Assembly: GCF_000687835.1 (NCBI RefSeq)
Contig: NZ_JHYB01000002.1
Coordinates: 310,001 to 374,000, forward strand
From: Haploplasma modicum ATCC 29102
Lineage (GTDB): Bacteria > Bacillota_I > Bacilli_A > Acholeplasmatales > Acholeplasmataceae
Reading direction: 5' to 3'
Length of the DNA stretch: 64,000 nt
Position 1 is the stretch's first letter; every line of letters starts with the position of its first letter. Of the stretch, positions 1 through 64,000 are shown piece after piece. The translations under genes were made by a program, and so were the position numbers. The notes below the pieces were generated by a model that was given only the letters and a program-made list of their open reading frames with translations, made no database searches and was not told the DNA's origin.

Positions 1-3000
1 AGTTCAATTCCCAAAATATATTCATTTTTATTATTTTTATTTTTAACTGCTAAATCAATCTTATAATTTGAAGTTCCTAGATTAAAATCAACTTCATAAC
101 CAAGTTTTTCTAACTCAAAACCCACATCATTTGCAAAATTATTAGTATCATCTACGCTTTTTTCTAAATCATTAATTAATCTTGTTTCTGAAATTCGTAA
201 AAACTCTTTTAAGAATTTAACACCTCTTGCATCAGTTTTAGATAAATCAATATCACTTGATCTAATAGAAGATACAACCTTTAAATTTAACTTAGATCTA
301 GTTATTGCTACATTTAATCTTCTATAGCCACCATCTTTGTTTAAAGGCCCAAAATTCATACTAATTTTCTTAGTAACTGGTGCTGGACCATAACCAATGC
401 TAATAATTATAGTATCACGTTCATCACCTTGGACTGTTTCAATATTTTTAACAAAAAATGGTTCTTTTAGATTTGGAGAAAAATATTCATCTAAACTTCT
501 ATTTAGTCTTCGCATTTTATCTATTTCATGTTCAATTAGTCTTTGTTGTTGTTCATTAAATGTTACTATACCAATACTTCTATTAAAACCATATGTGTAA
601 AAATGTTCTTTGACTAAATTAGCAACTTTTAAGGCTTCTATCTTATTTCCACTATTTTCATAGATACCATCTAAATAAATAAATTCTAACCCCTCATTTT
701 TACCTGGCTTATTTTTAGCTGGGAAAGTAATTAAATTTTTATATATTTCACTATTTGAAGTATAAATTAATTCTTCAAACTTACTTCTGTAATGCCATTT
801 TAGTGATACTTTATCCATACTTGCCTTAGCTATATTTAAAATACTTTCAAATGAATCAACATCGTTATCATCACTATCAGTTTTATCAATATTTTGGAAG
901 AAATTAGTTGGTGGAAGTTGCTCACTATCACCGACAATGATTGTTTGTTTGGATCTATAAATTGCACCAAGTGCACTTTCGGGTTGAATTTGTGATGCCT
1001 CATCAAATATCACAACATCAAACTTATAATCTAAGTTTTTTAAATATGTACTAACTGAAAGTGGTGACATCATTATACATGGTTTTAAGTTTAAGATTAA
1101 ATTAGGAATATTTTCAAAGAGCTTTCTAACAGGCATTAACTTACGATTTTTTTCAACTTCCCTCAGTAAAATTTTAACTTCATAGTTTAGACTTTCTAAA
1201 CCACTTACTATTGGTGTGTATTTCTCAATATTTGTTGCTATTTGATGTTTTGCTAAGTCTATTAACCCTTTATCGCTTTTTATAAATTCCTCGCGCTTTT
1301 TATCATATATTTCACGTTTAAAATTATTCAATATTTTATCTTCAGATAAATAATTATCGACTAGAAGTAAATATAATCTCTTTAAGTAGATATCTCGTAG
1401 TCCACTACTTATGTTTTCTCTTTCTGCAACATCAAAAAATTCATTCAAGAATAGTTTTTTGGATTTATTTATAACATTATTATATTTAATAACTTCAGAA
1501 ATATTATTAATCTCTTTGTTCATTTTAATTACGGTAACTAAATTTGCCAAATAAGGATTTTTATTTAAGTTTAAATTTGATAAATTAAAGTTTTTTTGCA
1601 GATTTTGATAATTTTTATCCAGACTTTCAACAAATTTATTATATTTTTTAATTTCTTTTGTAATAGTTTTTTGGTTTTTAAAATAAATCTCTAAAAACTT
1701 ATTAATATTATAATCAAAATGTTTGTTTGAAATTAAAAACTCTAACAACTCACTATAGTTTGATAGTTCATTTACAATAGTTTCAAGTTCAATACCTTTT
1801 AAGTCTTGATATTTATTTAGTGTGATCTTTTCTTTTATCAAATTATTTTCTAAGGATTTATCATAATATTTCTTAGCATTATTTAGTTCATCTATTATCT
1901 CTTGATGCGATAGTTTGTTTTTGTTAATCGCATTATTTAATTCTTTAATCGTTTTTTTATATTTTTTTGAAAATAATCTTTTTATTTTACTATCATAGTC
2001 TTTTAAAAATATTAAGTAACTACTAATATCTTTTTCAATCAAGTTAAAACTAATATTACTGTATGATTCTAAAATAAGATTATTCTCAATTAACTGATTA
2101 AAACTATTAATATCTTCACTTAAATTTTTAATGTTACTTTTTTTATATGTTCTTAATATATCTCTATCATAAAAACTAAGTTTATCTAAAATCTCAAATA
2201 AAATAGAAATTGATTTCAATTGTTCCAAGGTGAATGAATTAGAATTAAAATATATAAAGTGATCATTTGTCAATAAATCTTCTATTTCCTGAGTTATTTT
2301 AATGATATCTTTTAAATTTCTTTCTATTTCTTCCTTTTCAAGTTGACTAAGAGATTTCATATTTAAGCCAATAAATGGACTATTATTTATATCGTTTTCA
2401 AAAATTTTTAGTGTCAGTTCATACTCATGAATAACATCAATTATTTCTTCTAGAGTATTTTTATTAATATCTCTTATATTAGGAATATAAAATCTAAGGT
2501 TCATGCTATCTTGATATTTATAATAGTTTTCAATCATCTCATAGACACTTAGATTAATTTTTCCCTTTTTTTCTAAAAGTGCAATCGCAAAATCATTTAA
2601 TTCTTTTTCTGATTTTTTGTACTTTGATTTTAATTCTTCCAGGTATTCTTGTGCAACTTTTTTACGCTCTTGTCGTTCGTTGAGTGAATTACTTAACTCT
2701 TTGATGATATTTTTTTTATCCAAGTTATTGCTGTGAAGGTTTAATGAGTAATCTTCCAAGTCTATTTTCCTTAAGTTATTGTAAACAACATCTAGAGCTG
2801 CTTTTTTCTCAGCAATAAATAAAACTTTCTTACCTCTTGCAATAAGCTCTGTAATAATATTGGTAATTGTTTGACTTTTCCCAGTTCCTGGAGGTCCTTC
2901 TAATACAAAGTCGATACCATTTATCGCATAATCAATTGCTACTTGTTGACTTGAATCAGAATCTAATGCTTGATAAAATGTTTGATCTTTGATTTTTAAA

Positions 3001-3839
3001 TTTTTATCTTTTTTGTCATTAAATCCGATATTTACGCCCGCAAGTTTGGATATTGTTTCATTATCAATTAATTTATCATAATTATCTTCAATATCTTTTA
3101 ACATATTTATCTTTGAAAATTGAAATAAACCAATATTTGCAAAATCATCAATTGAAATATGTTTAATATTTAAATTTCTTGTTAAATAGTTTTTAAAATC
3201 ATTATAATTTTCATTTAAATCTAGGTCATAATCAATTTCAAAACTTAGATCAAGTTTATAGTTATTATTAATCGATTTAAGTAATGCTTCATTATAAATA
3301 AAGTCATTATCAAAAACTCTAAGTTTATAAGGTCCATCAAAATTATCTTGAATAATTTCAACTGGAATTAAAAATAGTGGTGATTTAAGAACCACATCAG
3401 AGTCCTTTGATTCTTTCCAGTTGATAAAACCTAAGGCCATATATAAAATATCAATTGCATTTTCTTCATGAAACATTTTTGCTCTAGAGATTAAAGTCTT
3501 TAGGGCCAGTCTTTGTCTTTTATCACTTAAATTTGAAAATACATAATCATTTTTTGCAGTAACCTTATGCTTTTTAAGGTACTGATCTATCATAGAAATT
3601 AGTTCATCTTTCTGGTATTCATCTTTAATTTTAATATCTAAGTTATTTAACATTTTTTCATCAAATTCAGCAAATTCAATATTAAGTTTTTGAATTGTAA
3701 CTAAGAAATCATTAAAATTATTAATTATTAGTTCAATTTGTGAATTTTTATAACTAATAAAATTAATAGCTTGATTATTTTTGGTCGTATCTAAGAGTTT
3801 ATTTTTCCAAATATCAACACTTCTTTTTAACTGATTCAT
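1..3839 (-). CDS. DUF4011 / SF1 helicase / REase-like nuclease protein, partial (3' end outside window)
   Basis: Starts at the ATG at 3839 and reads without a stop to position 1, so at least 1279 residues are present and the C-terminus is missing. The first residues (WKNKLLDTTKNN) match the start of DUF4011. Walker A GPPGTGKS is at 315-322, Walker B FDEAS near 945-949, followed by motif III (GDSEQLPP). Late motifs VQGDERDTI and NVAITRSK lie at about 1136-1183; these are Upf1-like SF1 motifs. Some 600 residues between the Walker motifs are Lys/Glu/Leu-rich and probably coiled coil. The visible end (LGYEVD, then IDLAV with D1262) resembles the start of the MTES_1575/Vsr-like endonuclease fold. 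Large proteins of this order are known from defence islands. The preceding promoter is palindromic. Defence function is inference. Confidence 0.85.
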   Translation of the reverse strand, partial: MNQLKRSVDIWKNKLLDTTKNNQAINFISYKNSQIELIINNFNDFLVTIQKLNIEFAEFDEKMLNNLDIKIKDEYQKDELISMIDQYLKKHKVTAKNDYVFSNLSDKRQRLALKTLISRAKMFHEENAIDILYMALGFINWKESKDSDVVLKSPLFLIPVEIIQDNFDGPYKLRVFDNDFIYNEALLKSINNNYKLDLSFEIDYDLDLNENYNDFKNYLTRNLNIKHISIDDFANIGLFQFSKINMLKDIEDNYDKLIDNETISKLAGVNIGFNDKKDKNLKIKDQTFYQALDSDSSQQVAIDYAINGIDFVLEGPPGTGKSQTITNIITELIARGKKVLFIAEKKAALDVVYNNLRKIDLEDYSLNLHSNNLDKKNIIKELSNSLNERQERKKVAQEYLEELKSKYKKSEKELNDFAIALLEKKGKINLSVYEMIENYYKYQDSMNLRFYIPNIRDINKNTLEEIIDVIHEYELTLKIFENDINNSPFIGLNMKSLSQLEKEEIERNLKDIIKITQEIEDLLTNDHFIYFNSNSFTLEQLKSISILFEILDKLSFYDRDILRTYKKSNIKNLSEDINSFNQLIENNLILESYSNISFNLIEKDISSYLIFLKDYDSKIKRLFSKKYKKTIKELNNAINKNKLSHQEIIDELNNAKKYYDKSLENNLIKEKITLNKYQDLKGIELETIVNELSNYSELLEFLISNKHFDYNINKFLEIYFKNQKTITKEIKKYNKFVESLDKNYQNLQKNFNLSNLNLNKNPYLANLVTVIKMNKEINNISEVIKYNNVINKSKKLFLNEFFDVAERENISSGLRDIYLKRLYLLLVDNYLSEDKILNNFKREIYDKKREEFIKSDKGLIDLAKHQIATNIEKYTPIVSGLESLNYEVKILLREVEKNRKLMPVRKLFENIPNLILNLKPCIMMSPLSVSTYLKNLDYKFDVVIFDEASQIQPESALGAIYRSKQTIIVGDSEQLPPTNFFQNIDKTDSDDNDVDSFESILNIAKASMDKVSLKWHYRSKFEELIYTSNSEIYKNLITFPAKNKPGKNEGLEFIYLDGIYENSGNKIEALKVANLVKEHFYTYGFNRSIGIVTFNEQQQRLIEHEIDKMRRLNRSLDEYFSPNLKEPFFVKNIETVQGDERDTIIISIGYGPAPVTKKISMNFGPLNKDGGYRRLNVAITRSKLNLKVVSSIRSSDIDLSKTDARGVKFLKEFLRISETRLINDLEKSVDDTNNFANDVGFELEKLGYEVDFNLGTSNYKIDLAVKNKNNKNEYILGIE

Positions 3840-3858
3840 TATTTACCAACCCCTTTAT

Positions 3859-3879
3859 TTTAGTATATTATACACTAAA
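3859..3879 (-). promoter_or_regulatory. Promoter -10 inside a near-perfect palindrome, upstream of the helicase gene
   Basis: On the minus strand a TATAAT box (3867-3872) sits at the centre of an inverted repeat with arms TTTAGT and ACTAAA (3859-3864 and 3874-3879). The inner bases are nearly symmetric too. A repressor bound here would cover the -10. An SD-like AAGGGG lies downstream before the ATG at 3839. The -35 is weak. Operator role is inferred from position only. Confidence 0.5.
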
Positions 3880-3968
3880 TATATAACTCTTAAAAAAATT
3901 TTAATATAATATTTCTTTTAGTTTTAAAATCATTATGGTACAATACTTCTAAAATTAAAGGAGTATTT

Positions 3969-5171
3969 ATGAATCTAGATAAAATAACTAATGATGTAAT
4001 AAATGATACGAGAAAGTTTGTCGATAAGTTTGATGAAAGATTAGCTGGAACAAATAAAGTATTACTTGCGGCAGATAGCCTATATGAGGAGGCTAATAAA
4101 TATAGTGACAATGCCTATAAGGAAGATTTTAAAATTAATAAAGGAGCATTTTTAGGTTGGATCAATCTAATTGTAATTTTATACACTTTGGGTGTTTTAT
4201 TTATTTATCTTAATTTAGCATATATTACGTTAATACTTGCTATAACAAGCTTACTTGTTTTATATTTCCAGTTTATTAGATATATGAAGGTAATAGATTT
4301 TTTATTTAAGAAAAAGGTAGCAAGAAACGTTTATGGAGTAATTGAACCTAAAAATGAAGTAAAAAAACAAGTAATTATTAGTGGTCATCATGATAGTGCA
4401 CCAATTTTTAATTTTTTTGTTCATCAACCAAAATTATATAATTTAAGAGTAACTGGATCTATTTCATTTGTATTTATTGCACTCATTTTAAGTACATTAA
4501 ATTTATTGATTAAAAATAATTTACTATTTTTAATAACAAAAATTACTTTATCCTTAGGCTTAGTCTTAATTTTACAATTATGGTTTTTTAGAAGCAAAAA
4601 GGGAACACCTGGTGCTGGAGATAATATGGCATCAACTATGATTGCATTCAATCTTGGTAAATATTACTATGGTTTGAAAAATACAGATAAAGAACTAAAT
4701 AATACAAGAATTATTTTTGCTTCATTTGATGCTGAAGAGGAAGGTTTAAGGGGGGCTAGAGCTTTTGTTAATAAACATAAAGAAGAATTATTAAAAACAA
4801 AGACTTATTTGTTAAACATCGAATGTCTATACGATGCTGACTCTTTATTTTTCCTAACAAGTGATATTAATAATACGGTTAAGCTTAGTGAAAGTTTAGT
4901 AGATAAGTTAATAAAGATTGGAAAAGAACATAATATTAGCTTAGAAAAAAAAGACATTGCTGTCTTAACTGGTGGAACCGATGCTGGTGAATTTGGTAAG
5001 ATTGGTGTTGAGGCTACTACTATTATGGGAATGCCTTGGACTAATAACAATAGAAATACTGCATATCATACTTTAAATGATACTACCGATAAGGTATCAG
5101 TGCCGGCTGTCAAAAACACAATTTTAATTTATAGCAATTTTATAAATGAGTTAGATAAGGAAAATGTATAA
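3969..5171 (+). CDS. Membrane-anchored M28-family zinc metallopeptidase
   Basis: 400-residue protein. The M28 metal-site pattern is visible: GHHD (H140, D142), GDN (D218), DAEEEG (E256-E258), the acidic pair around E285/D289, and YHTxxD (H367). M28 enzymes are co-catalytic zinc aminopeptidases or carboxypeptidases. Two hydrophobic segments (about 62-80 and 84-104) precede the catalytic part. Two more (about 164-180 and 186-206) are inserted between the first and second metal ligands, which is unusual for soluble members and implies a membrane-embedded or tethered enzyme. AAAGGAG lies 5 bases before the ATG. It is a single gene with its own terminator. Substrate unknown. Confidence 0.85.
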   Translation: MNLDKITNDVINDTRKFVDKFDERLAGTNKVLLAADSLYEEANKYSDNAYKEDFKINKGAFLGWINLIVILYTLGVLFIYLNLAYITLILAITSLLVLYFQFIRYMKVIDFLFKKKVARNVYGVIEPKNEVKKQVIISGHHDSAPIFNFFVHQPKLYNLRVTGSISFVFIALILSTLNLLIKNNLLFLITKITLSLGLVLILQLWFFRSKKGTPGAGDNMASTMIAFNLGKYYYGLKNTDKELNNTRIIFASFDAEEEGLRGARAFVNKHKEELLKTKTYLLNIECLYDADSLFFLTSDINNTVKLSESLVDKLIKIGKEHNISLEKKDIAVLTGGTDAGEFGKIGVEATTIMGMPWTNNNRNTAYHTLNDTTDKVSVPAVKNTILIYSNFINELDKENV

Positions 5172-5186
5172 TCATTTTCCTTTTTA
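5157..5186 (+). terminator. Rho-independent terminator after the M28 peptidase
   Basis: AAGGAAAATG (5157-5166), loop TATAAT, CATTTTCCTT (5173-5182), then a short T tract. The stop codon lies in the loop and descending arm, so the hairpin overlaps the end of the gene. Confidence 0.8.
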
Positions 5187-5218
5187 ATTATGGTAAATTA
5201 TTGCATCCGTTTTAATTT

Positions 5219-5246
5219 TTGCATTATTTTTTATATTTGATATAAT
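5219..5246 (+). promoter_or_regulatory. Sigma-A-type promoter for the GNAT gene
   Basis: TTGCAT (5219-5224), 16-base spacer, TATAAT (5241-5246), 25 bases before the chosen ATG at 5271. Good match to the vegetative consensus. Confidence 0.6.
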
Positions 5247-5270
5247 AGAGAAGTTGAAAGGATGTTAATT

Positions 5271-5711
5271 ATGATTAGAAAAATAAATGCTAAGGATAAG
5301 CGAGCATACTTAAAAATGTCAGATGATTTTTACAGTTCTAATGCAGTATTAGTTAAAACAAAAGCTTATAATGCAAGTAAAACATTTGAATTATTAATGA
5401 AAGAATCAAGTTACGTAACTGGATATTTTTATGAAGTTAATAATATAATAACAGGTTACATGCTACTAACTTTTAGATATTCTAATGAAATTGGCGGATT
5501 TTATGTCCACATTGATGAATTATATGTAAAACCTGAATTTCAAAGTTTAGGAATTGGTTCAAAAATGATTGATTTTGTAAATAAAGAATATGCAACAAAT
5601 AACAACAATCGGATAATGCTTGAAGTTAATGAAGAAAATGTTGATGCAATTCGCTTATATGAAAAACGCGGTTTTGATGATGCAGGATACCGTTTTATGA
5701 TAAAAGACTAA
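5271..5711 (+). CDS. GNAT-family N-acetyltransferase
   Basis: 146-residue acetyl-CoA-dependent acyltransferase of the Gcn5 fold. The acetyl-CoA pyrophosphate loop reads QSLGIG (91-96), after the acidic strand DELYVKP. The C-terminal LYEKRGF motif (near 128) is the usual GNAT ending. An ATG at 5262 is in frame, but the AAAGG there abuts it with no spacing; the ATG at 5271 has correct SD spacing and was chosen. Acceptor substrate cannot be told from sequence. The gene is monocistronic and meets the convergent acetyltransferase gene at a shared terminator. Confidence 0.85.
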   Translation: MIRKINAKDKRAYLKMSDDFYSSNAVLVKTKAYNASKTFELLMKESSYVTGYFYEVNNIITGYMLLTFRYSNEIGGFYVHIDELYVKPEFQSLGIGSKMIDFVNKEYATNNNNRIMLEVNEENVDAIRLYEKRGFDDAGYRFMIKD

Positions 5712-5730
5712 GAAAACTTAGTCTTTTTTT
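5702..5730. terminator. Bidirectional terminator between convergent genes
   Basis: AAGACTAAG (5704-5712), loop AAAA, CTTAGTCTT (5717-5725), with T runs on both strands. Serves the GNAT gene and the convergent O-acetyltransferase, whose stop codons both lie within it. Confidence 0.85.
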
Positions 5731-6335
5731 ATATTATCATAATAAAATTTTTCATGATTTTTCCAGATATTGTAATCATCTTTGGTTAGACTTCTAATTA
5801 CTCTTGCCGGATTTCCTGCTGCAAGTACATCACTTGGGATATCTTTAACAACAACTGAACCTGAACCAATCACTGTATTATTACCAATTGTAACACCGGG
5901 ATTTATTACAACATTACCACCTATCCAAACATTATCCCCAATAGTAATTGGATATCCTAATTCAAGACCACTATTTCTTACGTTCTTATCTAAGGGATGT
6001 GTTGCTGTATAAAGTGCGACATTAGAAGCAAGCATCACATTATTACCTATTGTTATTTTACATACATCGAGCATAGTACAATTAAAATTAGCAAAGAAAT
6101 TATTACCAATTTCTATGTTTGAACCATAGTCAACATAAAATGGTTTATTAATATTTAAGTTAGTCCCTGCATAAGCAAACATTTTTCTTGCTAGTTTTTC
6201 TCTTTTTTTAAAATCCATTGTCTTTGTTTTATTAATTTTATCACTAATAGTTCTTCCTCTCCTAGCAAGAATCTTTAGTTCTTTGTCGCTTGCCAAGTAA
6301 AGATTACTACTTAACATCATTTCTTTATTTGTCAT
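5718..6335 (-). CDS. Maltose/galactoside-type sugar O-acetyltransferase (left-handed beta-helix)
   Basis: 205 residues with the Maa/LacA architecture: an N-terminal helical Mac region (about 1-55), then hexapeptide repeats forming a left-handed beta-helix (about 70-165) and the terminal GNPARVIR. The catalytic histidine is H113 in TATHPLD. The family transfers acetyl from acetyl-CoA to a sugar 6-hydroxyl. Its first 11 bases overlap the end of the upstream HAD phosphatase gene, so the two are probably translationally coupled. Exact sugar acceptor unknown. Confidence 0.9.
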
Positions 6336-6975
6336 TTAATATCTTTAATAACTCCTTTGGCTTATTTATTAAAAAGAAAGGATTTAATAACTTTAATTCT
6401 TGTTTCGATCTAAAACCCCAACTAACTGCACAAACGTCTATTTTAGCGTTATTAGCGGTTTTAATATCTACTTCACTATCACCTACAAAGATTGCTTCAC
6501 TTGCTTTAACCCCTAATTTTTCAAGTGCGATATTAACCATTTTAGGGTGTGGTTTAACCGGAACATTTTTCATTTCACCAATTGCAAAATCAAATAAACC
6601 TTCAAACATATCAATATTAAGTCTATGAACTGCATCATTCATTTTATTTGATGTAATAGCTAGCTTATAGCCAGATTTTTTTAAACTTATTAGGAGGTTA
6701 ATTATTCCCTTATAAGGTTTTGTATTTACATTAGAGCTACTCTTATAATGATTAAAATAATAGTTGTAAACTTCATACTGACTACTTAAACTAGTGTTTA
6801 GAGGTAGACTATCTTTAACTAATCTTTTTGAACCGTTTCCTAAGTTTCTTTTCACTTGTTTTGTACTTAATTTATCAAATTTAAATACTTCCATCGTATG
6901 ATTTAAACTATACTTAATATCTTTAATTGTATTTAGTAATGTTCCATCTAAATCAAAAATAATTGCCTTATACAT
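6325..6975 (-). CDS. HAD-superfamily hydrolase, phosphoglycolate-phosphatase-like
   Basis: 216 residues. HAD motif I is DLDGT (D8 nucleophile, D10 acid/base), motif II TSN (108-110), motif III K141 in KPHP, motif IV GDSEVD (165-170). A helical cap domain occupies about 15-85, typical of subfamily IA (Gph/PpaX). A GTG nine bases upstream is in frame but overlaps the SD (AGGGAAG); the ATG at 6975 has 8-base spacing and was chosen. Likely hydrolyses a small phosphate ester; substrate not predictable. In an operon with the O-acetyltransferase. Confidence 0.85.
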
Positions 6976-7069
6976 AATCTTCACTTCCCTTTTACTTTAT
7001 AATTATCATAGCACATTATTAGTCAAATATATAGTTTTAGTATAGTATTAATTTATAGGAGGGATTATT

Positions 7070-7672
7070 ATGGAAAATTTTGATGATAATCTAGAAAAAA
7101 TTAAAAATATGATTATTAACGATCCAATTAACGAAGCATATACTAGTAAAAATATTATGCCTCTTTATAGTGTAAATAAAAATTCCAAAATTTTAATTGT
7201 TGGACAAGCACCAGGTATAAAAGCCCAAAATTCTAAGATTACTTGGAACGATAAAAGTGGTGATACCCTAAGACAGTGGTTAGGTGTTAGTAAAGATGAG
7301 TTTTATAATACTAATTTGTTTGGTTTAATTCCCATGGATTTTTACTATCCAGGCAAGGGTAAATTGGGTGACTTACCACCAAGAAAAGAATTTTTTCATT
7401 ATCATGATTTAATTTTACCCAATTTAGTTAAAGTTAAGCTTATTATTTTAGTTGGTTTTTACGCTCAAAAATATTATTTAAAAGATTTAGTGCAAAACAA
7501 TTTGACAAATACTGTTAAAATGTTTGACTCATATTTACCAAAATATATCGTTATTCCTCATCCATCTCCACTAAACTTTAGATGGTTAAACAAAAATCCT
7601 TGGTTTAGTAATGATATAGTGCCTAAAATTAGTTTAATCGTTAGATCTATTCTTAATAATAAAAAAAACTAG
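7070..7672 (+). CDS. Uracil-DNA glycosylase-family protein
   Basis: 200 residues of the UDG superfamily fold. Motif A is GQAPG (45-49), where a small family lacks the catalytic Asp of Ung, and motif B is HPSP (164-167), followed by a W/N-rich stretch. The WNDKSGDTLRQWLG segment (59-72) is typical of the 'uracil-DNA glycosylase family protein' group close to families 4/5. Probably removes uracil or a related lesion from DNA, though this subgroup is poorly characterised. Good SD (AGGAGG). Single gene. Confidence 0.8.
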   Translation: MENFDDNLEKIKNMIINDPINEAYTSKNIMPLYSVNKNSKILIVGQAPGIKAQNSKITWNDKSGDTLRQWLGVSKDEFYNTNLFGLIPMDFYYPGKGKLGDLPPRKEFFHYHDLILPNLVKVKLIILVGFYAQKYYLKDLVQNNLTNTVKMFDSYLPKYIVIPHPSPLNFRWLNKNPWFSNDIVPKISLIVRSILNNKKN

Positions 7673-7684
7673 CATAACTAGTTT
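7664..7684 (-). terminator. Terminator of the DUF5071 gene
   Basis: On the minus strand AAACTAG, loop of 5, CTAGTTT, followed by a run of T. The forward strand lacks a T run, so it mainly serves the minus-strand gene ending at 7684. Confidence 0.75.
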
Positions 7685-8079
7685 CATTTATTAATTAACT
7701 TTTTCACTAAAATATCAACTTCAGCATATTTTTCTTCTTTTGTTGGTTTATCTGCCAACCTATTAAAAGATTTTTCATAATTTTTTAATTCATTTTCTTG
7801 ATACTGACTAATGACATATGCAATAATATTATATTTAAAGATTGCATCTACTCTTTCATCATCTAATAATTTAATAAAGATATCGCGCATTAGTACTGGT
7901 CTTTTTGCTAGAACTAATGCTATTTCTTTACTTACTAAAAAATTCATATTTTTCATCCAAAGTAGTAAGCCATCAATTAAATATGTAAAATCATCATCAC
8001 TTAATTCCATCATATCATCAATATAAAAATTATCTAGTTTGTGTGCTGGTAAATATTTTAACACTTCTTCTTTTTTCAT
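7684..8079 (-). CDS. DUF5071-like small helical protein
   Basis: 131 residues, acidic and helical, without membrane segments. The pattern LLLWMKNMNFLVSKEIA (38-54) followed by a repeated helical unit resembles DUF5071 proteins, which carry 'LLEWLQDMNWPVA'-type motifs. No catalytic residues are recognisable. No enzymatic role is known for the family. Flanked by mvaD upstream (47-base gap) and a terminator downstream. Confidence 0.6.
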   Translation of the reverse strand: MKKEEVLKYLPAHKLDNFYIDDMMELSDDDFTYLIDGLLLWMKNMNFLVSKEIALVLAKRPVLMRDIFIKLLDDERVDAIFKYNIIAYVISQYQENELKNYEKSFNRLADKPTKEEKYAEVDILVKKLINK

Positions 8080-8125
8080 TTTATCACCTCTTTAATTATA
8101 CTATATAAGTCTAAAAAGGTTAAAT

Positions 8126-9064
8126 TTAATGCTTGACTTCCTTGGCATCAAAGCCTTGTTTGCAAACAATTGTTTCAACATTACTAAGGTATGAAAGAAT
8201 CTTTTTAACCTCACTTTCAACTGTAATTATTTTAACGTTTGGACCAGCATCCATTGTGAAATACGCGATAATTTTATCACTGCGCATTTTTTTTACTAAA
8301 TTAATTAAATAATTAGATTCTTCATTTTTATATTTGATGCCACTTGCTTCAATAATTTCATGCATTCGTTCACTATTTTCTTCAGCAATAGTACCAACAG
8401 CATTAATATCTTTATTTTTTAATACAATTAACATATTATTATAATCTTTTTCTGATGCTACTACAAATTTATTATATAATTCTTTATTTTTAACTGATTT
8501 TTCCATAGCAAAAGTACTGCTAATTTTTTTTTCATTTTTGTCTAAAAGACAAACAATAATTCTAAATTCATCCCATTTAACATCTATTTTTTTGGCAACA
8601 CTTGTTTTATCAGTTCCTTTTTCCCAAACTACAAATCCACCATAAATACTTCTACTTGCTGATCCAGAACCAAGTCTTGCAAGTCTAGATATCTCTTCCT
8701 GACTTAAATCAAATTTAAATGCTTTAACAAAAGCTGTTGCAATGGAAGCAAAACTAGAGGCACTACTTGCAAGTCCAGCTGCCATTGGCACATTGTTAGT
8801 TGAAATAACCTTAACATAACTAGAAACATTTAACTCTTTTCTAAGTCTATTTAAGTAATTTATGACACGCATACTTTCCTTAGGATTTTCTACGCCATTT
8901 ATTATAACTATATCTTTTTTAGCATCATTTAATATCGTAATTTCTGTATCTGTATATAAATTGTCAACAGTAAAAGATAAACTAGATTGATATGGTAACC
9001 TCAAATCTTCGTCTAGTTTGCCCCAATATTTTATTAATGCAAAATTAACATATGCTCTTATCAT
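8126..9064 (-). CDS. mvaD: Diphosphomevalonate decarboxylase
   Basis: 312-residue GHMP-kinase-fold enzyme that converts mevalonate diphosphate plus ATP to isopentenyl diphosphate, the last mevalonate-pathway step. ALIKYWGK is at 9-16, the phosphate-binding loop AAGLASSASS at 95-104, GSGSASRSIYGG at 132-143, and the catalytic aspartate is D272 in MDAGPNV. These are decarboxylase rather than kinase-only signatures. GGAGAT precedes the ATG. It overlaps mevalonate kinase by 20 bases. Phosphomevalonate kinase is not in the window. Confidence 0.95.
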   Translation of the reverse strand: MIRAYVNFALIKYWGKLDEDLRLPYQSSLSFTVDNLYTDTEITILNDAKKDIVIINGVENPKESMRVINYLNRLRKELNVSSYVKVISTNNVPMAAGLASSASSFASIATAFVKAFKFDLSQEEISRLARLGSGSASRSIYGGFVVWEKGTDKTSVAKKIDVKWDEFRIIVCLLDKNEKKISSTFAMEKSVKNKELYNKFVVASEKDYNNMLIVLKNKDINAVGTIAEENSERMHEIIEASGIKYKNEESNYLINLVKKMRSDKIIAYFTMDAGPNVKIITVESEVKKILSYLSNVETIVCKQGFDAKEVKH

Positions 9065-9989
9065 TTTTCAAATCTCCTAAGTTATAAAACCAAACTTTGT
9101 TATTACTTAATTCATCTTTTATTTTTAAGGCTTCTTCTTTTGTTTTAACTAGTAGAATTATTGATCCACCCATTCCTCCACCAGTTAGTTTACTACCTAA
9201 AACTTGGAATTTTTTAACACTTTCAATTAAATTATTAATAGTTTCATTACTTACCTCAATTTTTTCTAATAATACTTGAGCTAAGTTCATAGTTTGTCCC
9301 AATTTTTCTATATCATTTGTTGCTAAATAATTAGATGCATTATTAGTTAACATTGCAAGTTCTATAAATACTTGATTAACAACATCAAAATCTTTATTGT
9401 AAAGTTCTCTAACGTGATCTACTGCAATTTTAGTTTTACTTGGTAAGTTACTATCAACAATTAATAAATATGCATTTAAGTTTATACTTAAAATACGAAA
9501 TCCTTCATCTTTAACAAATAAAATTGGTTTTTGATAAACAATCGTATAAACATCTAAGCCACTTGGATTTGAATGGTTAATCTTTTCAGCATACATAGCT
9601 AAATTAATCAATTCTTGATTAGTAATTACTAAATTAAAGGCATTGTAAATTGCTCTTACAATAGCAATACTAACTGATGCACTAGATCCTAATCCTCTTT
9701 GCCCAAGAATATTTGAGTTAATCTTAAAATGAAGACCAAATTTTTTTATATTTAGTTTATCTAAAACATAGTATATAAGTTTACTTACTCCCTCTATAAC
9801 TAAAGGACTTTCATTTAATAAACCCTTATAGTACATTGAATCAATCGACAAATCATCATTAGTTTTAGTAATTTCAACCATTGTTTCAATTCCATTAAAA
9901 GGAATTGCAATTGCTGGCTTGCCATAGACTACAGAATGTTCACCAATCAAAATTATTTTAGCTCCTGCTTTTCCTATACCTATTTTCAT
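9045..9989 (-). CDS. mvaK1: Mevalonate kinase
   Basis: 314-residue GHMP kinase that phosphorylates (R)-mevalonate at the 5-hydroxyl. Motifs: IGEHSVVYG (15-23), the ATP loop GQRGLGSSAS (96-105), NPSGLD (141-146, catalytic Asp region) and LTGGGMGGS (278-286). Starts within the stop of the TctA-like permease gene (1-base overlap) and overlaps mvaD downstream, so the operon is permease, kinase, decarboxylase. The separation from phosphomevalonate kinase departs from the usual mvaK1-mvaD-mvaK2 cluster. Confidence 0.93.
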   Translation of the reverse strand: MKIGIGKAGAKIILIGEHSVVYGKPAIAIPFNGIETMVEITKTNDDLSIDSMYYKGLLNESPLVIEGVSKLIYYVLDKLNIKKFGLHFKINSNILGQRGLGSSASVSIAIVRAIYNAFNLVITNQELINLAMYAEKINHSNPSGLDVYTIVYQKPILFVKDEGFRILSINLNAYLLIVDSNLPSKTKIAVDHVRELYNKDFDVVNQVFIELAMLTNNASNYLATNDIEKLGQTMNLAQVLLEKIEVSNETINNLIESVKKFQVLGSKLTGGGMGGSIILLVKTKEEALKIKDELSNNKVWFYNLGDLKNDKSIC

Positions 9990-11326
9990 TAAAATATCCT
10001 CATCAATAACTCATAAATAAATGGTGAGGCATAAAATGACATAAATAAAACACCAAAACTAACCCCAATTTTTGATAAAAAGCCACTTAATAGGCTTATT
10101 GCTAAAATAATTAACAACCCAATAAAGCCAGAATCTAAGTAAACAAGCAAAACAACCAATGATAATAACAATGTTAAAACTGCCTCTTGTGGAATATACT
10201 TAAAAACTATTTCAGTCATCTTATTAGAATATTTCAAAGATAAATAAACAGTAATTGAAAGAGCAATTGCTACACCAATTAAAATTGCAATTAAACTTAC
10301 TGAAAAACTTAACTCAAAAAATTTGTTATCAGGATTAAAGATTATCGCACCTGGACCCATTGCTGCTGGTGATAACGGAAATTTGAAGGCTAAAAGTGAA
10401 ATCATTATTCCAGCAAGATATGATGCATTACTTATTGCATTCATTATACTAACTTTTGTAAATGCCTTTTGTTCTTTATCTTTGATATTACTAGATAGTG
10501 TATCACCAATTAGTAATGTCATTCCAACTGGTGATAAAAATATTGTTAAACTTGCTAAAATACTTGAAATGACGGATTTTTTCATTTCTATTTTATCTAA
10601 GATATTAAATAAATTATAGTTTGAATCATCTTCTTTTTCAATTGTTATTTCTTTATTTCCTTCTACTGTTGCCTTTTGTCTTTGTTTTTTAAAAAATAAC
10701 ATAAAAATACTAAAAAGTAGTGGGCCCATTGTAATACTTAGAAAAAATGGTGTACCACCAATAGGATGAATCTTTCTTGAAAAGACAACTATTAATGCAA
10801 AAGGAATTATCGCTAGTAATGAAATTATTTTTTTCTTATTAAGTAATGATAAAACAATTGCACCTATTAAAAATATTTGACCATTATATTTAGCAATATT
10901 ACCTTTAATATCAAAATTTGTGTTTTTTTCAATTAAATAAACAAAGAAAAATACTAACAATGAAACCGGAATAGCAACAACCGTTCCTATAAATGAGCCA
11001 ATAGTCATTTTTCTAATACTACTTGAAGTTTTACCTTGTTCTTTTAAATAACTACTACTTTCAATTAAAGGTGTACTCATAACCCCACCTGGAATTGAAG
11101 TTAATGCCGTTGGAATTGAGGCAGTTGTTGTAATAGTTACTATCGATGCAATAAAAAAGGTTAAAATAATTGGAAGTGGAATTCCGATAATAACTAAAAC
11201 TGCAGTAACTGGAACAATAACTGATGTCTCATCAGTTCCTGGTATAATTCCAACAATTGTATACAAGAATGTAGCTAAAATGGCACCAAGGGCCATTTGA
11301 AAAATTAAGATTAGATCAATAGTCAT
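9989..11326 (-). CDS. TctA-family (tripartite tricarboxylate transporter) permease-like protein
   Basis: 445 residues, about 10-12 predicted membrane segments. The N-terminal GIIPGTDETS (26-35) and the SIPGGVMSTPLIE stretch (near 77-89) match the conserved glycine/proline loops of TctA permeases, which import tri/dicarboxylates with TctB and a binding protein TctC. No TctC is encoded nearby. A small two-helix protein overlaps upstream and could stand in for TctB. The gene sits directly before mevalonate kinase in one operon, so its substrate could be a pathway carboxylate such as mevalonate; this is inference. A charged linker (about 215-235) divides the protein into two halves. Confidence 0.75.
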   Translation of the reverse strand: MTIDLILIFQMALGAILATFLYTIVGIIPGTDETSVIVPVTAVLVIIGIPLPIILTFFIASIVTITTTASIPTALTSIPGGVMSTPLIESSSYLKEQGKTSSSIRKMTIGSFIGTVVAIPVSLLVFFFVYLIEKNTNFDIKGNIAKYNGQIFLIGAIVLSLLNKKKIISLLAIIPFALIVVFSRKIHPIGGTPFFLSITMGPLLFSIFMLFFKKQRQKATVEGNKEITIEKEDDSNYNLFNILDKIEMKKSVISSILASLTIFLSPVGMTLLIGDTLSSNIKDKEQKAFTKVSIMNAISNASYLAGIMISLLAFKFPLSPAAMGPGAIIFNPDNKFFELSFSVSLIAILIGVAIALSITVYLSLKYSNKMTEIVFKYIPQEAVLTLLLSLVVLLVYLDSGFIGLLIILAISLLSGFLSKIGVSFGVLFMSFYASPFIYELLMRIF

Positions 11327-11556
11327 TTTCTCTCACCTTTAACTACTTTTACATTTCTTTTTGGTTTAATCCAAATTGTATTAATAATAAATCCTATTAC
11401 TACTGCAGATAATCCTAAAATTAACTTTAAATCTTTATTTAAGGCGGGCATTAGTATTACAATTAATAAAATACTAAGACTTATTAAAAGGGATAATAAA
11501 AAATCTTTTATACTGATGTATTCGCCCCATAATGTTACTCTTTTATTTTTTTTCAT
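11323..11556 (-). CDS. Small two-helix membrane protein preceding the TctA-like permease
   Basis: 77 residues: a short basic N-terminus, two hydrophobic segments (about 20-37 and 44-64) and a very basic tail (KPKRNVKVVKGERK). The ATG at 11556 follows GGAGGG by four bases; an in-frame TTG upstream overlaps the SD and was rejected. It overlaps the permease by 4 bases (ATGA), implying coupled translation. It may be a reduced TctB-like subunit, but it lacks enough recognisable sequence to assign. Confidence 0.7.
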   Translation of the reverse strand: MKKNKRVTLWGEYISIKDFLLSLLISLSILLIVILMPALNKDLKLILGLSAVVIGFIINTIWIKPKRNVKVVKGERK

Positions 11557-11569
11557 TAAACCCTCCAAT

Positions 11570-11597
11570 TGTTCAACTACCGAACATATTAATTATA
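11570..11597 (-). promoter_or_regulatory. Promoter of the TctA-like/mevalonate operon with inverted repeat
   Basis: Minus-strand -10 TATAAT at 11592-11597. Just downstream, around the expected start of transcription, TGTTC (11570-11574) and GAACA (11582-11586) form an inverted repeat with a 7-base centre. Could be an operator or a 5'-UTR hairpin. No convincing -35. Confidence 0.4.
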
Positions 11598-11648
11598 CAT
11601 AATATTTTATTATATTTCAAGTATACTTTAATTAATTTTAAAGTATAA

Positions 11649-11675
11649 AGAAAAAGCTTTGAATGATCAAAGCTT
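11649..11675 (-). terminator. Terminator of the uppS operon
   Basis: Minus strand: AAGCTTTGA (11675-11667), 4-base loop, TCAAAGCTT (11662-11654), then T-rich sequence. The stem contains the last uppS codons and its stop. Confidence 0.85.
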
Positions 11676-12335
11676 GCCAAATCTACGATTTCTTTTACTA
11701 TACTCTTTAAATGATTTCTCTAAATCTTTCTTAGAAAAAGAAGGCCAATGTTTTTTAATAAAAATTAGCTCTGCATAAGCATTTTGCCACAACAGAAAAT
11801 TTGACAATCTAACTTCTCCACTAGTTCTTATTAATAAATCAACATCTTCTTTCACATATAAAAACTCACGCAATTTTTCCTCGGTATAAGGTTTTTCAAT
11901 TTGATTAAATGCATTAATTATTTCTTCTTTACTACCATAATCAAATGCAATTTGTAAAATCATTCCCTTATTATTTCTTGTTTGCGATTCTAATTTATCT
12001 ATAACCAAAATTGTTTCTTTAGGTAGTTTAGTTCTTCTCCCAACAAAAATTATCTTGTATGAAATGTCTTTTAATCGATCTATATTTTCATTTAAATATT
12101 CAAGTGGTTTTAACATTAAATAATCTACTTCAGCTTTTGGTCTATTCCAATTTTCAGTACTAAAAGCATAAACAGTTAGAAACTTCACTCCTAAATTATT
12201 AGCATGATTAGCTATTTTAAATAAGTTTATTGCCCCGTTATAGTGTCCTAAATTACGCGGTAAGCCTCTTTTTTGTGCCCACCGACCATTTCCATCCAAA
12301 ATAATAGCAAGATGACTTGGTACTTTAAATTTCAT
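11667..12335 (-). CDS. uppS: Undecaprenyl diphosphate synthase (cis-prenyltransferase)
   Basis: 222 residues; adds cis-isoprene units from isopentenyl-PP to farnesyl-PP to make the C55 carrier lipid. Catalytic DGNGRWA (D14) and LGH (29-31) are present, then FSTENWNRP, and the substrate-closing segment RTSGEVRLSNFLLWQ near the C-terminus. Somewhat shorter than the usual ~250. Overlaps the upstream capD-like gene by 11 bases. Links the mevalonate genes nearby with the glycan genes in its own operon. Confidence 0.95.
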   Translation of the reverse strand: MKFKVPSHLAIILDGNGRWAQKRGLPRNLGHYNGAINLFKIANHANNLGVKFLTVYAFSTENWNRPKAEVDYLMLKPLEYLNENIDRLKDISYKIIFVGRRTKLPKETILVIDKLESQTRNNKGMILQIAFDYGSKEEIINAFNQIEKPYTEEKLREFLYVKEDVDLLIRTSGEVRLSNFLLWQNAYAELIFIKKHWPSFSKKDLEKSFKEYSKRNRRFGKL

Positions 12336-14184
12336 TTCTTGTATATCCTTTTATTACTTTCGATAGTTCGTTTTTTACTTCATCATTTGATATATTTTCA
12401 AATATACTAGAAATATGTTCAATTTGAATACTGCAATCAAAATTATCATCTTGATGCTCAATAAAAATTCTAGAATTACTTGTCTCAGTAAAATTATTGA
12501 TGCGATGATCAATTAATAGTTCTTCGTATAATTTTTCACCAGGTCTTAACCCAACAACATCAATTTTTATATCTACATCAGGAATTAAACCAGCAAGCAT
12601 AATCATTTTATTAGCTAAATCAATAATTTTAACTGGTTCTCCCATATCTAATATAAATATTTCTCCCCCTTTAGCATATGCGGCACTTTGTAATATTAAG
12701 CCAACAGCCTCAGGTATTGTCATAAAATATCTTGTAATGTTTTTATGGGTAACAGTGATTGGACCACCATCTTCAATTTGTTTTTTAAACAAGGGAATCA
12801 CACTACCATTAGACCCTAAAACATTACCAAATCTTACTGAAGAAAACATGGTTTTACCTTGATTATTATAATAACTAATAATAAGTTCAGCATATCTTTT
12901 TGTTGCTCCCATAACATTTGTTGGTCTAACAGCTTTATCACTTGAAACTAAAACAACTTTTTTAACGCCATATTTTACTGAAAGTTTTGCTACATTATTT
13001 GTTCCAATAACATTAGTTCTAATTGCTTCTCGTGCACTATCTTCCATTAAAGGTACATGTTTATATGCTGCTGCGTGAAATACAATTGATGGTTTATATG
13101 TTTCAAAAATCTCTTCAATTCTTTTTTCATTATAAACACTTCCAATTAAAACTTTAAGTTCAGTTTTAATTGAACGATTTTTATATTTTAAACGTTCTAA
13201 TTCCATTTGAATATCATATGCATTATTTTCATAAATATCAAAAATAATTAATTCTTTGGGACCTAATTCAAAAATTTGGCGGCATAACTCACTACCAATT
13301 GATCCACCACCACCTGTTACAAGGACAACTTGATCTGTTAGTAAATCAAAAATTTGATTATTATCTAGTTTTACGACTGTTCTTTCTAATAAGTCTTCAA
13401 TTTTAATAGTTTCAATACTTAATCTTTGATTTTTTTTGTAGTCATTCATAAAAGATGTTTGCTTTAATGAAATACCAATTCTATTGTTATTAATATATTC
13501 TAAAATATTATTTAATTTAGCCTTAGGAAAATCATTAATTGCTAAAATAACCTCATCAATTTTATATTTCTCAATAATATCATCTAATTGTGACAAAGTA
13601 CCGAGAACTGCCTTATTTGAAATAGTTTTACCCAGTTTAACTGGATCATCATCTAAGAAACCAACTACATAGTTATTTAAATCTTTATTATTATTTATTT
13701 CAAAAATAGCCATTTCAGCTTGTGAACCAGCTCCTAAAATAATTGTACGTTTTGAATCTTTTAGTGATTTAACTTTTACTTTTTCATATGTTAAAAAGAT
13801 TCTAATCCCGACACGATATCCTAATATTCCTGTAACCTCAAAAGCTGTAATAAATAAATATACTGATTTATGCATAAATTTAGGAATACTTGGTAACATT
13901 AGTAATAAAACTAGCATAAAATTAGTTAATAAAATAACTAAAAATATCCTAAGTACATTATTAAAATCTAGATGAGATAGCATAATATTATATATCCCAA
14001 ATGCAAAATTAATTGCTATCTTAATCATTGTTATCACAACTAGTGATTGAATTAAAATTGGAAAGTCTGAGTTTCCACCTATCACTCTTACCACTAAAAC
14101 TGAAAATACATAGGATAAGATAATTATTATTATATCAATTAATACTAAAAGTAATGTAAATCTATTCTTCTTTAAGCTCTGCAT
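12325..14184 (-). CDS. Membrane NDP-sugar 4,6-dehydratase/epimerase (CapD/EpsC/PglF-like)
   Basis: 619 residues. Four N-terminal membrane helices (about 10-125), a CoA-binding-like Rossmann module (GAGSQAEM, about 150), then a second Rossmann domain with GGGGSIGSEL (about 291-300). The SSDKAVRPTNVMGATKR segment is the PglF/FlaA1 signature in which the usual catalytic Tyr of YxxxK is replaced by Met. These enzymes convert UDP-GlcNAc to a 4-keto-6-deoxy sugar, the first step to modified amino sugars of capsules or glycoproteins. It overlaps popT-like upstream by 23 bases and uppS downstream by 11. Confidence 0.9.
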   Translation of the reverse strand: MQSLKKNRFTLLLVLIDIIIIILSYVFSVLVVRVIGGNSDFPILIQSLVVITMIKIAINFAFGIYNIMLSHLDFNNVLRIFLVILLTNFMLVLLLMLPSIPKFMHKSVYLFITAFEVTGILGYRVGIRIFLTYEKVKVKSLKDSKRTIILGAGSQAEMAIFEINNNKDLNNYVVGFLDDDPVKLGKTISNKAVLGTLSQLDDIIEKYKIDEVILAINDFPKAKLNNILEYINNNRIGISLKQTSFMNDYKKNQRLSIETIKIEDLLERTVVKLDNNQIFDLLTDQVVLVTGGGGSIGSELCRQIFELGPKELIIFDIYENNAYDIQMELERLKYKNRSIKTELKVLIGSVYNEKRIEEIFETYKPSIVFHAAAYKHVPLMEDSAREAIRTNVIGTNNVAKLSVKYGVKKVVLVSSDKAVRPTNVMGATKRYAELIISYYNNQGKTMFSSVRFGNVLGSNGSVIPLFKKQIEDGGPITVTHKNITRYFMTIPEAVGLILQSAAYAKGGEIFILDMGEPVKIIDLANKMIMLAGLIPDVDIKIDVVGLRPGEKLYEELLIDHRINNFTETSNSRIFIEHQDDNFDCSIQIEHISSIFENISNDEVKNELSKVIKGYTRNEI

Positions 14185-15058
14185 TTAAATTCTCCTTACT
14201 ACTCTTTTTGTCTAAAACAAATGCTATACTAAATCCTAGAACTAATAATAATATACTTGCTATTATTGTTACATAGTTTATTTTATCAAAAAAGTCGTGA
14301 TACTTACTATCTTTATACATTGAATAAATTATATTCATTGGCGAGATTAGTAAGATTACTAAAACCGAATAATTAAATGAAATTCGGTGTTCTTTTATTA
14401 AAACATTAATTAATTTTGATAAAATTACTACACCTATTAACATACCAAGCATTAAAAATAAAGTACTTGGTAAATATCTAAATGCTTCATTAATTTTTAA
14501 TGTTGTTAGGGCTGATACCAAATTTGATATATCACTAATGATTGTATCAAAAACACCAAAAATCATTAAAAACATTGCACTTGATAGGCCTGGAACTATT
14601 AGAGGTATTGCTGTTAATAAGCCAATTATAAAGTAACTTAGTAAATTTAATTCTTGACTAGCACTTGGCTTAATAAACATTATAGCAATCATTACAACTA
14701 ATGTTATTGTAGCTATTAAAAAATTATACCAAATCTTCTTATTATTAATTATTGACTTTAAAATATTAGGTACTGCACCTAAAATAAAACCAATGAAAAG
14801 TAAGGTAACTGGAATTGGAAATAAGCTATAAACACTTTTAATAGCTAATACTCCAATTAAAATTCCTAGCGTAATACCAATTAAGCAATCAAAGATACTT
14901 AGAATTGATTTAATTGGTTTCTTATTTAAATTACTTAATGCTTCAATCAATTTTTCGTAAATACCAAGTGAGGTTGCTAGCATACTACCACTTATTCCGG
15001 GTAAAATAAATGATATTCCTACGATAGACCCCTTAAGTATGTTTATTAAAAACTTCAT
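14162..15058 (-). CDS. DUF368 / PopT-like undecaprenyl-phosphate translocase
   Basis: 298 residues, about 8-9 membrane segments. Two internally related signatures, ILPGISGSML (about 18-27) and IVPGLSSAMF (about 153-162), are the inverted-repeat glycine/proline motifs of DUF368. Members of this family (PopT) were shown to recycle undecaprenyl phosphate from the outer to the inner leaflet. Neighbours are uppS, which makes C55-PP, and a polysaccharide dehydratase, which supports that role here. It starts after GGGAG in an 83-base gap downstream of galE. Confidence 0.85.
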   Translation of the reverse strand: MKFLINILKGSIVGISFILPGISGSMLATSLGIYEKLIEALSNLNKKPIKSILSIFDCLIGITLGILIGVLAIKSVYSLFPIPVTLLFIGFILGAVPNILKSIINNKKIWYNFLIATITLVVMIAIMFIKPSASQELNLLSYFIIGLLTAIPLIVPGLSSAMFLMIFGVFDTIISDISNLVSALTTLKINEAFRYLPSTLFLMLGMLIGVVILSKLINVLIKEHRISFNYSVLVILLISPMNIIYSMYKDSKYHDFFDKINYVTIIASILLLVLGFSIAFVLDKKSSKENLNAELKEE

Positions 15059-15141
15059 TTTTTTCTCCCTTAAATAAATGTATTTGTCAATTATATCACT
15101 AATTGGTCTCTAGGAACACATTTACTAAAATTATGTTTTTA

Positions 15142-16134
15142 TTATTCTATATTTTTTTCAAAATTCCACGAATCTCTAACCATATCTTCTACACTTAAAC
15201 TAGTTTCCCAATTTAACTCTTTAAAAGCTTTTTCTGAACTTGCATAAACTGTAGCAATATCCCCAGCTCTTCTTGCAACTATTTCATAAGGAATATCTAT
15301 TTTATTAATTTTTTTAAATGTTTCAACTAACTCTAAGACTGAGATTCCAACTCCAGTTCCTAGATTATAAACTGAGCATCCTTTATTTGCTTTATTTAAT
15401 GCTGCCAAATGACCTTTAGCTAAATCAACAACATGAATATAATCTCTAACACCAGTCCCATCAACAGTGTCATAGTCATTGCCAAAAATAAAGAGTTTAT
15501 CACGCTTCTTACTTGCAACTTGTGTAATATAAGGCATCAAATTGTTAGGAGTTCCTTGTGGTATTTCACCAAGTAAGCCTGACTTATGTGCCCCAATTGG
15601 ATTAAAATATCTTAATAATACAATTGTTTTATCACTTCTGTTTTTTGCATAGTCATTTAAAATACGTTCACACATTTTTTTCGTTTCACCATATGGATTA
15701 GTAGTTTCCATTAAGGGACTTTTTTCACTTAAAGGACTTGGTTGATCGCCATAAACTGTTGCTGATGAGGAAAATATAAAATGACTAACATCATATTTCT
15801 CCATTAGTTTTGCTAAATTAATTGTTGAAAGTAAATTATTTTCATAATATTTAAGTGGTTCTTTTGTCGACTCACCAACTGCCTTAAACCCTGCAAAATG
15901 AATAATTCCATCAAAGTTTTCTTCTTTAAATAATTTATCCAATAAATCATAATTTTTACAATCAATTTTATGAAATGGTACTAAAACATTTGTGATTGTT
16001 TTAATTTTATCAATAACATCTTCAAAGCTATTGCTTAAATCATCAACAATAACAACCTCATGACCATCTTTAATTAATTCGACTGCCGTATGTGAACCAA
16101 TATAGCCTGTACCACCTGTAATTAATATTTTCAT
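15142..16134 (-). CDS. galE: UDP-glucose 4-epimerase
   Basis: 330-residue extended SDR enzyme interconverting UDP-glucose/UDP-galactose (and possibly the N-acetyl forms). NAD-binding GGTGYIG at 7-13, SSSATVYG at 122-129, catalytic Y148 and K152 in NPYGETK. Length and motif spacing match bacterial GalE. Overlaps the glmU 3' end by 4 bases. Lies in an operon making UDP-amino sugars, so UDP-GlcNAc/UDP-GalNAc epimerisation is possible. Confidence 0.95.
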   Translation of the reverse strand: MKILITGGTGYIGSHTAVELIKDGHEVVIVDDLSNSFEDVIDKIKTITNVLVPFHKIDCKNYDLLDKLFKEENFDGIIHFAGFKAVGESTKEPLKYYENNLLSTINLAKLMEKYDVSHFIFSSSATVYGDQPSPLSEKSPLMETTNPYGETKKMCERILNDYAKNRSDKTIVLLRYFNPIGAHKSGLLGEIPQGTPNNLMPYITQVASKKRDKLFIFGNDYDTVDGTGVRDYIHVVDLAKGHLAALNKANKGCSVYNLGTGVGISVLELVETFKKINKIDIPYEIVARRAGDIATVYASSEKAFKELNWETSLSVEDMVRDSWNFEKNIE

Positions 16135-16934
16135 TTACTTATCTCCACGCTGATATCATCAGCTGTCTGTTCAATTGTTTTTTTAGGTTTAATTAAATTT
16201 TTTGCATAATCTTCTTTATTAATTTGTTTACTTCTTGCTATTGTAAGACTACCACTTGGAACGTTTTGAGTAACCGTAGAACCTGCTGCTAAGAACACAT
16301 TATTACCAATTTCTACAGGTGCAATTAAATTAACATTACATCCGATAAAAACATCATCACCAATTTTTGTTTTATGTTTTAAAACGCCATCATAATTAAC
16401 CGTTACTGATCCACAACCAAAATTGACATTATTACCAACTTCACTATCACCTATGTAGGCAAGATGAGCTGCTTTAGTATTATTTCCTGTTGTTGATTTT
16501 TTTACTTCCACGAAATTACCAATACGATTATCTTTTCCGATTACAGTTTTTTCTCTTAAATGAGCAAATGGACCAACCGTTGTATTTTCCATTACTACTG
16601 AATCATAAACTAATGAATGCTTAACAGTTACATTTTCATGAATCACAGAATCATGAATTTCTGTATTTGGACCTATTTTTGCATTTTTCTTAATAACAGT
16701 ATTACCTGTAATTGTAGTATTAGGTAAAATAATTGCACCTCTTTCAATAATTATATTGTCCCCTAAAGTAACTGTTTCTGGGTTAATTATTGATACTCCT
16801 TCGAGCATATGACGTTTATTTACCATGTCTCTAATATATTTTTCAGCAATGCTAATACTATATAGATCATTTACCCCCATTGTTTCGTGAGGGTGTCTTG
16901 CTAAGAAGGAATTTACTTTATATTTTTTATGCAT
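16131..16934 (-). CDS. glmU: GlmU C-terminal part (glucosamine-1-P acetyltransferase), separated by a frameshift
   Basis: 267 residues from the first ATG in this frame, but GlmU-like sequence continues upstream in the same frame to about 17009 (LFEVLDLV ... NEYYLTDIVEL). It holds the end of the uridyltransferase domain and the left-handed beta-helix acetyltransferase: hexapeptide repeats from about 45, PFAHLRE, VEVKKSTTG, HLAYIGDSEVG and FGCGSVTVNYDG. It acetylates glucosamine-1-phosphate. No SD-like sequence precedes the ATG at 16934, so separate initiation looks unlikely. Overlaps galE by 4 bases. Confidence 0.85.
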   Translation of the reverse strand: MHKKYKVNSFLARHPHETMGVNDLYSISIAEKYIRDMVNKRHMLEGVSIINPETVTLGDNIIIERGAIILPNTTITGNTVIKKNAKIGPNTEIHDSVIHENVTVKHSLVYDSVVMENTTVGPFAHLREKTVIGKDNRIGNFVEVKKSTTGNNTKAAHLAYIGDSEVGNNVNFGCGSVTVNYDGVLKHKTKIGDDVFIGCNVNLIAPVEIGNNVFLAAGSTVTQNVPSGSLTIARSKQINKEDYAKNLIKPKKTIEQTADDISVEISK

Positions 16935-17001
16935 TAATTCAACAATATCTGTTAAGTAGTATTCATTTTTATTTTTATTAACTTTTACTAAATCTAAAAC
17001 T

Positions 17002-17544
17002 TCAAATAATTTTTTTAATGTCTACAACATAAATACCAGTATTAACTTCTTTAATATTTTTTTGATAATCATTACAGTCATTTTCCTCAACGATTGAAAT
17101 AATTTGGCCATATTCATCTCTATTTATTCTGCCATATCCTTTAGGATAATCAACATTCATTGAAACAACTGTTAAATCATTTCCCATATCTTCATGCGCT
17201 CTAATGATTTTATTAATTAAGTGATTACCAATTAATGGAACATCGCCAGCAGTTATAAATAATGTTCCTTCTTTATCTTTGAAAAACTCTTTTGCTTGTA
17301 AAACAGCATGTGCTGTTCCAAGTTGTTCTTCTTGAAAAACATAACTAACTCGGTTTCCCAGTATTTGCATTAAATATTCTTTCTTATGGCCAACTACAAC
17401 AACCGATTGATCAACAACTGATTTTTCCATATTTTCAATGATATATTCAATCATTGGTTTACGTAAGATTGGGTATCCACACTTTGGTAAGTCAGACTCC
17501 ATCCTAGTACCCTTACCTGCTGCTAATATTAATGAATAATTCAT
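17002..17544 (-). CDS. glmU: GlmU N-terminal part (UDP-GlcNAc pyrophosphorylase), ends at frameshift
   Basis: 180 residues with the nucleotidyltransferase motif LAAGKGTRM (6-14) and LPK, GTAHAVLQA, TAGDVPLI and EVNTGIYVVD. It stops at TGA (17002-17004) about 50 residues before the uridyltransferase domain should end. The missing residues continue in another frame. Alone it would lack part of the uridyltransferase domain and all of the acetyltransferase. One base separates its ATG from the glmM stop. Confidence 0.9.
   Translation of the reverse strand: MNYSLILAAGKGTRMESDLPKCGYPILRKPMIEYIIENMEKSVVDQSVVVVGHKKEYLMQILGNRVSYVFQEEQLGTAHAVLQAKEFFKDKEGTLFITAGDVPLIGNHLINKIIRAHEDMGNDLTVVSMNVDYPKGYGRINRDEYGQIISIVEENDCNDYQKNIKEVNTGIYVVDIKKII
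17010..17016 (-). other. glmU: Single-base frameshift site in glmU (A7 tract)
   Basis: Seven consecutive A (minus strand) within ATT AAA AAA ATT ATT TGA. Reading six A, or a +1 shift at ATT TGA A, restores a continuous GlmU of about 470 residues, the family's normal length. A -1 slip soon meets TAG. Cause may be a sequencing or assembly error, a true mutation, or recoding. Confidence 0.8.
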
Positions 17545-17545
17545 A

Positions 17546-18853
17546 TTAATAACTACCTTTCTTTTTTAAAAACTCAACAACTTCACTAATTAAATTATCA
17601 AGTTTATCTTCTTCTTTTACACTTATAGTAACTCTTAATAGTGGTTCAGTTCCACTTGCTCTTATTAAAAATAAATCATCGGTATCGAGTGAATTTTTAA
17701 TTTTTTCTAAATAATCTAAAACTTCCCTATCTTTTAAAACATCTTTATTAATATTTTTAATATTAACAAGACTAAATGGATATAATTCTATTTCTTTTAC
17801 GATATCTTCTAATTCAATTTTTTCTTCTTCTAAAAGTTTTAAAATAAACAATGAAGATAATAAACCATCACCTGAATGTAGAATATCTCTAATAATTAAA
17901 TGACCACTTGACTCACCACCTAATGATAAATCATTATCAATTAATTCCTTACTAACATATTTATCACCAACATCAGTTAAAATATAATCAATATTTTTAC
18001 TTCTTAATGCCTTTAAGATTCCTGGGTTTGTCATTTTGGTAACTACAACTGTATTTTTATTTAGCATGTTTTTATTTTTCAAATAATTTGCTATTAAATA
18101 TATAATGTAATCACCATCGTAAGTTACTCCGTTTTTATCAATCATGAGCATTCTATCGCCATCACCATCATAAGAAAAGCCAATATCAATATTATTATTT
18201 TTAGCATATTCTCTAATATAGGAAAGATTAGTTGACCCACAGTTTAAGTTAATATTTAGACCATCCGGTTCAGATGCAAGTTGTACACTATTTTTAAAAT
18301 ATTTACTCATTACTTGTTTAGCAATTAAATAGTTTGCTCCATTAGCACTATCATAAACAACTTTAAGGCTACTTTCATTTAATCCTAATTTATCAATAAC
18401 CTTTAAGTACTCTTTATTTATATCTAAAGATAATAAAAACTCACCCCAATTACTACCCTTTATAATCTCACTGTCAATGTATTTTTCCATGATAAGTTCT
18501 TCTTCAATAGTAGACTTATAACCACAATTAAAAACTTTTATTCCATTATCGGTATAAGGATTATGGCTTGCTGTAACCATTATTCCAGGAATTTCTTTAA
18601 CCTTTGAATAATGAGCAATCATTGGTGTAGAAACAACTTTTGCAAAAACCACATTAATACCTACACTCATTGCACCATTTGCAATTGCATATGCTAACAT
18701 CGGTGAAGAGTTTCTAGTATCATGACCTATTACAACTTGATTTTTATTATATGTCTCTCTTAAACTTTGTCCGATAGAAAATGCTATTTTTGAGTTTAAT
18801 TCAGTAAAACTTTTTCCTCTAATTCCATCTGTACCAAAATATTTAGTAATCAT
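17546..18853 (-). CDS. glmM: Phosphoglucosamine mutase
   Basis: 435 residues of the alpha-D-phosphohexomutase family; converts glucosamine-6-P to glucosamine-1-P, the substrate of GlmU. Active-site phosphoserine S96 in TASHNP, metal loop DGDGDRM (229-235), sugar loop GESSGH (about 317) and phosphate loop RASGTEPLLRV near the C-terminus are all intact. Overlaps the c-di-GMP enzyme gene by 4 bases and is followed at once by glmU. Confidence 0.96.
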   Translation of the reverse strand: MITKYFGTDGIRGKSFTELNSKIAFSIGQSLRETYNKNQVVIGHDTRNSSPMLAYAIANGAMSVGINVVFAKVVSTPMIAHYSKVKEIPGIMVTASHNPYTDNGIKVFNCGYKSTIEEELIMEKYIDSEIIKGSNWGEFLLSLDINKEYLKVIDKLGLNESSLKVVYDSANGANYLIAKQVMSKYFKNSVQLASEPDGLNINLNCGSTNLSYIREYAKNNNIDIGFSYDGDGDRMLMIDKNGVTYDGDYIIYLIANYLKNKNMLNKNTVVVTKMTNPGILKALRSKNIDYILTDVGDKYVSKELIDNDLSLGGESSGHLIIRDILHSGDGLLSSLFILKLLEEEKIELEDIVKEIELYPFSLVNIKNINKDVLKDREVLDYLEKIKNSLDTDDLFLIRASGTEPLLRVTISVKEEDKLDNLISEVVEFLKKKGSY

Positions 18854-20829
18854 TTTATGCTCCTATTCTCTCGTTTCAAAATTTTTATAAAACTTTTTGT
18901 TATTTTTGGATCAAAATAAACATTACTTAAATTCAATAGTTTATCAATTATATCATTAATCTCAGATTTTTCTACATCAAAATAGTTACTAACATAATCA
19001 GCTAAGCGAATAATTCTTGCATTAATAGGAATATTTTCTCCCTTTAAATTTTGCGGAAAACCTGTTCCATCATAATTTTCATGACATGAAAGTACATCAT
19101 AAGCAACATTTAGGTGTGCTTTTGATGTTTGAAGTATTCTAAAACCAATAACTGTATGACCATATCTAGTTAAGTTAGGTAATTCATTAGTATTTTTGAA
19201 CTCTTCTTTAATTTCTTTATCAAGACCGATTTTTCCAATATCATAGACTGTTGCTGCAAGTTTCAAATTCATTAATTCATCTTCACTAAACTTTAATTCT
19301 CTACCTATTTCTACAGTATATTTTAATACGTTTTTTTTCTTTTTGCTAGAATTTTTACTTGACTGAATTATTGATAAGTAATTTTCTATTTGTTTTTCGT
19401 TTGAATTCATTAATTTTTGATAATACATCTTATCTTCTGCTTCTTTTAAAGCTTCATCTAATGATTGATTTTCACTCTTTCTAACAATACCACTGGAAAC
19501 AGATATACTAATATTTTTTACTGTTTTATCTTTTAAACTATCTTCCATTTTTTCTAACATTAATTCAAAATCATTGTGATTATTTGTTTCACTAATAATT
19601 AGTATTTCATCGCCACCAATTCTAAATGTAAGTGAATCAGTAAATGCTTCTTTAATTAAATCTGAAACTAAGATTAATAACTGATCACCTACATTATGAC
19701 CAAATGCATCATTAAAGAACTTTAAACCATTAACATCTAAATAAATAACTGAACACTCTTTTTTAGTATCAAATTTTTTAGAATAAATATTGAAAAAACT
19801 ACGATTATAAAATCCTGTCAGTCCATCATGATAACTTAAGTACTCTACTTCTTTTGTTTGTAAAATATCATTAGTTATATTTCTAGAAAAGACTGAAGTA
19901 CCAATTACTTCATCATTATTTTTAATCAAATAATAATATTCCTCATAAAATAGATTATGTTCCTTTATTTCCAAATTAGAGTGATATTCACCTTTTTCTA
20001 ATGCTGTTTCTAAAAATGACTTTTGAATACTTGCAATTTTTGGATGATTATCTAATAATTTAAAAAAATTATCCCCGACTTTAATATTAGAACCTGAATA
20101 AGAACGCATAATAATCTTGTGATGATCATTAAAACCTAAATAATTATAGTTTGAATCTAGAGTATAAATTTCTAAGTCCTCTACTATGTTGACGATTTGA
20201 TTTAATAAGCGATTTTCATGATTAATTTTTTTAATTAAAATTTTCTTTTCATTAAATTTATAAAGTAATATTTGAACAATTATTCCAATTAGGTTGTTTA
20301 ATATTTGATAGATTATAAATGTCAAAAAAACCGTCGCCGACAGTTTATTATAAAAACCAAAGAATATAATACCCGATAAAGAAAATAGATTTACGATTAA
20401 ACTAAAAATAGTTGCTTTAAGTAATTTATTATTATACTTGCTATTTTTCATTATTCTTTGCCAAACAATACCAATTAAAATTGCATAGACGATTTCAAAT
20501 ACTCCCATATACGTACCTGTTCCGCCAATAAATAATCTAACTATTATTGCTGTAATAAATGGCAAAATGCTGACTGCAGGCCCAAAAAAAGCTCCACTTA
20601 TTCCAAGAACAATACTTCTTGAATCAAAATAGTAAATATTTCCAAAACGATATGAACTAGACATAATTATAATAATAATTCCTGAAATAATTAAACTTAG
20701 TCCTATTTTTGATCCTTTTGACTCTAATTCAGGATTTAATAAATTAACTAGTGAGGCAAAAACAATAATAACACTCATATTTAATACAATTAAATAATAT
20801 CTGGAAAAAAATATTAATAGTTCACCCAT
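18850..20829 (-). CDS. LytS-type 5TM - PAS - GGDEF - HD-GYP-like signalling protein
   Basis: 659 residues. N-terminal membrane region (about 10-192) matches the LytS/YhcK 5TM receptor type (DSRSIVLGISGAFFGP, then RLFIGG). A PAS-like region (about 205-320) precedes GGDEF with GGDEI at 405-409; no RxxD inhibitory site is seen. The C-terminal HD-GYP-like domain has YD (529-530) where HD is expected, H558, H583 and DGTGFP. So it probably makes c-di-GMP, while hydrolysis is doubtful because the first metal histidine is Tyr. It heads the glmM-glmU-galE operon (4-base overlap), suggesting a link between c-di-GMP and envelope precursors. Good SD (AAGGGGG). Confidence 0.88.
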   Translation of the reverse strand: MGELLIFFSRYYLIVLNMSVIIVFASLVNLLNPELESKGSKIGLSLIISGIIIIIMSSSYRFGNIYYFDSRSIVLGISGAFFGPAVSILPFITAIIVRLFIGGTGTYMGVFEIVYAILIGIVWQRIMKNSKYNNKLLKATIFSLIVNLFSLSGIIFFGFYNKLSATVFLTFIIYQILNNLIGIIVQILLYKFNEKKILIKKINHENRLLNQIVNIVEDLEIYTLDSNYNYLGFNDHHKIIMRSYSGSNIKVGDNFFKLLDNHPKIASIQKSFLETALEKGEYHSNLEIKEHNLFYEEYYYLIKNNDEVIGTSVFSRNITNDILQTKEVEYLSYHDGLTGFYNRSFFNIYSKKFDTKKECSVIYLDVNGLKFFNDAFGHNVGDQLLILVSDLIKEAFTDSLTFRIGGDEILIISETNNHNDFELMLEKMEDSLKDKTVKNISISVSSGIVRKSENQSLDEALKEAEDKMYYQKLMNSNEKQIENYLSIIQSSKNSSKKKKNVLKYTVEIGRELKFSEDELMNLKLAATVYDIGKIGLDKEIKEEFKNTNELPNLTRYGHTVIGFRILQTSKAHLNVAYDVLSCHENYDGTGFPQNLKGENIPINARIIRLADYVSNYFDVEKSEINDIIDKLLNLSNVYFDPKITKSFIKILKRENRSIK

Positions 20830-20904
20830 TGTAATCCCCCTTATAATTAATTACTATAAATTATATTTATATTATAACATTTTTTAAATAATACTATTAA
20901 TCTA

Positions 20905-20955
20905 TTGACAATTATTCAATATATGATAAAATACTCATATGATTAGTTATTCATA
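20905..20955 (+). promoter_or_regulatory. Metal-regulon promoter with two overlapping TATGA-N8-TCATA operators
   Basis: -35 TTGACA (20905-20910), 16-base spacer, -10 TAAAAT (20927-20932). Two inverted repeats TATGA-N8-TCATA occupy 20922-20939 and 20938-20955, sharing two bases, and cover the -10 and start site. This layout fits repression by the ArsR-family protein encoded immediately downstream. Confidence 0.7.
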
Positions 20956-20969
20956 TGTGGAGGTTATTT

Positions 20970-21278
20970 ATGTTAGATGAAAAAATAATTATTAAAGCAA
21001 GTAATTTATTTAAAGTAATATCTGATCCTACAAGAATTAGAATTCTCGAATCTCTTAAAAATGGCGAATTATCAGTAAATGAGATAGTTGAAAGTTTAAA
21101 TATTAGTCAAAGTGCTATTTCACATCAACTGAGATTACTGAGAGAAAATAATTTAGTCAAAACAAAGAGAGTTGGAAAAAATATCTTTTATTCAATCTCC
21201 GATAATCATGTCTCACTAATCTTAGAACAAACTTACGAACACGTTACAGAGGAGAATTGTCATGAAATTAAAAAATGA
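20970..21278 (+). CDS. ArsR/SmtB-family metal-responsive repressor
   Basis: 102 residues from the ATG at 20970, preceded by GGAGG at 6-base spacing; an ATG at 20955 lies within the operator and upstream of the SD. Winged helix: SDPTRIRILESL, then the recognition helix SQSAISHQLRLLRENNLV (about 49-66) and the beta-wing KRVGKNIFYSI. Family members release DNA on binding metal. Its first gene partner is the overlapping P1B-4 ATPase. A C-terminal His/Cys cluster (H..H..EENCHE) may form part of the sensor site. Likely autoregulated. Confidence 0.9.
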   Translation: MLDEKIIIKASNLFKVISDPTRIRILESLKNGELSVNEIVESLNISQSAISHQLRLLRENNLVKTKRVGKNIFYSISDNHVSLILEQTYEHVTEENCHEIKK

Positions 21279-23235
21279 AGAAACAAGTAAAAAAGTTATT
21301 ATTCCATTAAAGGAACACGAACACGAACATGAACACCACAATGTAAAATTATTTTTTATTTTATATTTAGTAGGTCTAGTAATATTTATAGTTACACTAT
21401 TTTTCAAAATGGGTAACAATGTAACAATATTTGGTAATACTTTTAATAATAAATATATTCTTATACCCGTATATTATTTAATATTATTTTTATCTGGTTT
21501 TCATGTTATTGAAGAGGGTATTGAAGATACAATTAAAAGCACTAAAAAGAAAAAGAAATTTACACCTAATGTCCATATTCTAATGTTACTTGCGGCAATT
21601 GGTGCACTAATTATCGGTGAATATATTGAAGCAGTGCTACTTATACTAATTTTTGCAGGTGCGCATTTTCTTGAAGATTTTGCCAGTGAAAAAAGTACTA
21701 AGGAAATTAAAAAATTACTAAACCTTAACAAGTCAAAAGCACTTTTAATTAATGAAGATGGTTCTTTTAGTGAAGTTGCTAGTGATACTTTAAAAATAGG
21801 TGATAAAGTTAGAGTTTTAAATGGAAGTTCTATTCCTTCAGATGGAATAATAATTGAAGGACATTCAGAAATCAATGAGGCAAACATAACAGGTGAATCT
21901 ATCCCTACTTACAAAAAAGTTGGTGATCAAGTATTTGGAAGTACGATTAACGGCGAAGGTTTATTAATTGTTGAAATTAATAAAAATAGTGATGAAACTG
22001 TTTTAGCAAAAATAATTGAGCTTGTTAGTCAAACTCAAAATGATTTAAGTAAAACAGCAGTTTTAATCAAAAAGATAGAACCTATTTATGTTAATATTGT
22101 TTTAATTTTTGCTCCAATATTTTTCTTACTAGGGATGTACCTATTTAAATGGGACAGGGACATTGCCTTCTACCGTACCATGGTTTTACTAATCGGTGCT
22201 TCTCCTTGTGCTCTTGCAGTTACAGATATACCAGCAACTCTATCAGCAATTTCAAATTTAGCTAAAAATGGTATTCTATTTAAAGGAGGATCATACCTAG
22301 AAAATATGGCAGACTTAGATGTTGTTGCGTTTGATAAAACAGGAACACTTACAACAGGTTATCCAATTGTAACTGATGTAATTAGAGTAAAAGATAGTAA
22401 TGTTAGTTTTCATGATAATATCATTTATCATATGGAGAGTAACTCAAATCATCCACTAGCAAAAGCTCTAACAAGCCATTTTAATAAAGGTGAAAATCTA
22501 AATTTAGAAGTTGTAAATATGATTGGTTTAGGTGTTCATACTACTTATAACAACAATGATTATCAAATATTCAAACCACTTGATGAAGATTTTGAAAATG
22601 AAAATATAAATTCAATAATTAGCACCCTACAAAATGATGGTAAGACTGTTGTTATCTTTAAAGAAAATAATATTACTATTTCAATTATTGGTTTAATTGA
22701 TAATATAAAAGAATCAAGCATTGATGCGATAAAAGAACTAAATAATTTAAATATAGAAACAGTAATGATCACAGGAGATGCTAAAAATACTGCTAAAACG
22801 ATTGCTAATAAGCTAAATATTACTACAGTTCATGCTAATGTATTACCTACTGAAAAAGCCTCAATTATTAAGTCATATCGTGATAATAACAAGGTTATTT
22901 CTATGGTTGGAGATGGGATAAACGATGCTCCTGCTCTTGCTACAAGTAATATTGGTGTAGCAATGGGTAGTGGAACTGATATTGCTATTGATGTAGCTGA
23001 TGCTGTTTTAATGAAAAATGATTTGAACAAATTTGTTTATACATATAAGGTTGCTAAAAAGTTAAAAAGAGTTGTTATTCAAAATATTATATTTGCAATG
23101 ACTGTTGTTTTATTCTTACTTGTTACAAATATTTTAGGAATTATGGAAATGCCACTTGCAGTTGTGATTCATGAAGGTAGTACTTTAGTCGTTATTTTAA
23201 GTGGACTTAGATTACTTAAAACTATAAAAAAATAA
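21262..23235 (+). CDS. P1B-4-type heavy-metal transporting ATPase
   Basis: 657 residues. Transmembrane metal motif is SPC (314-316) rather than CPC, and HEGST (637-641) lies in the last helix pair; this pairing defines P1B-4 ATPases, which export Co2+, Fe2+ or Zn2+. Phosphorylation site D358 in DKTGT, actuator TGES (210-213), nucleotide-site HP (397-398), hinge GDGIND (550-555). The N-terminus has a HEHEHEHH run (19-26) instead of a folded metal-binding domain. GAGGAG precedes the ATG at 7 bases; it overlaps arsR by 17 bases. B. subtilis PfeT and Listeria FrvA are P1B-4 precedents for iron efflux. Confidence 0.92.
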   Translation: MKLKNEETSKKVIIPLKEHEHEHEHHNVKLFFILYLVGLVIFIVTLFFKMGNNVTIFGNTFNNKYILIPVYYLILFLSGFHVIEEGIEDTIKSTKKKKKFTPNVHILMLLAAIGALIIGEYIEAVLLILIFAGAHFLEDFASEKSTKEIKKLLNLNKSKALLINEDGSFSEVASDTLKIGDKVRVLNGSSIPSDGIIIEGHSEINEANITGESIPTYKKVGDQVFGSTINGEGLLIVEINKNSDETVLAKIIELVSQTQNDLSKTAVLIKKIEPIYVNIVLIFAPIFFLLGMYLFKWDRDIAFYRTMVLLIGASPCALAVTDIPATLSAISNLAKNGILFKGGSYLENMADLDVVAFDKTGTLTTGYPIVTDVIRVKDSNVSFHDNIIYHMESNSNHPLAKALTSHFNKGENLNLEVVNMIGLGVHTTYNNNDYQIFKPLDEDFENENINSIISTLQNDGKTVVIFKENNITISIIGLIDNIKESSIDAIKELNNLNIETVMITGDAKNTAKTIANKLNITTVHANVLPTEKASIIKSYRDNNKVISMVGDGINDAPALATSNIGVAMGSGTDIAIDVADAVLMKNDLNKFVYTYKVAKKLKRVVIQNIIFAMTVVLFLLVTNILGIMEMPLAVVIHEGSTLVVILSGLRLLKTIKK

Positions 23236-23237
23236 AT

Positions 23238-23264
23238 ATAGACGCTTATTAGCGTCTTTTTTTT
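23238..23264 (+). terminator. Terminator of the metal-efflux operon
   Basis: AGACGCT (23240-23246), loop TATT, AGCGTCT (23251-23257), then a run of T. Confidence 0.9.
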
Positions 23265-23289
23265 ACAATAAAAGAACTCTAATTAAATA

Positions 23290-23772
23290 TTAATTAAAGT
23301 TCTTTTCAATGTTTTGTAAAATTATTTTATTGTTAATACCTGAGCTAAAACCACCAAGTGAACCATCTTTTTTTATCACCCTGTGACATGGAATAATAAT
23401 TAAGATAGGATTTTTTCCAATCGCATTACCTACTGCCCGCGAGAGTTTGATATTACCCATTTTTTTAGCAATATCACTATATGATACGTTAATTCCATAT
23501 GGAATTTCTAATAGTTTATTCCAAACATCAATTTCAAATTTTGTTCCACTAAATTTTATTTTTAGATTAATTTTTTTACTTTTATTATTAAAATAATTAT
23601 TAAACTCTAACCATATTGAATGTTTATATTTATCGTTAATTTCCGTTAATTGGTCATTTTTAAAATCATTTAAATTTGTATTTATGTATATAATATTTTT
23701 ATCATCATCTATTACTACATAAAGTGGTATTGTTAAATTATCTAAATAATAATAATTATATTTTTTATTCAT
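23290..23772 (-). CDS. ogt: Methylated-DNA-[protein]-cysteine S-methyltransferase (Ogt-type)
   Basis: 160 residues. Acceptor cysteine C129 in IPCHRV, with the helix-turn-helix SYSDIAKKMGNIKLSRAVGNAIGKNP region before it and GGFSSG after. Irreversibly removes alkyl groups from O6-alkylguanine. The N-terminal ribonuclease-like domain is short and divergent. Overlaps the upstream Crp/Fnr gene by 8 bases. Confidence 0.92.
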   Translation of the reverse strand: MNKKYNYYYLDNLTIPLYVVIDDDKNIIYINTNLNDFKNDQLTEINDKYKHSIWLEFNNYFNNKSKKINLKIKFSGTKFEIDVWNKLLEIPYGINVSYSDIAKKMGNIKLSRAVGNAIGKNPILIIIPCHRVIKKDGSLGGFSSGINNKIILQNIEKNFN

Positions 23773-24442
23773 AACTTAAATTTTCTAATTTAACATTATC
23801 TAAGATAATAATTTCTCTTTGACCATTTAACTTAATTATCTTATTATTTTGAAACTCACTTAATTTTCTACTAAGTGTTTCTTTACTCATTCCAAGACTT
23901 GATGCAAAATCTGATTTAGAAATTGGTAAGATAATCTTTCTACTCTTAAACTTAAGTAAAGCATCTGCAATTCTTTTAGTTACAGAGTATAGATTAATAT
24001 TTTCTATCGTATTTTCAGCTTGGTATAATCTGTCACTTAATTCTTCAATTATTTTAAAACTTATTGTCTCTTTTCCAATTAAGGCATTTCTTAAATCTTT
24101 GCTAGTAATTGTACAAAGACTTGTATCTTCTAAAAATATTGCAAAATTATCTGCTGGACTATTTTTAAAAAGACTCTTTTCACCGAGAAAGTCACCTTCT
24201 TTTAAAATTCTAATTACTTGCTCATCGCCATTAAATGAATATCTTACAATCTTAATTTTTCCCTTATTAATTATATATAAGGAATCAATTAAGTCGCCTT
24301 GATTAAATAAGTAACTACCTTTTTCATAGTTTTTAGTCTTGGCGAGTTTTGAGACATCTAATTGCTCTAAATAAGTTAAGGTTTTAAAAATTGGAACTTT
24401 AGCAACACATAGTTCACTTTTATTTTCTAAACAACAATGCAT
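23765..24442 (-). CDS. Crp/Fnr-family transcription regulator with N-terminal cysteines
   Basis: 225 residues: cyclic-nucleotide-binding-type beta-barrel (about 35-130) and a winged helix with recognition sequence SDFASSLGMSKETLSRKL (about 176-193). The extreme N-terminus has C3, C4 and C12 ahead of VPIF, a pattern shared with FNR/FLP-like anaerobic regulators that bind Fe-S or sense redox. Whether a cluster forms with three cysteines is uncertain. In an apparent operon between the amino-acid ABC transporter and ogt; no terminator separates them. Confidence 0.85.
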   Translation of the reverse strand: MHCCLENKSELCVAKVPIFKTLTYLEQLDVSKLAKTKNYEKGSYLFNQGDLIDSLYIINKGKIKIVRYSFNGDEQVIRILKEGDFLGEKSLFKNSPADNFAIFLEDTSLCTITSKDLRNALIGKETISFKIIEELSDRLYQAENTIENINLYSVTKRIADALLKFKSRKIILPISKSDFASSLGMSKETLSRKLSEFQNNKIIKLNGQREIIILDNVKLENLSYE

Positions 24443-24474
24443 ATTATCACCTGCATTTAGTATATCACAAATTT

Positions 24475-25224
24475 TTAGTTATAGAAGTCTAACGAAATGC
24501 TATCAATAAATTTCTTTGTTCTTTGTTCTTTTGGATTACTGAAAATCTGTAGTGCACTACCTACCTCAACAATCTCACCTTCATCAATTACTACAACTTC
24601 ATTACTAAACTTTTTTGCAAATTCCATTTCATGCGTTACTATTATCATATTCATTCCTTGGTTTGCTAAATCTTTCATTACTATTAAAACTTCTTTAATC
24701 ATCTCAGGATCAAGTGCACTAGTTGGTTCATCAAACAAAATAACTTCTGGTTTCATTGTAAGTGCACGTGCAATCGCAACTCTTTGCTTTTGGCCACCTG
24801 ATAATTGATTAGGATAATTATCTTTTTTATCAAATAAACCAACTTTTTTTAAGTAACTTTCAGAGATTGCTGTTGCTTCATCTAAACTTTTACCCAAGAC
24901 ATCTATTTGTGCAATATTTAAATTTTGCGTAATAGTTAAATGTGGAAATAAATTAAAGTTTTGAAAAACCATTCCAACTTTTTTACGGTGTTCAATTAAA
25001 TTAAAGTCTTTGTCTAAAATATTATTATTTTTATATATTATCTCACCATCAGTTGGTTTTTCTAATAAATTAAGTGTACGAAGCAAGGTACTTTTACCCG
25101 ATCCACTTGGACCAATGATAGTTGTAACACCTTCATTAATATATAGATTGACACCATTTAAGGCTTTTGTCCCATTTTTAAATTCTTTTTTTACATTTTT
25201 TATTTCAAATATTTTATTTTTCAT
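24475..25224 (-). CDS. Polar amino-acid ABC transporter ATP-binding protein
   Basis: 249 residues. Walker A GPSGSGKS (38-45), signature LSGGQKQRVAIARAL (about 141-155), Walker B ILFDEPTSALDPE, H-loop VTHEM. Closest in motif detail to GlnQ/ArtP-type ATPases. Overlaps the fused binding protein-permease gene by 11 bases; together they form a complete importer in two polypeptides. Confidence 0.93.
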   Translation of the reverse strand: MKNKIFEIKNVKKEFKNGTKALNGVNLYINEGVTTIIGPSGSGKSTLLRTLNLLEKPTDGEIIYKNNNILDKDFNLIEHRKKVGMVFQNFNLFPHLTITQNLNIAQIDVLGKSLDEATAISESYLKKVGLFDKKDNYPNQLSGGQKQRVAIARALTMKPEVILFDEPTSALDPEMIKEVLIVMKDLANQGMNMIIVTHEMEFAKKFSNEVVVIDEGEIVEVGSALQIFSNPKEQRTKKFIDSISLDFYN

Positions 25225-26704
25225 CTTTAAGACCTAACTTTCTTTCATACATAGTCATTAGTTTTGATGTTGATAATGTAAGTACTAAATATAGTAGTGC
25301 TGTAACAATATAAACTTCTTTGATTTGATATGTTTGAACCTTTACAATACTTGCTGCATACATCAATTCTGCAACTCCTAAATACATAAAGATTGATGTT
25401 TCTTTAATCATTGTTACAAACTCATTACCAAGTGATGGAATAATATTTTTAACTGCTTGAGGTAAAATAATTTTTCTCATGACTTGTTTATCATTAAATC
25501 CTAGACTTAATGCCGCTTCTTTTTGTCCCGTATCAATTGAGTTAATTCCCCCTCTAATAATTTCAGAAACATAAGCACTTGAATTAATAAGTAAAGCAAT
25601 AACACCTGGAATGAAGCTAGATAAATCAATTCCAAGTACTAAGATTACTGGCAACTTGAATAATGAATAAATTAATAATACTTGGACTAAAAGTGGTGTT
25701 CCTCTAATGATTTCAACATATCCCTTACTAATTGTATTAATAAATTTATTATCAACTATTCTACCTAATGCAACGAATAAGCCAATTAAACTACCTAGGG
25801 TTACTGACAGTAATGCTAATACTATTGTCATTAATAAGCCTTGTAGTAATATCTTTACATAATCGATGTTAAAGATAAATGAGAATGGAAAACTTTTTTC
25901 TACTATTTCATCACCTAAAATTGCATCATTAATAATTTGTTCCATTTTACCTGTATCAATTAGATTATTAATAACATAGTTTATTAAGTTTAATAACTCT
26001 ACATTACCCTCAGATACCGCAACCGCTGTTCCATCTTCACCAGTACCAACAGTAAAGTTAAGCAGCGATAAATCTTTATTATTTTTTATAAAACTTGATG
26101 CAACCGGAGTTTCTAAAATTACTGCATCTAGTTTATCATCTTTAAGTTGCATGATTAGATCAGTTACATTCTTTAAAAATACGGTATTACTTTGGTTCAT
26201 ATCTGCTTCAACAATTTCTTGTTGAATCGATCCAAGTTGTGCTCCAACTTTTATTTTGTTATTATTTAAGTCTTCTACACTATTAAATTTATCTTTACTC
26301 TTATTATTAATGATAACTGAATGTGTAGCTTCATAATAAACATCAGAAAAATCTACAATAAGTTCACGTTCAGGTGATGGATTCATTCCCGATATTACAA
26401 AATCAACTTTATTATTTACTAGATCATCTAATAAAAAGTCAAAATCTTTATTAACTATTTTTAAATTTTTCCCTGCTGCTTTAGCAATTTCCTTAGCAAG
26501 TTCAATATCAATACCAACTAATTCCATTTTACCGTTTACTTTTTTAGGTGATTCATAAGGTGGATAGTCAGCTGATGTTCCCATTACTAAATATTCTTTA
26601 TATGAATCATCTAAGATATATGTATAAATATTTTTACTACTACATCCTACAAGCAGGAATACACTTGATATAATTAAAACTAAAATCATTATTTGTTTCT
26701 TCAT
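25214..26704 (-). CDS. Fused amino-acid binding lipoprotein and ABC permease
   Basis: 496 residues. A lipoprotein signal ends LVGC (C21 the lipidated Cys). Residues about 38-265 form a family-3 solute-binding domain (VMGTSADYPPYES, IDIELAKEIAK, DFVISGM). Residues about 285-490 form a His/Glu/Arg/opine-type permease with the EAALSLGFNDKQVMRKIILPQA coupling loop shortened here by position near 410. Such fusions tether the receptor to the channel. Expression is controlled by a T-box leader whose likely specifier is CGT (Arg), so arginine is the best guess for substrate. Confidence 0.92.
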   Translation of the reverse strand: MKKQIMILVLIISSVFLLVGCSSKNIYTYILDDSYKEYLVMGTSADYPPYESPKKVNGKMELVGIDIELAKEIAKAAGKNLKIVNKDFDFLLDDLVNNKVDFVISGMNPSPERELIVDFSDVYYEATHSVIINNKSKDKFNSVEDLNNNKIKVGAQLGSIQQEIVEADMNQSNTVFLKNVTDLIMQLKDDKLDAVILETPVASSFIKNNKDLSLLNFTVGTGEDGTAVAVSEGNVELLNLINYVINNLIDTGKMEQIINDAILGDEIVEKSFPFSFIFNIDYVKILLQGLLMTIVLALLSVTLGSLIGLFVALGRIVDNKFINTISKGYVEIIRGTPLLVQVLLIYSLFKLPVILVLGIDLSSFIPGVIALLINSSAYVSEIIRGGINSIDTGQKEAALSLGFNDKQVMRKIILPQAVKNIIPSLGNEFVTMIKETSIFMYLGVAELMYAASIVKVQTYQIKEVYIVTALLYLVLTLSTSKLMTMYERKLGLKDEK

Positions 26705-26725
26705 TTTCTTCTTCTCCTTTAAAAT

Positions 26726-26992
26726 AAAAAAAATCCCTAGACATTAATTAATGTCTAAGGACGTAAATTTACGCGGTACCACCTTAGTTCTAGTTTCCTA
26801 GCACTTATAAATTCGTTTACGCCGAAATACGTTTAGGCCTCAAATAACTTCGACCTAACAACTCCAGATCACGTTCATTAATTGTAATTACTAATTCACA
26901 CTAACCATTAGCTCACTTAAAATTCTAAATTAATTACTACTATCCTTCATAGTCTTTAGCAACAATTATACATACTTTTTATAACATTGCAA
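26726..26992 (-). promoter_or_regulatory. T-box riboswitch leader with promoter, upstream of the amino-acid transporter
   Basis: Minus strand: promoter TTGCAA (26987-26992), 16 bases, TATAAT (26965-26970). A Stem I-like region follows, with the distal AGTGAGC and GGTTAGTG motifs. The T-box GGTGGTACCGCG is at 26772-26783, and the terminator CCTTAGACATT/AATGTCTAGGG with T8 at 26726-26760. Aligning the specifier loop (GAACGTGATC) with the tyrS leader in this window makes CGT (26871-26873, Arg) most likely; GTG (Val) is the alternative. TGGT in the T-box needs a tRNA with A73. Confidence 0.9.
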
Positions 26993-27001
26993 GATATTTA
27001 T

Positions 27002-27847
27002 TTAGTTATTATCCTTTTTTACTACTATTTTATTAATGTTTTCGTAATCTTCCCCATCCATCTGCATAAAAGTACTATCTAGTGATGTTATAGTTACTTC
27101 TTTAGTTTCAATTACTTTCACATATTTTTTAAACATAGTATGTATACCTAGATAAATTGTAGGCATTAAAAATGGTACTAAATATCTTGGTGCATCTTTA
27201 ACAATAACAACATTTAGCATTTCATTATTTCTGTTGGCTTTAGGTGCAATTTTCATTCCCCCACCTAAATACTTATCATTCATAACAACAACAAGCCAAG
27301 CCTTATCGACAATAATATTTTGGTTTTCAGTATCGACGGTAATTTTACCTGGTTTATGTTCACGAAATGCTTCTAGCGCATGACGAAAATAATTAAGTTT
27401 ATTTTTTCTAAATCTTGAATTATTTACTTTACTTACAGTAAGTCCATCAAGACCTAGTCCTACACCGTTTAGAAAATATTTTTCTTGATCATCAAATGAT
27501 ACAGTAGGTAATACTCTAAGGTATTCTTTGATACTTACTATTCCTTTTTTATGCTTAATACTTCTAGCAAAATCATTACCAGTTCCTGAGCGATATAAAC
27601 AAATATCAGGAATAATCTCTTTTCCTTTTACTTCATTTATTAATTTATTTAAAGTTCCATCTCCACCGATTATGATGAATCTATCTACAACTTGGTTTTC
27701 TTCAATAAAGTCATGAATGTTAGTAATTTCTAAGATATTAACTAATCTAAACTCTCTTTTTTGTTTTAAGAGTTGTTTTGATAATTTTTCAACACTTTTT
27801 TGTCCTTTACCATTTCTAGATAGTGGATTAAATAATATGACGTCCAT
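27002..27847 (-). CDS. Diacylglycerol/lipid kinase family protein (DagK/YegS-like)
   Basis: 281 residues. GGDGTLN (61-67) is the nucleotide-binding signature, followed by YRSGTGNDFAR and the second-domain metal-site pattern around LNGVGLGLDG. Phosphorylates diacylglycerol or a related lipid at the membrane surface, using ATP. Begins in the TAATG overlap with the tyrS stop, so it is co-transcribed with tyrS and probably shares its T-box control. True lipid substrate unproven. Confidence 0.9.
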   Translation of the reverse strand: MDVILFNPLSRNGKGQKSVEKLSKQLLKQKREFRLVNILEITNIHDFIEENQVVDRFIIIGGDGTLNKLINEVKGKEIIPDICLYRSGTGNDFARSIKHKKGIVSIKEYLRVLPTVSFDDQEKYFLNGVGLGLDGLTVSKVNNSRFRKNKLNYFRHALEAFREHKPGKITVDTENQNIIVDKAWLVVVMNDKYLGGGMKIAPKANRNNEMLNVVIVKDAPRYLVPFLMPTIYLGIHTMFKKYVKVIETKEVTITSLDSTFMQMDGEDYENINKIVVKKDNN

Positions 27848-29088
27848 TATTTAACTATTAAAAGACCTGTACGTCTTTTTCCTCTTTGAACAATAATATA
27901 TTTATCAAACAATAAGTTTGTATTATTAATTTTATAGTTAACATCATAAACTTTCTCGCTATTTAATAAAATAGCACCATTTGAAATAAATTCTCTTGCT
28001 TCACGGTTTGAACTTGCAAGTTTCAATTCTTGAATTACTGAAATAAGTGATGAATCTAATTCAACTTTCCTTGTTTCTAAAACTTTTTCTAGTGTTTTAA
28101 AGGCTTTTTCATTTAAACTAGCAAAATCACCAGTGAATAGTGATTCCGTAACTAGTAATGCTTCTTTTAACGCTTCTTCACCATGAATAAATTTAGTTAC
28201 TTCCTCTGCTAATCTTCTTTGAGCAACACGTTTTTCAGGCTCTAATTTTGCTTGTTCTTCAAGACTTAATATTTCATTACTATCAAGTAATGTTAAAGTT
28301 CTTAAGTATTTCGAAATATCACTATCTGATGTGTTAAAGAAATATTGATATACTTCATATGGACTTGTTAGTTCTTCATCTAACCAAATTGCACCTGATT
28401 CACTTTTACCAAATTTTTGACCATCTGATTTTAATAAGAGTGGAGATGTAAGCCCAACTGCATCATTTTCTCCTAATGTTTTTCTAATTAATTCTAATCC
28501 CGAAGTAATATTTCCCCATTGATCTGAACCACCAAATTGCATTTTAACATCCATTGTTTGGTATAAGTGAAGGAAATCTAGTGCTTGAATTATCATGTAT
28601 GAAAATTCAGTATATGAGATACCTGTTTCAAGTCTTGATTGTACATTTTCTTTAGATAGCATATAATTAATATTAAAATTCTTTCCATAATCTCTAAGGA
28701 AAGTTATCATATTAATATCTTTAATCCAGTCATAGTTATTTACATATATTGTTTTTGATTCATCTAAAAATCTAGAAATTTGTTTTTTAATTAAATTAGC
28801 ATTTTCTAAACTTTCTTCTAATTTCAATAATTGACGTTCACTAGTTTGTCTTGGATCACCAATTAAACCTGTCCCACCACCAATTAAAACAACTGGAGTA
28901 TGACCATAATTTTGTAATAATTTCATTCTAACTATTTGTACTAAATGACCAACAGTAAGTGATTTTCCTGTTGGATCAAATCCACAATAAAATCTAATGC
29001 TATTTTCATTTAATAATTCTTTAACTTTTTCTACATCACTAACATCTTTTATTAAATCTCTAAAGATTAACTCATCATATAATTTCAT
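27847..29088 (-). CDS. tyrS: Tyrosyl-tRNA synthetase
   Basis: 413 residues from the ATG at 29088, preceded by GGAG; longer in-frame starts lie inside the T-box leader and were rejected. Class I motifs: TVGH (45-48, the HIGH equivalent) and KFGKS (the KMSKS equivalent). The tyrosine pocket [12 protein letters not shown], the FGGSDQWGN segment and a C-terminal S4-like RNA-binding domain complete the family architecture. Charges tRNA-Tyr. Confidence 0.97.
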
Positions 29089-29103
29089 AAATAATTCTCC
29101 TTT

Positions 29104-29299
29104 AATTTTAAAAAAAATACGTCCAAAGAAAAAATCTAAGGACGTAGAAATACGCGGTACCACCTTAGTTCTAGATATAATCTAGCACTCATTATAGTAT
29201 GTCTCCGTATTCGTAATTCAGTTATAGACTTCTTCTTATTTTCACCACCATAAGATCTCTTGATTAGGATTCTATACCTTACTTTTAATACTTCACCGA
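29104..29299 (-). promoter_or_regulatory. Tyr T-box riboswitch leader of tyrS
   Basis: Minus strand: specifier loop TGAATTACG with the Tyr codon TAC (29213-29215), flanked by lower-stem arms GTATT and AATAC. T-box GGTGGTACCGCG at 29153-29164. Terminator TACGTCC/GGACGTA (29118-29146) with a T run at 29110-29117. Uncharged tRNA-Tyr would favour the antiterminator. It starts immediately after the ccpA stop, so its promoter may lie within ccpA. Confidence 0.93.
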
Positions 29300-30304
29300 C
29301 TATTTAATTTTTGTTGATTCTCTATAAATTATCTTGTGTGGAAGAATAATCTTGATTTGATCAACTTTTTCATTATGCATCATTTGTGTTAATAATTGCA
29401 TTGAACTTGCACCAATTTCATATACTGGAATATTAATTGATGTTAATTTTGGTCTTGAAAGTTCTGCATATTTAGTGTTTTGGAACCCTGCAACATGTAA
29501 ATCTTCAGGAACTTTCTTACCATGTTCAATTGCACTATTCATAAATGAAACAGCAATTGAGTCACGCACACCGATTGCAGCATCAACTTTCTTGTCATCA
29601 AAAAATGTTTCAAAGTGAGGTCTATTAATCTTAGTGTCACCACTTGTTCTAAAGATATTTGGTACAAGTCCTGCTTCTTCCATCGCTTCAATATAACCTT
29701 GTTCTTTAAGGTCATTTGTTGCATATCTTCTAGTTGTTGATAATAAATATACTTCTTTTGTATTATCATCAATAATTGCTTTCGTAATTTCATAACCAGC
29801 TTTTTTATAGTCAATATTTACTGCTGCAACTGTTGGATCTTCAGATGCAACGTTAGCAAAAACAAAAGGAGTATTATTATTGTTAAATATTTTCTTAACT
29901 TTGGCAACTTCTGCTTCAGTTAATTCATCATTTAAATATAAAACACCGTCAACTTGTTCAGCAATAATATTGTGTAATTCATCAGAAATATCTGCAAATT
30001 CATCAATTGTAAATAATTTTATAGAGTATTTATATTTTCTAGCGATATCACTAATACCACCAAGCATTTCTGCAACAGAAGCTCTTGTCATATCAGATAC
30101 GATAACACCTACTGTTGTTGTTTTTCTACTTGCTAATCCTCTAGCTATCACATTAGGACGATATCCTAACTCTTTAATTACACGTAAAACACGTTCACGA
30201 GTTTCTTTCTTCACTTTATCCGGATTATTTAAAACTCTCGATACAGTAGCTAAACTAACACCTGCTGCACCAGCGACATCATATATAGTTGCATTATTAG
30301 CCAT
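29300..30304 (-). CDS. ccpA: LacI-family regulator, catabolite control protein A-like
   Basis: 334 residues. N-terminal helix-turn-helix NATIYDVAGAAGVSLATVSR is followed by RPNVIARGLASRKTTTVGVIVSD and the periplasmic-binding-protein-like effector domain. The hinge and first strand are very close to CcpA, the HPr-Ser-P-dependent global carbon regulator of Bacillota. The ATG at 30304 has a GGGGTG SD; an upstream in-frame GTG overlaps it. The adjacent position to tyrS parallels Bacillus gene order. A paralogous LacI repressor is possible but less likely. Confidence 0.85.
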   Translation of the reverse strand: MANNATIYDVAGAAGVSLATVSRVLNNPDKVKKETRERVLRVIKELGYRPNVIARGLASRKTTTVGVIVSDMTRASVAEMLGGISDIARKYKYSIKLFTIDEFADISDELHNIIAEQVDGVLYLNDELTEAEVAKVKKIFNNNNTPFVFANVASEDPTVAAVNIDYKKAGYEITKAIIDDNTKEVYLLSTTRRYATNDLKEQGYIEAMEEAGLVPNIFRTSGDTKINRPHFETFFDDKKVDAAIGVRDSIAVSFMNSAIEHGKKVPEDLHVAGFQNTKYAELSRPKLTSINIPVYEIGASSMQLLTQMMHNEKVDQIKIILPHKIIYRESTKIK

Positions 30305-30370
30305 GAATCTCACCCCTTTGCTACAATTATTTTACCATAAAAAGAAAGGGCCTTCAAGCCCTTCCATAAT

Positions 30371-30727
30371 TTATCGTTTTTCTTTAATACGAGCTGCTTT
30401 AGCTGATAGAGTACGGATGTAGAATAGTCTAGCTCTTCTAACTTTACCACGTCTTACAACTACGATACTATCGATTGTTGGTGCATGTAGAGCAAATGTT
30501 CTTTCAACACCAATACCGTATGATATTTTTCTAACTGTAAATGTTTCAGAAATACCTCCACCTTGACGTTTAATTACTAAACCTTCAAACATCTGGATTC
30601 TTTCTCTGTTACCTTCTTTAATTTTTACGTTAACTTGAACGTTATCTCCAGCTTGGAATGCTGGAACTTCTTTTAAATAAGATTCTGTTACTTTATTAAG
30701 TAAGTCTTGTCCTTTTAATTTTGACAT
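30371..30727 (-). CDS. rplS: 50S ribosomal protein L19
   Basis: 118 residues, normal for L19, with [23 protein letters not shown]-type strands and the basic C-terminus [14 protein letters not shown]. The ATG at 30727 has GAGGA seven bases upstream; a longer in-frame start lies in the leader. Last gene of the rpsP-khpA-rimM-trmD-rplS order. Binds at the 30S/50S interface. Confidence 0.97.
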
Positions 30728-30739
30728 TATTTTTCCTCT

Positions 30740-30785
30740 TTCCTCTTCTTTGCTCATAGAATTTTATCTAGCGGAACAAAAGTTT
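30740..30785 (-). promoter_or_regulatory. Hairpin in the trmD-rplS gap, possible L19 leader
   Basis: The minus-strand gap between the trmD stop and rplS folds as CTTT-GTTC-TAGA against TCTA-GAGC-AAAG around an AT-rich loop, placed just before the rplS SD. Position matches the L19 autoregulatory leader of Bacillota. Assignment is by position and one foldable hairpin only. Confidence 0.45.
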
Positions 30786-31505
30786 TTATTTTTTCATATA
30801 TTTTTCTTTTATTTTTAATTCCTCTTTACTTAGAGGAGTCTTAACTATTAAGTCCGGTCTTTTTTCTTCAGTAACTTTAATGCTCATGTATTTTCTATAA
30901 AGATCAATGTTTCCATGATGACCACTAACTAAAACACTTGGAACATCATATCCCTCAAAACTTTCAGGTTTTGTATACTGTGGATATTTTAACCGATCAT
31001 TAGATAATGAATCAGTTGTGTGAGATTCTTCTTGAATAACACCTGGTAAAAGTCTAACAATAGCATCAGATACTATCATTGCTGGTATTTCACCACCAGT
31101 TAAGACATAATCACCAATTGATATTTCATAGTCAACAAACTCTAGGACTCTTTGGTCTATTCCTTCATAATGTCCACAAAGTAAAATCAAGTGTTTATCT
31201 TCCAAAGCAAATTTAGTTGCTGTTTCTTGATTATAAAGGTTTCCTTGTGGAGTAAGAAAGATTACTTTAGTGTCTTTAGTTTTTAGTTCTTTGATAATTC
31301 TATAAAATGGTGGGAATGTCATTAACATTCCAACGCCTCCACCATAAGGTGTATCGTCTATTTGTTTATGTTTATTATCACTATAATTTCTTAAATCATG
31401 AATGTTAATTTTAACAATATTACTTTCAATTGCTCTTTTAACAATTGATGTTGTTAAAAATTCATTAAAAAAATTAGGAAAAATCGTAACAATATCAATA
31501 ATCAT
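30786..31505 (-). CDS. trmD: tRNA (guanine-37-N1)-methyltransferase
   Basis: 239 residues; methylates G37 of tRNAs with a G36, preventing frameshifts. The trefoil-knot AdoMet site reads LLCGHYEGIDQR and SIGDYVLTGGE, with the catalytic acidic residue in DSLSNDRL. Normal length. Its start overlaps the rimM stop as ATGA. Confidence 0.97.
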   Translation of the reverse strand: MIIDIVTIFPNFFNEFLTTSIVKRAIESNIVKINIHDLRNYSDNKHKQIDDTPYGGGVGMLMTFPPFYRIIKELKTKDTKVIFLTPQGNLYNQETATKFALEDKHLILLCGHYEGIDQRVLEFVDYEISIGDYVLTGGEIPAMIVSDAIVRLLPGVIQEESHTTDSLSNDRLKYPQYTKPESFEGYDVPSVLVSGHHGNIDLYRKYMSIKVTEEKRPDLIVKTPLSKEELKIKEKYMKK

Positions 31506-31984
31506 AATAATCCCTCAATTGGTTTTATCATAATCTTTGTATCAGTAACTTCTACAATAAATTCATCAACAAAAGGTATTAAAATCTTCTTATCTTCATT
31601 ATATATTTCTAAAAGTTTTCCGTGTGGTAACTCAACTATATCAGTTACTTTACCAATATAACTATTATCATTAACGTTATATACTTCTAAATCATACAAT
31701 GATTCATAATAAAATTCATTTTTATTAAGCTTACCTCTAGTATTACTATAGATAATTAATCCTCTAAAGTCTAAGACTTCATTTATATTATTAAATTCTT
31801 TAAATTTAACAATTAAATTATTAACTTGATTTTTAATGTTTTCTACTGTTAGTTCTATTTTTTGATTATCTTTTACAATAAACATTTTTTCATTTTTTTT
31901 AAATCGATCAAAGTCACTTAAACTAACTACTTTAAGTTCACCCTTAATTCCATGGGTTGTTGTTATTTTTCCAATTTCAAACAT
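31502..31984 (-). CDS. rimM: Ribosome maturation factor RimM
   Basis: 160 residues. N-terminal RimM barrel with GKITTTHGIKGELKV, then a PRC-barrel-like C-terminal half (about 90-160) with LPHGKLLEI and IPFVDEFI. Binds S19 and assists 30S head maturation. Overlaps trmD by 4 bases and follows khpA by 5. Confidence 0.94.
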   Translation of the reverse strand: MFEIGKITTTHGIKGELKVVSLSDFDRFKKNEKMFIVKDNQKIELTVENIKNQVNNLIVKFKEFNNINEVLDFRGLIIYSNTRGKLNKNEFYYESLYDLEVYNVNDNSYIGKVTDIVELPHGKLLEIYNEDKKILIPFVDEFIVEVTDTKIMIKPIEGLL

Positions 31985-31989
31985 ATAGC

Positions 31990-32238
31990 TTAAAATGCAT
32001 CAATGTCGATTTGAACTCTTTTATTTTCTTTAGTTGCTCCAGCATATACAATTGTTCTAATTGCACTTGCTATTTTTCCACCTTTTCCAATAACACGTCC
32101 TAAATCGTCTTTGTTAACCATAACTTGAATTGAAATATTGTCACTATCATTTGACAACGTTTTGACAACAACATCTTCTGGGTTTGTTACTAATGGCTCA
32201 ATCATGTTTTTTACTAAAACTTCAAAATTTACTGCCAT
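31990..32238 (-). CDS. khpA: KH-domain RNA-binding protein KhpA (YlqC)
   Basis: 82 residues, a single KH domain with the GxxG loop VIGKGGKIASAIR (about 56-68). In Bacillota KhpA pairs with KhpB/EloR and affects elongation and division. Sits in its conserved place between rpsP and rimM. Confidence 0.93.
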   Translation of the reverse strand: MAVNFEVLVKNMIEPLVTNPEDVVVKTLSNDSDNISIQVMVNKDDLGRVIGKGGKIASAIRTIVYAGATKENKRVQIDIDAF

Positions 32239-32256
32239 TCAAATCACCCCTTTCAA

Positions 32257-32499
32257 TTACTTGTCTAATACGTTGTATTTTTTAAATAAGCTCTTTACTG
32301 TATCAGTTGGTTTAGCACCTTGTGCATACCATTTGTTAATTTTTTCACTATCAACTGCTACTTTGTTTGTTAGTGGATCATATGTCCCAATAATTTCTAA
32401 GAATTTTCCATCTCTTGGTGCTTTTGCATCACTTGCAACTACACGGTAAAAAGGTTTTTTATTTGATCCATAACGTTGTAATCTAATTTTAACTGCCAT
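32257..32499 (-). CDS. rpsP: 30S ribosomal protein S16
   Basis: 80 residues with the family's opening VKIRLQRYGSNKKPFYRVV and DGKFLEIIGTYDP. First gene of the rpsP-khpA-rimM-trmD-rplS operon, driven by the promoter at 32533-32560. Confidence 0.97.
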   Translation of the reverse strand: MAVKIRLQRYGSNKKPFYRVVASDAKAPRDGKFLEIIGTYDPLTNKVAVDSEKINKWYAQGAKPTDTVKSLFKKYNVLDK

Positions 32500-32532
32500 T
32501 TATATTCACTCTCTTTCATTTATTTCTATATC

Positions 32533-32560
32533 ATTATAACAAAATAAAAAACAATGTCAA
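32533..32560 (-). promoter_or_regulatory. Consensus promoter of the rpsP operon
   Basis: Minus strand TTGACA (32555-32560), 16-base spacer, TATAAT (32533-32538): a perfect-consensus pair. The -35 is embedded in the descending arm of the ylbG terminator stem. Confidence 0.8.
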
Positions 32561-32582
32561 GCCTTTTTACTTAACATTGTTA
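32546..32582 (-). terminator. Terminator of the ylbG operon, overlapping the rpsP -35
   Basis: Minus strand AACAATGTTAAG, 8-base loop, CTTGACATTGTT, then T-rich. The ascending arm holds the last ylbG codons; the descending arm holds TTGACA of the next promoter. Confidence 0.8.
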
Positions 32583-32815
32583 CTAATTTGATAATTTACT
32601 TCTTCATTATAGCTTTCCGACTTCTCAAATTTTAAAAAACCTTTAACATTTTTTAATTGGTTAAAATAATTTTTCTCTCCACTTTTTTCCCCATAAAATG
32701 TTGCATAGTTCATTTTCTTAGAAACATAGCTTACATTTACAGGTAATGTTTCAATTTTTTTAATAATATGATTACCTTTGAAGTAAATAATATATAACAT
32801 TCTTTCAATATCCAC
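32567..32815 (-). CDS. YlbG-family protein (DUF2129)
   Basis: 82 residues. The pattern VSYVSKKMNYATFYG and FLKFEKSE fits the YlbG/UPF0298 family, a small cytosolic protein of unknown function almost always beside ylbF. It overlaps the ylbF-like gene by 11 bases. Confidence 0.75.
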   Translation of the reverse strand: MDIERMLYIIYFKGNHIIKKIETLPVNVSYVSKKMNYATFYGEKSGEKNYFNQLKNVKGFLKFEKSESYNEEVNYQISNNVK

Positions 32816-33197
32816 AACTATTAACTCCTTTTTTACTAATCATCCCATATTCATTTGGATAAGGAATATAAGATGAAATACTATTTGTTATTTTTTTTAT
32901 AAATTCATTTATTTGATGTTCTATTAAGGTATTTAGTCTTAATTGTTCAATAAATATCGGTTGACTAAATAATTCTTTACTATAATTTGAATATTTTTCT
33001 GAGATTTCTTTAAAATCTGGATGATATGTACCATATGATAATACTTCTTCAAAGGCAACTTTATATTCATTAATTTTAATTAATTCATCTTTATAGTTTT
33101 CTTTAATTTCCTTATTTATTTTAAGGTAATCTATATAATTTTTATCCATTCTTAACTCATCTAAATAATCATAAGCAAGCATTGTTAAATTTGTCAT
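32805..33197 (-). CDS. YlbF-family protein (RNase Y-associated Y-complex component)
   Basis: 130 residues, helical. Sequence AYDYLDELRMDKNYIDYLK and the helical hairpin to about 105 are YlbF/YmcA-like. In B. subtilis, YlbF, YmcA and YaaT form an Fe-S-containing complex that guides RNase Y processing. The C-terminus here retains only one cysteine (C128 in NSCGY), fewer than expected for cluster ligation. Overlaps the RsuA-like gene by 4 bases. Confidence 0.75.
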   Translation of the reverse strand: MTNLTMLAYDYLDELRMDKNYIDYLKINKEIKENYKDELIKINEYKVAFEEVLSYGTYHPDFKEISEKYSNYSKELFSQPIFIEQLRLNTLIEHQINEFIKKITNSISSYIPYPNEYGMISKKGVNSCGY

Positions 33198-33883
33198 AAT
33201 AGTTCATCCTCATCAAAAATTCTATATTCACCAGGTTTTAGGTCACCTAGTTTAAGTTTACCAATTTGAATTCTTTTTAAATTTATTACATTCATCTCTA
33301 AAGCTTTAAACATTCTTTTGACTTGGTGAAATTTACCTTCATCGATTGTAATTTCGAATAAATTTTCACCAATTTTGATGATTTTTAAGGCTTTGGCTAA
33401 AAAATCAACATTATCTTTATCTTTTATTATAACACCATCTAACATTTTTTCGTAATTTAAATTTGTATTATCAGTTAAAACTTCATAAATTTTAGCTATT
33501 TTACTATTAGGGCTTGTTATTTTATGTGCAAAACTACCGGTATTTGTTAAGATTAATAATCCTTCACTATCTAGATCTAGTCTTCCAGCAATCTTTAAAT
33601 CATATTTGTCAAATGGATCTTTAATTAAACTTACAACAACCTCATGTAGGTTATCACTATTTGCCGATAGATAACCTTTTGGTTTATAAATCATTAAATT
33701 TAAATTTTTAAAATATGGTACTAAAATATTATTATAAAATACTTTGTCTTTCAGAGGATTTACTTTAAAATGGCTATCAGTAATAATCTTATCATTAATT
33801 TTTACTAAACCTTTTTTAATATCGATACCTATATTACTTCTACTACCATATTTTAGATTACTTAGAAACTTATCAATGCGCAT
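33194..33883 (-). CDS. 16S rRNA pseudouridine synthase, RsuA family
   Basis: 229 residues: N-terminal S4 domain (1-45), then the pseudouridine synthase fold with catalytic D103 in GRLDLDSEGLL and the EGKFHQVKRMF motif (about 188). IYKPKGYL marks the first strand. The RsuA-like group modifies U516 of 16S rRNA, though RluB-type activity on 23S cannot be excluded. Divergent from def, with 40 bases between them. Confidence 0.9.
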   Translation of the reverse strand: MRIDKFLSNLKYGSRSNIGIDIKKGLVKINDKIITDSHFKVNPLKDKVFYNNILVPYFKNLNLMIYKPKGYLSANSDNLHEVVVSLIKDPFDKYDLKIAGRLDLDSEGLLILTNTGSFAHKITSPNSKIAKIYEVLTDNTNLNYEKMLDGVIIKDKDNVDFLAKALKIIKIGENLFEITIDEGKFHQVKRMFKALEMNVINLKRIQIGKLKLGDLKPGEYRIFDEDELL

Positions 33884-33923
33884 TTTAACTCCTTTATGTT
33901 ATAATACCTACTGAGGTGTTATT

Positions 33924-34490
33924 ATGATATTAATGGATGATATAATTAGAGAAGGACATCCGACTTTAAATAAAAAAGCCAAAGATGTTCCAGAAATTTT
34001 ATCAATAAATGATAAAAAATTAGCAAAAGAAATGCTTGAGTTTGTTTTAAATTCACAAGACCATGAAATAGCGACAAAATACGATTTAAGACCTGCAGTT
34101 GGTATTGCTGCTCCACAATTAGGTATTGAAAAAAGAATTTTTGCTATTTCAGTTGAAGATTTTGATAATGTATTATATGAATATATTTTACTTAATCCAA
34201 CTATGGAAATAATTGATGACAGTCTAATCTATTTACCTGGTGGTGAAGGTTGTCTTAGTGTTGATAGAGTAACTGAAGGTTTGACTCCAAGATACAATAA
34301 AGTTAAATTTAAAGCATTAAGATATGAACCAAAAGCTGATATTGTTGTTCCAGTTGAAATTACAGTTAGTGGTTATATCGGTATTGTTTTCCAACACGAA
34401 TACGATCACTTAGAAGGTGTTTTATTCACGGAAAAACTTTTTCCTAAATTAGAAAATGCAAAGCCTGCATTTGAAATTATTTCAGATTAA
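33924..34490 (+). CDS. def: Peptide deformylase
   Basis: 188 residues; removes N-formyl from nascent proteins. Three family motifs: GIAAPQLG (60-67), EGCLS (108-112, metal ligand C110) and QHEYDH (157-162, ligands H158 and H162, catalytic E159). The insertion before motif 2 is typical of type II enzymes of Gram-positives. GAGGTG lies five bases before the ATG. Its 3' end overlaps the convergent gene by 14 bases. Confidence 0.96.
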   Translation: MILMDDIIREGHPTLNKKAKDVPEILSINDKKLAKEMLEFVLNSQDHEIATKYDLRPAVGIAAPQLGIEKRIFAISVEDFDNVLYEYILLNPTMEIIDDSLIYLPGGEGCLSVDRVTEGLTPRYNKVKFKALRYEPKADIVVPVEITVSGYIGIVFQHEYDHLEGVLFTEKLFPKLENAKPAFEIISD

Positions 34491-35367
34491 AAATAATCTT
34501 TAATGCGCTAATTTGACTTTCAAGTATTTCATTTAGTGTAGGAACTCTTTTAGGTTCATTATTAAAGATTTTACTACTATAATTAAGTAAAATTGATTTA
34601 TCTTTATTTGGTAAGAGTTTCTTGTAAAAAGGAACTCTTTTTTCTTCGCCCATATCAAAGAGATTGCTAAATCTTTCGTCTAATAAAATATCTCCTTGGT
34701 ATTTATCACGTAAAAGTCGCTTGAATAAATCAAGTGTATTTATCTTGCCATATCCTAGCAATTCAGGATTGTTATTCTTATCTGAATCATTGGCTACAAC
34801 TAAATTAAAACTTCCTTTAAGCGTTCTATATGCTACTAAAACAGACTCTTTGTTTTGAACAATCAGACTTGGATTAAAAATAAAGCTTAAATTTGAATAT
34901 TTTGCTTTTTTTAAGAGATAGTTAAAAGTACTAGTTTTTTCATCTTTTGTATTAACTAACAAATTAATTTTTTTTAGTTTAGCATATTTTACTATTTTAT
35001 CAATACTATAATTTATTGCATCATACTCTTGTATTACATTATTTATTTTAGGCAGGTTTAAAAAAACATTATTTACTTTTAATAATTGTGCAAAGTCAAT
35101 TGTCTTATAATAATTTTCTAAAACTTTTATAACTTCTTCTTCATTATAAATATCATACCTTAAAATATTGGGATCAAGTGCGAAAATATTTATTTTTTCA
35201 TCTTTAAAGCTTAAATTAATGTTTTCTAAGTCTTCACTTGTTAAGTCATATATCTTCTTATCAAATATATTTCTTAAGATAATGTTAGTTATGCTTAAAG
35301 ACTTTGCGGTATTAACTTGTGTATCTAAATCATTGCCATAAAAATCAACATAACTAATTATTTTCAT
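34477..35367 (-). CDS. TIM-barrel protein, sugar-phosphate isomerase/epimerase-like
   Basis: 296 residues. Alternating strands and helices with endings such as NVFLNLPK, NLLVNTK, FIFNPSLI and DILLDERF suggest the AP-endonuclease-2/xylose-isomerase barrel. Several metal-binding His/Glu positions of active members are replaced, so it may be catalytically altered. Begins at the stop of the TrmH-like gene (1-base overlap). Function unknown. Confidence 0.6.
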   Translation of the reverse strand: MKIISYVDFYGNDLDTQVNTAKSLSITNIILRNIFDKKIYDLTSEDLENINLSFKDEKINIFALDPNILRYDIYNEEEVIKVLENYYKTIDFAQLLKVNNVFLNLPKINNVIQEYDAINYSIDKIVKYAKLKKINLLVNTKDEKTSTFNYLLKKAKYSNLSFIFNPSLIVQNKESVLVAYRTLKGSFNLVVANDSDKNNNPELLGYGKINTLDLFKRLLRDKYQGDILLDERFSNLFDMGEEKRVPFYKKLLPNKDKSILLNYSSKIFNNEPKRVPTLNEILESQISALKIIFNLK

Positions 35368-36062
35368 TATTTTCCCCCTAAATACATTAATATCGAACCA
35401 GCAACAACTACATTTAGCGATTCAACTGTAGAGGTTTTAATAGTGATTTTTTTATCTGCAAGAGCTATTACTTCACTACTTACGCCACTACCTTCATTTC
35501 CTAATACTAAAACAGCTTTTTCATCAAAACTAATTGATTCATCACCATTCAGTAATGTCACATAAATATTAAATCCTTTAACTTTCAATTCTTTAATTTT
35601 TTCAATAACATTTAGTCTTTCAATTTTAAGTTGAAAGATTGAGCCCTGGGATGCTCTTATCACTTTATCGTTATAGATATCAGCAGATTTTTCGGATAAA
35701 TAAACTTCCTTAAATCCAAATGCTGAGGCACTTCTAAGAAGCGCACCTACATTATTCGGATCTTGAACATCTTCTAATATTAATATTTTATCACTTTTGA
35801 TATTTAAAACAGACTTTTTAACTACAGCGACCCTCTCACTTGGACTTTCTGTAAAACTAATTTGTTTCATTATTTCCTTACTAATTAAAGTTCCTGATTT
35901 TTGGTTGTTTGTTGTATAGATTTCTTTAATAAGATTATATTTATTAGCTTCTTCAATTAAATGCTCACCAAACACTAAAAATTCATCAAACTCGGTTTGA
36001 TATTTTTTTTGTTTTAACTTAATTAAATGTTTAATCTTTAAATTATCTTTAGAAATAATCAT
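35367..36062 (-). CDS. TrmH-family RNA 2'-O-methyltransferase
   Basis: 231 residues. N-terminal substrate-binding domain (to about 85), then the SpoU knot: motif 1 DVQDPNNVGALLRSASAFG, motif 2 LVLGNEGSGVS, motif 3 SLNVVVAGSILMY. Transfers methyl from AdoMet to a ribose 2'-OH in rRNA or tRNA. The ATG at 36062 has GGAGAG five bases away; a TTG upstream overlaps that SD. Overlaps thiI by 4 bases (ATGA). Confidence 0.92.
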   Translation of the reverse strand: MIISKDNLKIKHLIKLKQKKYQTEFDEFLVFGEHLIEEANKYNLIKEIYTTNNQKSGTLISKEIMKQISFTESPSERVAVVKKSVLNIKSDKILILEDVQDPNNVGALLRSASAFGFKEVYLSEKSADIYNDKVIRASQGSIFQLKIERLNVIEKIKELKVKGFNIYVTLLNGDESISFDEKAVLVLGNEGSGVSSEVIALADKKITIKTSTVESLNVVVAGSILMYLGGK

Positions 36063-37297
36063 TTTTCTCTCCAATTATTAAAACTTTCTGTAAAACTAAA
36101 GCCATACATACTAAAATCAATTTTTTCTTCTTCGTGAACATAAAAACTCATAATATTATCAATTGCATTTTGAATTAATGGTTCAAAATCAAATCTTAAT
36201 TCTTCTTGTAATGCTCTTTTGATTGTTGGATTAATAATCGGACTCTTTGGTACATAAATACTACAACAATCATTAAAAGGTCTAACTGATATATTATATG
36301 TATCGATTTTTTTAGCAATATCTATTACATCGGATTTATCATATGTAGCAAGTGGTCTAATTATTGGAATATTTGTGACATTTTCTACTACCTTCATACT
36401 CGATAAGGTTTGACTTGCAACTTGACCAACTGATTCACCATTAACTAATACATCAATATCATGATTATTAGCATATGTTTCTGCAATTTTATACATAATT
36501 CTTCTCATTATTGTAATAACATATGAATCACTAATGTTATTTAAGATTGCTTCGTGAATCTTGAAAAATGGCACAACATGTAATCTAATTTTACCGTTTG
36601 GTAAGAATTTTGCAAGTTTACCTGCTAAATCACTTACTTTATTAATTGACTCAAGTGGTGTAAGTGGTGTTGATTCAAAATGAATTAACTCAACTAATAT
36701 TCCTTGCTTAATAGCAAGCGCTGCAGCTACTGGACTATCAATACCCCCACTCATCATTAGTAATCCTTTGCCCGCAATCGTTGCTGGAAAACCACCCATG
36801 CCTTTAATACTACTTAAATACATAAATACTTGATCTAATCTGATATTGATATTTAAGATTACTTCAGGATTTTTAACATCAACTACTAAATTATTTGTTT
36901 CCTTTAAAATCATTGGAGCAATCTCTTTTGTAAATTCTTGACTTGTTAAGTAATAGTTTTTATCTGCTCTTTTTGATTCAATTTTAAAACTATATTTTTT
37001 ATTATTATCTAATTCTTTCTTTAAAACACTTAAAGCAAGTTCTTTAATATCTTCTAAATCTTTGGTTGTTGTATAAACAACACTAAAAGAATGAATTCCA
37101 GGAATCTCTTTTAGTCTTTTAATTACTTCTAGTTCTAATTTCTCATCAAATTCTAAAAAGAATTGATCATGTCTTAAATCAAAACTAACTTCTAAATTTT
37201 TAAATTTATTTTTGGTATGATGAACTAATTTATTAATAAATAATTTCTTATTTTTTCCTTTTAACATTAATTCACCAAATCTTACTAAAACTTTCAT
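36059..37297 (-). CDS. thiI: tRNA 4-thiouridine synthase ThiI
   Basis: 412 residues: ferredoxin-like plus THUMP domain (about 60-165), then a PP-loop ATPase with SGGIDSPVA (183-191). DCCSIYVPKSP near 346 is the cysteine-containing motif of the family. No rhodanese domain, as in Bacillota. Adds sulfur to U8 of tRNA. The cysteine desulfurase partner nifZ, usually adjacent, is absent here. Confidence 0.94.
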   Translation of the reverse strand: MKVLVRFGELMLKGKNKKLFINKLVHHTKNKFKNLEVSFDLRHDQFFLEFDEKLELEVIKRLKEIPGIHSFSVVYTTTKDLEDIKELALSVLKKELDNNKKYSFKIESKRADKNYYLTSQEFTKEIAPMILKETNNLVVDVKNPEVILNINIRLDQVFMYLSSIKGMGGFPATIAGKGLLMMSGGIDSPVAAALAIKQGILVELIHFESTPLTPLESINKVSDLAGKLAKFLPNGKIRLHVVPFFKIHEAILNNISDSYVITIMRRIMYKIAETYANNHDIDVLVNGESVGQVASQTLSSMKVVENVTNIPIIRPLATYDKSDVIDIAKKIDTYNISVRPFNDCCSIYVPKSPIINPTIKRALQEELRFDFEPLIQNAIDNIMSFYVHEEEKIDFSMYGFSFTESFNNWREK

Positions 37298-37333
37298 CTA
37301 ATCACCTTATTTATTTTACCATATTTTAATTTA

Positions 37334-37376
37334 AAAAGAAAAATAGAAACTACACAATGTATAATTTCTATTTATA
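37334..37376 (-). terminator. Terminator of the membrane-anchored orphan gene
   Basis: Minus strand ATAGAAA ... TTTCTAT (37365-37371 and 37343-37349) with an inner TACA/TGTA pairing, followed by a T-rich tract. Confidence 0.7.
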
Positions 37377-37382
37377 AATTAA

Positions 37383-37826
37383 TTAATCAAAACTAGCATA
37401 ATCATCATATAATCCCCAATTGGTATCTCTTGTACTTTCATGAATGACGATTGCTAATTTACGAATTATTGAGTTTACGGTTGTATTATAAATATAATAG
37501 TTAAGTCCTGTAAAACTATCATCAATATTTTTCATATCAGGTATTTTATTAATTTCAATTTCTTTTAAGGGACTAACATCAATTTTATTTATAACCAAAT
37601 TATCAAAAAAAACTAAACTATCGTTTGTCTTTAAATAATTAAAGTCACCCTCAAGTGTTTGGGATAATTGACTAATAACATAACTACTTTTTTCATCAAC
37701 TAGTTCAATTTGATTATCTTTTATATACGTATTTAAGAATCCAATATACAATAACGTTAAAACTAATGCAAAAAATAAGTAAGAAAAGACTACAAATAAA
37801 TATATTTTTATATTGCTATTTTTCAT
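37383..37826 (-). CDS. Unrecognised membrane-anchored protein with an extracytoplasmic domain
   Basis: 147 residues. One hydrophobic segment (about 8-30) after a short basic N-terminus, then about 115 polar residues likely outside the cell, ending GLYDDYASFD. The layout looks like the sensor part of a receptor (Cache-like), but no cytoplasmic output domain follows and the frame ends cleanly before a terminator. The ATG at 37826 follows GGGG at good spacing. It may be a free-standing sensor or a remnant. No family recognised. Confidence 0.65.
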   Translation of the reverse strand: MKNSNIKIYLFVVFSYLFFALVLTLLYIGFLNTYIKDNQIELVDEKSSYVISQLSQTLEGDFNYLKTNDSLVFFDNLVINKIDVSPLKEIEINKIPDMKNIDDSFTGLNYYIYNTTVNSIIRKLAIVIHESTRDTNWGLYDDYASFD

Positions 37827-37902
37827 AAATATCCCCACTTCTATCTTTTATAGCCTAATTATACTATATATTTATTATTTAAGTCTATAAATTATATTTT
37901 TC

Positions 37903-38097
37903 TTGACTTTAGTATATTTTCGTTATAAAATAATACATGCGGTAAAAAGCAGGCCTTAAGTCTTAGAAATATAATCTCTTCCCTATAGGGGCACTAAGTA
38001 ATCTTCTACTGCTTTAAGATGAAATGGACAATGAGATTAGTTTTAAGATAAAAAGGTAACTTTTATTCGCCTATAAAATAACAAGGAGGAAAAAGTT
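37903..38097 (+). promoter_or_regulatory. Promoter and structured 5' leader of rpsD (probable S4 autoregulatory site)
   Basis: TTGACT (37903-37908), 17 bases, TAAAAT (37926-37931), then a leader of about 160 bases ending in AAGGAGG. Within it AAAGCAG (near 37945) can pair with CTGCTTT (near 38010-38016), enclosing smaller hairpins such as CCCTATAGGGG. B. subtilis rpsD is repressed by S4 binding to its leader; same role inferred here. Confidence 0.65.
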
Positions 38098-38697
38098 ATG
38101 TCAAGATTTACAGGATCAACATGGAAAGTATCAAGACGTTTAGGTTATTCAATTTCTGAAACAGGAAAAGAATTACAAAAACGCCCATACGCTCCAGGAC
38201 AACACGGTAACAAACGTGCCAAATTAAGTGACTATGCACTTCAATTACACGAAAAACAAAAAGTTAGATTTACATATGGTGTTTCAGAAAAACAATTCCA
38301 TAAAACTTTTATTGAAGCAGCAAAACTATCAGGTAAACACGGTGAAAACTTCTTAAGATTATTAGAATCAAGATTAGACAACGTAGTATACAGATTAGGT
38401 TTAGCAGCAACTCGTGCACAAGCAAGACAAATCGTAAACCATGGCCACATCTTAGTTGATGGTAAAAAAGTAGATATTCCATCATACAGATTACAACCAG
38501 GACAAAAAGTTTCATTAAAAGAAACTTCAAAAGGATTAGTTATTGTTAAAAATGCATTAGAATCACGTTTTAGTAAAGTTGAATATGTTGACTTCAACCA
38601 AGATACATTCGTTGGAACATTCGTAAGATATCCAGAAAGAAATGAATTCTTAACTGAAATTAACGAACAATTAATCGCAGAATTCTACAGTAGATAA
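38098..38697 (+). CDS. rpsD: 30S ribosomal protein S4
   Basis: 199 residues, normal length. Begins [10 protein letters not shown] and contains the S4 RNA-binding domain (about 90-150, [13 protein letters not shown] and [21 protein letters not shown]). Primary 16S rRNA binder that starts 30S assembly. The zinc-binding Cys motif of some S4 proteins is absent (C-minus form). AAGGAGG SD. Confidence 0.98.
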
Positions 38698-38705
38698 TAC
38701 TAAAA

Positions 38706-38741
38706 AAATAATAGACCATTTTATAAGTGGTCTATTTTTTC
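38706..38741. terminator. Bidirectional terminator between rpsD and the FtsX permease
   Basis: AATAGACCA (38710-38718), 9-base loop, TGGTCTATT (38728-38736), with T runs on both strands. Confidence 0.88.
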
Positions 38742-38744
38742 TTT

Positions 38745-41156
38745 TTATAGTTCTTTTAGCGCTGAAACCATATCAATTTTTTTAATTTTAATGATCATTA
38801 TTAACTCGACTAATATAGTAGCTAAAATTGTTAAAACAATAGATATCAAATATGTATATATAGATATTCTACGGCCCATCATCATATTAGGCTCATCGAC
38901 ATTAATTATGACATATCTTTGTAGTATTAAACCTAGTGGTATTCCAAAGATTATTCCAACTAAGGTCATGATATTTATTTCTCTAAAGATATAACTTGAT
39001 ACTTCGGTATTTTTATATCCTAGTACTTTTAAAGTCGATAATTCCTTTTCACGCTCACTAATATTAACGTTTGTAAGGTTATAAATAATTATAACTGCAA
39101 GAAAGACTGCAGCAAGAACTATTACAATTGCAAGTAAGATAACTTGTCCTAGTAATCTATCCTTTGAAGCAATTTCTTCACTGTTAAAGTTCACATTAAT
39201 TACATTACTATTTATAAAAAATGAATCATTAACGTCTTCTTTAATAAAGTTTTTGTCTATTACTAAGACTTTATTTGGTTTATAAGTTTCATTAAAGTAT
39301 TCCTCATAATAATCCTTTGACATAAAAATATAGTTATTCAAATAATTTTCTGTTATACCAGTAATTTTTATTCCTGTTGTTTTAGAAAGTTCTAAGTAAT
39401 CATTTACTTTTAGCTTTAAATAATATGATATTTGTTCTGTAATAACGATACCGTCATTTCTTATTTCTAGGATCTCATTAGTTTTTCTATTTCTAAGTGT
39501 TATAAATTCATTTACTTGCTTATCAGTAACTATTAGACTTACATAAAAATCATCATTTGTTCTTACACTTTTCAGCACATGTGTTGTTTCATATATAGCA
39601 ATATTGTTACTGTAATTATCATTTAAAAAAACTTCAAACTCACTAGTTAAATTAGTAATATCAACAGAATAATCATAGTTATTAATTTCATCATATTGGA
39701 TTTTTGTTACTGCTTTGATTGAATCAATTAAGGCAAGACCTGTAAATACTAAAGCTAAGGAACCTGCAATACCTAAAACAGTCATGATAAAATGATTAGG
39801 ATATCTAAATAAGTTTCTAAGACTTGATTTGTATTTAAACTTTAGACGGTTCCAAAAAAACGGAATTTTTTCTAAAATAATTCTTTTCCCATATTTAGGT
39901 GCTTTAGGAAGTAACATCGCTGCAGTATTTTGGCGTAAATTTTTCTTAATAGCAAAAACTGTAGTCACTAAAATACTTAATATAATAACTAATAGATAAA
40001 TGATATTACTTAAGGAATAAACATTTAAATTAAGTATTGGTACAAAAAAGATGCTTGAAAATGCACTATTAACAATTGAAGGAATTAACCTAAAGCCAAA
40101 TGTATAACCTAAAAGTGAACCTAAGATTCCTACTAAACTTGCATACATTAAGTATTTACGATAAATTGCTCCTTCATCATAACCAATCGCTCTTAAAATA
40201 CCTACTTGAGTTCTTTCTTCTTCAATCATTCTAGTCATTGTTGCTAATACTACTAAAATTGAGACAATAAGAAAAAATAGTGGGAAAATTTTTGTTATTG
40301 TATCAACCTTTAAAACAAATGTTTTATAAGTTTGATAACTAAGATTACTACTTCTTGTAAGGACATAATTTGTCACATCACTAGCTTTTAACTTATGTTC
40401 TAAGTGTTGATTAATAACTTCTAATCTATTTATCTTTATAAGATTTAAATCTTCTTCTAATTTTACTGTATAACTATCTATTAGATCATCATACTTACTA
40501 CGAAATTGATTTATTGTTTTACTTTTATTTACAAGTCCAAAAATGTTTGTATAAAATGAATTATCGATATTAAAATTTTTATAGAAAATTGCCTTTATTG
40601 CTTTTTTTGATGTAAATGAATATATTTGTTCTTTTGTAAAATAACTAGTATTAGCAACAATACCTACAATTTTATAAGTTATACCTGTAATTACTACTTC
40701 ATCTTCTAATTGAAAATCATCCAAATAATTACTTTTACGTTCAACTAAAATTTCATTATCACTTAAGGGTAACCTACCTTCAATTATTTCTAATTTATTA
40801 ATTAGTGCATTATTAATATCATATTCATAAAGTAGGATACTTAGAACTTTTGAATCCTTAGTTGCTATTTCATCTTTTACATTATACCCTTCAAATAATA
40901 TCTCAGTATCATATTTATCATTTAAATATAAAACATTATTACTATCAAAGCCAATTGTAGAGGCTAAATTAAAATCGAAGGTGTTATACTCATTAAATAC
41001 ATCGGTCATACTCATTTGCATATTAGGTGTCGTTACTAATAAACCTGTAATTACCCCAGAAGATAACATAACAATACTTATCATGGCAAGAAAACGACTA
41101 ATATTATCTTTAATTGCTTTAAAACTATTTTTCCAAAATGTTTTTAGCATTACCAT
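38745..41156 (-). CDS. FtsX/MacB-type ABC transporter permease, large
   Basis: 803 residues. One N-terminal helix (about 20-40), a long extracytoplasmic domain (about 45-285), three helices typical of an FtsX domain (about 290-400), a cytoplasmic link, another helix (about 455-475), a second extracytoplasmic domain, and a final three-helix FtsX domain (about 675-800) with the LKVLGYKNTEV motif. The first copy has the matching LRAIGYDEGAI. Mechanotransmission-type exporter or lipoprotein-release permease working with the overlapping ATPase gene. Confidence 0.9.
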   Translation of the reverse strand: MVMLKTFWKNSFKAIKDNISRFLAMISIVMLSSGVITGLLVTTPNMQMSMTDVFNEYNTFDFNLASTIGFDSNNVLYLNDKYDTEILFEGYNVKDEIATKDSKVLSILLYEYDINNALINKLEIIEGRLPLSDNEILVERKSNYLDDFQLEDEVVITGITYKIVGIVANTSYFTKEQIYSFTSKKAIKAIFYKNFNIDNSFYTNIFGLVNKSKTINQFRSKYDDLIDSYTVKLEEDLNLIKINRLEVINQHLEHKLKASDVTNYVLTRSSNLSYQTYKTFVLKVDTITKIFPLFFLIVSILVVLATMTRMIEEERTQVGILRAIGYDEGAIYRKYLMYASLVGILGSLLGYTFGFRLIPSIVNSAFSSIFFVPILNLNVYSLSNIIYLLVIILSILVTTVFAIKKNLRQNTAAMLLPKAPKYGKRIILEKIPFFWNRLKFKYKSSLRNLFRYPNHFIMTVLGIAGSLALVFTGLALIDSIKAVTKIQYDEINNYDYSVDITNLTSEFEVFLNDNYSNNIAIYETTHVLKSVRTNDDFYVSLIVTDKQVNEFITLRNRKTNEILEIRNDGIVITEQISYYLKLKVNDYLELSKTTGIKITGITENYLNNYIFMSKDYYEEYFNETYKPNKVLVIDKNFIKEDVNDSFFINSNVINVNFNSEEIASKDRLLGQVILLAIVIVLAAVFLAVIIIYNLTNVNISEREKELSTLKVLGYKNTEVSSYIFREINIMTLVGIIFGIPLGLILQRYVIINVDEPNMMMGRRISIYTYLISIVLTILATILVELIMIIKIKKIDMVSALKEL

Positions 41157-41851
41157 TCAATATCCTCAATTGGTTTTGGTGAAGCATTAGTAACATTACT
41201 TGTTATTTCTCCATTTTTAACAGTAATCACACGATCTGCCATGTCTTTTATCGCTTGATTATGAGTAACAACAATAATAGTTTTATTATGGTTTTTTGAA
41301 GTGTCATAAAGTAATCTTAAGATTTTTTTACCAGTTTGATAATCTAGTGCTCCGGTTGGCTCATCACAAAGTAAAATCTTAGGATTTTTAGCTAAAGCAC
41401 GAGCAATTGAAACTCTTTGTTGTTCCCCACCAGATAGTTGAGCTGGAAAATTATCCATACGGTCATCTAAGCCAACGTCTTCTAAAACTTGTTCAACATT
41501 TAAGTGATCTTTTGTAATTTCAACTGCAATTTCAACATTTTCTTTTGCAGTTAAGTTGGGCATAAGATTATAAAACTGAAAAATAAAACCAACATTATGT
41601 CTTCTAAACATTGTTAATTCTTTTTTATTCATTTTAGCAATATCAATTCCATTAATCATCACTACACCATTAGTTGGATTTTCCATTCCCCCTAAAATAT
41701 TTAAAAGTGTAGTTTTACCAGCACCAGATGAACCTAGTATTACTGCAAATTCACCCTCATTAATATTAAATGAAATTAAATTGTTTGCTACAATAATTTT
41801 TTCACCAATTACATATTCTTTTACTAAGTCTAATACTTCAATCATTGCCAT
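41150..41851 (-). CDS. ABC transporter ATP-binding protein, LolD/MacB type
   Basis: 233 residues. Walker [10 protein letters not shown] (about 39-47), signature [15 protein letters not shown], Walker [13 protein letters not shown]-loop VTHN. The DEPTGALD form with [16 protein letters not shown] is typical of the MacB/LolD family that pairs with FtsX permeases. AGGAGG SD. First gene of the two-gene unit; overlaps the permease by 7 bases. Confidence 0.93.
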
Positions 41852-41876
41852 AAAAGTCTCCTCCTTATTTATCTTT

Positions 41877-41898
41877 ATTATATAACAAAATATGTTAT
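41877..41898 (-). promoter_or_regulatory. -10 box and inverted repeat upstream of the FtsX exporter operon
   Basis: Minus-strand TATAAT (41877-41882) abuts an inverted repeat ATAAC-N7-GTTAT (41882-41898) that would fill the spacer region. A repressor could block polymerase here. The -35 is poor; AT-rich context makes chance symmetry possible. Confidence 0.35.
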
Positions 41899-41973
41899 TT
41901 TATCTTATCTTTAATATATAAGTATATAAATAGAAAATTAAATCTTAGATGATATAATAATATAGGTGATATT

Positions 41974-42297
41974 ATGATTAAACACATAACCGATCAAGAG
42001 ATCGAACAAATTATTAATAACAATGAAAAATTAATTTTAGTTTTTGGTAAGGGAACAAACTGTAGTGTTTGTCATGCTGTTGAAAATAGAGTAAATACTG
42101 ACCTCTTAGCTAAGTTTGCTAATTTGGATGTCTATTACATAAACATTGATGAAAATCCATTGTTTAGAGGGAAACATTTAGTATTTAGTGTTCCGGCATT
42201 AATGCTTTTTGATTCAAATAGAGAAATACTTAGAGAATCAAGAATTATTAATTTTACTCAACTAGAAAAAGTTTTAAACCTTTATTTTAATAATTAA
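41974..42297 (+). CDS. Thioredoxin-like protein
   Basis: 107 residues with the thioredoxin fold. Active-site CxxC is CSVC (C30, C33) in a GTNCSVC context instead of WCGPC, and the cis-proline loop is FSVPALMLF. No signal peptide, so cytosolic. Likely a disulfide reductase or chaperone of narrow specificity. Divergent from the ABC exporter; ends at a strong terminator. Confidence 0.85.
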   Translation: MIKHITDQEIEQIINNNEKLILVFGKGTNCSVCHAVENRVNTDLLAKFANLDVYYINIDENPLFRGKHLVFSVPALMLFDSNREILRESRIINFTQLEKVLNLYFNN

Positions 42298-42332
42298 ATA
42301 AAGGGGGAAATGATTAACACTTCCCCCTTTTG
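42298..42332 (+). terminator. GC-rich terminator after the thioredoxin-like gene
   Basis: AAAGGGGGAA, 10-base loop, TTCCCCCTTTT (to 42331). Strongest stem of the window. Confidence 0.9.
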
Positions 42333-42333
42333 T

Positions 42334-42519
42334 TTAACATGCATCTGGTGCATAGTCAGTATAAATATAGATTTTATTATATTTAAATTCTGTTGATGTA
42401 ACATTAACTACTGAAAAATCAATATATTTTAATGTATCAACACCAATTGGTGTTCTAACACGATCTGTTACTACATAGTTAGTAACTTTTTCTTTTTCTA
42501 AATATTCTTTTAGTGTCAT
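42334..42519 (-). CDS. Small unrecognised protein
   Basis: 61 residues, soluble, starting MTLKEYLEKEKVTNYVV at an ATG with AGGAAGTG upstream; an earlier in-frame ATG lacks an SD. Predicted helix then beta strands, ending YTDYAPDAC with one terminal cysteine. No family recognised. The SD and intact frame support a real gene. Confidence 0.55.
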   Translation of the reverse strand: MTLKEYLEKEKVTNYVVTDRVRTPIGVDTLKYIDFSVVNVTSTEFKYNKIYIYTDYAPDAC

Positions 42520-42580
42520 ATTAATCACTTCCTTCATGTTTATTATATACCTTTTTAAAATTTAATTAATTGAATATGCA

Positions 42581-42865
42581 TTAAATAAAATTGAAATATC
42601 TTTGGTAGATAGTAAATAAAATTCCAATTAGTGTAAGCCCTAAATAAATATATAATATTATGTTATATTTATAATCTTTCTTATCTTTATCTAAATAAAT
42701 AATATAACCTAAAGAAAGAGGGATTAATACTATTTTAAATGCTTTTTTAAGCTCTATTTGATTTTTTAAAACTAAATAAATACGATACATTAATGTTACA
42801 GGAATAAATGTAATAACAGCAATCATCATTGTTGTTTGGAAAATTAATAACATTAAACTAAACAT
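42581..42865 (-). CDS. Small membrane protein, last gene of the DUF2130/phosphoesterase operon
   Basis: 94 residues, three hydrophobic segments (about 2-30, 43-55, 67-88) with a lysine/aspartate loop DKDKKDYKY. Its ATG is shared with the stop of the 44-residue gene upstream (TAATG) and preceded by GGAGG. Family not recognised. Confidence 0.7.
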   Translation of the reverse strand: MFSLMLLIFQTTMMIAVITFIPVTLMYRIYLVLKNQIELKKAFKIVLIPLSLGYIIYLDKDKKDYKYNIILYIYLGLTLIGILFTIYQRYFNFI

Positions 42866-42999
42866 TATTTTAACCTCCAAACTATAATTAAAGGTATTAA
42901 GTTTATTAAAAAATATAATAAACTTCCAAATAAAAAGTATAGAAAAATACTTATTATTAATGTGTTAATAAATAAAATTATTTTATCATTTTTACTCAT
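42865..42999 (-). CDS. 44-residue membrane microprotein
   Basis: Reads MSKNDKIILF to RLK and stops at TAA that overlaps the next ATG. Almost entirely hydrophobic from residue 7 to 41, with a central glycine (G25) and proline (P36), so one long or two short helices. AGGTGA lies before the ATG, and its start overlaps the metallophosphoesterase end by 8 bases. Overlap on both sides and the SD make it credible despite its length. Confidence 0.65.
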   Translation of the reverse strand: MSKNDKIILFINTLIISIFLYFLFGSLLYFLINLIPLIIVWRLK

Positions 43000-43954
43000 T
43001 GCTATCACCTACTAAATAAGTACTTATATTATCAAGATTATTAATCATAATAATTCTTCCACCCTTTTTGTTAGTACCATATGCGTTATAACCACTATTT
43101 CTGCCATAGGCTAGCATAATGTTATCCTTATAAAATTCAAACTCATTTGTGTGATCATGACCAACAAAAACACCTAGTGTTTTACCAACTTCTACTAATT
43201 TAGAAAATAGACCTGTATTTTTACCTTGTGTCCAAATTGTTTCATTAGGTATCCCTTCATAATCAAGAAATTCAACTAAAGGAATATGCATAAAAACTAG
43301 GTTTTTACCATCATCTAATTTTGCTTGACGGTAAAACCAATCAACTTGTTCTAAACTTAGATAATCATATTTATTATCGCTTATAACATTGTCTGTTCTG
43401 TTTGCTTTTGTATCTAACATATAAATATAAAAACTTCTATTTGTTAAATTAATTTTAATCTTAAAATTTGAATATCCATGTGTGTTGTCATCACTTAATT
43501 TTTCACCTTGATGAAATATTAGATTTTTAGTTTTAACCCGTTTTATTGAATTAACAATTTGTTCCATCGTATGATACTCCATTTCATGATTACCGAAGGT
43601 AAAAGTATAAGGAATATTATACTTATCTATTTTTTTAATAAAGTCTTTAATCAAAAACTTAGCATAAATACTCATCACTAAATCTCCGGTAAAAACAATT
43701 AAATCAGGTTTTTCCTGTTTAATAATCGTATCAATTAATTTATATGTTTTTCTATCAAGATAATCAAAACCATAAGTTAAATGCAGATCCGTTAGTTGTA
43801 GTATTTTAAGATTATCTTTATTTATAGTTACATCTTGAATACTACTATTACTAAAGTCATCTGCTAATTCTTGTTTATCAAATGAAAAAACTGTTAGATA
43901 GAAAAGTGTCGTTAGAAATATTAAACTTAAACTTACAATTAAAAGTTTTTTCAT
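42992..43954 (-). CDS. Membrane-anchored calcineurin-like metallophosphoesterase
   Basis: 320 residues. N-terminal membrane segment (about 4-23) then the phosphoesterase domain: DLH (D56, H58), GD (90-91), GNHE (121-124), MHIPL and GHDH (about 276-279), the full set of two-metal ligands. Resembles the Dcr2-like phosphoesterase group. Probably acts outside the membrane on a phosphoester of unknown identity. Overlaps the DUF2130 gene by 4 bases. Confidence 0.88.
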   Translation of the reverse strand: MKKLLIVSLSLIFLTTLFYLTVFSFDKQELADDFSNSSIQDVTINKDNLKILQLTDLHLTYGFDYLDRKTYKLIDTIIKQEKPDLIVFTGDLVMSIYAKFLIKDFIKKIDKYNIPYTFTFGNHEMEYHTMEQIVNSIKRVKTKNLIFHQGEKLSDDNTHGYSNFKIKINLTNRSFYIYMLDTKANRTDNVISDNKYDYLSLEQVDWFYRQAKLDDGKNLVFMHIPLVEFLDYEGIPNETIWTQGKNTGLFSKLVEVGKTLGVFVGHDHTNEFEFYKDNIMLAYGRNSGYNAYGTNKKGGRIIMINNLDNISTYLVGDSNE

Positions 43955-45258
43955 TTGTCTAATTGCTCAATTCTTTTTGTGATTTGTCGTATTTTAAAGT
44001 TTCTAATTTTATTTTTAACAGTTTCTAAGTGGGTATTTAAAATAGTATTTGCAGCACTTAATAATTTTTCATTAGCTTTAGTTATATTTTCACTTTCTTT
44101 TAAGATTATATCGATGTTTTTATTGATGTTTAAAATTGTAACATCTAAAATATCATCTTTCATTTTGTTGAAATCATCATTGATTTCATTTAAATCCTTA
44201 AACTTAATTTCTTCACGTTTTTGTTCTGTTAAAATATCTTTATATTTAAGTCCAAATGCAGTTATAATATTTAAAAGTGTAATAAAGTATGGTGGTCTTA
44301 CAATAAACATTTTATCGTATTCGGTTACCCGTTCAATTGCGATATTATTATTTTCATGCCAATCTAACTCACTAACTAAAATTGCATATTCTAGCTTTTT
44401 CTTATTGCGGTCACTGTCTAATTTTTTTAAAGTATTACTTAAATTTTGTTTATTAGGAGCATTAGGATCTTCACTTTTCATCTCAAGCATCACACTACTT
44501 AAAATAAAGTTTTCATCTAAACTATTATCACCATAAACCTTATAAATAAAGTCACCTTTTGTTTTGTCACTTATATCATTATCTTTAGTCCAAGAGATGT
44601 AGTTTGGCATTAAGAGATTATTTTCTCTAAACTGATTGTCACACCAGCTTTCTAAATCCTCACCTATACGTTTAATTGTTAGATTACTTCTTTCACGTTT
44701 TAGATTATCTATTTCTAATTTTAGAGAATTTATTTTTTGACTATATGTATTTTCATAACTTAATAAATTAATTTTATTTTGTTCACTTAATAACTTATAT
44801 TCATTTTCTAATTTAAGTAAAGCCTCTTTTTTTATATTCAGTTCATTATCATACTTCTTAGTAATAGTTAGCTCTACATCTTTCTTTAGAAGTTCAATAC
44901 TATTTTCTAATTTAGCATATGATAAATCTTTATCTTTTAGTTTATTTAAATATTTAGTCTCTAAATTATTTGTAATCTCATTTTCTTTTGATTCTAAATC
45001 TTTTTTAAGTAATGCAATTTGATTTATTAATTTATTTTCTTTTTCAATCATTAAAAGTTTGAACTCAGCTTCAATTTTTTCATGATACTCTTTTAATTTA
45101 TCTTGATATATTTTATCTTTTTCTTCTTCTATCTTTTTTAAAATAATACTTGTATCAATAAAGACTGTATCTTTTATATTTACTAAATCACCTTTTTTAG
45201 CATCACTTTCTAACCTAAGTGTATACTCATCTATAATTGTTGCTTTTACTATACTCAT
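43951..45258 (-). CDS. DUF2130 protein: long coiled coil plus PD-(D/E)XK nuclease-like domain
   Basis: 435 residues. About 1-30 a beta segment; 35-190 strongly charged coiled coil; 200-345 the DUF2130 core with GEDLESWCDNQF, KGDFIYKV, VMLEMKSEDP, KKLDSDRNKKKLEYAILVSEL; then a helical tail. The D...ExK arrangement (GDF, then LEMK) suits the PD-(D/E)XK nuclease superfamily, to which the family has been related. Role in cells unknown. ATG at 45258 preceded by GGGAG. First gene of a coupled operon with the phosphoesterase and two small membrane genes. Confidence 0.85.
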   Translation of the reverse strand: MSIVKATIIDEYTLRLESDAKKGDLVNIKDTVFIDTSIILKKIEEEKDKIYQDKLKEYHEKIEAEFKLLMIEKENKLINQIALLKKDLESKENEITNNLETKYLNKLKDKDLSYAKLENSIELLKKDVELTITKKYDNELNIKKEALLKLENEYKLLSEQNKINLLSYENTYSQKINSLKLEIDNLKRERSNLTIKRIGEDLESWCDNQFRENNLLMPNYISWTKDNDISDKTKGDFIYKVYGDNSLDENFILSSVMLEMKSEDPNAPNKQNLSNTLKKLDSDRNKKKLEYAILVSELDWHENNNIAIERVTEYDKMFIVRPPYFITLLNIITAFGLKYKDILTEQKREEIKFKDLNEINDDFNKMKDDILDVTILNINKNIDIILKESENITKANEKLLSAANTILNTHLETVKNKIRNFKIRQITKRIEQLDK

Positions 45259-45352
45259 AATATCAACTCCCTTACTAAATTTTAACATATCTTTAATTCA
45301 ATCGCCAACTATGTTATACTAATACTACAATTTAGATTAGGAGATTGATAAA

Positions 45353-46228
45353 ATGGTAGTTGCAGTAATACTTGCGAGTGGTAAAGGAACAAGACTCATG
45401 CCATTATCCACAGCTTTAAGACCAAAACAATATCTTGACGTTATTACAGGGAAAACATTAATTGAAGATACCATTGACCGTGTTAAAAACATTGTTGGCT
45501 TAGATAATGTTTTTGTTGTTTGTAGTAGTCTACAAAAACAATTAGCTAAAGATACTTTAAATTTTTTAAATGATGAAAACTTAATTTTTGAGCCGGAAAT
45601 GAAAGAAACACTAGCTTCTATTACTCATGCAATTAGTTATATTAATAAACTTAGGGGTGATGTAACTTATCTCTTTTTACCGAGTGATCATTATATTCCA
45701 GAGACACTTCTTTTTGAGTCAAGTATTAAAGAAGGTTTAGATTTATATAACTCTAATCAAAACTTGGTTTTATTTGGTTTAAAACCGACCGAACCAAATA
45801 CTGGGTTTGGTTATATCGAAACTAAAAAAGAAGATAATCATTATAAAATATTAAGTTTTATTGAAAAACCTAAACTTGAAATTGCTGAAAAAATTTGGAA
45901 CTTAGATAATTATTTTTGGGGAACCTTTATTTTCTTTACCAATAAAGATATTGTCTATAATGCTTTAAGAGAAAACTATCCAAAACAATATGAACTATTA
46001 ATAAAATTAGATCAAAATATAATTGATAAAAACGACTATTTTAAAGATAGTCTCGTTGATAATTTTTCTAGAAGTATTTTAGAGAAACTAGATAACATGA
46101 AATTAGTAAAAGCTAAGTATCAGTGGTTTGATATTGGAAGTTTTGACTCATTATTTGAAGTTTTAGAACAATTAGGAAAACATGATAAAGTTTTAGAAAT
46201 TAAAAAATTAATCGAGATAAAAAAATAA
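45353..46228 (+). CDS. Mannose-1-phosphate guanylyltransferase-like nucleotidyltransferase
   Basis: 291 residues. ASGKGTRLMPLSTALRPKQYL is the pyrophosphorylase signature (P-K-Q-Y/F-L is typical of the GDP-mannose type), with LPSDH (about 109), GFGYIE (about 158), FIEKP (about 175) and FWGTFIFF. Makes GDP-mannose or a related NDP-hexose. No isomerase domain, so a mono-functional ManC. Standalone gene with its own terminator. Confidence 0.87.
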   Translation: MVVAVILASGKGTRLMPLSTALRPKQYLDVITGKTLIEDTIDRVKNIVGLDNVFVVCSSLQKQLAKDTLNFLNDENLIFEPEMKETLASITHAISYINKLRGDVTYLFLPSDHYIPETLLFESSIKEGLDLYNSNQNLVLFGLKPTEPNTGFGYIETKKEDNHYKILSFIEKPKLEIAEKIWNLDNYFWGTFIFFTNKDIVYNALRENYPKQYELLIKLDQNIIDKNDYFKDSLVDNFSRSILEKLDNMKLVKAKYQWFDIGSFDSLFEVLEQLGKHDKVLEIKKLIEIKK

Positions 46229-46253
46229 AGTCATTAATTTGACTTTATTTTTT
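46221..46253. terminator. Bidirectional terminator
   Basis: AAATAAAGTCA (46223-46233), 6-base loop, TGACTTTATTT (46240-46250), with T and A flanks. Between the nucleotidyltransferase gene and the convergent esterase gene. Confidence 0.82.
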
Positions 46254-46847
46254 ATATATATTGTTATAAAACTTCATAACACCAGAAATCACTTCATTAT
46301 CAATTACGTGACCACTAATTTCAAGTGTTGTTAAATTTGCATTTGCATTAATAAGTCTATTATAAAGCATGTTAATACTATCTTCATTTACATAAGGATC
46401 GTTATATGAGTAAGTTAGAAAAACATTTTTATTAGAAAGATCAACAAAATTACTATCCTTATTAATTAAATCACTACTTAATAAAATATAATTATTTAAA
46501 GTATCACTAAAATCAGTTAATAATCCTAAAGCAATATTAGCCCCATTTGAAAATCCAATTATTGTTGCTTGATTTAAATCAAACTCAAATTCACTACTCA
46601 ATAATAAAATTGTATCTCTTAAGTTTTTTGTTTCACTTATATAGTTTGGGATGTCATAAACACCCATACCAAACCTCTTGAAATAGCGATTTAAGCCATT
46701 TTCACTTACATTGCCTCTAATTCCTAGCAAATTAGCATTAGGGTCAATAAATGCCCCAATTTTAAGCAAACTATTTTCATCACCACCAGTGCCATGTAAT
46801 AAAATAATTGTTCTGTCACTTTGATTATTTATATATTTATATATCAT
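46245..46847 (-). CDS. Alpha/beta-hydrolase, MhqD/carboxylesterase-like
   Basis: 200 residues from the ATG at 46847; a GTG at 46856 is an alternative start. Oxyanion motif LLHGTGGDE, nucleophile GFSNG (S100), acid D in YNDPYV, and H in SGHVID. The group includes B. subtilis MhqD, induced by hydroquinones. Placed directly after a MarR regulator and two ring-cleaving-type dioxygenases, matching that regulon's content. Likely an esterase detoxifying quinone adducts or products. Confidence 0.85.
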   Translation of the reverse strand: MIYKYINNQSDRTIILLHGTGGDENSLLKIGAFIDPNANLLGIRGNVSENGLNRYFKRFGMGVYDIPNYISETKNLRDTILLLSSEFEFDLNQATIIGFSNGANIALGLLTDFSDTLNNYILLSSDLINKDSNFVDLSNKNVFLTYSYNDPYVNEDSINMLYNRLINANANLTTLEISGHVIDNEVISGVMKFYNNIYKK

Positions 46848-46848
46848 C

Positions 46849-47289
46849 TTAAACACTCATTCCTATTTTTTTTAGTAATATAACTAAAATGTCTTTCTCG
46901 TCTTTAGTTAAAACATTAAATATTTTTTTTAGTTTATCGTAATGATTAGAAAAAATTTCTTCACAAATATTTTCCCCTTCACTTGATAATTCAATATAGT
47001 TTATTCTCTTATCTTCTTGACATTTACTTCTAGTAATTAATCCTTTTTTTAAAAGTTTATCTAAAATATAAGATAGTGATGAATTAGCCACTAATACTTT
47101 TTCCTTGATACTACTTACATCAATTTTTTTCTTATGATAGATAACTTCTAAAACAGAAAATTCATTTAGATCAAACCCTGTTTCTTTAATATCATTTTTA
47201 ACAAATTCTATTAGTGATTTATGAGCCTTAAATAAAGCAATCATCGGTTTCAATGAATTTTTATCTTCTACTAAACGATTATTATTCAT
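46849..47289 (-). CDS. MarR-family repressor, MhqR-like
   Basis: 146 residues. Winged helix from about 45: FDLNEFSVLEVIYHKKKIDVSSI, recognition helix ANSSLSYILDKLLKKGLI, wing KCQEDKRINYIEL. Family members sense phenolics, quinones or oxidants. ATG at 47289 overlaps the upstream dioxygenase by 8 bases. It is encoded inside the cassette it probably controls, whose promoter holds TTCGAATTCGAA. Confidence 0.88.
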   Translation of the reverse strand: MNNNRLVEDKNSLKPMIALFKAHKSLIEFVKNDIKETGFDLNEFSVLEVIYHKKKIDVSSIKEKVLVANSSLSYILDKLLKKGLITRSKCQEDKRINYIELSSEGENICEEIFSNHYDKLKKIFNVLTKDEKDILVILLKKIGMSV

Positions 47290-48271
47290 TAAAGTACTCT
47301 TTCTCAAATACCTTATTACTTCTTACGGTATCAATATGTCTAACAACTTTTTCAATATATGCTCGGTTATTTCTAAACTTAGGTGGTAGGGCTAATGTCT
47401 CACCTAGATTTATATAAGTTTCTTCATCATCAATGAAGCCTGGCTCATCGGTTGCTAGTTCAAATAAAACATTTAGATATAATCTTGTATAAACACTTTT
47501 AAAGTAAAATCTATCAACGTATCCAGAGTTTGGTGCTCCAAATTTATCTAATCTTTCTTGCCAGTTAGATAAATCCTCTTTATTTCCAACTCTAAAAGCA
47601 ATATGGTGGATTGCTCCATATCCTTGATAGCTTGGTTTATTATTTTGTTGATAATTAATGATCAAACTTGCTCCGTTACCACCTTCACCCATTTCATATA
47701 GGTAGTAGTTATTTTCAACTTTTGTTTGTCTCATTAAAAATATTTCTGTAAGAATTGTATTAATACCATCTAATCTACTTACATTAATATAAATTGGTCC
47801 AAGTCCTGTAATAGCAAAATGATCGGGAACTGGTCCATTTTTCCAAGGAGTTCCACTATTAACACCACTATTTAACTCATCTGAGATAAGAGCGTATAGT
47901 TGTCCGTCAAAATCTTCAAATTCAATTATTTTCTTACCAAACATTGTTTTAATTTCGCTATGCTTTACTTTATAATGGTTAAATCTTTTTAACCAATATT
48001 CAAGTGACTTATCATTAGGTACTCTAAAACCTGTTCTATTTAGTTCATTATTACCATGAACCGCTTTACTTATTCCTTTAAAATCAAAAAATGTCATATC
48101 AGTTCCTGGACTACCTAAATCATCGGCAAAAAATAGGTGATATGTATCAATATCATCTTGATTTACAGTTTTCTTAACTAATCTAAGACCTAAAACATTT
48201 GTAAAAAAATCATATATCTTCTCAGCACTACTTGTTATTGCTGTAACATGATGTATTCCTTTTAATTGCAT
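47282..48271 (-). CDS. VOC-family ring-cleaving dioxygenase (MhqA/MhqO-like), copy 2
   Basis: 329 residues, two pairs of VOC modules. Opens LKGIHHVTAITSSAEKIYDFF and has GAIHHIAFRV in the second half and LFELATDEPGF, giving the His/His/Glu metal triad. Family members are annotated as extradiol-type ring-cleaving enzymes for hydroquinones. One base after the first copy's stop, SD GGAGG within it. About one third of positions look shared with copy 1. Confidence 0.88.
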   Translation of the reverse strand: MQLKGIHHVTAITSSAEKIYDFFTNVLGLRLVKKTVNQDDIDTYHLFFADDLGSPGTDMTFFDFKGISKAVHGNNELNRTGFRVPNDKSLEYWLKRFNHYKVKHSEIKTMFGKKIIEFEDFDGQLYALISDELNSGVNSGTPWKNGPVPDHFAITGLGPIYINVSRLDGINTILTEIFLMRQTKVENNYYLYEMGEGGNGASLIINYQQNNKPSYQGYGAIHHIAFRVGNKEDLSNWQERLDKFGAPNSGYVDRFYFKSVYTRLYLNVLFELATDEPGFIDDEETYINLGETLALPPKFRNNRAYIEKVVRHIDTVRSNKVFEKEYFNE

Positions 48272-48272
48272 T

Positions 48273-49421
48273 TTAATCCTCCACTTCAATACTTTCTAAA
48301 GTATTTTTAAAATTATTTTTGAAAACATTTATATACTCATCTCTAAGTTCTTTTTGTTCTTTAATTTCTAATTCTGATAAATCTCTTGTATTTTTAAGTT
48401 TTGCTAGTTCATTTAATCTTCTTAAAACAAAATCAAAACGATTAGCATCTAAATATCCAATACTATCTAAGTAATGATGTCTTTTAAGTTTGCTTACTTC
48501 ATTTACATAAACAGGAATCAAATTACTTTCAATTTCTTCTCTATTAGCTTCAAAGTGTGGTGGCAAAAATAACTTTTCTGCTCTATCATCAAATTCTTCC
48601 ATATTAAAACCTGGTTTCATTGTAGAAAGTTCAACAATAGATCCCCCTGGTTCTCTAAAATAGATGGCATTAAAGAAGTTTCTATCCTTAATATCTGTAA
48701 CAACAATTCCTAAGTCTTCAATTGTTTTCTTAAAATTAATTAAAGCTTCTAAAGTTTCAACACCAAATGCAATGTGATGAATTGTTCCCTTTGATAATTT
48801 ACCTCGTAAATACGCATCTTTATTAATATCTAAGTAATTACCAATTTCACTATTTAATTCTAGTCTAATAAAATCTTGATCTTCATTTGAAATTTTAGCA
48901 CCTAGAACATCTGTAAAAAACTTAACTGTATCTTTTGGTTTCATTGAATGGATTAGTGCCCCATAGAAACCTTTAATTGAGTTTTTGCTTGTTACACCAT
49001 TATATTCATATAAATTAGTAATACCACTACTATCTTCTACTAATTCATTTGTTATTCCTAAATAGTCACTGAAAACTAAATGTTTTTTACCAAACCTTGT
49101 AATTTCATTAGTTTTTAACCCAAATGATTTAATTCTATCATGCCAAAAGTCAAAACTACCATCAGGAATGATATAGTATGTACTTACTGCTTGGCCACCA
49201 CCCTTTTTACCATCTTTTGCATCTTGTCCAAGTGGGAAAGATGTAATAACTGTTCCTAAATCTCCATTATGGTTACCATAATAGAAATGATATGTTTTAG
49301 CATCATCAAAATTTACTGCTTTTTTTATTAACCTAAGTCCTAGTAGACTTGTATAAAATTCAATATTTTCTTGTGGATGATTTACTATATTTGAGATATG
49401 ATGTATTCCTTTTATTTTCAT
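48273..49421 (-). CDS. VOC-family ring-cleaving dioxygenase (MhqA/MhqO-like), copy 1 with C-terminal extension
   Basis: 382 residues. Opens KIKGIHHISNIVNHPQENIEF, with GTIHHIAFGV and IVELSTMKPGF supplying the metal ligands in the second half. Beyond the dioxygenase core (to about 300) is a helical extension of about 80 residues rich in Lys/Glu/Leu that copy 2 lacks. First gene of the cassette; promoter with internal palindrome at 49449-49477. Confidence 0.88.
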   Translation of the reverse strand: MKIKGIHHISNIVNHPQENIEFYTSLLGLRLIKKAVNFDDAKTYHFYYGNHNGDLGTVITSFPLGQDAKDGKKGGGQAVSTYYIIPDGSFDFWHDRIKSFGLKTNEITRFGKKHLVFSDYLGITNELVEDSSGITNLYEYNGVTSKNSIKGFYGALIHSMKPKDTVKFFTDVLGAKISNEDQDFIRLELNSEIGNYLDINKDAYLRGKLSKGTIHHIAFGVETLEALINFKKTIEDLGIVVTDIKDRNFFNAIYFREPGGSIVELSTMKPGFNMEEFDDRAEKLFLPPHFEANREEIESNLIPVYVNEVSKLKRHHYLDSIGYLDANRFDFVLRRLNELAKLKNTRDLSELEIKEQKELRDEYINVFKNNFKNTLESIEVED

Positions 49422-49448
49422 AATATAACCTCCATTTGTTATGCTTTT

Positions 49449-49477
49449 ATTATATTTCGAATTCGAACTATTTTCAA
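49449..49477 (-). promoter_or_regulatory. mhq-type promoter with palindromic operator in the spacer
   Basis: Minus strand TTGAAA (49472-49477), exactly 17 bases, TATAAT (49449-49454). The spacer contains the perfect 12-base palindrome TTCGAATTCGAA (49456-49467). Its core resembles, from memory, the B. subtilis MhqR operator with a TCGAATTCGA centre. Expected to be bound by the MarR protein encoded downstream. Confidence 0.8.
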
Positions 49478-49489
49478 ATCATTTGCTTA

Positions 49490-49516
49490 AAAAAAATAAA
49501 CTTCCGAAGAAGTTTA
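49490..49516 (-). terminator. Terminator with UUCG tetraloop after the zinc-ribbon gene
   Basis: Minus strand AAACTTC, loop TTCG, GAAGTTT (49515-49498), then ATTTTTTTT. Confidence 0.88.
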
Positions 49517-49525
49517 CATAAATTT

Positions 49526-49819
49526 TCATTTTTTTTGCATTTTAACAATAACATAAATAATTGCTGCTGGCCAAAATATAACAAGTAAGAATATTAATAA
49601 ACAAACATTTATTTCACTCTCGCTTGATTTTTCACTAGAATTACTTTGCCAACTATCATTTTTAGGAAATACATCTTCAACTTTTCCAATGAAATCATTA
49701 GCAGTCTTAGTTCCATTGAATTTTGCTTTATAATTTGGGTTAGTTGAACTTCCACAATATGGACAAACTCTTTCACTTTCTAAGAAAGTATGCCCACATG
49801 AACTACACTTATTACTCAT
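49526..49819 (-). CDS. Zinc-ribbon protein with one C-terminal membrane helix
   Basis: 97 residues from the ATG at 49819 (GGGGG upstream). CSSCG and CPYCG (about 5-21) form a zinc ribbon; a polar linker follows; residues about 74-92 are a membrane helix ending KMQKK. Tail-anchored zinc ribbons often accompany SPFH or stress proteins. Overlaps the upstream gene by 8 bases and ends the operon. Confidence 0.75.
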   Translation of the reverse strand: MSNKCSSCGHTFLESERVCPYCGSSTNPNYKAKFNGTKTANDFIGKVEDVFPKNDSWQSNSSEKSSESEINVCLLIFLLVIFWPAAIIYVIVKMQKK

Positions 49820-50309
49820 TTTTATCCCCCTTATAATTTGCTCCTCTGAAGTTACCTTCATCATCATAATAGGTACTCTCATCTACTACATTTAACTCAT
49901 GTCTTTCTTGTTTACTAAAATGATTAATTATTTTAGTATTCGATTTATCAATTGTAATAAATAATGAAATATAAATTAAAATTGAAACAACCGAAATGAA
50001 AACAGCAAAGAAGGATTTTAAATCTGATGTATTACCTTGACCTAGTAAACGGACAAATAGTGGAATAAATTGTAAAAATATTGTTAAGTAATATAGAATA
50101 TATAAATTAGATATTTCATTTTTACGATATTTATAAATCCATAAGAAGATAATAGATAAAAGTGCAAATATTTTAATACCGACATATACATAGTTAATTA
50201 TTTCTGAATTAATTAAGAGAACTTCAAAAAATTCAAATAAAAACCAAAATAGAGCAGATCCAATTAAAGCTAAAATTAATAATAAAATTGATTGTACTTT
50301 ATTTTTCAT
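49812..50309 (-). CDS. Four-helix membrane protein, unrecognised
   Basis: 165 residues with hydrophobic segments about 7-30, 40-58, 70-88 and 97-117, then a soluble acidic tail ending NYKGDKNE. No known motif. Overlaps the SPFH gene by 4 bases and the zinc-ribbon gene by 8, so it belongs to the same membrane operon. Confidence 0.7.
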   Translation of the reverse strand: MKNKVQSILLLILALIGSALFWFLFEFFEVLLINSEIINYVYVGIKIFALLSIIFLWIYKYRKNEISNLYILYYLTIFLQFIPLFVRLLGQGNTSDLKSFFAVFISVVSILIYISLFITIDKSNTKIINHFSKQERHELNVVDESTYYDDEGNFRGANYKGDKNE

Positions 50310-51352
50310 AAATTACTTCCTCCTTCAACAGCATTTCCACACATAGAACAGAATTTAGCTCCGGGATTTAATTCATTTTGACATTTCTTACATTTGATAA
50401 TTTGTTTTTTACCACAATTTGGACAGAAAACATCATCTTTTTTTATTTGGTGATTACAACCACCACATTTTGTTTCTTCTATTTTCATATCATCTTTTAC
50501 ATTTAAAACATCATCAGCGAAACTTTTTCCGAGCCCTAAACCCAATCCAACTGAAGCAAAGTTTCCACTTCCTTCATTTTCAGCTGCTTTTTCTAAGACA
50601 TCATATCCACGTGATGCTTTATAACGATCACTACCAAGAATATCAAATTCAGCATTTTTATTTAAAATTTTATTTATTGTTTCTAAATCTGCATCTGGTA
50701 AATTGATACTTGAGTAATAAAAGTTAATAAGTTCAAATCCATAATGTTCAAATTCTGGTTTTAATATTTCTAAGGAATTTTTTGATAAATCATTTAAATA
50801 CATATTAATATCTAAAATACTAATCTTATTTTTAATAATTTCAGAAGATAAAATAGTTTTAACTCTAGTGTTAAGTACACCTCTAAAAAAATCATTAATT
50901 CTTTCAAAGGTAATAACATCAGCTTTAAATGAGCCAATTAACTGAGTCAATAAAAATTGATAATTTCTAATTCTAATTCCAAACTGACCTCTCGCTCTAA
51001 CGTTTACTTTAACATTGAACTTAGGTTCTAAAAGCATAATTGGATCTAGAGTTCCCCAAAGCATATCTAATTTTATTGTTTTATTAATAAAAAATACTTG
51101 CATCGGAAATGGTGCAGTGTTACCATGAACATTTTTTTGAATTCCACTTAAAAATGGTAAATTTAAGTTTTCAACAATATGAGTTCCACTATCTAGTATT
51201 TTTTCAACTATTCCCCCATGAACAATAATTGAAACTTGTCCAACACTTGTAATAATTTTTGATTGATTATTAAACTCCTTATTTGGGTGTTCATAAATAA
51301 CCCAGTTATTACTATTATTACCTTTATACTCTATAACATTTAATAATGACAT
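50306..51352 (-). CDS. SPFH-domain protein with C-terminal double zinc ribbon (YdjI-like)
   Basis: 348 residues. SPFH/band-7-like core (about 30-235) with FLSGIQKNVHGNTAPFPMQVFF and FGIRIRNYQFLL, a helical part to about 290, then two zinc ribbons: CGGC...CPNC (about 296-314) and CKKC...CSMC (about 321-340). No membrane helix, so a peripheral scaffold. B. subtilis YdjI has the same plan and localises PspA at membranes; no PspA-like gene is seen here. Sits between DUF2085 and the four-helix gene. Confidence 0.85.
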   Translation of the reverse strand: MSLLNVIEYKGNNSNNWVIYEHPNKEFNNQSKIITSVGQVSIIVHGGIVEKILDSGTHIVENLNLPFLSGIQKNVHGNTAPFPMQVFFINKTIKLDMLWGTLDPIMLLEPKFNVKVNVRARGQFGIRIRNYQFLLTQLIGSFKADVITFERINDFFRGVLNTRVKTILSSEIIKNKISILDINMYLNDLSKNSLEILKPEFEHYGFELINFYYSSINLPDADLETINKILNKNAEFDILGSDRYKASRGYDVLEKAAENEGSGNFASVGLGLGLGKSFADDVLNVKDDMKIEETKCGGCNHQIKKDDVFCPNCGKKQIIKCKKCQNELNPGAKFCSMCGNAVEGGSNL

Positions 51353-51366
51353 TTTCTTTCCCCCTT

Positions 51367-51723
51367 CTAAAATAACTTAATAATATATAATATTAAGTTT
51401 ATTATAAATAAGCCTAGACCAATTCCACCTAAAAGACCAGTAATTAATCTTCTTATATTTGTTGACGTTAATATTTTAAAATATTGTATTAAACCATCTA
51501 TAATTAATGGTATTAATAATAAAATTGAGTAAAATCCTAAATTTAATTTTAGAAAATAAAAAACTGGACTAATTATAATATATCCGACTATAATCCCAAA
51601 ACATCTAGAACAAACAAACATTTGTTTTCCTCTAAAATGAAATGAACGTTCTTTTAATTGATGGCAGCCACATGTTTTTCCTAATGTAGCCCAAAATCCA
51701 TGATCATTTTCTTTAATAAACAT
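51367..51723 (-). CDS. DUF2085 membrane protein
   Basis: 118 residues. N-terminal CHQLKERSFHF and CSRCFGIIVGY (about 20-48) carry the family's conserved His/Cys set, a likely metal site. Three hydrophobic segments follow (about 45-60, 62-78, 92-116). Function of DUF2085 is unknown. GAGGG SD. First gene of the SPFH operon. Confidence 0.82.
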   Translation of the reverse strand: MFIKENDHGFWATLGKTCGCHQLKERSFHFRGKQMFVCSRCFGIIVGYIIISPVFYFLKLNLGFYSILLLIPLIIDGLIQYFKILTSTNIRRLITGLLGGIGLGLFIINLILYIIKLF

Positions 51724-51793
51724 TTTTATCCCTCATTAATACAATTAAATTATATCATAACTTTTTTGTTTTTTATAATAAATATATATTGAC

Positions 51794-52441
51794 TTATTTA
51801 TTTTTTGCTGTCAAGAACCTTAATATTTCATCCCTTAAGTACATATTACCAGCCATATTTAAGTGAACTCTATCTGCTGACAGTGAAAACACCAAAACTT
51901 TTTCCAATAGTTCATCAAATGATTTTTGTAAGTTTATGAAGAGTAGATTGTATTCAGCTGCTATTTCTTCCATAATAGCAACATATTGATCAATTTTATT
52001 TCTAAGTGGATTTGATAAATTTGTTTCTAAATAAAATGGTGACATTAAAACAACTTTTGAACCACTTGCAATTATTTTTTTTACTAAATATAATAAATTA
52101 TTTCGATATTTTTCATTAGAAATTTTAAATTCGGGAATTTGTGGACAGTCAAACATTCTCCATGCATCATTAACACCAATCATTATGAACACATAATTTG
52201 GATTATATGATAAAACATCACTATCTAATCTTTTTATCAAATCTTCTGTTCTATTTCCACTTATGCCTTGATTAATTATTCTCAAATTAAGTTCAGGTTT
52301 ATATAATAAATAATATGAATTTATCATATTTACATACCCTGAACCTAATCCATCCCAAGTAAGTGATCCCTCTGGATTAGTTTTACTTGATGATGTTATT
52401 GAATCCCCATAAAATACTATTGTATCATTCTTTTTAAACAT
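51794..52441 (-). CDS. SGNH/GDSL-family hydrolase
   Basis: 215 residues. Block I GDSIT (12-16, nucleophile S14), block II QGISGNR, block III GVND, block V DRVHLN (catalytic Asp/His). No signal peptide, so cytosolic; family members are esterases or acetylhydrolases. The ATG at 52441 is preceded by GGAG at 9 bases; an ATG nine bases earlier abuts the SD. Single gene. Confidence 0.88.
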   Translation of the reverse strand: MFKKNDTIVFYGDSITSSSKTNPEGSLTWDGLGSGYVNMINSYYLLYKPELNLRIINQGISGNRTEDLIKRLDSDVLSYNPNYVFIMIGVNDAWRMFDCPQIPEFKISNEKYRNNLLYLVKKIIASGSKVVLMSPFYLETNLSNPLRNKIDQYVAIMEEIAAEYNLLFINLQKSFDELLEKVLVFSLSADRVHLNMAGNMYLRDEILRFLTAKNK

Positions 52442-52540
52442 TATTCTCATCTCCTAAGTATTTATAAATATATCTTACACCATTGTAACTTCATTATCAA
52501 TGAAATATTAAAAGTAATAATATCTAATTTGGATTAATAA

Positions 52541-52566
52541 AGAAAAAAGATGATTACTCATCTTTT
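52541..52566 (-). terminator. Terminator of the cca-yhaM unit
   Basis: Minus strand AAGATGA, loop of four, TCATCTT (52564-52547), then T run. Stem includes the yhaM-like stop region. Confidence 0.8.
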
Positions 52567-53459
52567 ATGTTTGCTTTATAAAATCTTTGTTTATCTAAAG
52601 CACTAATCATATTTGTAAATTTCCCTGCTGAAGTGTCATTTAATGCATCACCTAGTGGGTGAAGTTTTGAATCAATAGTATCTAAGTACCAAATTAATAA
52701 TGCTTCACCAATTTGAGGTTTTTTAGGAGACCCAAAATTAGGAATACCATGATGTGATAAGGTAATATGTTTTAATAACATAACTTCTTCTTTATCACTA
52801 ATATTATTTAGTGATGCAATTTTATCAATTTCATTAGTTACCATTACAATATGACCAATTAGTAGCCCTTCATTTGTATATTCACCGTCAACACCAGTCA
52901 TTTCATCAATTTTACAAATGTCATGAATGATAATTCCACCATAAATTAAATCGCTATTTAAATATGGGTAAACTTTTAAAAATGGCTCTACTAAACGTAG
53001 GATAGAAAGAGTATGATAAGCTAGTCCACCCACAAATGCATGATGAAATTTGGTTGCTGCTGGATGAATATAAAAATTATTTTGATATTTTTCATATAAA
53101 GTTTTAACAATCAATTTGATATATTTGTTGTTAATATTATTTAAATATTTTTCAATTTCTTTTTTCATTTGTTCTAGTTTGAGTGGGGCATAAATATAAA
53201 ACTTATCTAAGACATCAGAAAGAGTAGTTGAATCAAGAACATCTTCTACTTTATCTATCTTAATTAATTTATTATATGGTTTTACTTCTTCTAAAAAAGC
53301 TTCGTAATAAATACGATAAACTTTACCAACCTGAATTTTTTCCAACATTTCTGGTTCTAATTTTAACCCTACAACTTGCTTATTTTCATCAACAACTGAT
53401 ATATTACAAAAATTCAAGCCTTGATTAACATTTTCTACCTTAGCAATAATCTCTATCAT
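52554..53459 (-). CDS. YhaM-type 3'-5' exoribonuclease (OB fold plus HD domain)
   Basis: 301 residues. N-terminal OB-like domain (about 1-80) then an HD domain: FHHAFVGGLAYHTLSI (about 138-153), IIHDICKI (HD at about 178), LSHHG and a late D in WYLDTIDS. This order is that of YhaM/CbfA, which trims RNA and single-stranded DNA. Begins 9 bases after the CCA-adding enzyme. Confidence 0.9.
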   Translation of the reverse strand: MIEIIAKVENVNQGLNFCNISVVDENKQVVGLKLEPEMLEKIQVGKVYRIYYEAFLEEVKPYNKLIKIDKVEDVLDSTTLSDVLDKFYIYAPLKLEQMKKEIEKYLNNINNKYIKLIVKTLYEKYQNNFYIHPAATKFHHAFVGGLAYHTLSILRLVEPFLKVYPYLNSDLIYGGIIIHDICKIDEMTGVDGEYTNEGLLIGHIVMVTNEIDKIASLNNISDKEEVMLLKHITLSHHGIPNFGSPKKPQIGEALLIWYLDTIDSKLHPLGDALNDTSAGKFTNMISALDKQRFYKANIKDE

Positions 53460-53467
53460 TTTGTCAC

Positions 53468-54622
53468 CTAAAATCTTTCAATATTTTCTAACACAAATTT
53501 TGTTAGATCTTCTTTATTATTTTTTAGTTTTTTATCTAAAACCAAAATAACCATTTCATTTATCAAGTTATTTAACCATGCCCCTTGTTTTTTATCTGTC
53601 AACTTTAAGATATCAAAACCTCTTAACTTTAAATCTTGACTGCTGTTAATTGGTAAATCATTAAACAAACTAACTAAATCAAGTGCTTTTAAAGTATCTC
53701 TACCCAAAATAAAATTAACTCTATTTAAGGCTTGACTAAATTCTAGGCCATATTCATATAAGTCTTTAGGAGTATGTCCAACATTGTCCTTTAACATCTT
53801 AACAACTGTTTGATACTTATGTTTATGTTTATTAGGAAATTTATAATAACTTGGTACAATAGCACCATTTAAATAAAAGCTAGTTATAAAAAATGCATCG
53901 ACAAGTGGCATTTCAGATGATTTACTAAAGAAAGTTATACCATGTTTTAACCCTGGTAATACTTCATGAATTTCACTTTTAACCATTAATTCTAGGGCTT
54001 TCTTTAGGTGATTGCCTTGGAGAATCTTAATTAATTCATCTAATACTCGTTCACTTGAAACTTTTAATATTAAATCTTTATTTTTCTTAATTGCCTCAAG
54101 TGTTTCATAGTCAATATCAAAACCTAATTTACTTACAAAATAAAATGCTCTAAGCATTCTAAGGGCATCCTCATTAAATCTTTGGTCAGGATTACCGATT
54201 GCTTTTACATATTTATTTTTAATATCTTTTTTACCATCAACATGATCAATGATTAATCCTGTACTATCCATGATTAATGCATTCATTGAAAAATCTCTTC
54301 TCATTAGATCTTTTATTACTGTCTCTTCAAATTTTACTTCTTCTGGATGACGATGATCAAGATATTTATCTTCACTACGGTAAGTTGTAACTTGATATTC
54401 TTGATCTTTAAATGTAATTGTAACAGTGCCATATTTTTCACCTGTTTCTTTACCTTTAAATATTTTAAGAACATCTTTTGGATGTGCATTTGTTGTAATA
54501 TCTATATCGTTAAAATCTATTCTTAAGAGATAGTCTCTTACTGCACCACCAACTATATAACCTTCAAACCCGTTTTCTGCTAATATTCTTAATATTATTC
54601 TTGCATCTTTTATATTACTCAT
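53468..54622 (-). CDS. CCA tRNA nucleotidyltransferase
   Basis: 384 residues. Class II polymerase head: GGAVRDYLL (about 21-29), DFNDIDITTNA, RRDFSMNAL, and the RRD/EDALRMLRAFYF motif of the neck. Builds or repairs the 3'-CCA of tRNA. Slightly short C-terminal body. In an operon with the YhaM-like gene, so RNA 3'-end metabolism genes are paired. Confidence 0.93.
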   Translation of the reverse strand: MSNIKDARIILRILAENGFEGYIVGGAVRDYLLRIDFNDIDITTNAHPKDVLKIFKGKETGEKYGTVTITFKDQEYQVTTYRSEDKYLDHRHPEEVKFEETVIKDLMRRDFSMNALIMDSTGLIIDHVDGKKDIKNKYVKAIGNPDQRFNEDALRMLRAFYFVSKLGFDIDYETLEAIKKNKDLILKVSSERVLDELIKILQGNHLKKALELMVKSEIHEVLPGLKHGITFFSKSSEMPLVDAFFITSFYLNGAIVPSYYKFPNKHKHKYQTVVKMLKDNVGHTPKDLYEYGLEFSQALNRVNFILGRDTLKALDLVSLFNDLPINSSQDLKLRGFDILKLTDKKQGAWLNNLINEMVILVLDKKLKNNKEDLTKFVLENIERF

Positions 54623-54706
54623 ATTTTAATCACCTTCTATTTATTTTACCATATTATCAAGTTTTTTATAACAAGAAATGTATGTTATAATAATTTTGGT
54701 GATAAC

Positions 54707-55324
54707 ATGAAATACTTAAAAGCAGAAATTTCAAATTCCATTATTATAAATAAATCCGAGTTTATTACTATCTTATTTTATATTGAAAATAACGAACAAA
54801 TTGATGAGTATATTCTTTATGCTAAAAAAAAGTATCCTAAGGCAACACATTATGTTACTGCATGGATTAGGGGAGAAAATGCTGAGTACGCTTCTAGTAA
54901 TGATGATGGTGAACCTTCTAGAACTGCAGGATTTCCAACCTTAGAAGTTTTAATGCATCATAATCTTACTAATATACTTGCGGTAACAATTAGATACTTT
55001 GGTGGCATTAAGCTTGGTGCTGGTGGTTTAATTAGGGCATATAGTAAAAGTGTTGCTGAAGCTCTTAAGATTGCAAGTTTTTATAAATTATTTAAGGCTA
55101 GTAAATACTTTCTTAAATTTCCTTATCATTTAATTGATAAAATAGAACATCTCTTAGGTGATAGTGTAAGTTATATTAATAAAGAATATTTAGATAAAGT
55201 AACATATGAAGTCGTATTTTTAAAAAATGATATTAATTTATTAAAGGATATTTTACATGAAATAGAACTTATTGAATTAGAAAAGGAAACACTACATATT
55301 GATATTAAAAATGAAGGAAATTAA
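54707..55324 (+). CDS. YigZ/IMPACT-family protein
   Basis: 205 residues. UPF0029 domain with DDGEPSRTAGFP (about 65-76) and IRYFGGIKLGAGGLIRAYSKS (about 101-121), followed by a DUF1949-type ferredoxin-like domain. Related to eukaryotic IMPACT; bacterial function unsettled, possibly ribosome-associated or peptidase-like. GGTGATAAC precedes the ATG. Confidence 0.92.
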   Translation: MKYLKAEISNSIIINKSEFITILFYIENNEQIDEYILYAKKKYPKATHYVTAWIRGENAEYASSNDDGEPSRTAGFPTLEVLMHHNLTNILAVTIRYFGGIKLGAGGLIRAYSKSVAEALKIASFYKLFKASKYFLKFPYHLIDKIEHLLGDSVSYINKEYLDKVTYEVVFLKNDINLLKDILHEIELIELEKETLHIDIKNEGN

Positions 55325-55340
55325 TCCTTCATTTTTTTTA
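55308..55340. terminator. Bidirectional terminator between yigZ-like gene and mgsA
   Basis: AAATGAAGGA (55309-55318), 6-base loop, TCCTTCATTT (55325-55334), with T run forward and T-rich on the minus strand. Confidence 0.85.
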
Positions 55341-55706
55341 ATGTGTATTAATATGTTCTAAAAATAGTCTGGCACTTTCTTTATTTGTTGCAAGGGGTAT
55401 TTCATATAAGTCACATAATCTTAGAAGTGCACTTATATCTGGTTCATGAGCTTGCGCTGTAAGTGGGTCTCTAAAAAAAATTACTAAGTCTAACTTCCCA
55501 TTAGCGACCATTGAACCAATTTCTTGATCACCACCAAGGGGACCAGATTTTTTCAAGTTTATTTTAAGCTTAGTCTCACCCATTAAAAGTGTTCCAGTTG
55601 TACCTGTTGAATATAATCTATGTTTACTAAATGCCATTTCATTTTCTTTAACAAATATAATTATATCTTTCTTCTTTTTATCATGTGCTATTAGTGCTAT
55701 GTTCAT
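55338..55706 (-). CDS. mgsA: Methylglyoxal synthase
   Basis: 122 residues; converts dihydroxyacetone phosphate to methylglyoxal and phosphate when phosphate is short. AHDKKK (phosphate contact), [16 protein letters not shown] (catalytic Asp) and [13 protein letters not shown] are all present. Normal length. Single gene. Confidence 0.96.
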
Positions 55707-55770
55707 CTTTATCCTCCATTTTAATATATATTAATTTTAACTTATTTTAATAATTTTACAAGGAAAAAAA

Positions 55771-55797
55771 ATAAAAACGTGTTCGAAAACACGTTTA
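55771..55797 (-). terminator. Terminator of the typA-rpiB-upp-DUF1146 unit
   Basis: Minus strand AAACGTGTT, loop TTCG, AACACGTTT (55796-55775), then TTATTTTTTTT. Second UUCG-capped terminator in the window. Confidence 0.9.
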
Positions 55798-55809
55798 AAT
55801 AAATAATAT

Positions 55810-56022
55810 TTACTTTAAAATAATTTGAGCCCACTCATAGAATTTCATTAATATTTCTGCTAAAATATGTGCAAATGCTAATGATAAAATAATATAAGCA
55901 GCTTTTATTTGCCAAACATGATTTTTTTTGAAAAAGTTTTCAATGTTTAATGCTTTAAGTACATTAAAATTGATTGCGAAAAACAAAATTAATAAAATGA
56001 AATATGCTACTAAATCAATCAT
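55810..56022 (-). CDS. DUF1146-family small membrane protein (YwzB-like)
   Basis: 70 residues, two membrane helices (about 4-24 and 42-62) around a short basic loop FFKKNHVWQIK. Length and pattern match DUF1146, found in Bacillota near upp and ATP-synthase genes. Function unknown. Starts at the upp stop (1-base overlap). Confidence 0.75.
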   Translation of the reverse strand: MIDLVAYFILLILFFAINFNVLKALNIENFFKKNHVWQIKAAYIILSLAFAHILAEILMKFYEWAQIILK

Positions 56023-56648
56023 TATTTAGTACCGAATAAGCGGTCTCCAGCATCACCCAAGCCTGGAACAATATATCCATTTTTATTTAGTTTTTCATCA
56101 AGAGCAGCTAAATAAATCATAACATTTGGATCATATTCTCTAAGACGTTTAACACCTTCTGGACTACCAACAATACCTACAAAAATAATATGTTTTGCAC
56201 CCTTGCTTTTTAAAATTTCAATTGCTTTTACTGTTGAATTTCCGGTAGCAAGCATTGGATCAACTAATAAGATTGTACTATCTTTTAGGGTGTCTGGAAA
56301 CTTTGAATAATACTCTTTAGCTTCTAATGTTTCTTCATCTCTATATAAACCAATATGACCAATTTTAGCAGTTGGAATTAAGTTATGTATTCCTTCAACC
56401 ATGCCAAGTCCTGCTCTAAGAATTGGAATTATTACAATTTCTTCAGCAAGTTCACTACCTTTATAAGTATCAACTGGTGTTTCTACTATTTTTTCTTTTA
56501 AAGTTAGGTTTCTTGTTATTTCAAAAGTTAAGAGTCCTGCTATTTCGTTAACTGTTTCTCTAAATTCTTTTGTTTTAGTATTTTTATCTCTAATAACTGT
56601 TAACTTATGTTTAATAAGTGGATGTTCTAATACATGTACATTACTCAT
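56022..56648 (-). CDS. upp: Uracil phosphoribosyltransferase
   Basis: 208 residues; forms UMP from uracil and PRPP. PRPP loop LLVDPMLATGNS (about 126-137), dianion loop ILRAGLGM, and the uracil-binding C-terminus YIVPGLGDAGDRLFGT. The ATG at 56648 gives the usual length and has GGAG seven bases upstream. Overlaps rpiB by 8 bases. Confidence 0.97.
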   Translation of the reverse strand: MSNVHVLEHPLIKHKLTVIRDKNTKTKEFRETVNEIAGLLTFEITRNLTLKEKIVETPVDTYKGSELAEEIVIIPILRAGLGMVEGIHNLIPTAKIGHIGLYRDEETLEAKEYYSKFPDTLKDSTILLVDPMLATGNSTVKAIEILKSKGAKHIIFVGIVGSPEGVKRLREYDPNVMIYLAALDEKLNKNGYIVPGLGDAGDRLFGTK

Positions 56649-57084
56649 TTTCATTCTCCATCTCATCAATTAGATCTAATCTTTTTTGATGTCTTTCTTC
56701 AAATTTTGAGTCCATAAATGTATCTACAATATCTAGTGCCATTTCAGGTTTTGTATTTCTTCCCCCGAATGCTAGCACATTAGCATTATTATGCTCTCTT
56801 GCAAGTTTTGCTGTTTCTGTATCATGAACTAAAGCTGCCCTAACACCTTTGACTTTGTTAGCTGCAATGCTAATGCCAATTCCTGTGCCACAAATTACAA
56901 TTCCAAAATCGTATTTGTCTTTAACAACAGTCTCTCCGACCTTTTTCCCAAACTCTGGATAATCTACACTCTCATTACTGTTAGTACCTAAATCTATAAC
57001 ATCTACATTTTTTTCCTTTAGATGTTTTTTTACTAACTCCTTCATTTCATATCCTGCATGATCACTACCAATTGCTACTTTCAT
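56641..57084 (-). CDS. rpiB: Ribose-5-phosphate isomerase B
   Basis: 147 residues of the RpiB/LacAB family. GSDHAGYEMK (6-15), catalytic cysteine C65 in ICGTGIGISIAANK, and HDTETAKLAREHNNAN. Interconverts ribulose-5-P and ribose-5-P. ATG at 57084 with GGGAGG. In Bacillus rpiB, glyA and upp are linked; here glyA is absent. Confidence 0.95.
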   Translation of the reverse strand: MKVAIGSDHAGYEMKELVKKHLKEKNVDVIDLGTNSNESVDYPEFGKKVGETVVKDKYDFGIVICGTGIGISIAANKVKGVRAALVHDTETAKLAREHNNANVLAFGGRNTKPEMALDIVDTFMDSKFEERHQKRLDLIDEMENENE

Positions 57085-57110
57085 TGTATTACCTCCCATT
57101 TATTTTAAGA

Positions 57111-58910
57111 TTATATTTTATTATTTCTTTTACGTTCGTGTTCTTTTAAGAATTTCTTTCTTAATCTAATACTTTTCGGTGTAATTTCAATTAATTCATC
57201 ATTATTGATAAACGATAAACTTTCTTCTAAACTTAAAACTTTGGCTCTCTTTAAAACTACCGTTGCCTCTTTATTTGCTTGTCTAACGTTAGTTAATTGT
57301 TTTTCTTGGGTTGGGTTAATAACTAAGTCATTATTTTTATTATTTTCACCAACAATCATGCCTTCATAAACATGTGTTCTTGGTTCAACAAACATCATAC
57401 CACGGTCTTCTAATTTTTTCAAAGCATATTCAGTAACAAAACCGTCACTACTTGCAATTAAAGCACCAGTTAATCTTTCAACGTTTTCTATTTTTTCCAT
57501 TGGTCGATATTCATGAAAACTATGATTAATAATCCCATAACCCTTAGTTAGGGTTAAAAAGGTTGTACTAAAACCAATTAAACTTCTACTTGGAACGATA
57601 TAATTTATTTTTGTATAACTATTTCCTTGATCAATTTTTTCAATTTTACCGTTTCTTGAACTTAAAATTTCAATCACTGAACCCATTGATTCATTTGGCA
57701 CATCAATAAATGCTTTTTCATATGGTTCATATTTTTCGCCATCAATTTCTTTAATAACAACTTTAGGTTTTGATACTTGGAATTCGAATCCTTCTCTTCT
57801 CATATTTTCAATTAAAATACCTAAGTGAAGTTCACCACGACCTTTTACAATCCAACTATCTTTTTCATCAGATGGTGAAACTTTTAAACTCACATCTTTT
57901 TGAATTTCTTTTTCTAATCTTGCTTTTAATTTGCTTGCTGTAACGTGCGTTCCTTCTTTACCGGCAAAAGGTGAACTATTTGCTCCAAAAGTCATTTCAA
58001 CCGTTGGTTCACCAATAATAATTGCTGGTAATTTAGTTTCAAAACCAACTGTTGTAATTGTCTCACCAACACCAACATCAGCTAGTCCTGCAATTGAGAC
58101 TATATCACCATATGATGCTTCTTGAACTTCAACTTTGCTAATACCAATATTTTGAATGATTTTTTGGACCTTAAATTTTTCAACTTTATCATCTAATCTT
58201 GTAACACTTAATTCTTGGCCAACTTTTACTGAACCAGATAAAATTAATCCAATTCCTTGTCTCCCAACAAAAGTATTGTAATCAATTAATGATGGTTGGA
58301 ATAAGAAATGATCATTATCATAAATCTTTGGACTTGGAATATGTTTAATTATTTCATCAAATATAACTTCCATTCCAGTATCTGTAAGTTTTGGTTCTAA
58401 ACTCATTTTACCAATTAAACCCGAGCCATAAACTATTGGGAAGTCTAAGTCTTCTTCACTTGCACCTAAATCAATAAATAAATCATATACTTCATTTAGT
58501 GATTTTCTAATATCAATATTTTCTCTATCTATTTTATTAACAATAACGATTGGTTTTTTATTTTTTTCTAATGCTTTTTGTAAAACAAATCTTGTTTGTG
58601 GCATTACACCTTCAAAAGCATCAACAACTAATAATACACCATCAACCATGTGCATAATTCGTTCTACTTCTCCACCAAAGTCAGCATGTCCTGGTGTATC
58701 TAAAATATTAATTTTATAATCTTTGTAATATACTGCGGTATTTTTTGCTAAGATTGTAATACCTTTTTCACGTTCTAGTGTATCACTATCTAAAACTCTA
58801 TCTGCTAATACTTGATGTTTGTCTTTAATACCTACTTCAATTAATTTATTAACTAGTGTTGTTTTACCGTGATCAACGTGAGCAATAATTGCGACATTTT
58901 TTACATTCAT
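57111..58910 (-). CDS. typA: Translational GTPase TypA/BipA
   Basis: 599 residues. G1 AHVDHGKT (10-17), G3 DTPGHADFGG, G4 NKID, then EF-G-like domains and the BipA C-terminus. Binds ribosomes under stress and cold and helps 50S assembly. Divergent position: inserted between the rpiB-upp and prfA-prmC-tsaC sets. No terminator before rpiB, so co-transcription is likely. Confidence 0.96.
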   Translation of the reverse strand: MNVKNVAIIAHVDHGKTTLVNKLIEVGIKDKHQVLADRVLDSDTLEREKGITILAKNTAVYYKDYKINILDTPGHADFGGEVERIMHMVDGVLLVVDAFEGVMPQTRFVLQKALEKNKKPIVIVNKIDRENIDIRKSLNEVYDLFIDLGASEEDLDFPIVYGSGLIGKMSLEPKLTDTGMEVIFDEIIKHIPSPKIYDNDHFLFQPSLIDYNTFVGRQGIGLILSGSVKVGQELSVTRLDDKVEKFKVQKIIQNIGISKVEVQEASYGDIVSIAGLADVGVGETITTVGFETKLPAIIIGEPTVEMTFGANSSPFAGKEGTHVTASKLKARLEKEIQKDVSLKVSPSDEKDSWIVKGRGELHLGILIENMRREGFEFQVSKPKVVIKEIDGEKYEPYEKAFIDVPNESMGSVIEILSSRNGKIEKIDQGNSYTKINYIVPSRSLIGFSTTFLTLTKGYGIINHSFHEYRPMEKIENVERLTGALIASSDGFVTEYALKKLEDRGMMFVEPRTHVYEGMIVGENNKNNDLVINPTQEKQLTNVRQANKEATVVLKRAKVLSLEESLSFINNDELIEITPKSIRLRKKFLKEHERKRNNKI

Positions 58911-59004
58911 AAGAACCCTCTATTCTCTAAAATTACAATTTTTAAATAAATCGTAATTAAATCCTAATTATTTTACCATAAAATGTATAATTAACAAGAA
59001 AAAT

Positions 59005-59036
59005 ATTTTAAAAAAAGAAGTATTGCTACTTCTTTA
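59005..59036 (-). terminator. Terminator of the prfA-prmC-tsaC operon
   Basis: Minus strand AAAGAAGTA, loop GCAA, TACTTCTTT (59035-59014), then T run. Confidence 0.88.
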
Positions 59037-59574
59037 AAACTTCGTTAATCATTTCTATTGTAATATCTCCTAGTCTAATAATATTTAAATTATTAGTTAG
59101 ATCAATTACTGTTGAAGAAATTCTAGATATTTTTTCATTGTTTTCATATATATCATCAATTACATTACCATAAACATTTTTAATAATTTCATAATCATTT
59201 AGTGGTTCTTCACCTGATTTATTAATTGAAGTAGTCTTAAGTGGTCCATACTCACTAATTAAAGTAAGTGCAAGTTTATGATTAGGAATTCTAACACCAA
59301 TTGTTTTTTCACCACTAAAATTAAAATATTTTTCATTTGTTTTTAAAATTAAAGTAAGTCCACCTGGCCAAAAAGCTTCACCAATTTTTCTTGCATCATC
59401 TGTAACAACAGCAAATTCTTCCATTTGTTTAATTGAAGAACATAAAACAGCAATTGGCTTATTAAAGTCTCGCCCTTTAATTTCATATATTTTACTTATA
59501 CTTTCTTTATCATAAATACTTGCTCCAATGCCATAAACTGTATCAGTTGGAAAAACAATTACTTTATTTAACAT
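59026..59574 (-). CDS. L-threonylcarbamoyladenylate synthase (YwlC/TsaC type)
   Basis: 182 residues, YrdC-fold only, without the Sua5 C-terminal domain. FPTDTVYGIG (8-17), KGRDFNKPIAVL, WPGGLTLIL and STVIDL are the family's substrate loops. Makes TC-AMP for the t6A37 modification of tRNA. Three bases after prmC. Confidence 0.93.
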   Translation of the reverse strand: MLNKVIVFPTDTVYGIGASIYDKESISKIYEIKGRDFNKPIAVLCSSIKQMEEFAVVTDDARKIGEAFWPGGLTLILKTNEKYFNFSGEKTIGVRIPNHKLALTLISEYGPLKTTSINKSGEEPLNDYEIIKNVYGNVIDDIYENNEKISRISSTVIDLTNNLNIIRLGDITIEMINEVLKK

Positions 59575-59577
59575 TAT

Positions 59578-60411
59578 TTATACTTCCTTTATTATGAATG
59601 TAAAGCGATCTTTGTCGCTTAAATCTTTCTTATTGATTATTATTATATCACTTAAATATTTATTTACTAATGAATTAATCTGCTCTTTTTGATCATACCC
59701 ATGCTCAAATGCAATAATAAATTTACTCTTTAAATTCTTAGTTATGCTTTTTAGTATTTCTTCATATGAGTCTATACCTTCAGTGCCACTAAATAATGCA
59801 TTCAAAGGCTCTTTAAGGACTTTTTCTTCTAAACTATACGTTTCCTTGATATAAGGTGGATTACTTACTATAACATCAAAATTATCATTTATACTGTCTA
59901 ACCAGTTACTGTTAATTATATTCACTTCAAGGTTTAAGTTATTCATGTTTTTTTCTGCAATCTCTAATGCTTTAGGACTTATATCAGATAATGTTACATT
60001 TGAATTAGTTAATCCTTTTAAAGTAAGACCAATACAACCACTGCCAGTACCTATATCTAGAATATTTATTTTTTCATTAGAAAAATATTTGTCAATTAGT
60101 TCCTTAGTATAGCTAACTAATTCTTCTGTTTCTCTTCTTGGAATTAATGTGTTTTCACTTACATAAAACTTATTACCATAAAAATAAGTATAGCCCACTA
60201 AATACTGAACAGGAATATTATCATTTAAATATTTAGATACTTGATTTAAGTAACTATTCTTAAAAGAATCATCTACTAATTTTTCACTACTTAAATAATA
60301 AGTACTTTTATCCATATTTAACATTTCAGTTAAAAGCCAAAAAAGCGCATCTTTATCTTCGCTTTTTAAAGTAAGTTCTTGCGCCTTTTTTAGTAAATCA
60401 ATTATTTTCAT
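59578..60411 (-). CDS. prmC: Release factor glutamine N5-methyltransferase
   Basis: 277 residues. Helical N-domain binds the release factor; AdoMet motif ILDIGTGSGCIG (about 120-131) and catalytic NPPYIK (about 183). Methylates the GGQ glutamine of RF1 and RF2. Overlaps its target gene prfA by 14 bases. Confidence 0.96.
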   Translation of the reverse strand: MKIIDLLKKAQELTLKSEDKDALFWLLTEMLNMDKSTYYLSSEKLVDDSFKNSYLNQVSKYLNDNIPVQYLVGYTYFYGNKFYVSENTLIPRRETEELVSYTKELIDKYFSNEKINILDIGTGSGCIGLTLKGLTNSNVTLSDISPKALEIAEKNMNNLNLEVNIINSNWLDSINDNFDVIVSNPPYIKETYSLEEKVLKEPLNALFSGTEGIDSYEEILKSITKNLKSKFIIAFEHGYDQKEQINSLVNKYLSDIIIINKKDLSDKDRFTFIIKEV

Positions 60412-61471
60412 TTTTATTGCCTTCTAATTGAAGTTTTTGATAGTAGTTAATTAATGGTTCAATTATAAGTTCTAACTTACCATCGATTATCGCATCTAAT
60501 CTATTTAGAGTTAAACCAACACGATGATCAGTAACTCTATTTTGTGGATAGTTATAAGTTCTAACCTTTTCACTTCTATCTCCTCTACCAACTAATTTAT
60601 TACGTTCTTGTGCTTCTTTATCCGATTGATCTTTAAGCATTTTATCGTATAAGCGAGTTTTTAAGATTTTAAAAGCTGTTTCTTTGTTTTCATGTTGACT
60701 CTTACCAAGTTGTGAAGCAACTACTAATCCTGAAGGAATATGAGTAAGTCTAACGGCAGAGTCTGTTGTATTAACGTGTTGTCCACCGGCTCCACTTGCT
60801 CTAAATACGTCTACTCTAATATCATTCCAGTTTAATTCAAAGTCAATTTCTTCAGCCTCTGGCATAACGATTACCGTTGAGGTTGAAGTATGGATTCTTC
60901 CTTGTGATTCAGTTTCAGGTACTCTTTGAACACGGTGTGTTCCTGATTCATATTTTAAGAAAGAGTAAGCTTTTTTACCACTTACCATAAATTCAATTGA
61001 AGTAAAACCACCACTTGTACCTTCACTAGCATCTAGAATTTCTACTTTCCAGTTATTAGCTTCTGCATATTTACTATACATTCTAAATAAATCTCCAGCA
61101 AAAATATTACCTTCATCGCCACCAGCAGCACCTTTAATTTCAATCATAACGTTTTTATCATCATTTGGATCTTTAGGTAGTAATAAAATTCTTAAATCTT
61201 CTTCAATTTTTTCTAATTCGTGTTCTAATGTTTTTATTTCATCCTTAGCAACACCAATTAATTCAACATCATCTTCTATTTCTAATAATTCTTTTAATTC
61301 TTTAACTTCATTTTCCTTGCTTAAATAAATTCTATATGAAGTAACAGCATCTTCTAATTGACTTGATTCTTTTAAGTAACTAGTCATCTCTTTAACGCTT
61401 AAACTTCCACTTATTAATTTATCTTGTATTTCTCTATATTTCTCGTCCATAATTTTTAATCTATCAAACAT
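60398..61471 (-). CDS. prfA: Peptide chain release factor 1
   Basis: 357 residues. The RF1 selectivity motif PET sits in VQRVPETESQGR; GGQ is in ASGAGGQHVNTTDSAVR. Terminates at UAA and UAG. The ATG at 61471 has AAGGTG upstream; a GTG nine bases earlier overlaps that SD. Confidence 0.97.
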   Translation of the reverse strand: MFDRLKIMDEKYREIQDKLISGSLSVKEMTSYLKESSQLEDAVTSYRIYLSKENEVKELKELLEIEDDVELIGVAKDEIKTLEHELEKIEEDLRILLLPKDPNDDKNVMIEIKGAAGGDEGNIFAGDLFRMYSKYAEANNWKVEILDASEGTSGGFTSIEFMVSGKKAYSFLKYESGTHRVQRVPETESQGRIHTSTSTVIVMPEAEEIDFELNWNDIRVDVFRASGAGGQHVNTTDSAVRLTHIPSGLVVASQLGKSQHENKETAFKILKTRLYDKMLKDQSDKEAQERNKLVGRGDRSEKVRTYNYPQNRVTDHRVGLTLNRLDAIIDGKLELIIEPLINYYQKLQLEGNKNENN

Positions 61472-61587
61472 CTTTATCACCTTAATTATATTATCACATT
61501 TATTTTGATTTTACTATTTATTTAAGCATTAAAATTGCATATTTTTATAAATAAGTTTATAATTTAAGGTGAAGGGAGAGATTATAT

Positions 61588-62022
61588 ATGGAAAAATTAC
61601 ATTTGTTATTAAACAAAGAAGTTGCTAATTTTAGTGTTTTATTCACTAAGTTACACCATCATCATTGGTATGTAAAAGGTTCAGCATTTTACACATTACA
61701 CGAAAAGTTTGAGGAACTATATGATGAAGTTAATGAATTATATGATGAATTCGCTGAAAGATTGTTAACAATCGGTGGAAAACCTGTTTCAAATTTAAAA
61801 GGTTATTTAGAAATTACATCACTTGCTGAAGTAAATGATGACTTAACAGCAAAAGAAATGGTTAAAATGGTTAATGATGACTTTAATTTAATTGTTGATG
61901 AACTAAAAGAAGGAATTGTTCTTGCTCAAGAAATTAACGATGAAGCTACTGTTGATTTATTTGTAACAACAATCAGCCAACTAGAAAAACATGTTTGGAT
62001 GCTTAGTGCATATAACGAATAG
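61588..62022 (+). CDS. Dps-family ferritin-like protein
   Basis: 144 residues. Ferroxidase-site residues lie in LHHHHWYVKG (H23-H26, W27), FYTLHEKFEELYDEVNE (H38, D46, E50) and the four-helix bundle continues to the end. Dodecameric iron-storage proteins of this family oxidise Fe2+ with H2O2 and protect DNA. No Lys-rich DNA-binding tail. AGGGAGAG SD. Complements the metal-efflux genes at 21-23 kb. Confidence 0.93.
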   Translation: MEKLHLLLNKEVANFSVLFTKLHHHHWYVKGSAFYTLHEKFEELYDEVNELYDEFAERLLTIGGKPVSNLKGYLEITSLAEVNDDLTAKEMVKMVNDDFNLIVDELKEGIVLAQEINDEATVDLFVTTISQLEKHVWMLSAYNE

Positions 62023-62031
62023 TTTTATTAT

Positions 62032-62062
62032 GAAAAAGATAACTTTTTGAGTTATCTTTTTT
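62032..62062. terminator. Bidirectional terminator between dps and the ABC-2 permease
   Basis: AAAAGATAACT, short T loop, AGTTATCTTTT with flanking T and A runs. Confidence 0.85.
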
Positions 62063-62930
62063 ATTTAACCATCTTCTTATTTAAATTAAAATATGATAAT
62101 ACTAATAAAATCATTGATAATATAATACAAAATATAATAATTAAAGTCATACTTACTTCAAAGCCGAGAATTCCGATATTTTCAGTTCCATACGGTTTAT
62201 GAAGTGCAGATACAAACTCTGGGGCTAGTTTACTATAAGGATCAGATAAAATTACTTGTTTTAATAAAATCGTCATATGCGTAAATGGTACTAGTGATGA
62301 GACTTTTGAAACACCACTACCTAAAATAAATAAAGGCATATATATTCCACTAATAAAACCAACAACTGTACCTAATATACCTGCAATTGTACCAAAAGCA
62401 TTTTGGCTTTTTACTAGAGTTACAATAAAAATCATAATAGAACTTGATATAAAAGTAAATAAAATAAGTAGTAAGCTTGTATTTAAAATAGTTTTAAAAC
62501 TATAAAGATATTTTGTTGTTATAAAGACATAAAGAATCGTTAAAAACCACATTATAAGCGTTAAAACGGCTGTTACTATAATGCTGGATATAAAATAAGC
62601 TAAAATAACTTTATATCTCTTAACTGGACTAACCATGAAGCCATCTAACTTTCTTGTTTCAATATCATTTACGATAACACCATTAACTCCCAGTGAAAGC
62701 GATAAAGTATTTATAACTAAGACCCCACCCATGATAATACTAATACCTAAATAGTTTTTTAAATTACTAGATAATCTGTCAAATTCACTTCCTGAAACAT
62801 ATTGTTTACCAATGAATAAAAAATATAGTGCAAGTAAAATTATAACTGATAAAAATGAAAAGAAAACAGAGACTTTATCTCGCAAAAATACTTTAATATT
62901 TCTTTTAGTTAAATTGATTAATTCATTCAT
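62061..62930 (-). CDS. ABC-2 type transporter permease
   Basis: 289 residues, six membrane segments (about 21-40, 60-85, 103-135, 145-172, 180-205, 255-283). The region MGGVLVINTLSLSLGVNGVIVNDIETRKLDGFMVSPV is typical of DrrB-like exporters. ATG at 62930 after GGTGAG; an in-frame GTG upstream abuts it. Overlaps the ATPase by 8 bases. Likely exports a lipid or hydrophobic compound. Confidence 0.9.
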   Translation of the reverse strand: MNELINLTKRNIKVFLRDKVSVFFSFLSVIILLALYFLFIGKQYVSGSEFDRLSSNLKNYLGISIIMGGVLVINTLSLSLGVNGVIVNDIETRKLDGFMVSPVKRYKVILAYFISSIIVTAVLTLIMWFLTILYVFITTKYLYSFKTILNTSLLLILFTFISSSIMIFIVTLVKSQNAFGTIAGILGTVVGFISGIYMPLFILGSGVSKVSSLVPFTHMTILLKQVILSDPYSKLAPEFVSALHKPYGTENIGILGFEVSMTLIIIFCIILSMILLVLSYFNLNKKMVK

Positions 62931-63825
62931 TTTTCTCACCTATCACATTAATAAAGACATCATCCATACTACCTTTAATAACTTCAAATTGTTTGATGTT
63001 ATTTTTTATATTATCTAATAAATTAATGGTATTACCAACATCTCTTACTTTAATAATGTATTCATCTGAAATCTTTTTATAACTTATCTTATTTTCATTA
63101 AAATATTTAACTAATAATTCTTTATCCTTAGGTACTACTTTAAGTCTATCATATGAATATGTACTTTTTAAAGCTGATGGTGAGCCACTAGCAACAATCT
63201 TACCCTTATCAATAATTACAACATAATCACTGTTAGATGCTTCTTCCATATAATGAGTTGTTAAAAAAATAGTTATCCCCTTGTTTACTCTTAAATCTTC
63301 TATTACTTTCCAAACTAGTAATCTAGTTTCAGGATCTAGTCCTGTTGTTGGTTCATCTAGTAATAAAATTAAAGGATTTGAAAATAGTGCTCTTGCAATC
63401 TCTGTTCTTCTTTTTTGGCCACCGGATAGTGATTTAAACCTTCTATTTTCAAACTCACTTAACTTTAAATAATCTTTAAGTTCATTATATCTATTAATAG
63501 TTTCAGTTTTCGTTAATCCATATAAACTACCACGATATAGTAAGTTTTCTTTAACTGTTAACAAATCATCTAAAATATTATTTTGAAAAACAACGCCTAT
63601 TTTATTTCTAAATAGATTATCATCTTCTAAATTATCTAATATGACTTTCCCTGAGTCTTTTTTTAGTAGGGTTGCTATTATATTAATAGTTGTTGACTTA
63701 CCCGCACCATTTGGACCAAGAAAAGAAAATAATGATCCCCTTCTCACCGAAAATGAAATATCATCAACTGCCCTTACTTCACCATAGCTCTTTACTAAGT
63801 TTTCTATTACTAGTATATTATCCAT
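62923..63825 (-). CDS. ABC transporter ATP-binding protein, DrrA-like
   Basis: 300 residues. Walker A GPNGAGKST (about 37-45), signature LSGGQKRRTEIARAL, Walker B LLLDEPTTGLD, H-loop TTHYMEEA. A C-terminal DUF4162-like domain (about 225-300) with VIKGSMDDVFI is characteristic of DrrA/antibiotic-efflux ATPases. ATG at 63825 follows GAGGG at 5 bases; a GTG upstream overlaps it. Confidence 0.92.
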   Translation of the reverse strand: MDNILVIENLVKSYGEVRAVDDISFSVRRGSLFSFLGPNGAGKSTTINIIATLLKKDSGKVILDNLEDDNLFRNKIGVVFQNNILDDLLTVKENLLYRGSLYGLTKTETINRYNELKDYLKLSEFENRRFKSLSGGQKRRTEIARALFSNPLILLLDEPTTGLDPETRLLVWKVIEDLRVNKGITIFLTTHYMEEASNSDYVVIIDKGKIVASGSPSALKSTYSYDRLKVVPKDKELLVKYFNENKISYKKISDEYIIKVRDVGNTINLLDNIKNNIKQFEVIKGSMDDVFINVIGEKNE

Positions 63826-63859
63826 CTTATCCCTCACTTTTTAATAATTTCATTATATC

Positions 63860-63883
63860 AAAAAAAAGAAATTTTTATTTCTT
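63860..63883 (-). terminator. Terminator of the gene entering from the right edge
   Basis: Minus strand AGAAAT, AAAA loop, ATTTCT, then T8. Includes the stop codon of the truncated gene. Confidence 0.75.
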
Positions 63884-64000
63884 TTCTAAAAATTTCTGGT
63901 ATTTTTTATATATTTTTTTAGCAAGGCTATCAAGACTACAAAAATGATTATTGCTTATAACTAAATCAATTCTATTAATATTTTCTGTTTTGAAAACTAA
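63875..64000 (-). CDS. C-terminal 41 codons of an unidentified gene (5' part outside window)
   Basis: Open minus-strand frame from the right edge to TAA at 63875-63877, reading NINRIDLVISNNHF, then CSLDSLAKKIYKKYQKF and a lysine-rich end. Ends in a terminator. Too little remains to name it. Confidence 0.6.
   Translation of the reverse strand, partial: LVFKTENINRIDLVISNNHFCSLDSLAKKIYKKYQKFLEKK

Follow-up and report, generated by a model that had tools for sequence, protein, structure and literature searches.

A conserved gene trio joins a predicted surface phosphoesterase to two small membrane proteins in wall-less bacteria

Comparison of the window, the whole 64,000-nucleotide stretch of the Haploplasma modicum ATCC 29102 genome analyzed here, with related genomes identifies a conserved unit of three genes. 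They encode a metallophosphoesterase, a microprotein of 44-54 amino acids and a membrane protein of about 95 amino acids. The module shows gene linkage, coupling signals and purifying selection, and its enzyme carries an intact metal site and an export signal. On balance we think it probable that the three products work as one module, in which a membrane-anchored, outward-facing dimetal phosphoesterase would be complexed with two small membrane subunits and would act on a phosphoester substrate. Our search of the literature found no description of this trio, and none of any metallophosphoesterase paired with a microprotein or a small membrane protein.

Results

Layout and coupling of the locus

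The original prediction described four minus-strand open reading frames at this locus, overlapping by 4 (DUF2130/phosphoesterase), 8 (phosphoesterase/microprotein) and 1 (microprotein/94-aa protein) bases; frames, coordinates and overlaps are exactly as it described them (Table 1). It had also seen here an undescribed, translationally coupled unit. Such a unit is present, with the same geometry in about 40 other loci and with Shine-Dalgarno motifs placed inside the preceding genes. Because of this recurrence, and because the microprotein frame is under purifying selection, the overlaps in the window exceed chance.

Table 1 Features of the locus in the window
Feature	Coordinates	Strand	Evidence
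DUF2130 protein, 435 aa	43951-45258	minus	Pfam DUF2130
Calcineurin-like metallophosphoesterase, 320 aa	42992-43954	minus	Pfam Metallophos; 57-sequence alignment; structure model
Membrane microprotein, 44 aa, predicted two-helix hairpin	42865-42999	minus	homologues in the same position in 43 other loci
Membrane protein, 94 aa, 2-3 hydrophobic segments	42581-42865	minus	alignment; profile search
Small ORF, 61-67 aa, soluble-looking, likely start 42519	42334-42537	minus	homologue after the trio in congener G001
Shine-Dalgarno GGAGG of the 94-aa gene, within the last codons of the microprotein gene	42874-42878	minus	
Shine-Dalgarno-like AGGTGAT of the microprotein gene, within the end of the phosphoesterase gene	43004-43010	minus	
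Terminator-like hairpin, 13 pairs, 3' of the fifth ORF	42300-42330	minus	1 found vs 0.2 expected in shuffles

In 41 of 42 loci the third gene of the trio has a Shine-Dalgarno-like motif, which falls within the final codons of the microprotein's reading frame. In the relatives this motif encodes a conserved ending of the microprotein, GGKKHV (GGAGGTAAAAAACATG), which, given its position, serves at least in part as a ribosome-binding site; in the window GGAGG is retained and the GGKKHV ending is not. The genes for the microprotein and the 94-aa protein are predicted to be translationally coupled.

The terminator-like hairpin is the sole such site on the minus strand and sits amid two converging genes. 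Since the fifth ORF precedes it, DUF2130, the trio and this ORF probably make up one five-gene transcript, and the DUF2130 gene thus probably shares a transcript with the trio in the window genome. Promoter-like matches equal the shuffled expectation and are thus uninformative. The fifth ORF (MTLKEYLEKEKVTNYVVTDRVR...) has no Pfam match; a homologue of 57% identity lies directly 3' of the trio in congener G001, and the ORF is a companion of the trio at the level of the genus only.

The phosphoesterase and its two partners are the conserved unit

With each GTDB species represented by one genome, the microprotein is present in 39 of the 43 best genomic loci (L080-L122) and both partners in 37; two of the gaps fall where a contig stops short. 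The trio occurs in Acholeplasmatales, Izemoplasmatales and close MAGs; its loci are mostly MAG contigs, for which we use the names as deposited. The overlaps within the trio are nearly fixed, the first being 4 nt in 33 of 44 loci and the second 8 nt in 36 of 44. A profile of the microprotein finds exactly 14 significant matches in 61 related genomes (E <= 5e-14, the next best being 0.0035). All 14 adjoin a phosphoesterase, and the genomes that hold them are exactly the 14 of the 61 in which the phosphoesterase is present. The profile of the 95-aa protein, run against 296 genomes of the class, also finds 14 matches; 13 stand directly after phosphoesterase and microprotein, and the remaining one (L172) is partial and broken. 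Mapped on a tree of 57 enzymes, a quick tree with open forks, presence of the trio needs two changes compared with 17.8 in shuffles, a distribution that a history of one gain and one loss (at L116) would fit.

The trio stays while its flanks change. A NUDIX hydrolase, a 150-aa protein, a thioesterase and an ABC-F protein surround it in most Acholeplasmataceae, unrelated genes in Izemoplasmatales and DUF2130 in the window genus. About half of the family lacks it, so it is not essential.

Where the common Acholeplasmataceae arrangement is seen (L060-L072, L080-L122), the NUDIX hydrolase and the 150-aa protein, which is anchored at its N-terminus, lie upstream of the trio; the thioesterase (4HBT type) and the ABC-F ATPase lie downstream, with several 4-base overlaps. 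The 150-aa protein carries the motif KR[YF][IL]NE and belongs to no Pfam family. A shared MYVVR motif raised this protein as an analogue of DUF2130, which was rejected at an HHalign probability of 1.2%.

The two small membrane proteins

The microprotein, first proposed from the window as a 44-residue product, is a real and conserved protein. Homologues of 44-54 aa occupy the equivalent position in 43 other loci, and the microprotein's dN/dS of 0.05-0.16 in the closest pairs indicates purifying selection. The corresponding values for the 95-aa protein are 0.07-0.30, again from the closest pairs, as more distant ones are saturated and uninformative. Two hydrophobic segments are seen in 32 of 44 microproteins and positive C-terminal ends in all 44, which makes a hairpin with both ends inside likely. 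The third protein of the trio has two or three hydrophobic segments and measures about 91-106 aa in the relatives (one outlier of 76 aa probably has a mis-called start); the alignment of the 94-aa protein displays conserved P49 and G53 and a PLS[IL]G motif. Identity between the window proteins and their families is 11-32% for the microprotein and 16-47% for the 94-aa protein, in proteins whose hydrophobic stretches make them easy to align.

Neither the 44-aa and 94-aa proteins nor their relatives have a Pfam family above cut-off. Assignment of the microprotein to YgaP-like_TM (PF11127) was rejected, as the score of 17.3 bits, seen in one of 14 members, is below the curated cut-off of 25.3. Kinship between the microprotein and the 95-aa protein was also considered, and none was found.

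The phosphoesterase: metal site, fold and substrate

The window phosphoesterase matches Pfam Metallophos (PF00149) above its curated cut-off (E 1e-12; 49.3 bits against 21.5); no specific NCBIfam model reaches cut-off with it, and a PDB sequence search gave nothing specific. Throughout the 57-sequence alignment the metal ligands D56, H58, D91, N122, H123, H223, H266 and H268 are invariant. The full PF00149 ligand set, D-x-H, GD, GNH(D/E), H and GHxH, is kept, including G90-D91, G121-N122-H123 and G265-H266-D267-H268. We infer that the trio enzyme is a dimetal calcineurin-like phosphoesterase, for which hydrolysis itself is predicted.

The solved folds closest to the structure model (pLDDT 91, pTM 0.87) are those of Mre11, purple acid phosphatase and Rv0805, with TM values of about 0.5-0.6, and they do not single out a substrate. 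The best structural matches include the purple acid phosphatases of pig and human (TM 0.53-0.64, 14-17% identity). The Listeria phosphoesterase Lmo2642 (PDB 2xmo) has the dimetal fold in common with the trio enzyme (TMq 0.60, E 9.5e-9) at 14% identity. The motifs HIPLxx[FY], GHDHxND and GYxxYG presumably recall plant and fungal phosphatases of the PAP28/29-Dcr2 type, which we take as a lead only; a solved Dcr2-type structure for comparison was not found. While fold and complete dimetal ligand set are common to the calcineurin-like superfamily, the trio-type enzymes differ from it in their export or lipidation signal and in their two dedicated membrane-protein genes. The superfamily is already known; the novelty would lie in a phosphoesterase of the cell surface whose microprotein partners are obligate. 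Acholeplasma oculi and relatives (L123-L125, L132, L142, L147) also have paralogues of the phosphoesterase, with open frames of about 505-540 aa, which stand without the trio.

The resemblance of the fold to nucleases and nucleotidases would suit an extracellular nucleotidase or phosphodiesterase for scavenging of DNA and nucleotides, tethered by the small proteins for efficient uptake. This role would also fit the DNA-eating life of the Izemoplasmatales, which, with their relatives, feed on extracellular DNA and need dephosphorylation at the surface ahead of uptake (PMC8289736, PMC10470597). We nevertheless find it improbable. The fold match is superfamily-wide, and the conserved surroundings of the trio include neither a nuclease nor a nucleoside transporter. 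Moreover, all trio genomes among the 61 encode a 5'-nucleotidase C-domain protein, which gives scavenging another candidate besides the trio.

Export, anchoring and the gain of the partners

A hydrophobic N-terminal segment precedes the catalytic domain in all 35 trio enzymes tested, compared with 3 of 22 trio-less relatives. The other 19 begin directly at the catalytic domain; the three exceptions are two Bacteroidota enzymes and L116. This distribution agrees with the earlier view of the phosphoesterase as secreted or membrane-facing. A lipobox cysteine ends the segment in 32 of the 35 (31 by pattern, L111 by eye). The window enzyme presents no lipobox and a plain N-terminal helix of residues 2-27; it is predicted to have lost the lipobox, to keep this helix uncleaved and to face outside with its catalytic domain. 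Loss of the lipidation machinery was rejected as the cause of the missing lipobox, as an Lgt gene was found in the window genome.

Outside the clade, the enzymes closest in sequence come from Clostridia and Paenibacillus (L126-L158); these trio-less, cytosolic phosphoesterases share about 27-37% identity with the window enzyme. Unlike the trio enzymes, the trio-less rows have no small membrane genes downstream and, in 19 of 22, no N-terminal export segment. The tree and the distribution of the export segment together indicate that export and partner gain coincide, which suggests that a cytosolic phosphoesterase became a surface enzyme while gaining two membrane partners. At L116 a trio-type enzyme with a lipobox is followed by neither the microprotein gene nor the 95-aa gene, and a tRNA-like sequence stands there instead; we infer that it is a natural case of loss of the partners.

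Operon linkage and translational coupling are no proof of a complex, which limits the reading of the small proteins as subunits. They could instead be products of a coupled operon with a separate job, such as help in assembly or export, or ion handling. Loosely related functions are often joined in bacterial operons, and the NUDIX, thioesterase and ABC-F flanks are likewise overlapped or closely packed in many genomes and yet are exchangeable. However, the trio holds together across two orders in which every flanking gene changes, the microprotein never occurs without the enzyme in the 61 genomes, and export coincides with the gain of the partners. We consider a separate job somewhat unlikely.

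Membrane export gained together with two intramembrane partners would also suit a lipid substrate. The enzyme might trim a lipid of the outer leaflet or a polyprenyl-phosphate carrier, presented to it by the two membrane proteins. This is quite improbable, in our judgment, as the conserved neighbourhood is without a lipid-synthesis gene, and the trio genomes among the 61 already have BacA-type undecaprenyl-diphosphate phosphatase (13 of 14) and PAP2-type phosphatases (14 of 14). With those enzymes in almost every trio genome, the trio is no replacement for them. The proposal that it replaces BacA, PAP2 phosphatases or 5'-nucleotidases was dropped, all of these families being present in trio genomes.

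DUF2130 is a neighbour and not a member

The gene upstream of the trio in the window is a clear member of DUF2130 (PF09903; E 2e-44, 152 bits, cut-off 26.7). The original prediction had joined it with the other three in one four-gene system, possibly for nucleic-acid or envelope surveillance. Three of the four hold together as a conserved unit; the fourth does not belong to it. When DUF2130 and the phosphoesterase were searched separately in the 61 related genomes, they were found to adjoin in 2 of 26 DUF2130 loci, both within one genus. The predicted linkage thus recurs, in the same order, in congener G001, but nowhere outside the genus, where every trio locus lacks DUF2130. In G003, G016, G018 and G035 the two genes are far apart or on different contigs, and the 26 neighbourhoods contain no other partner conserved beyond close kin.

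Congener G002 presents the window flanks without the trio. Its DUF2130 gene lies between orthologues of the flanking thioredoxin-like (58%) and nucleotidyltransferase (62%) genes. The DUF2130 gene and the thioredoxin-like gene end about 40 bases apart, stop codon to stop codon, with neither the trio nor the fifth ORF there, and no phosphoesterase or microprotein match was found anywhere else in this assembly, which is 93% complete. Among 37 genomes of the family, 8 have both trio and DUF2130, 6 the trio only, 6 DUF2130 only and 17 neither (Fisher p = 0.085), a weak association.

The DUF2130 protein itself is probably a nuclease, as judged from its residues and its model. An N-terminal segment is followed by a helix at 37-214 (coiled coil), a PD-(D/E)XK-like core and C-terminal helices. 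The catalytic D...(E/D)xK residues anticipated at the outset are kept in 29 sequences, with D236 and K261 invariant and E or D at 259. In the model (pTM 0.44) a 178-residue helix leads into a strand-strand-strand-helix-strand core, an alpha-beta-beta-beta-alpha-beta order that fits PD-(D/E)XK. The earlier assignment to this fold agrees with residues and strand-helix order, and the PDB fold matches include many such nucleases (McrC, HindIII, MspJI, EcoT38I), though weakly, all with E > 0.04. A PDB sequence search with the protein gave nothing specific, and the titles and abstracts found in our literature search hold nothing on the experimental function of DUF2130.

A role in nucleic-acid surveillance or defence was not borne out. 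PADLOC gives no defence match for the four window proteins and weak coiled-coil-type matches in two DUF2130 homologues only, and a viral collection holds one distant, trio-less relative; association with phage or defence was rejected on these grounds. The coupled overlap in the window, the same order in one congener and the kept catalytic residues are what a four-gene system would predict. Set against the rarity of the adjoining arrangement, the trio-less G002 locus with both window flanks, the trio loci outside the genus and the blank PADLOC result, such a system is very improbable, and DUF2130 was rejected as a member on neighbourhoods, on G002 and on the weak co-occurrence. The trio acquired DUF2130 and the 61-67 aa ORF as neighbours within a single genus.

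Discussion

In the mechanism that we favor, a dimetal calcineurin-like phosphoesterase would be anchored at the outer surface of the single membrane of a wall-less cell, by a lipid in most species and by the N-terminal helix in the window species. The microprotein and the 95-aa protein would be small membrane subunits, made in step with the enzyme by translational coupling, and most likely would hold, place or regulate it at the membrane. The complex would hydrolyse an extracellular or outer-leaflet phosphate ester, which may be that of a nucleotide, a phosphosugar or a lipid head group. A bolder version, unlikely as we see it, has the two membrane proteins form a dedicated intramembrane platform that feeds a specific lipid-linked or translocated phosphoester to the outward-facing enzyme. 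Such a complex would be specific to wall-less bacteria and would have been assembled as the cytosolic enzyme was relocated to the surface along with two new membrane proteins.

The window genome, of 1.22 Mb, has no penicillin-binding transpeptidase domain, as expected for a wall-less cell. Further along the window, genes for an esterase, a MarR regulator and a glyoxalase/dioxygenase stand in a row (46245-49421), which we take to resemble a quinone-response operon of the mhq type. The glyoxalase ORF (48273-49421) has a C-terminal DUF896 domain at residues 333-382 (E 5e-14), and homologues of the three genes lie beside the trio, on the opposite strand, at L094. Among the relatives of the window organism are Acholeplasmataceae as well as wall-less, free-living taxa, for example Peloplasma aerotolerans, a carrier of the trio that exists in culture (PMC11122141).

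These results remove a misleading link between DUF2130 and the phosphoesterase. They set the conserved microprotein (44-54 aa) and the other orphan membrane protein, both without a curated family, in a context open to testing, that of an obligate genetic partnership with a predicted surface enzyme in free-living wall-less bacteria. The tree suggests a concrete evolutionary step, in which a cytosolic phosphoesterase may have moved to the surface as two membrane partners were acquired.
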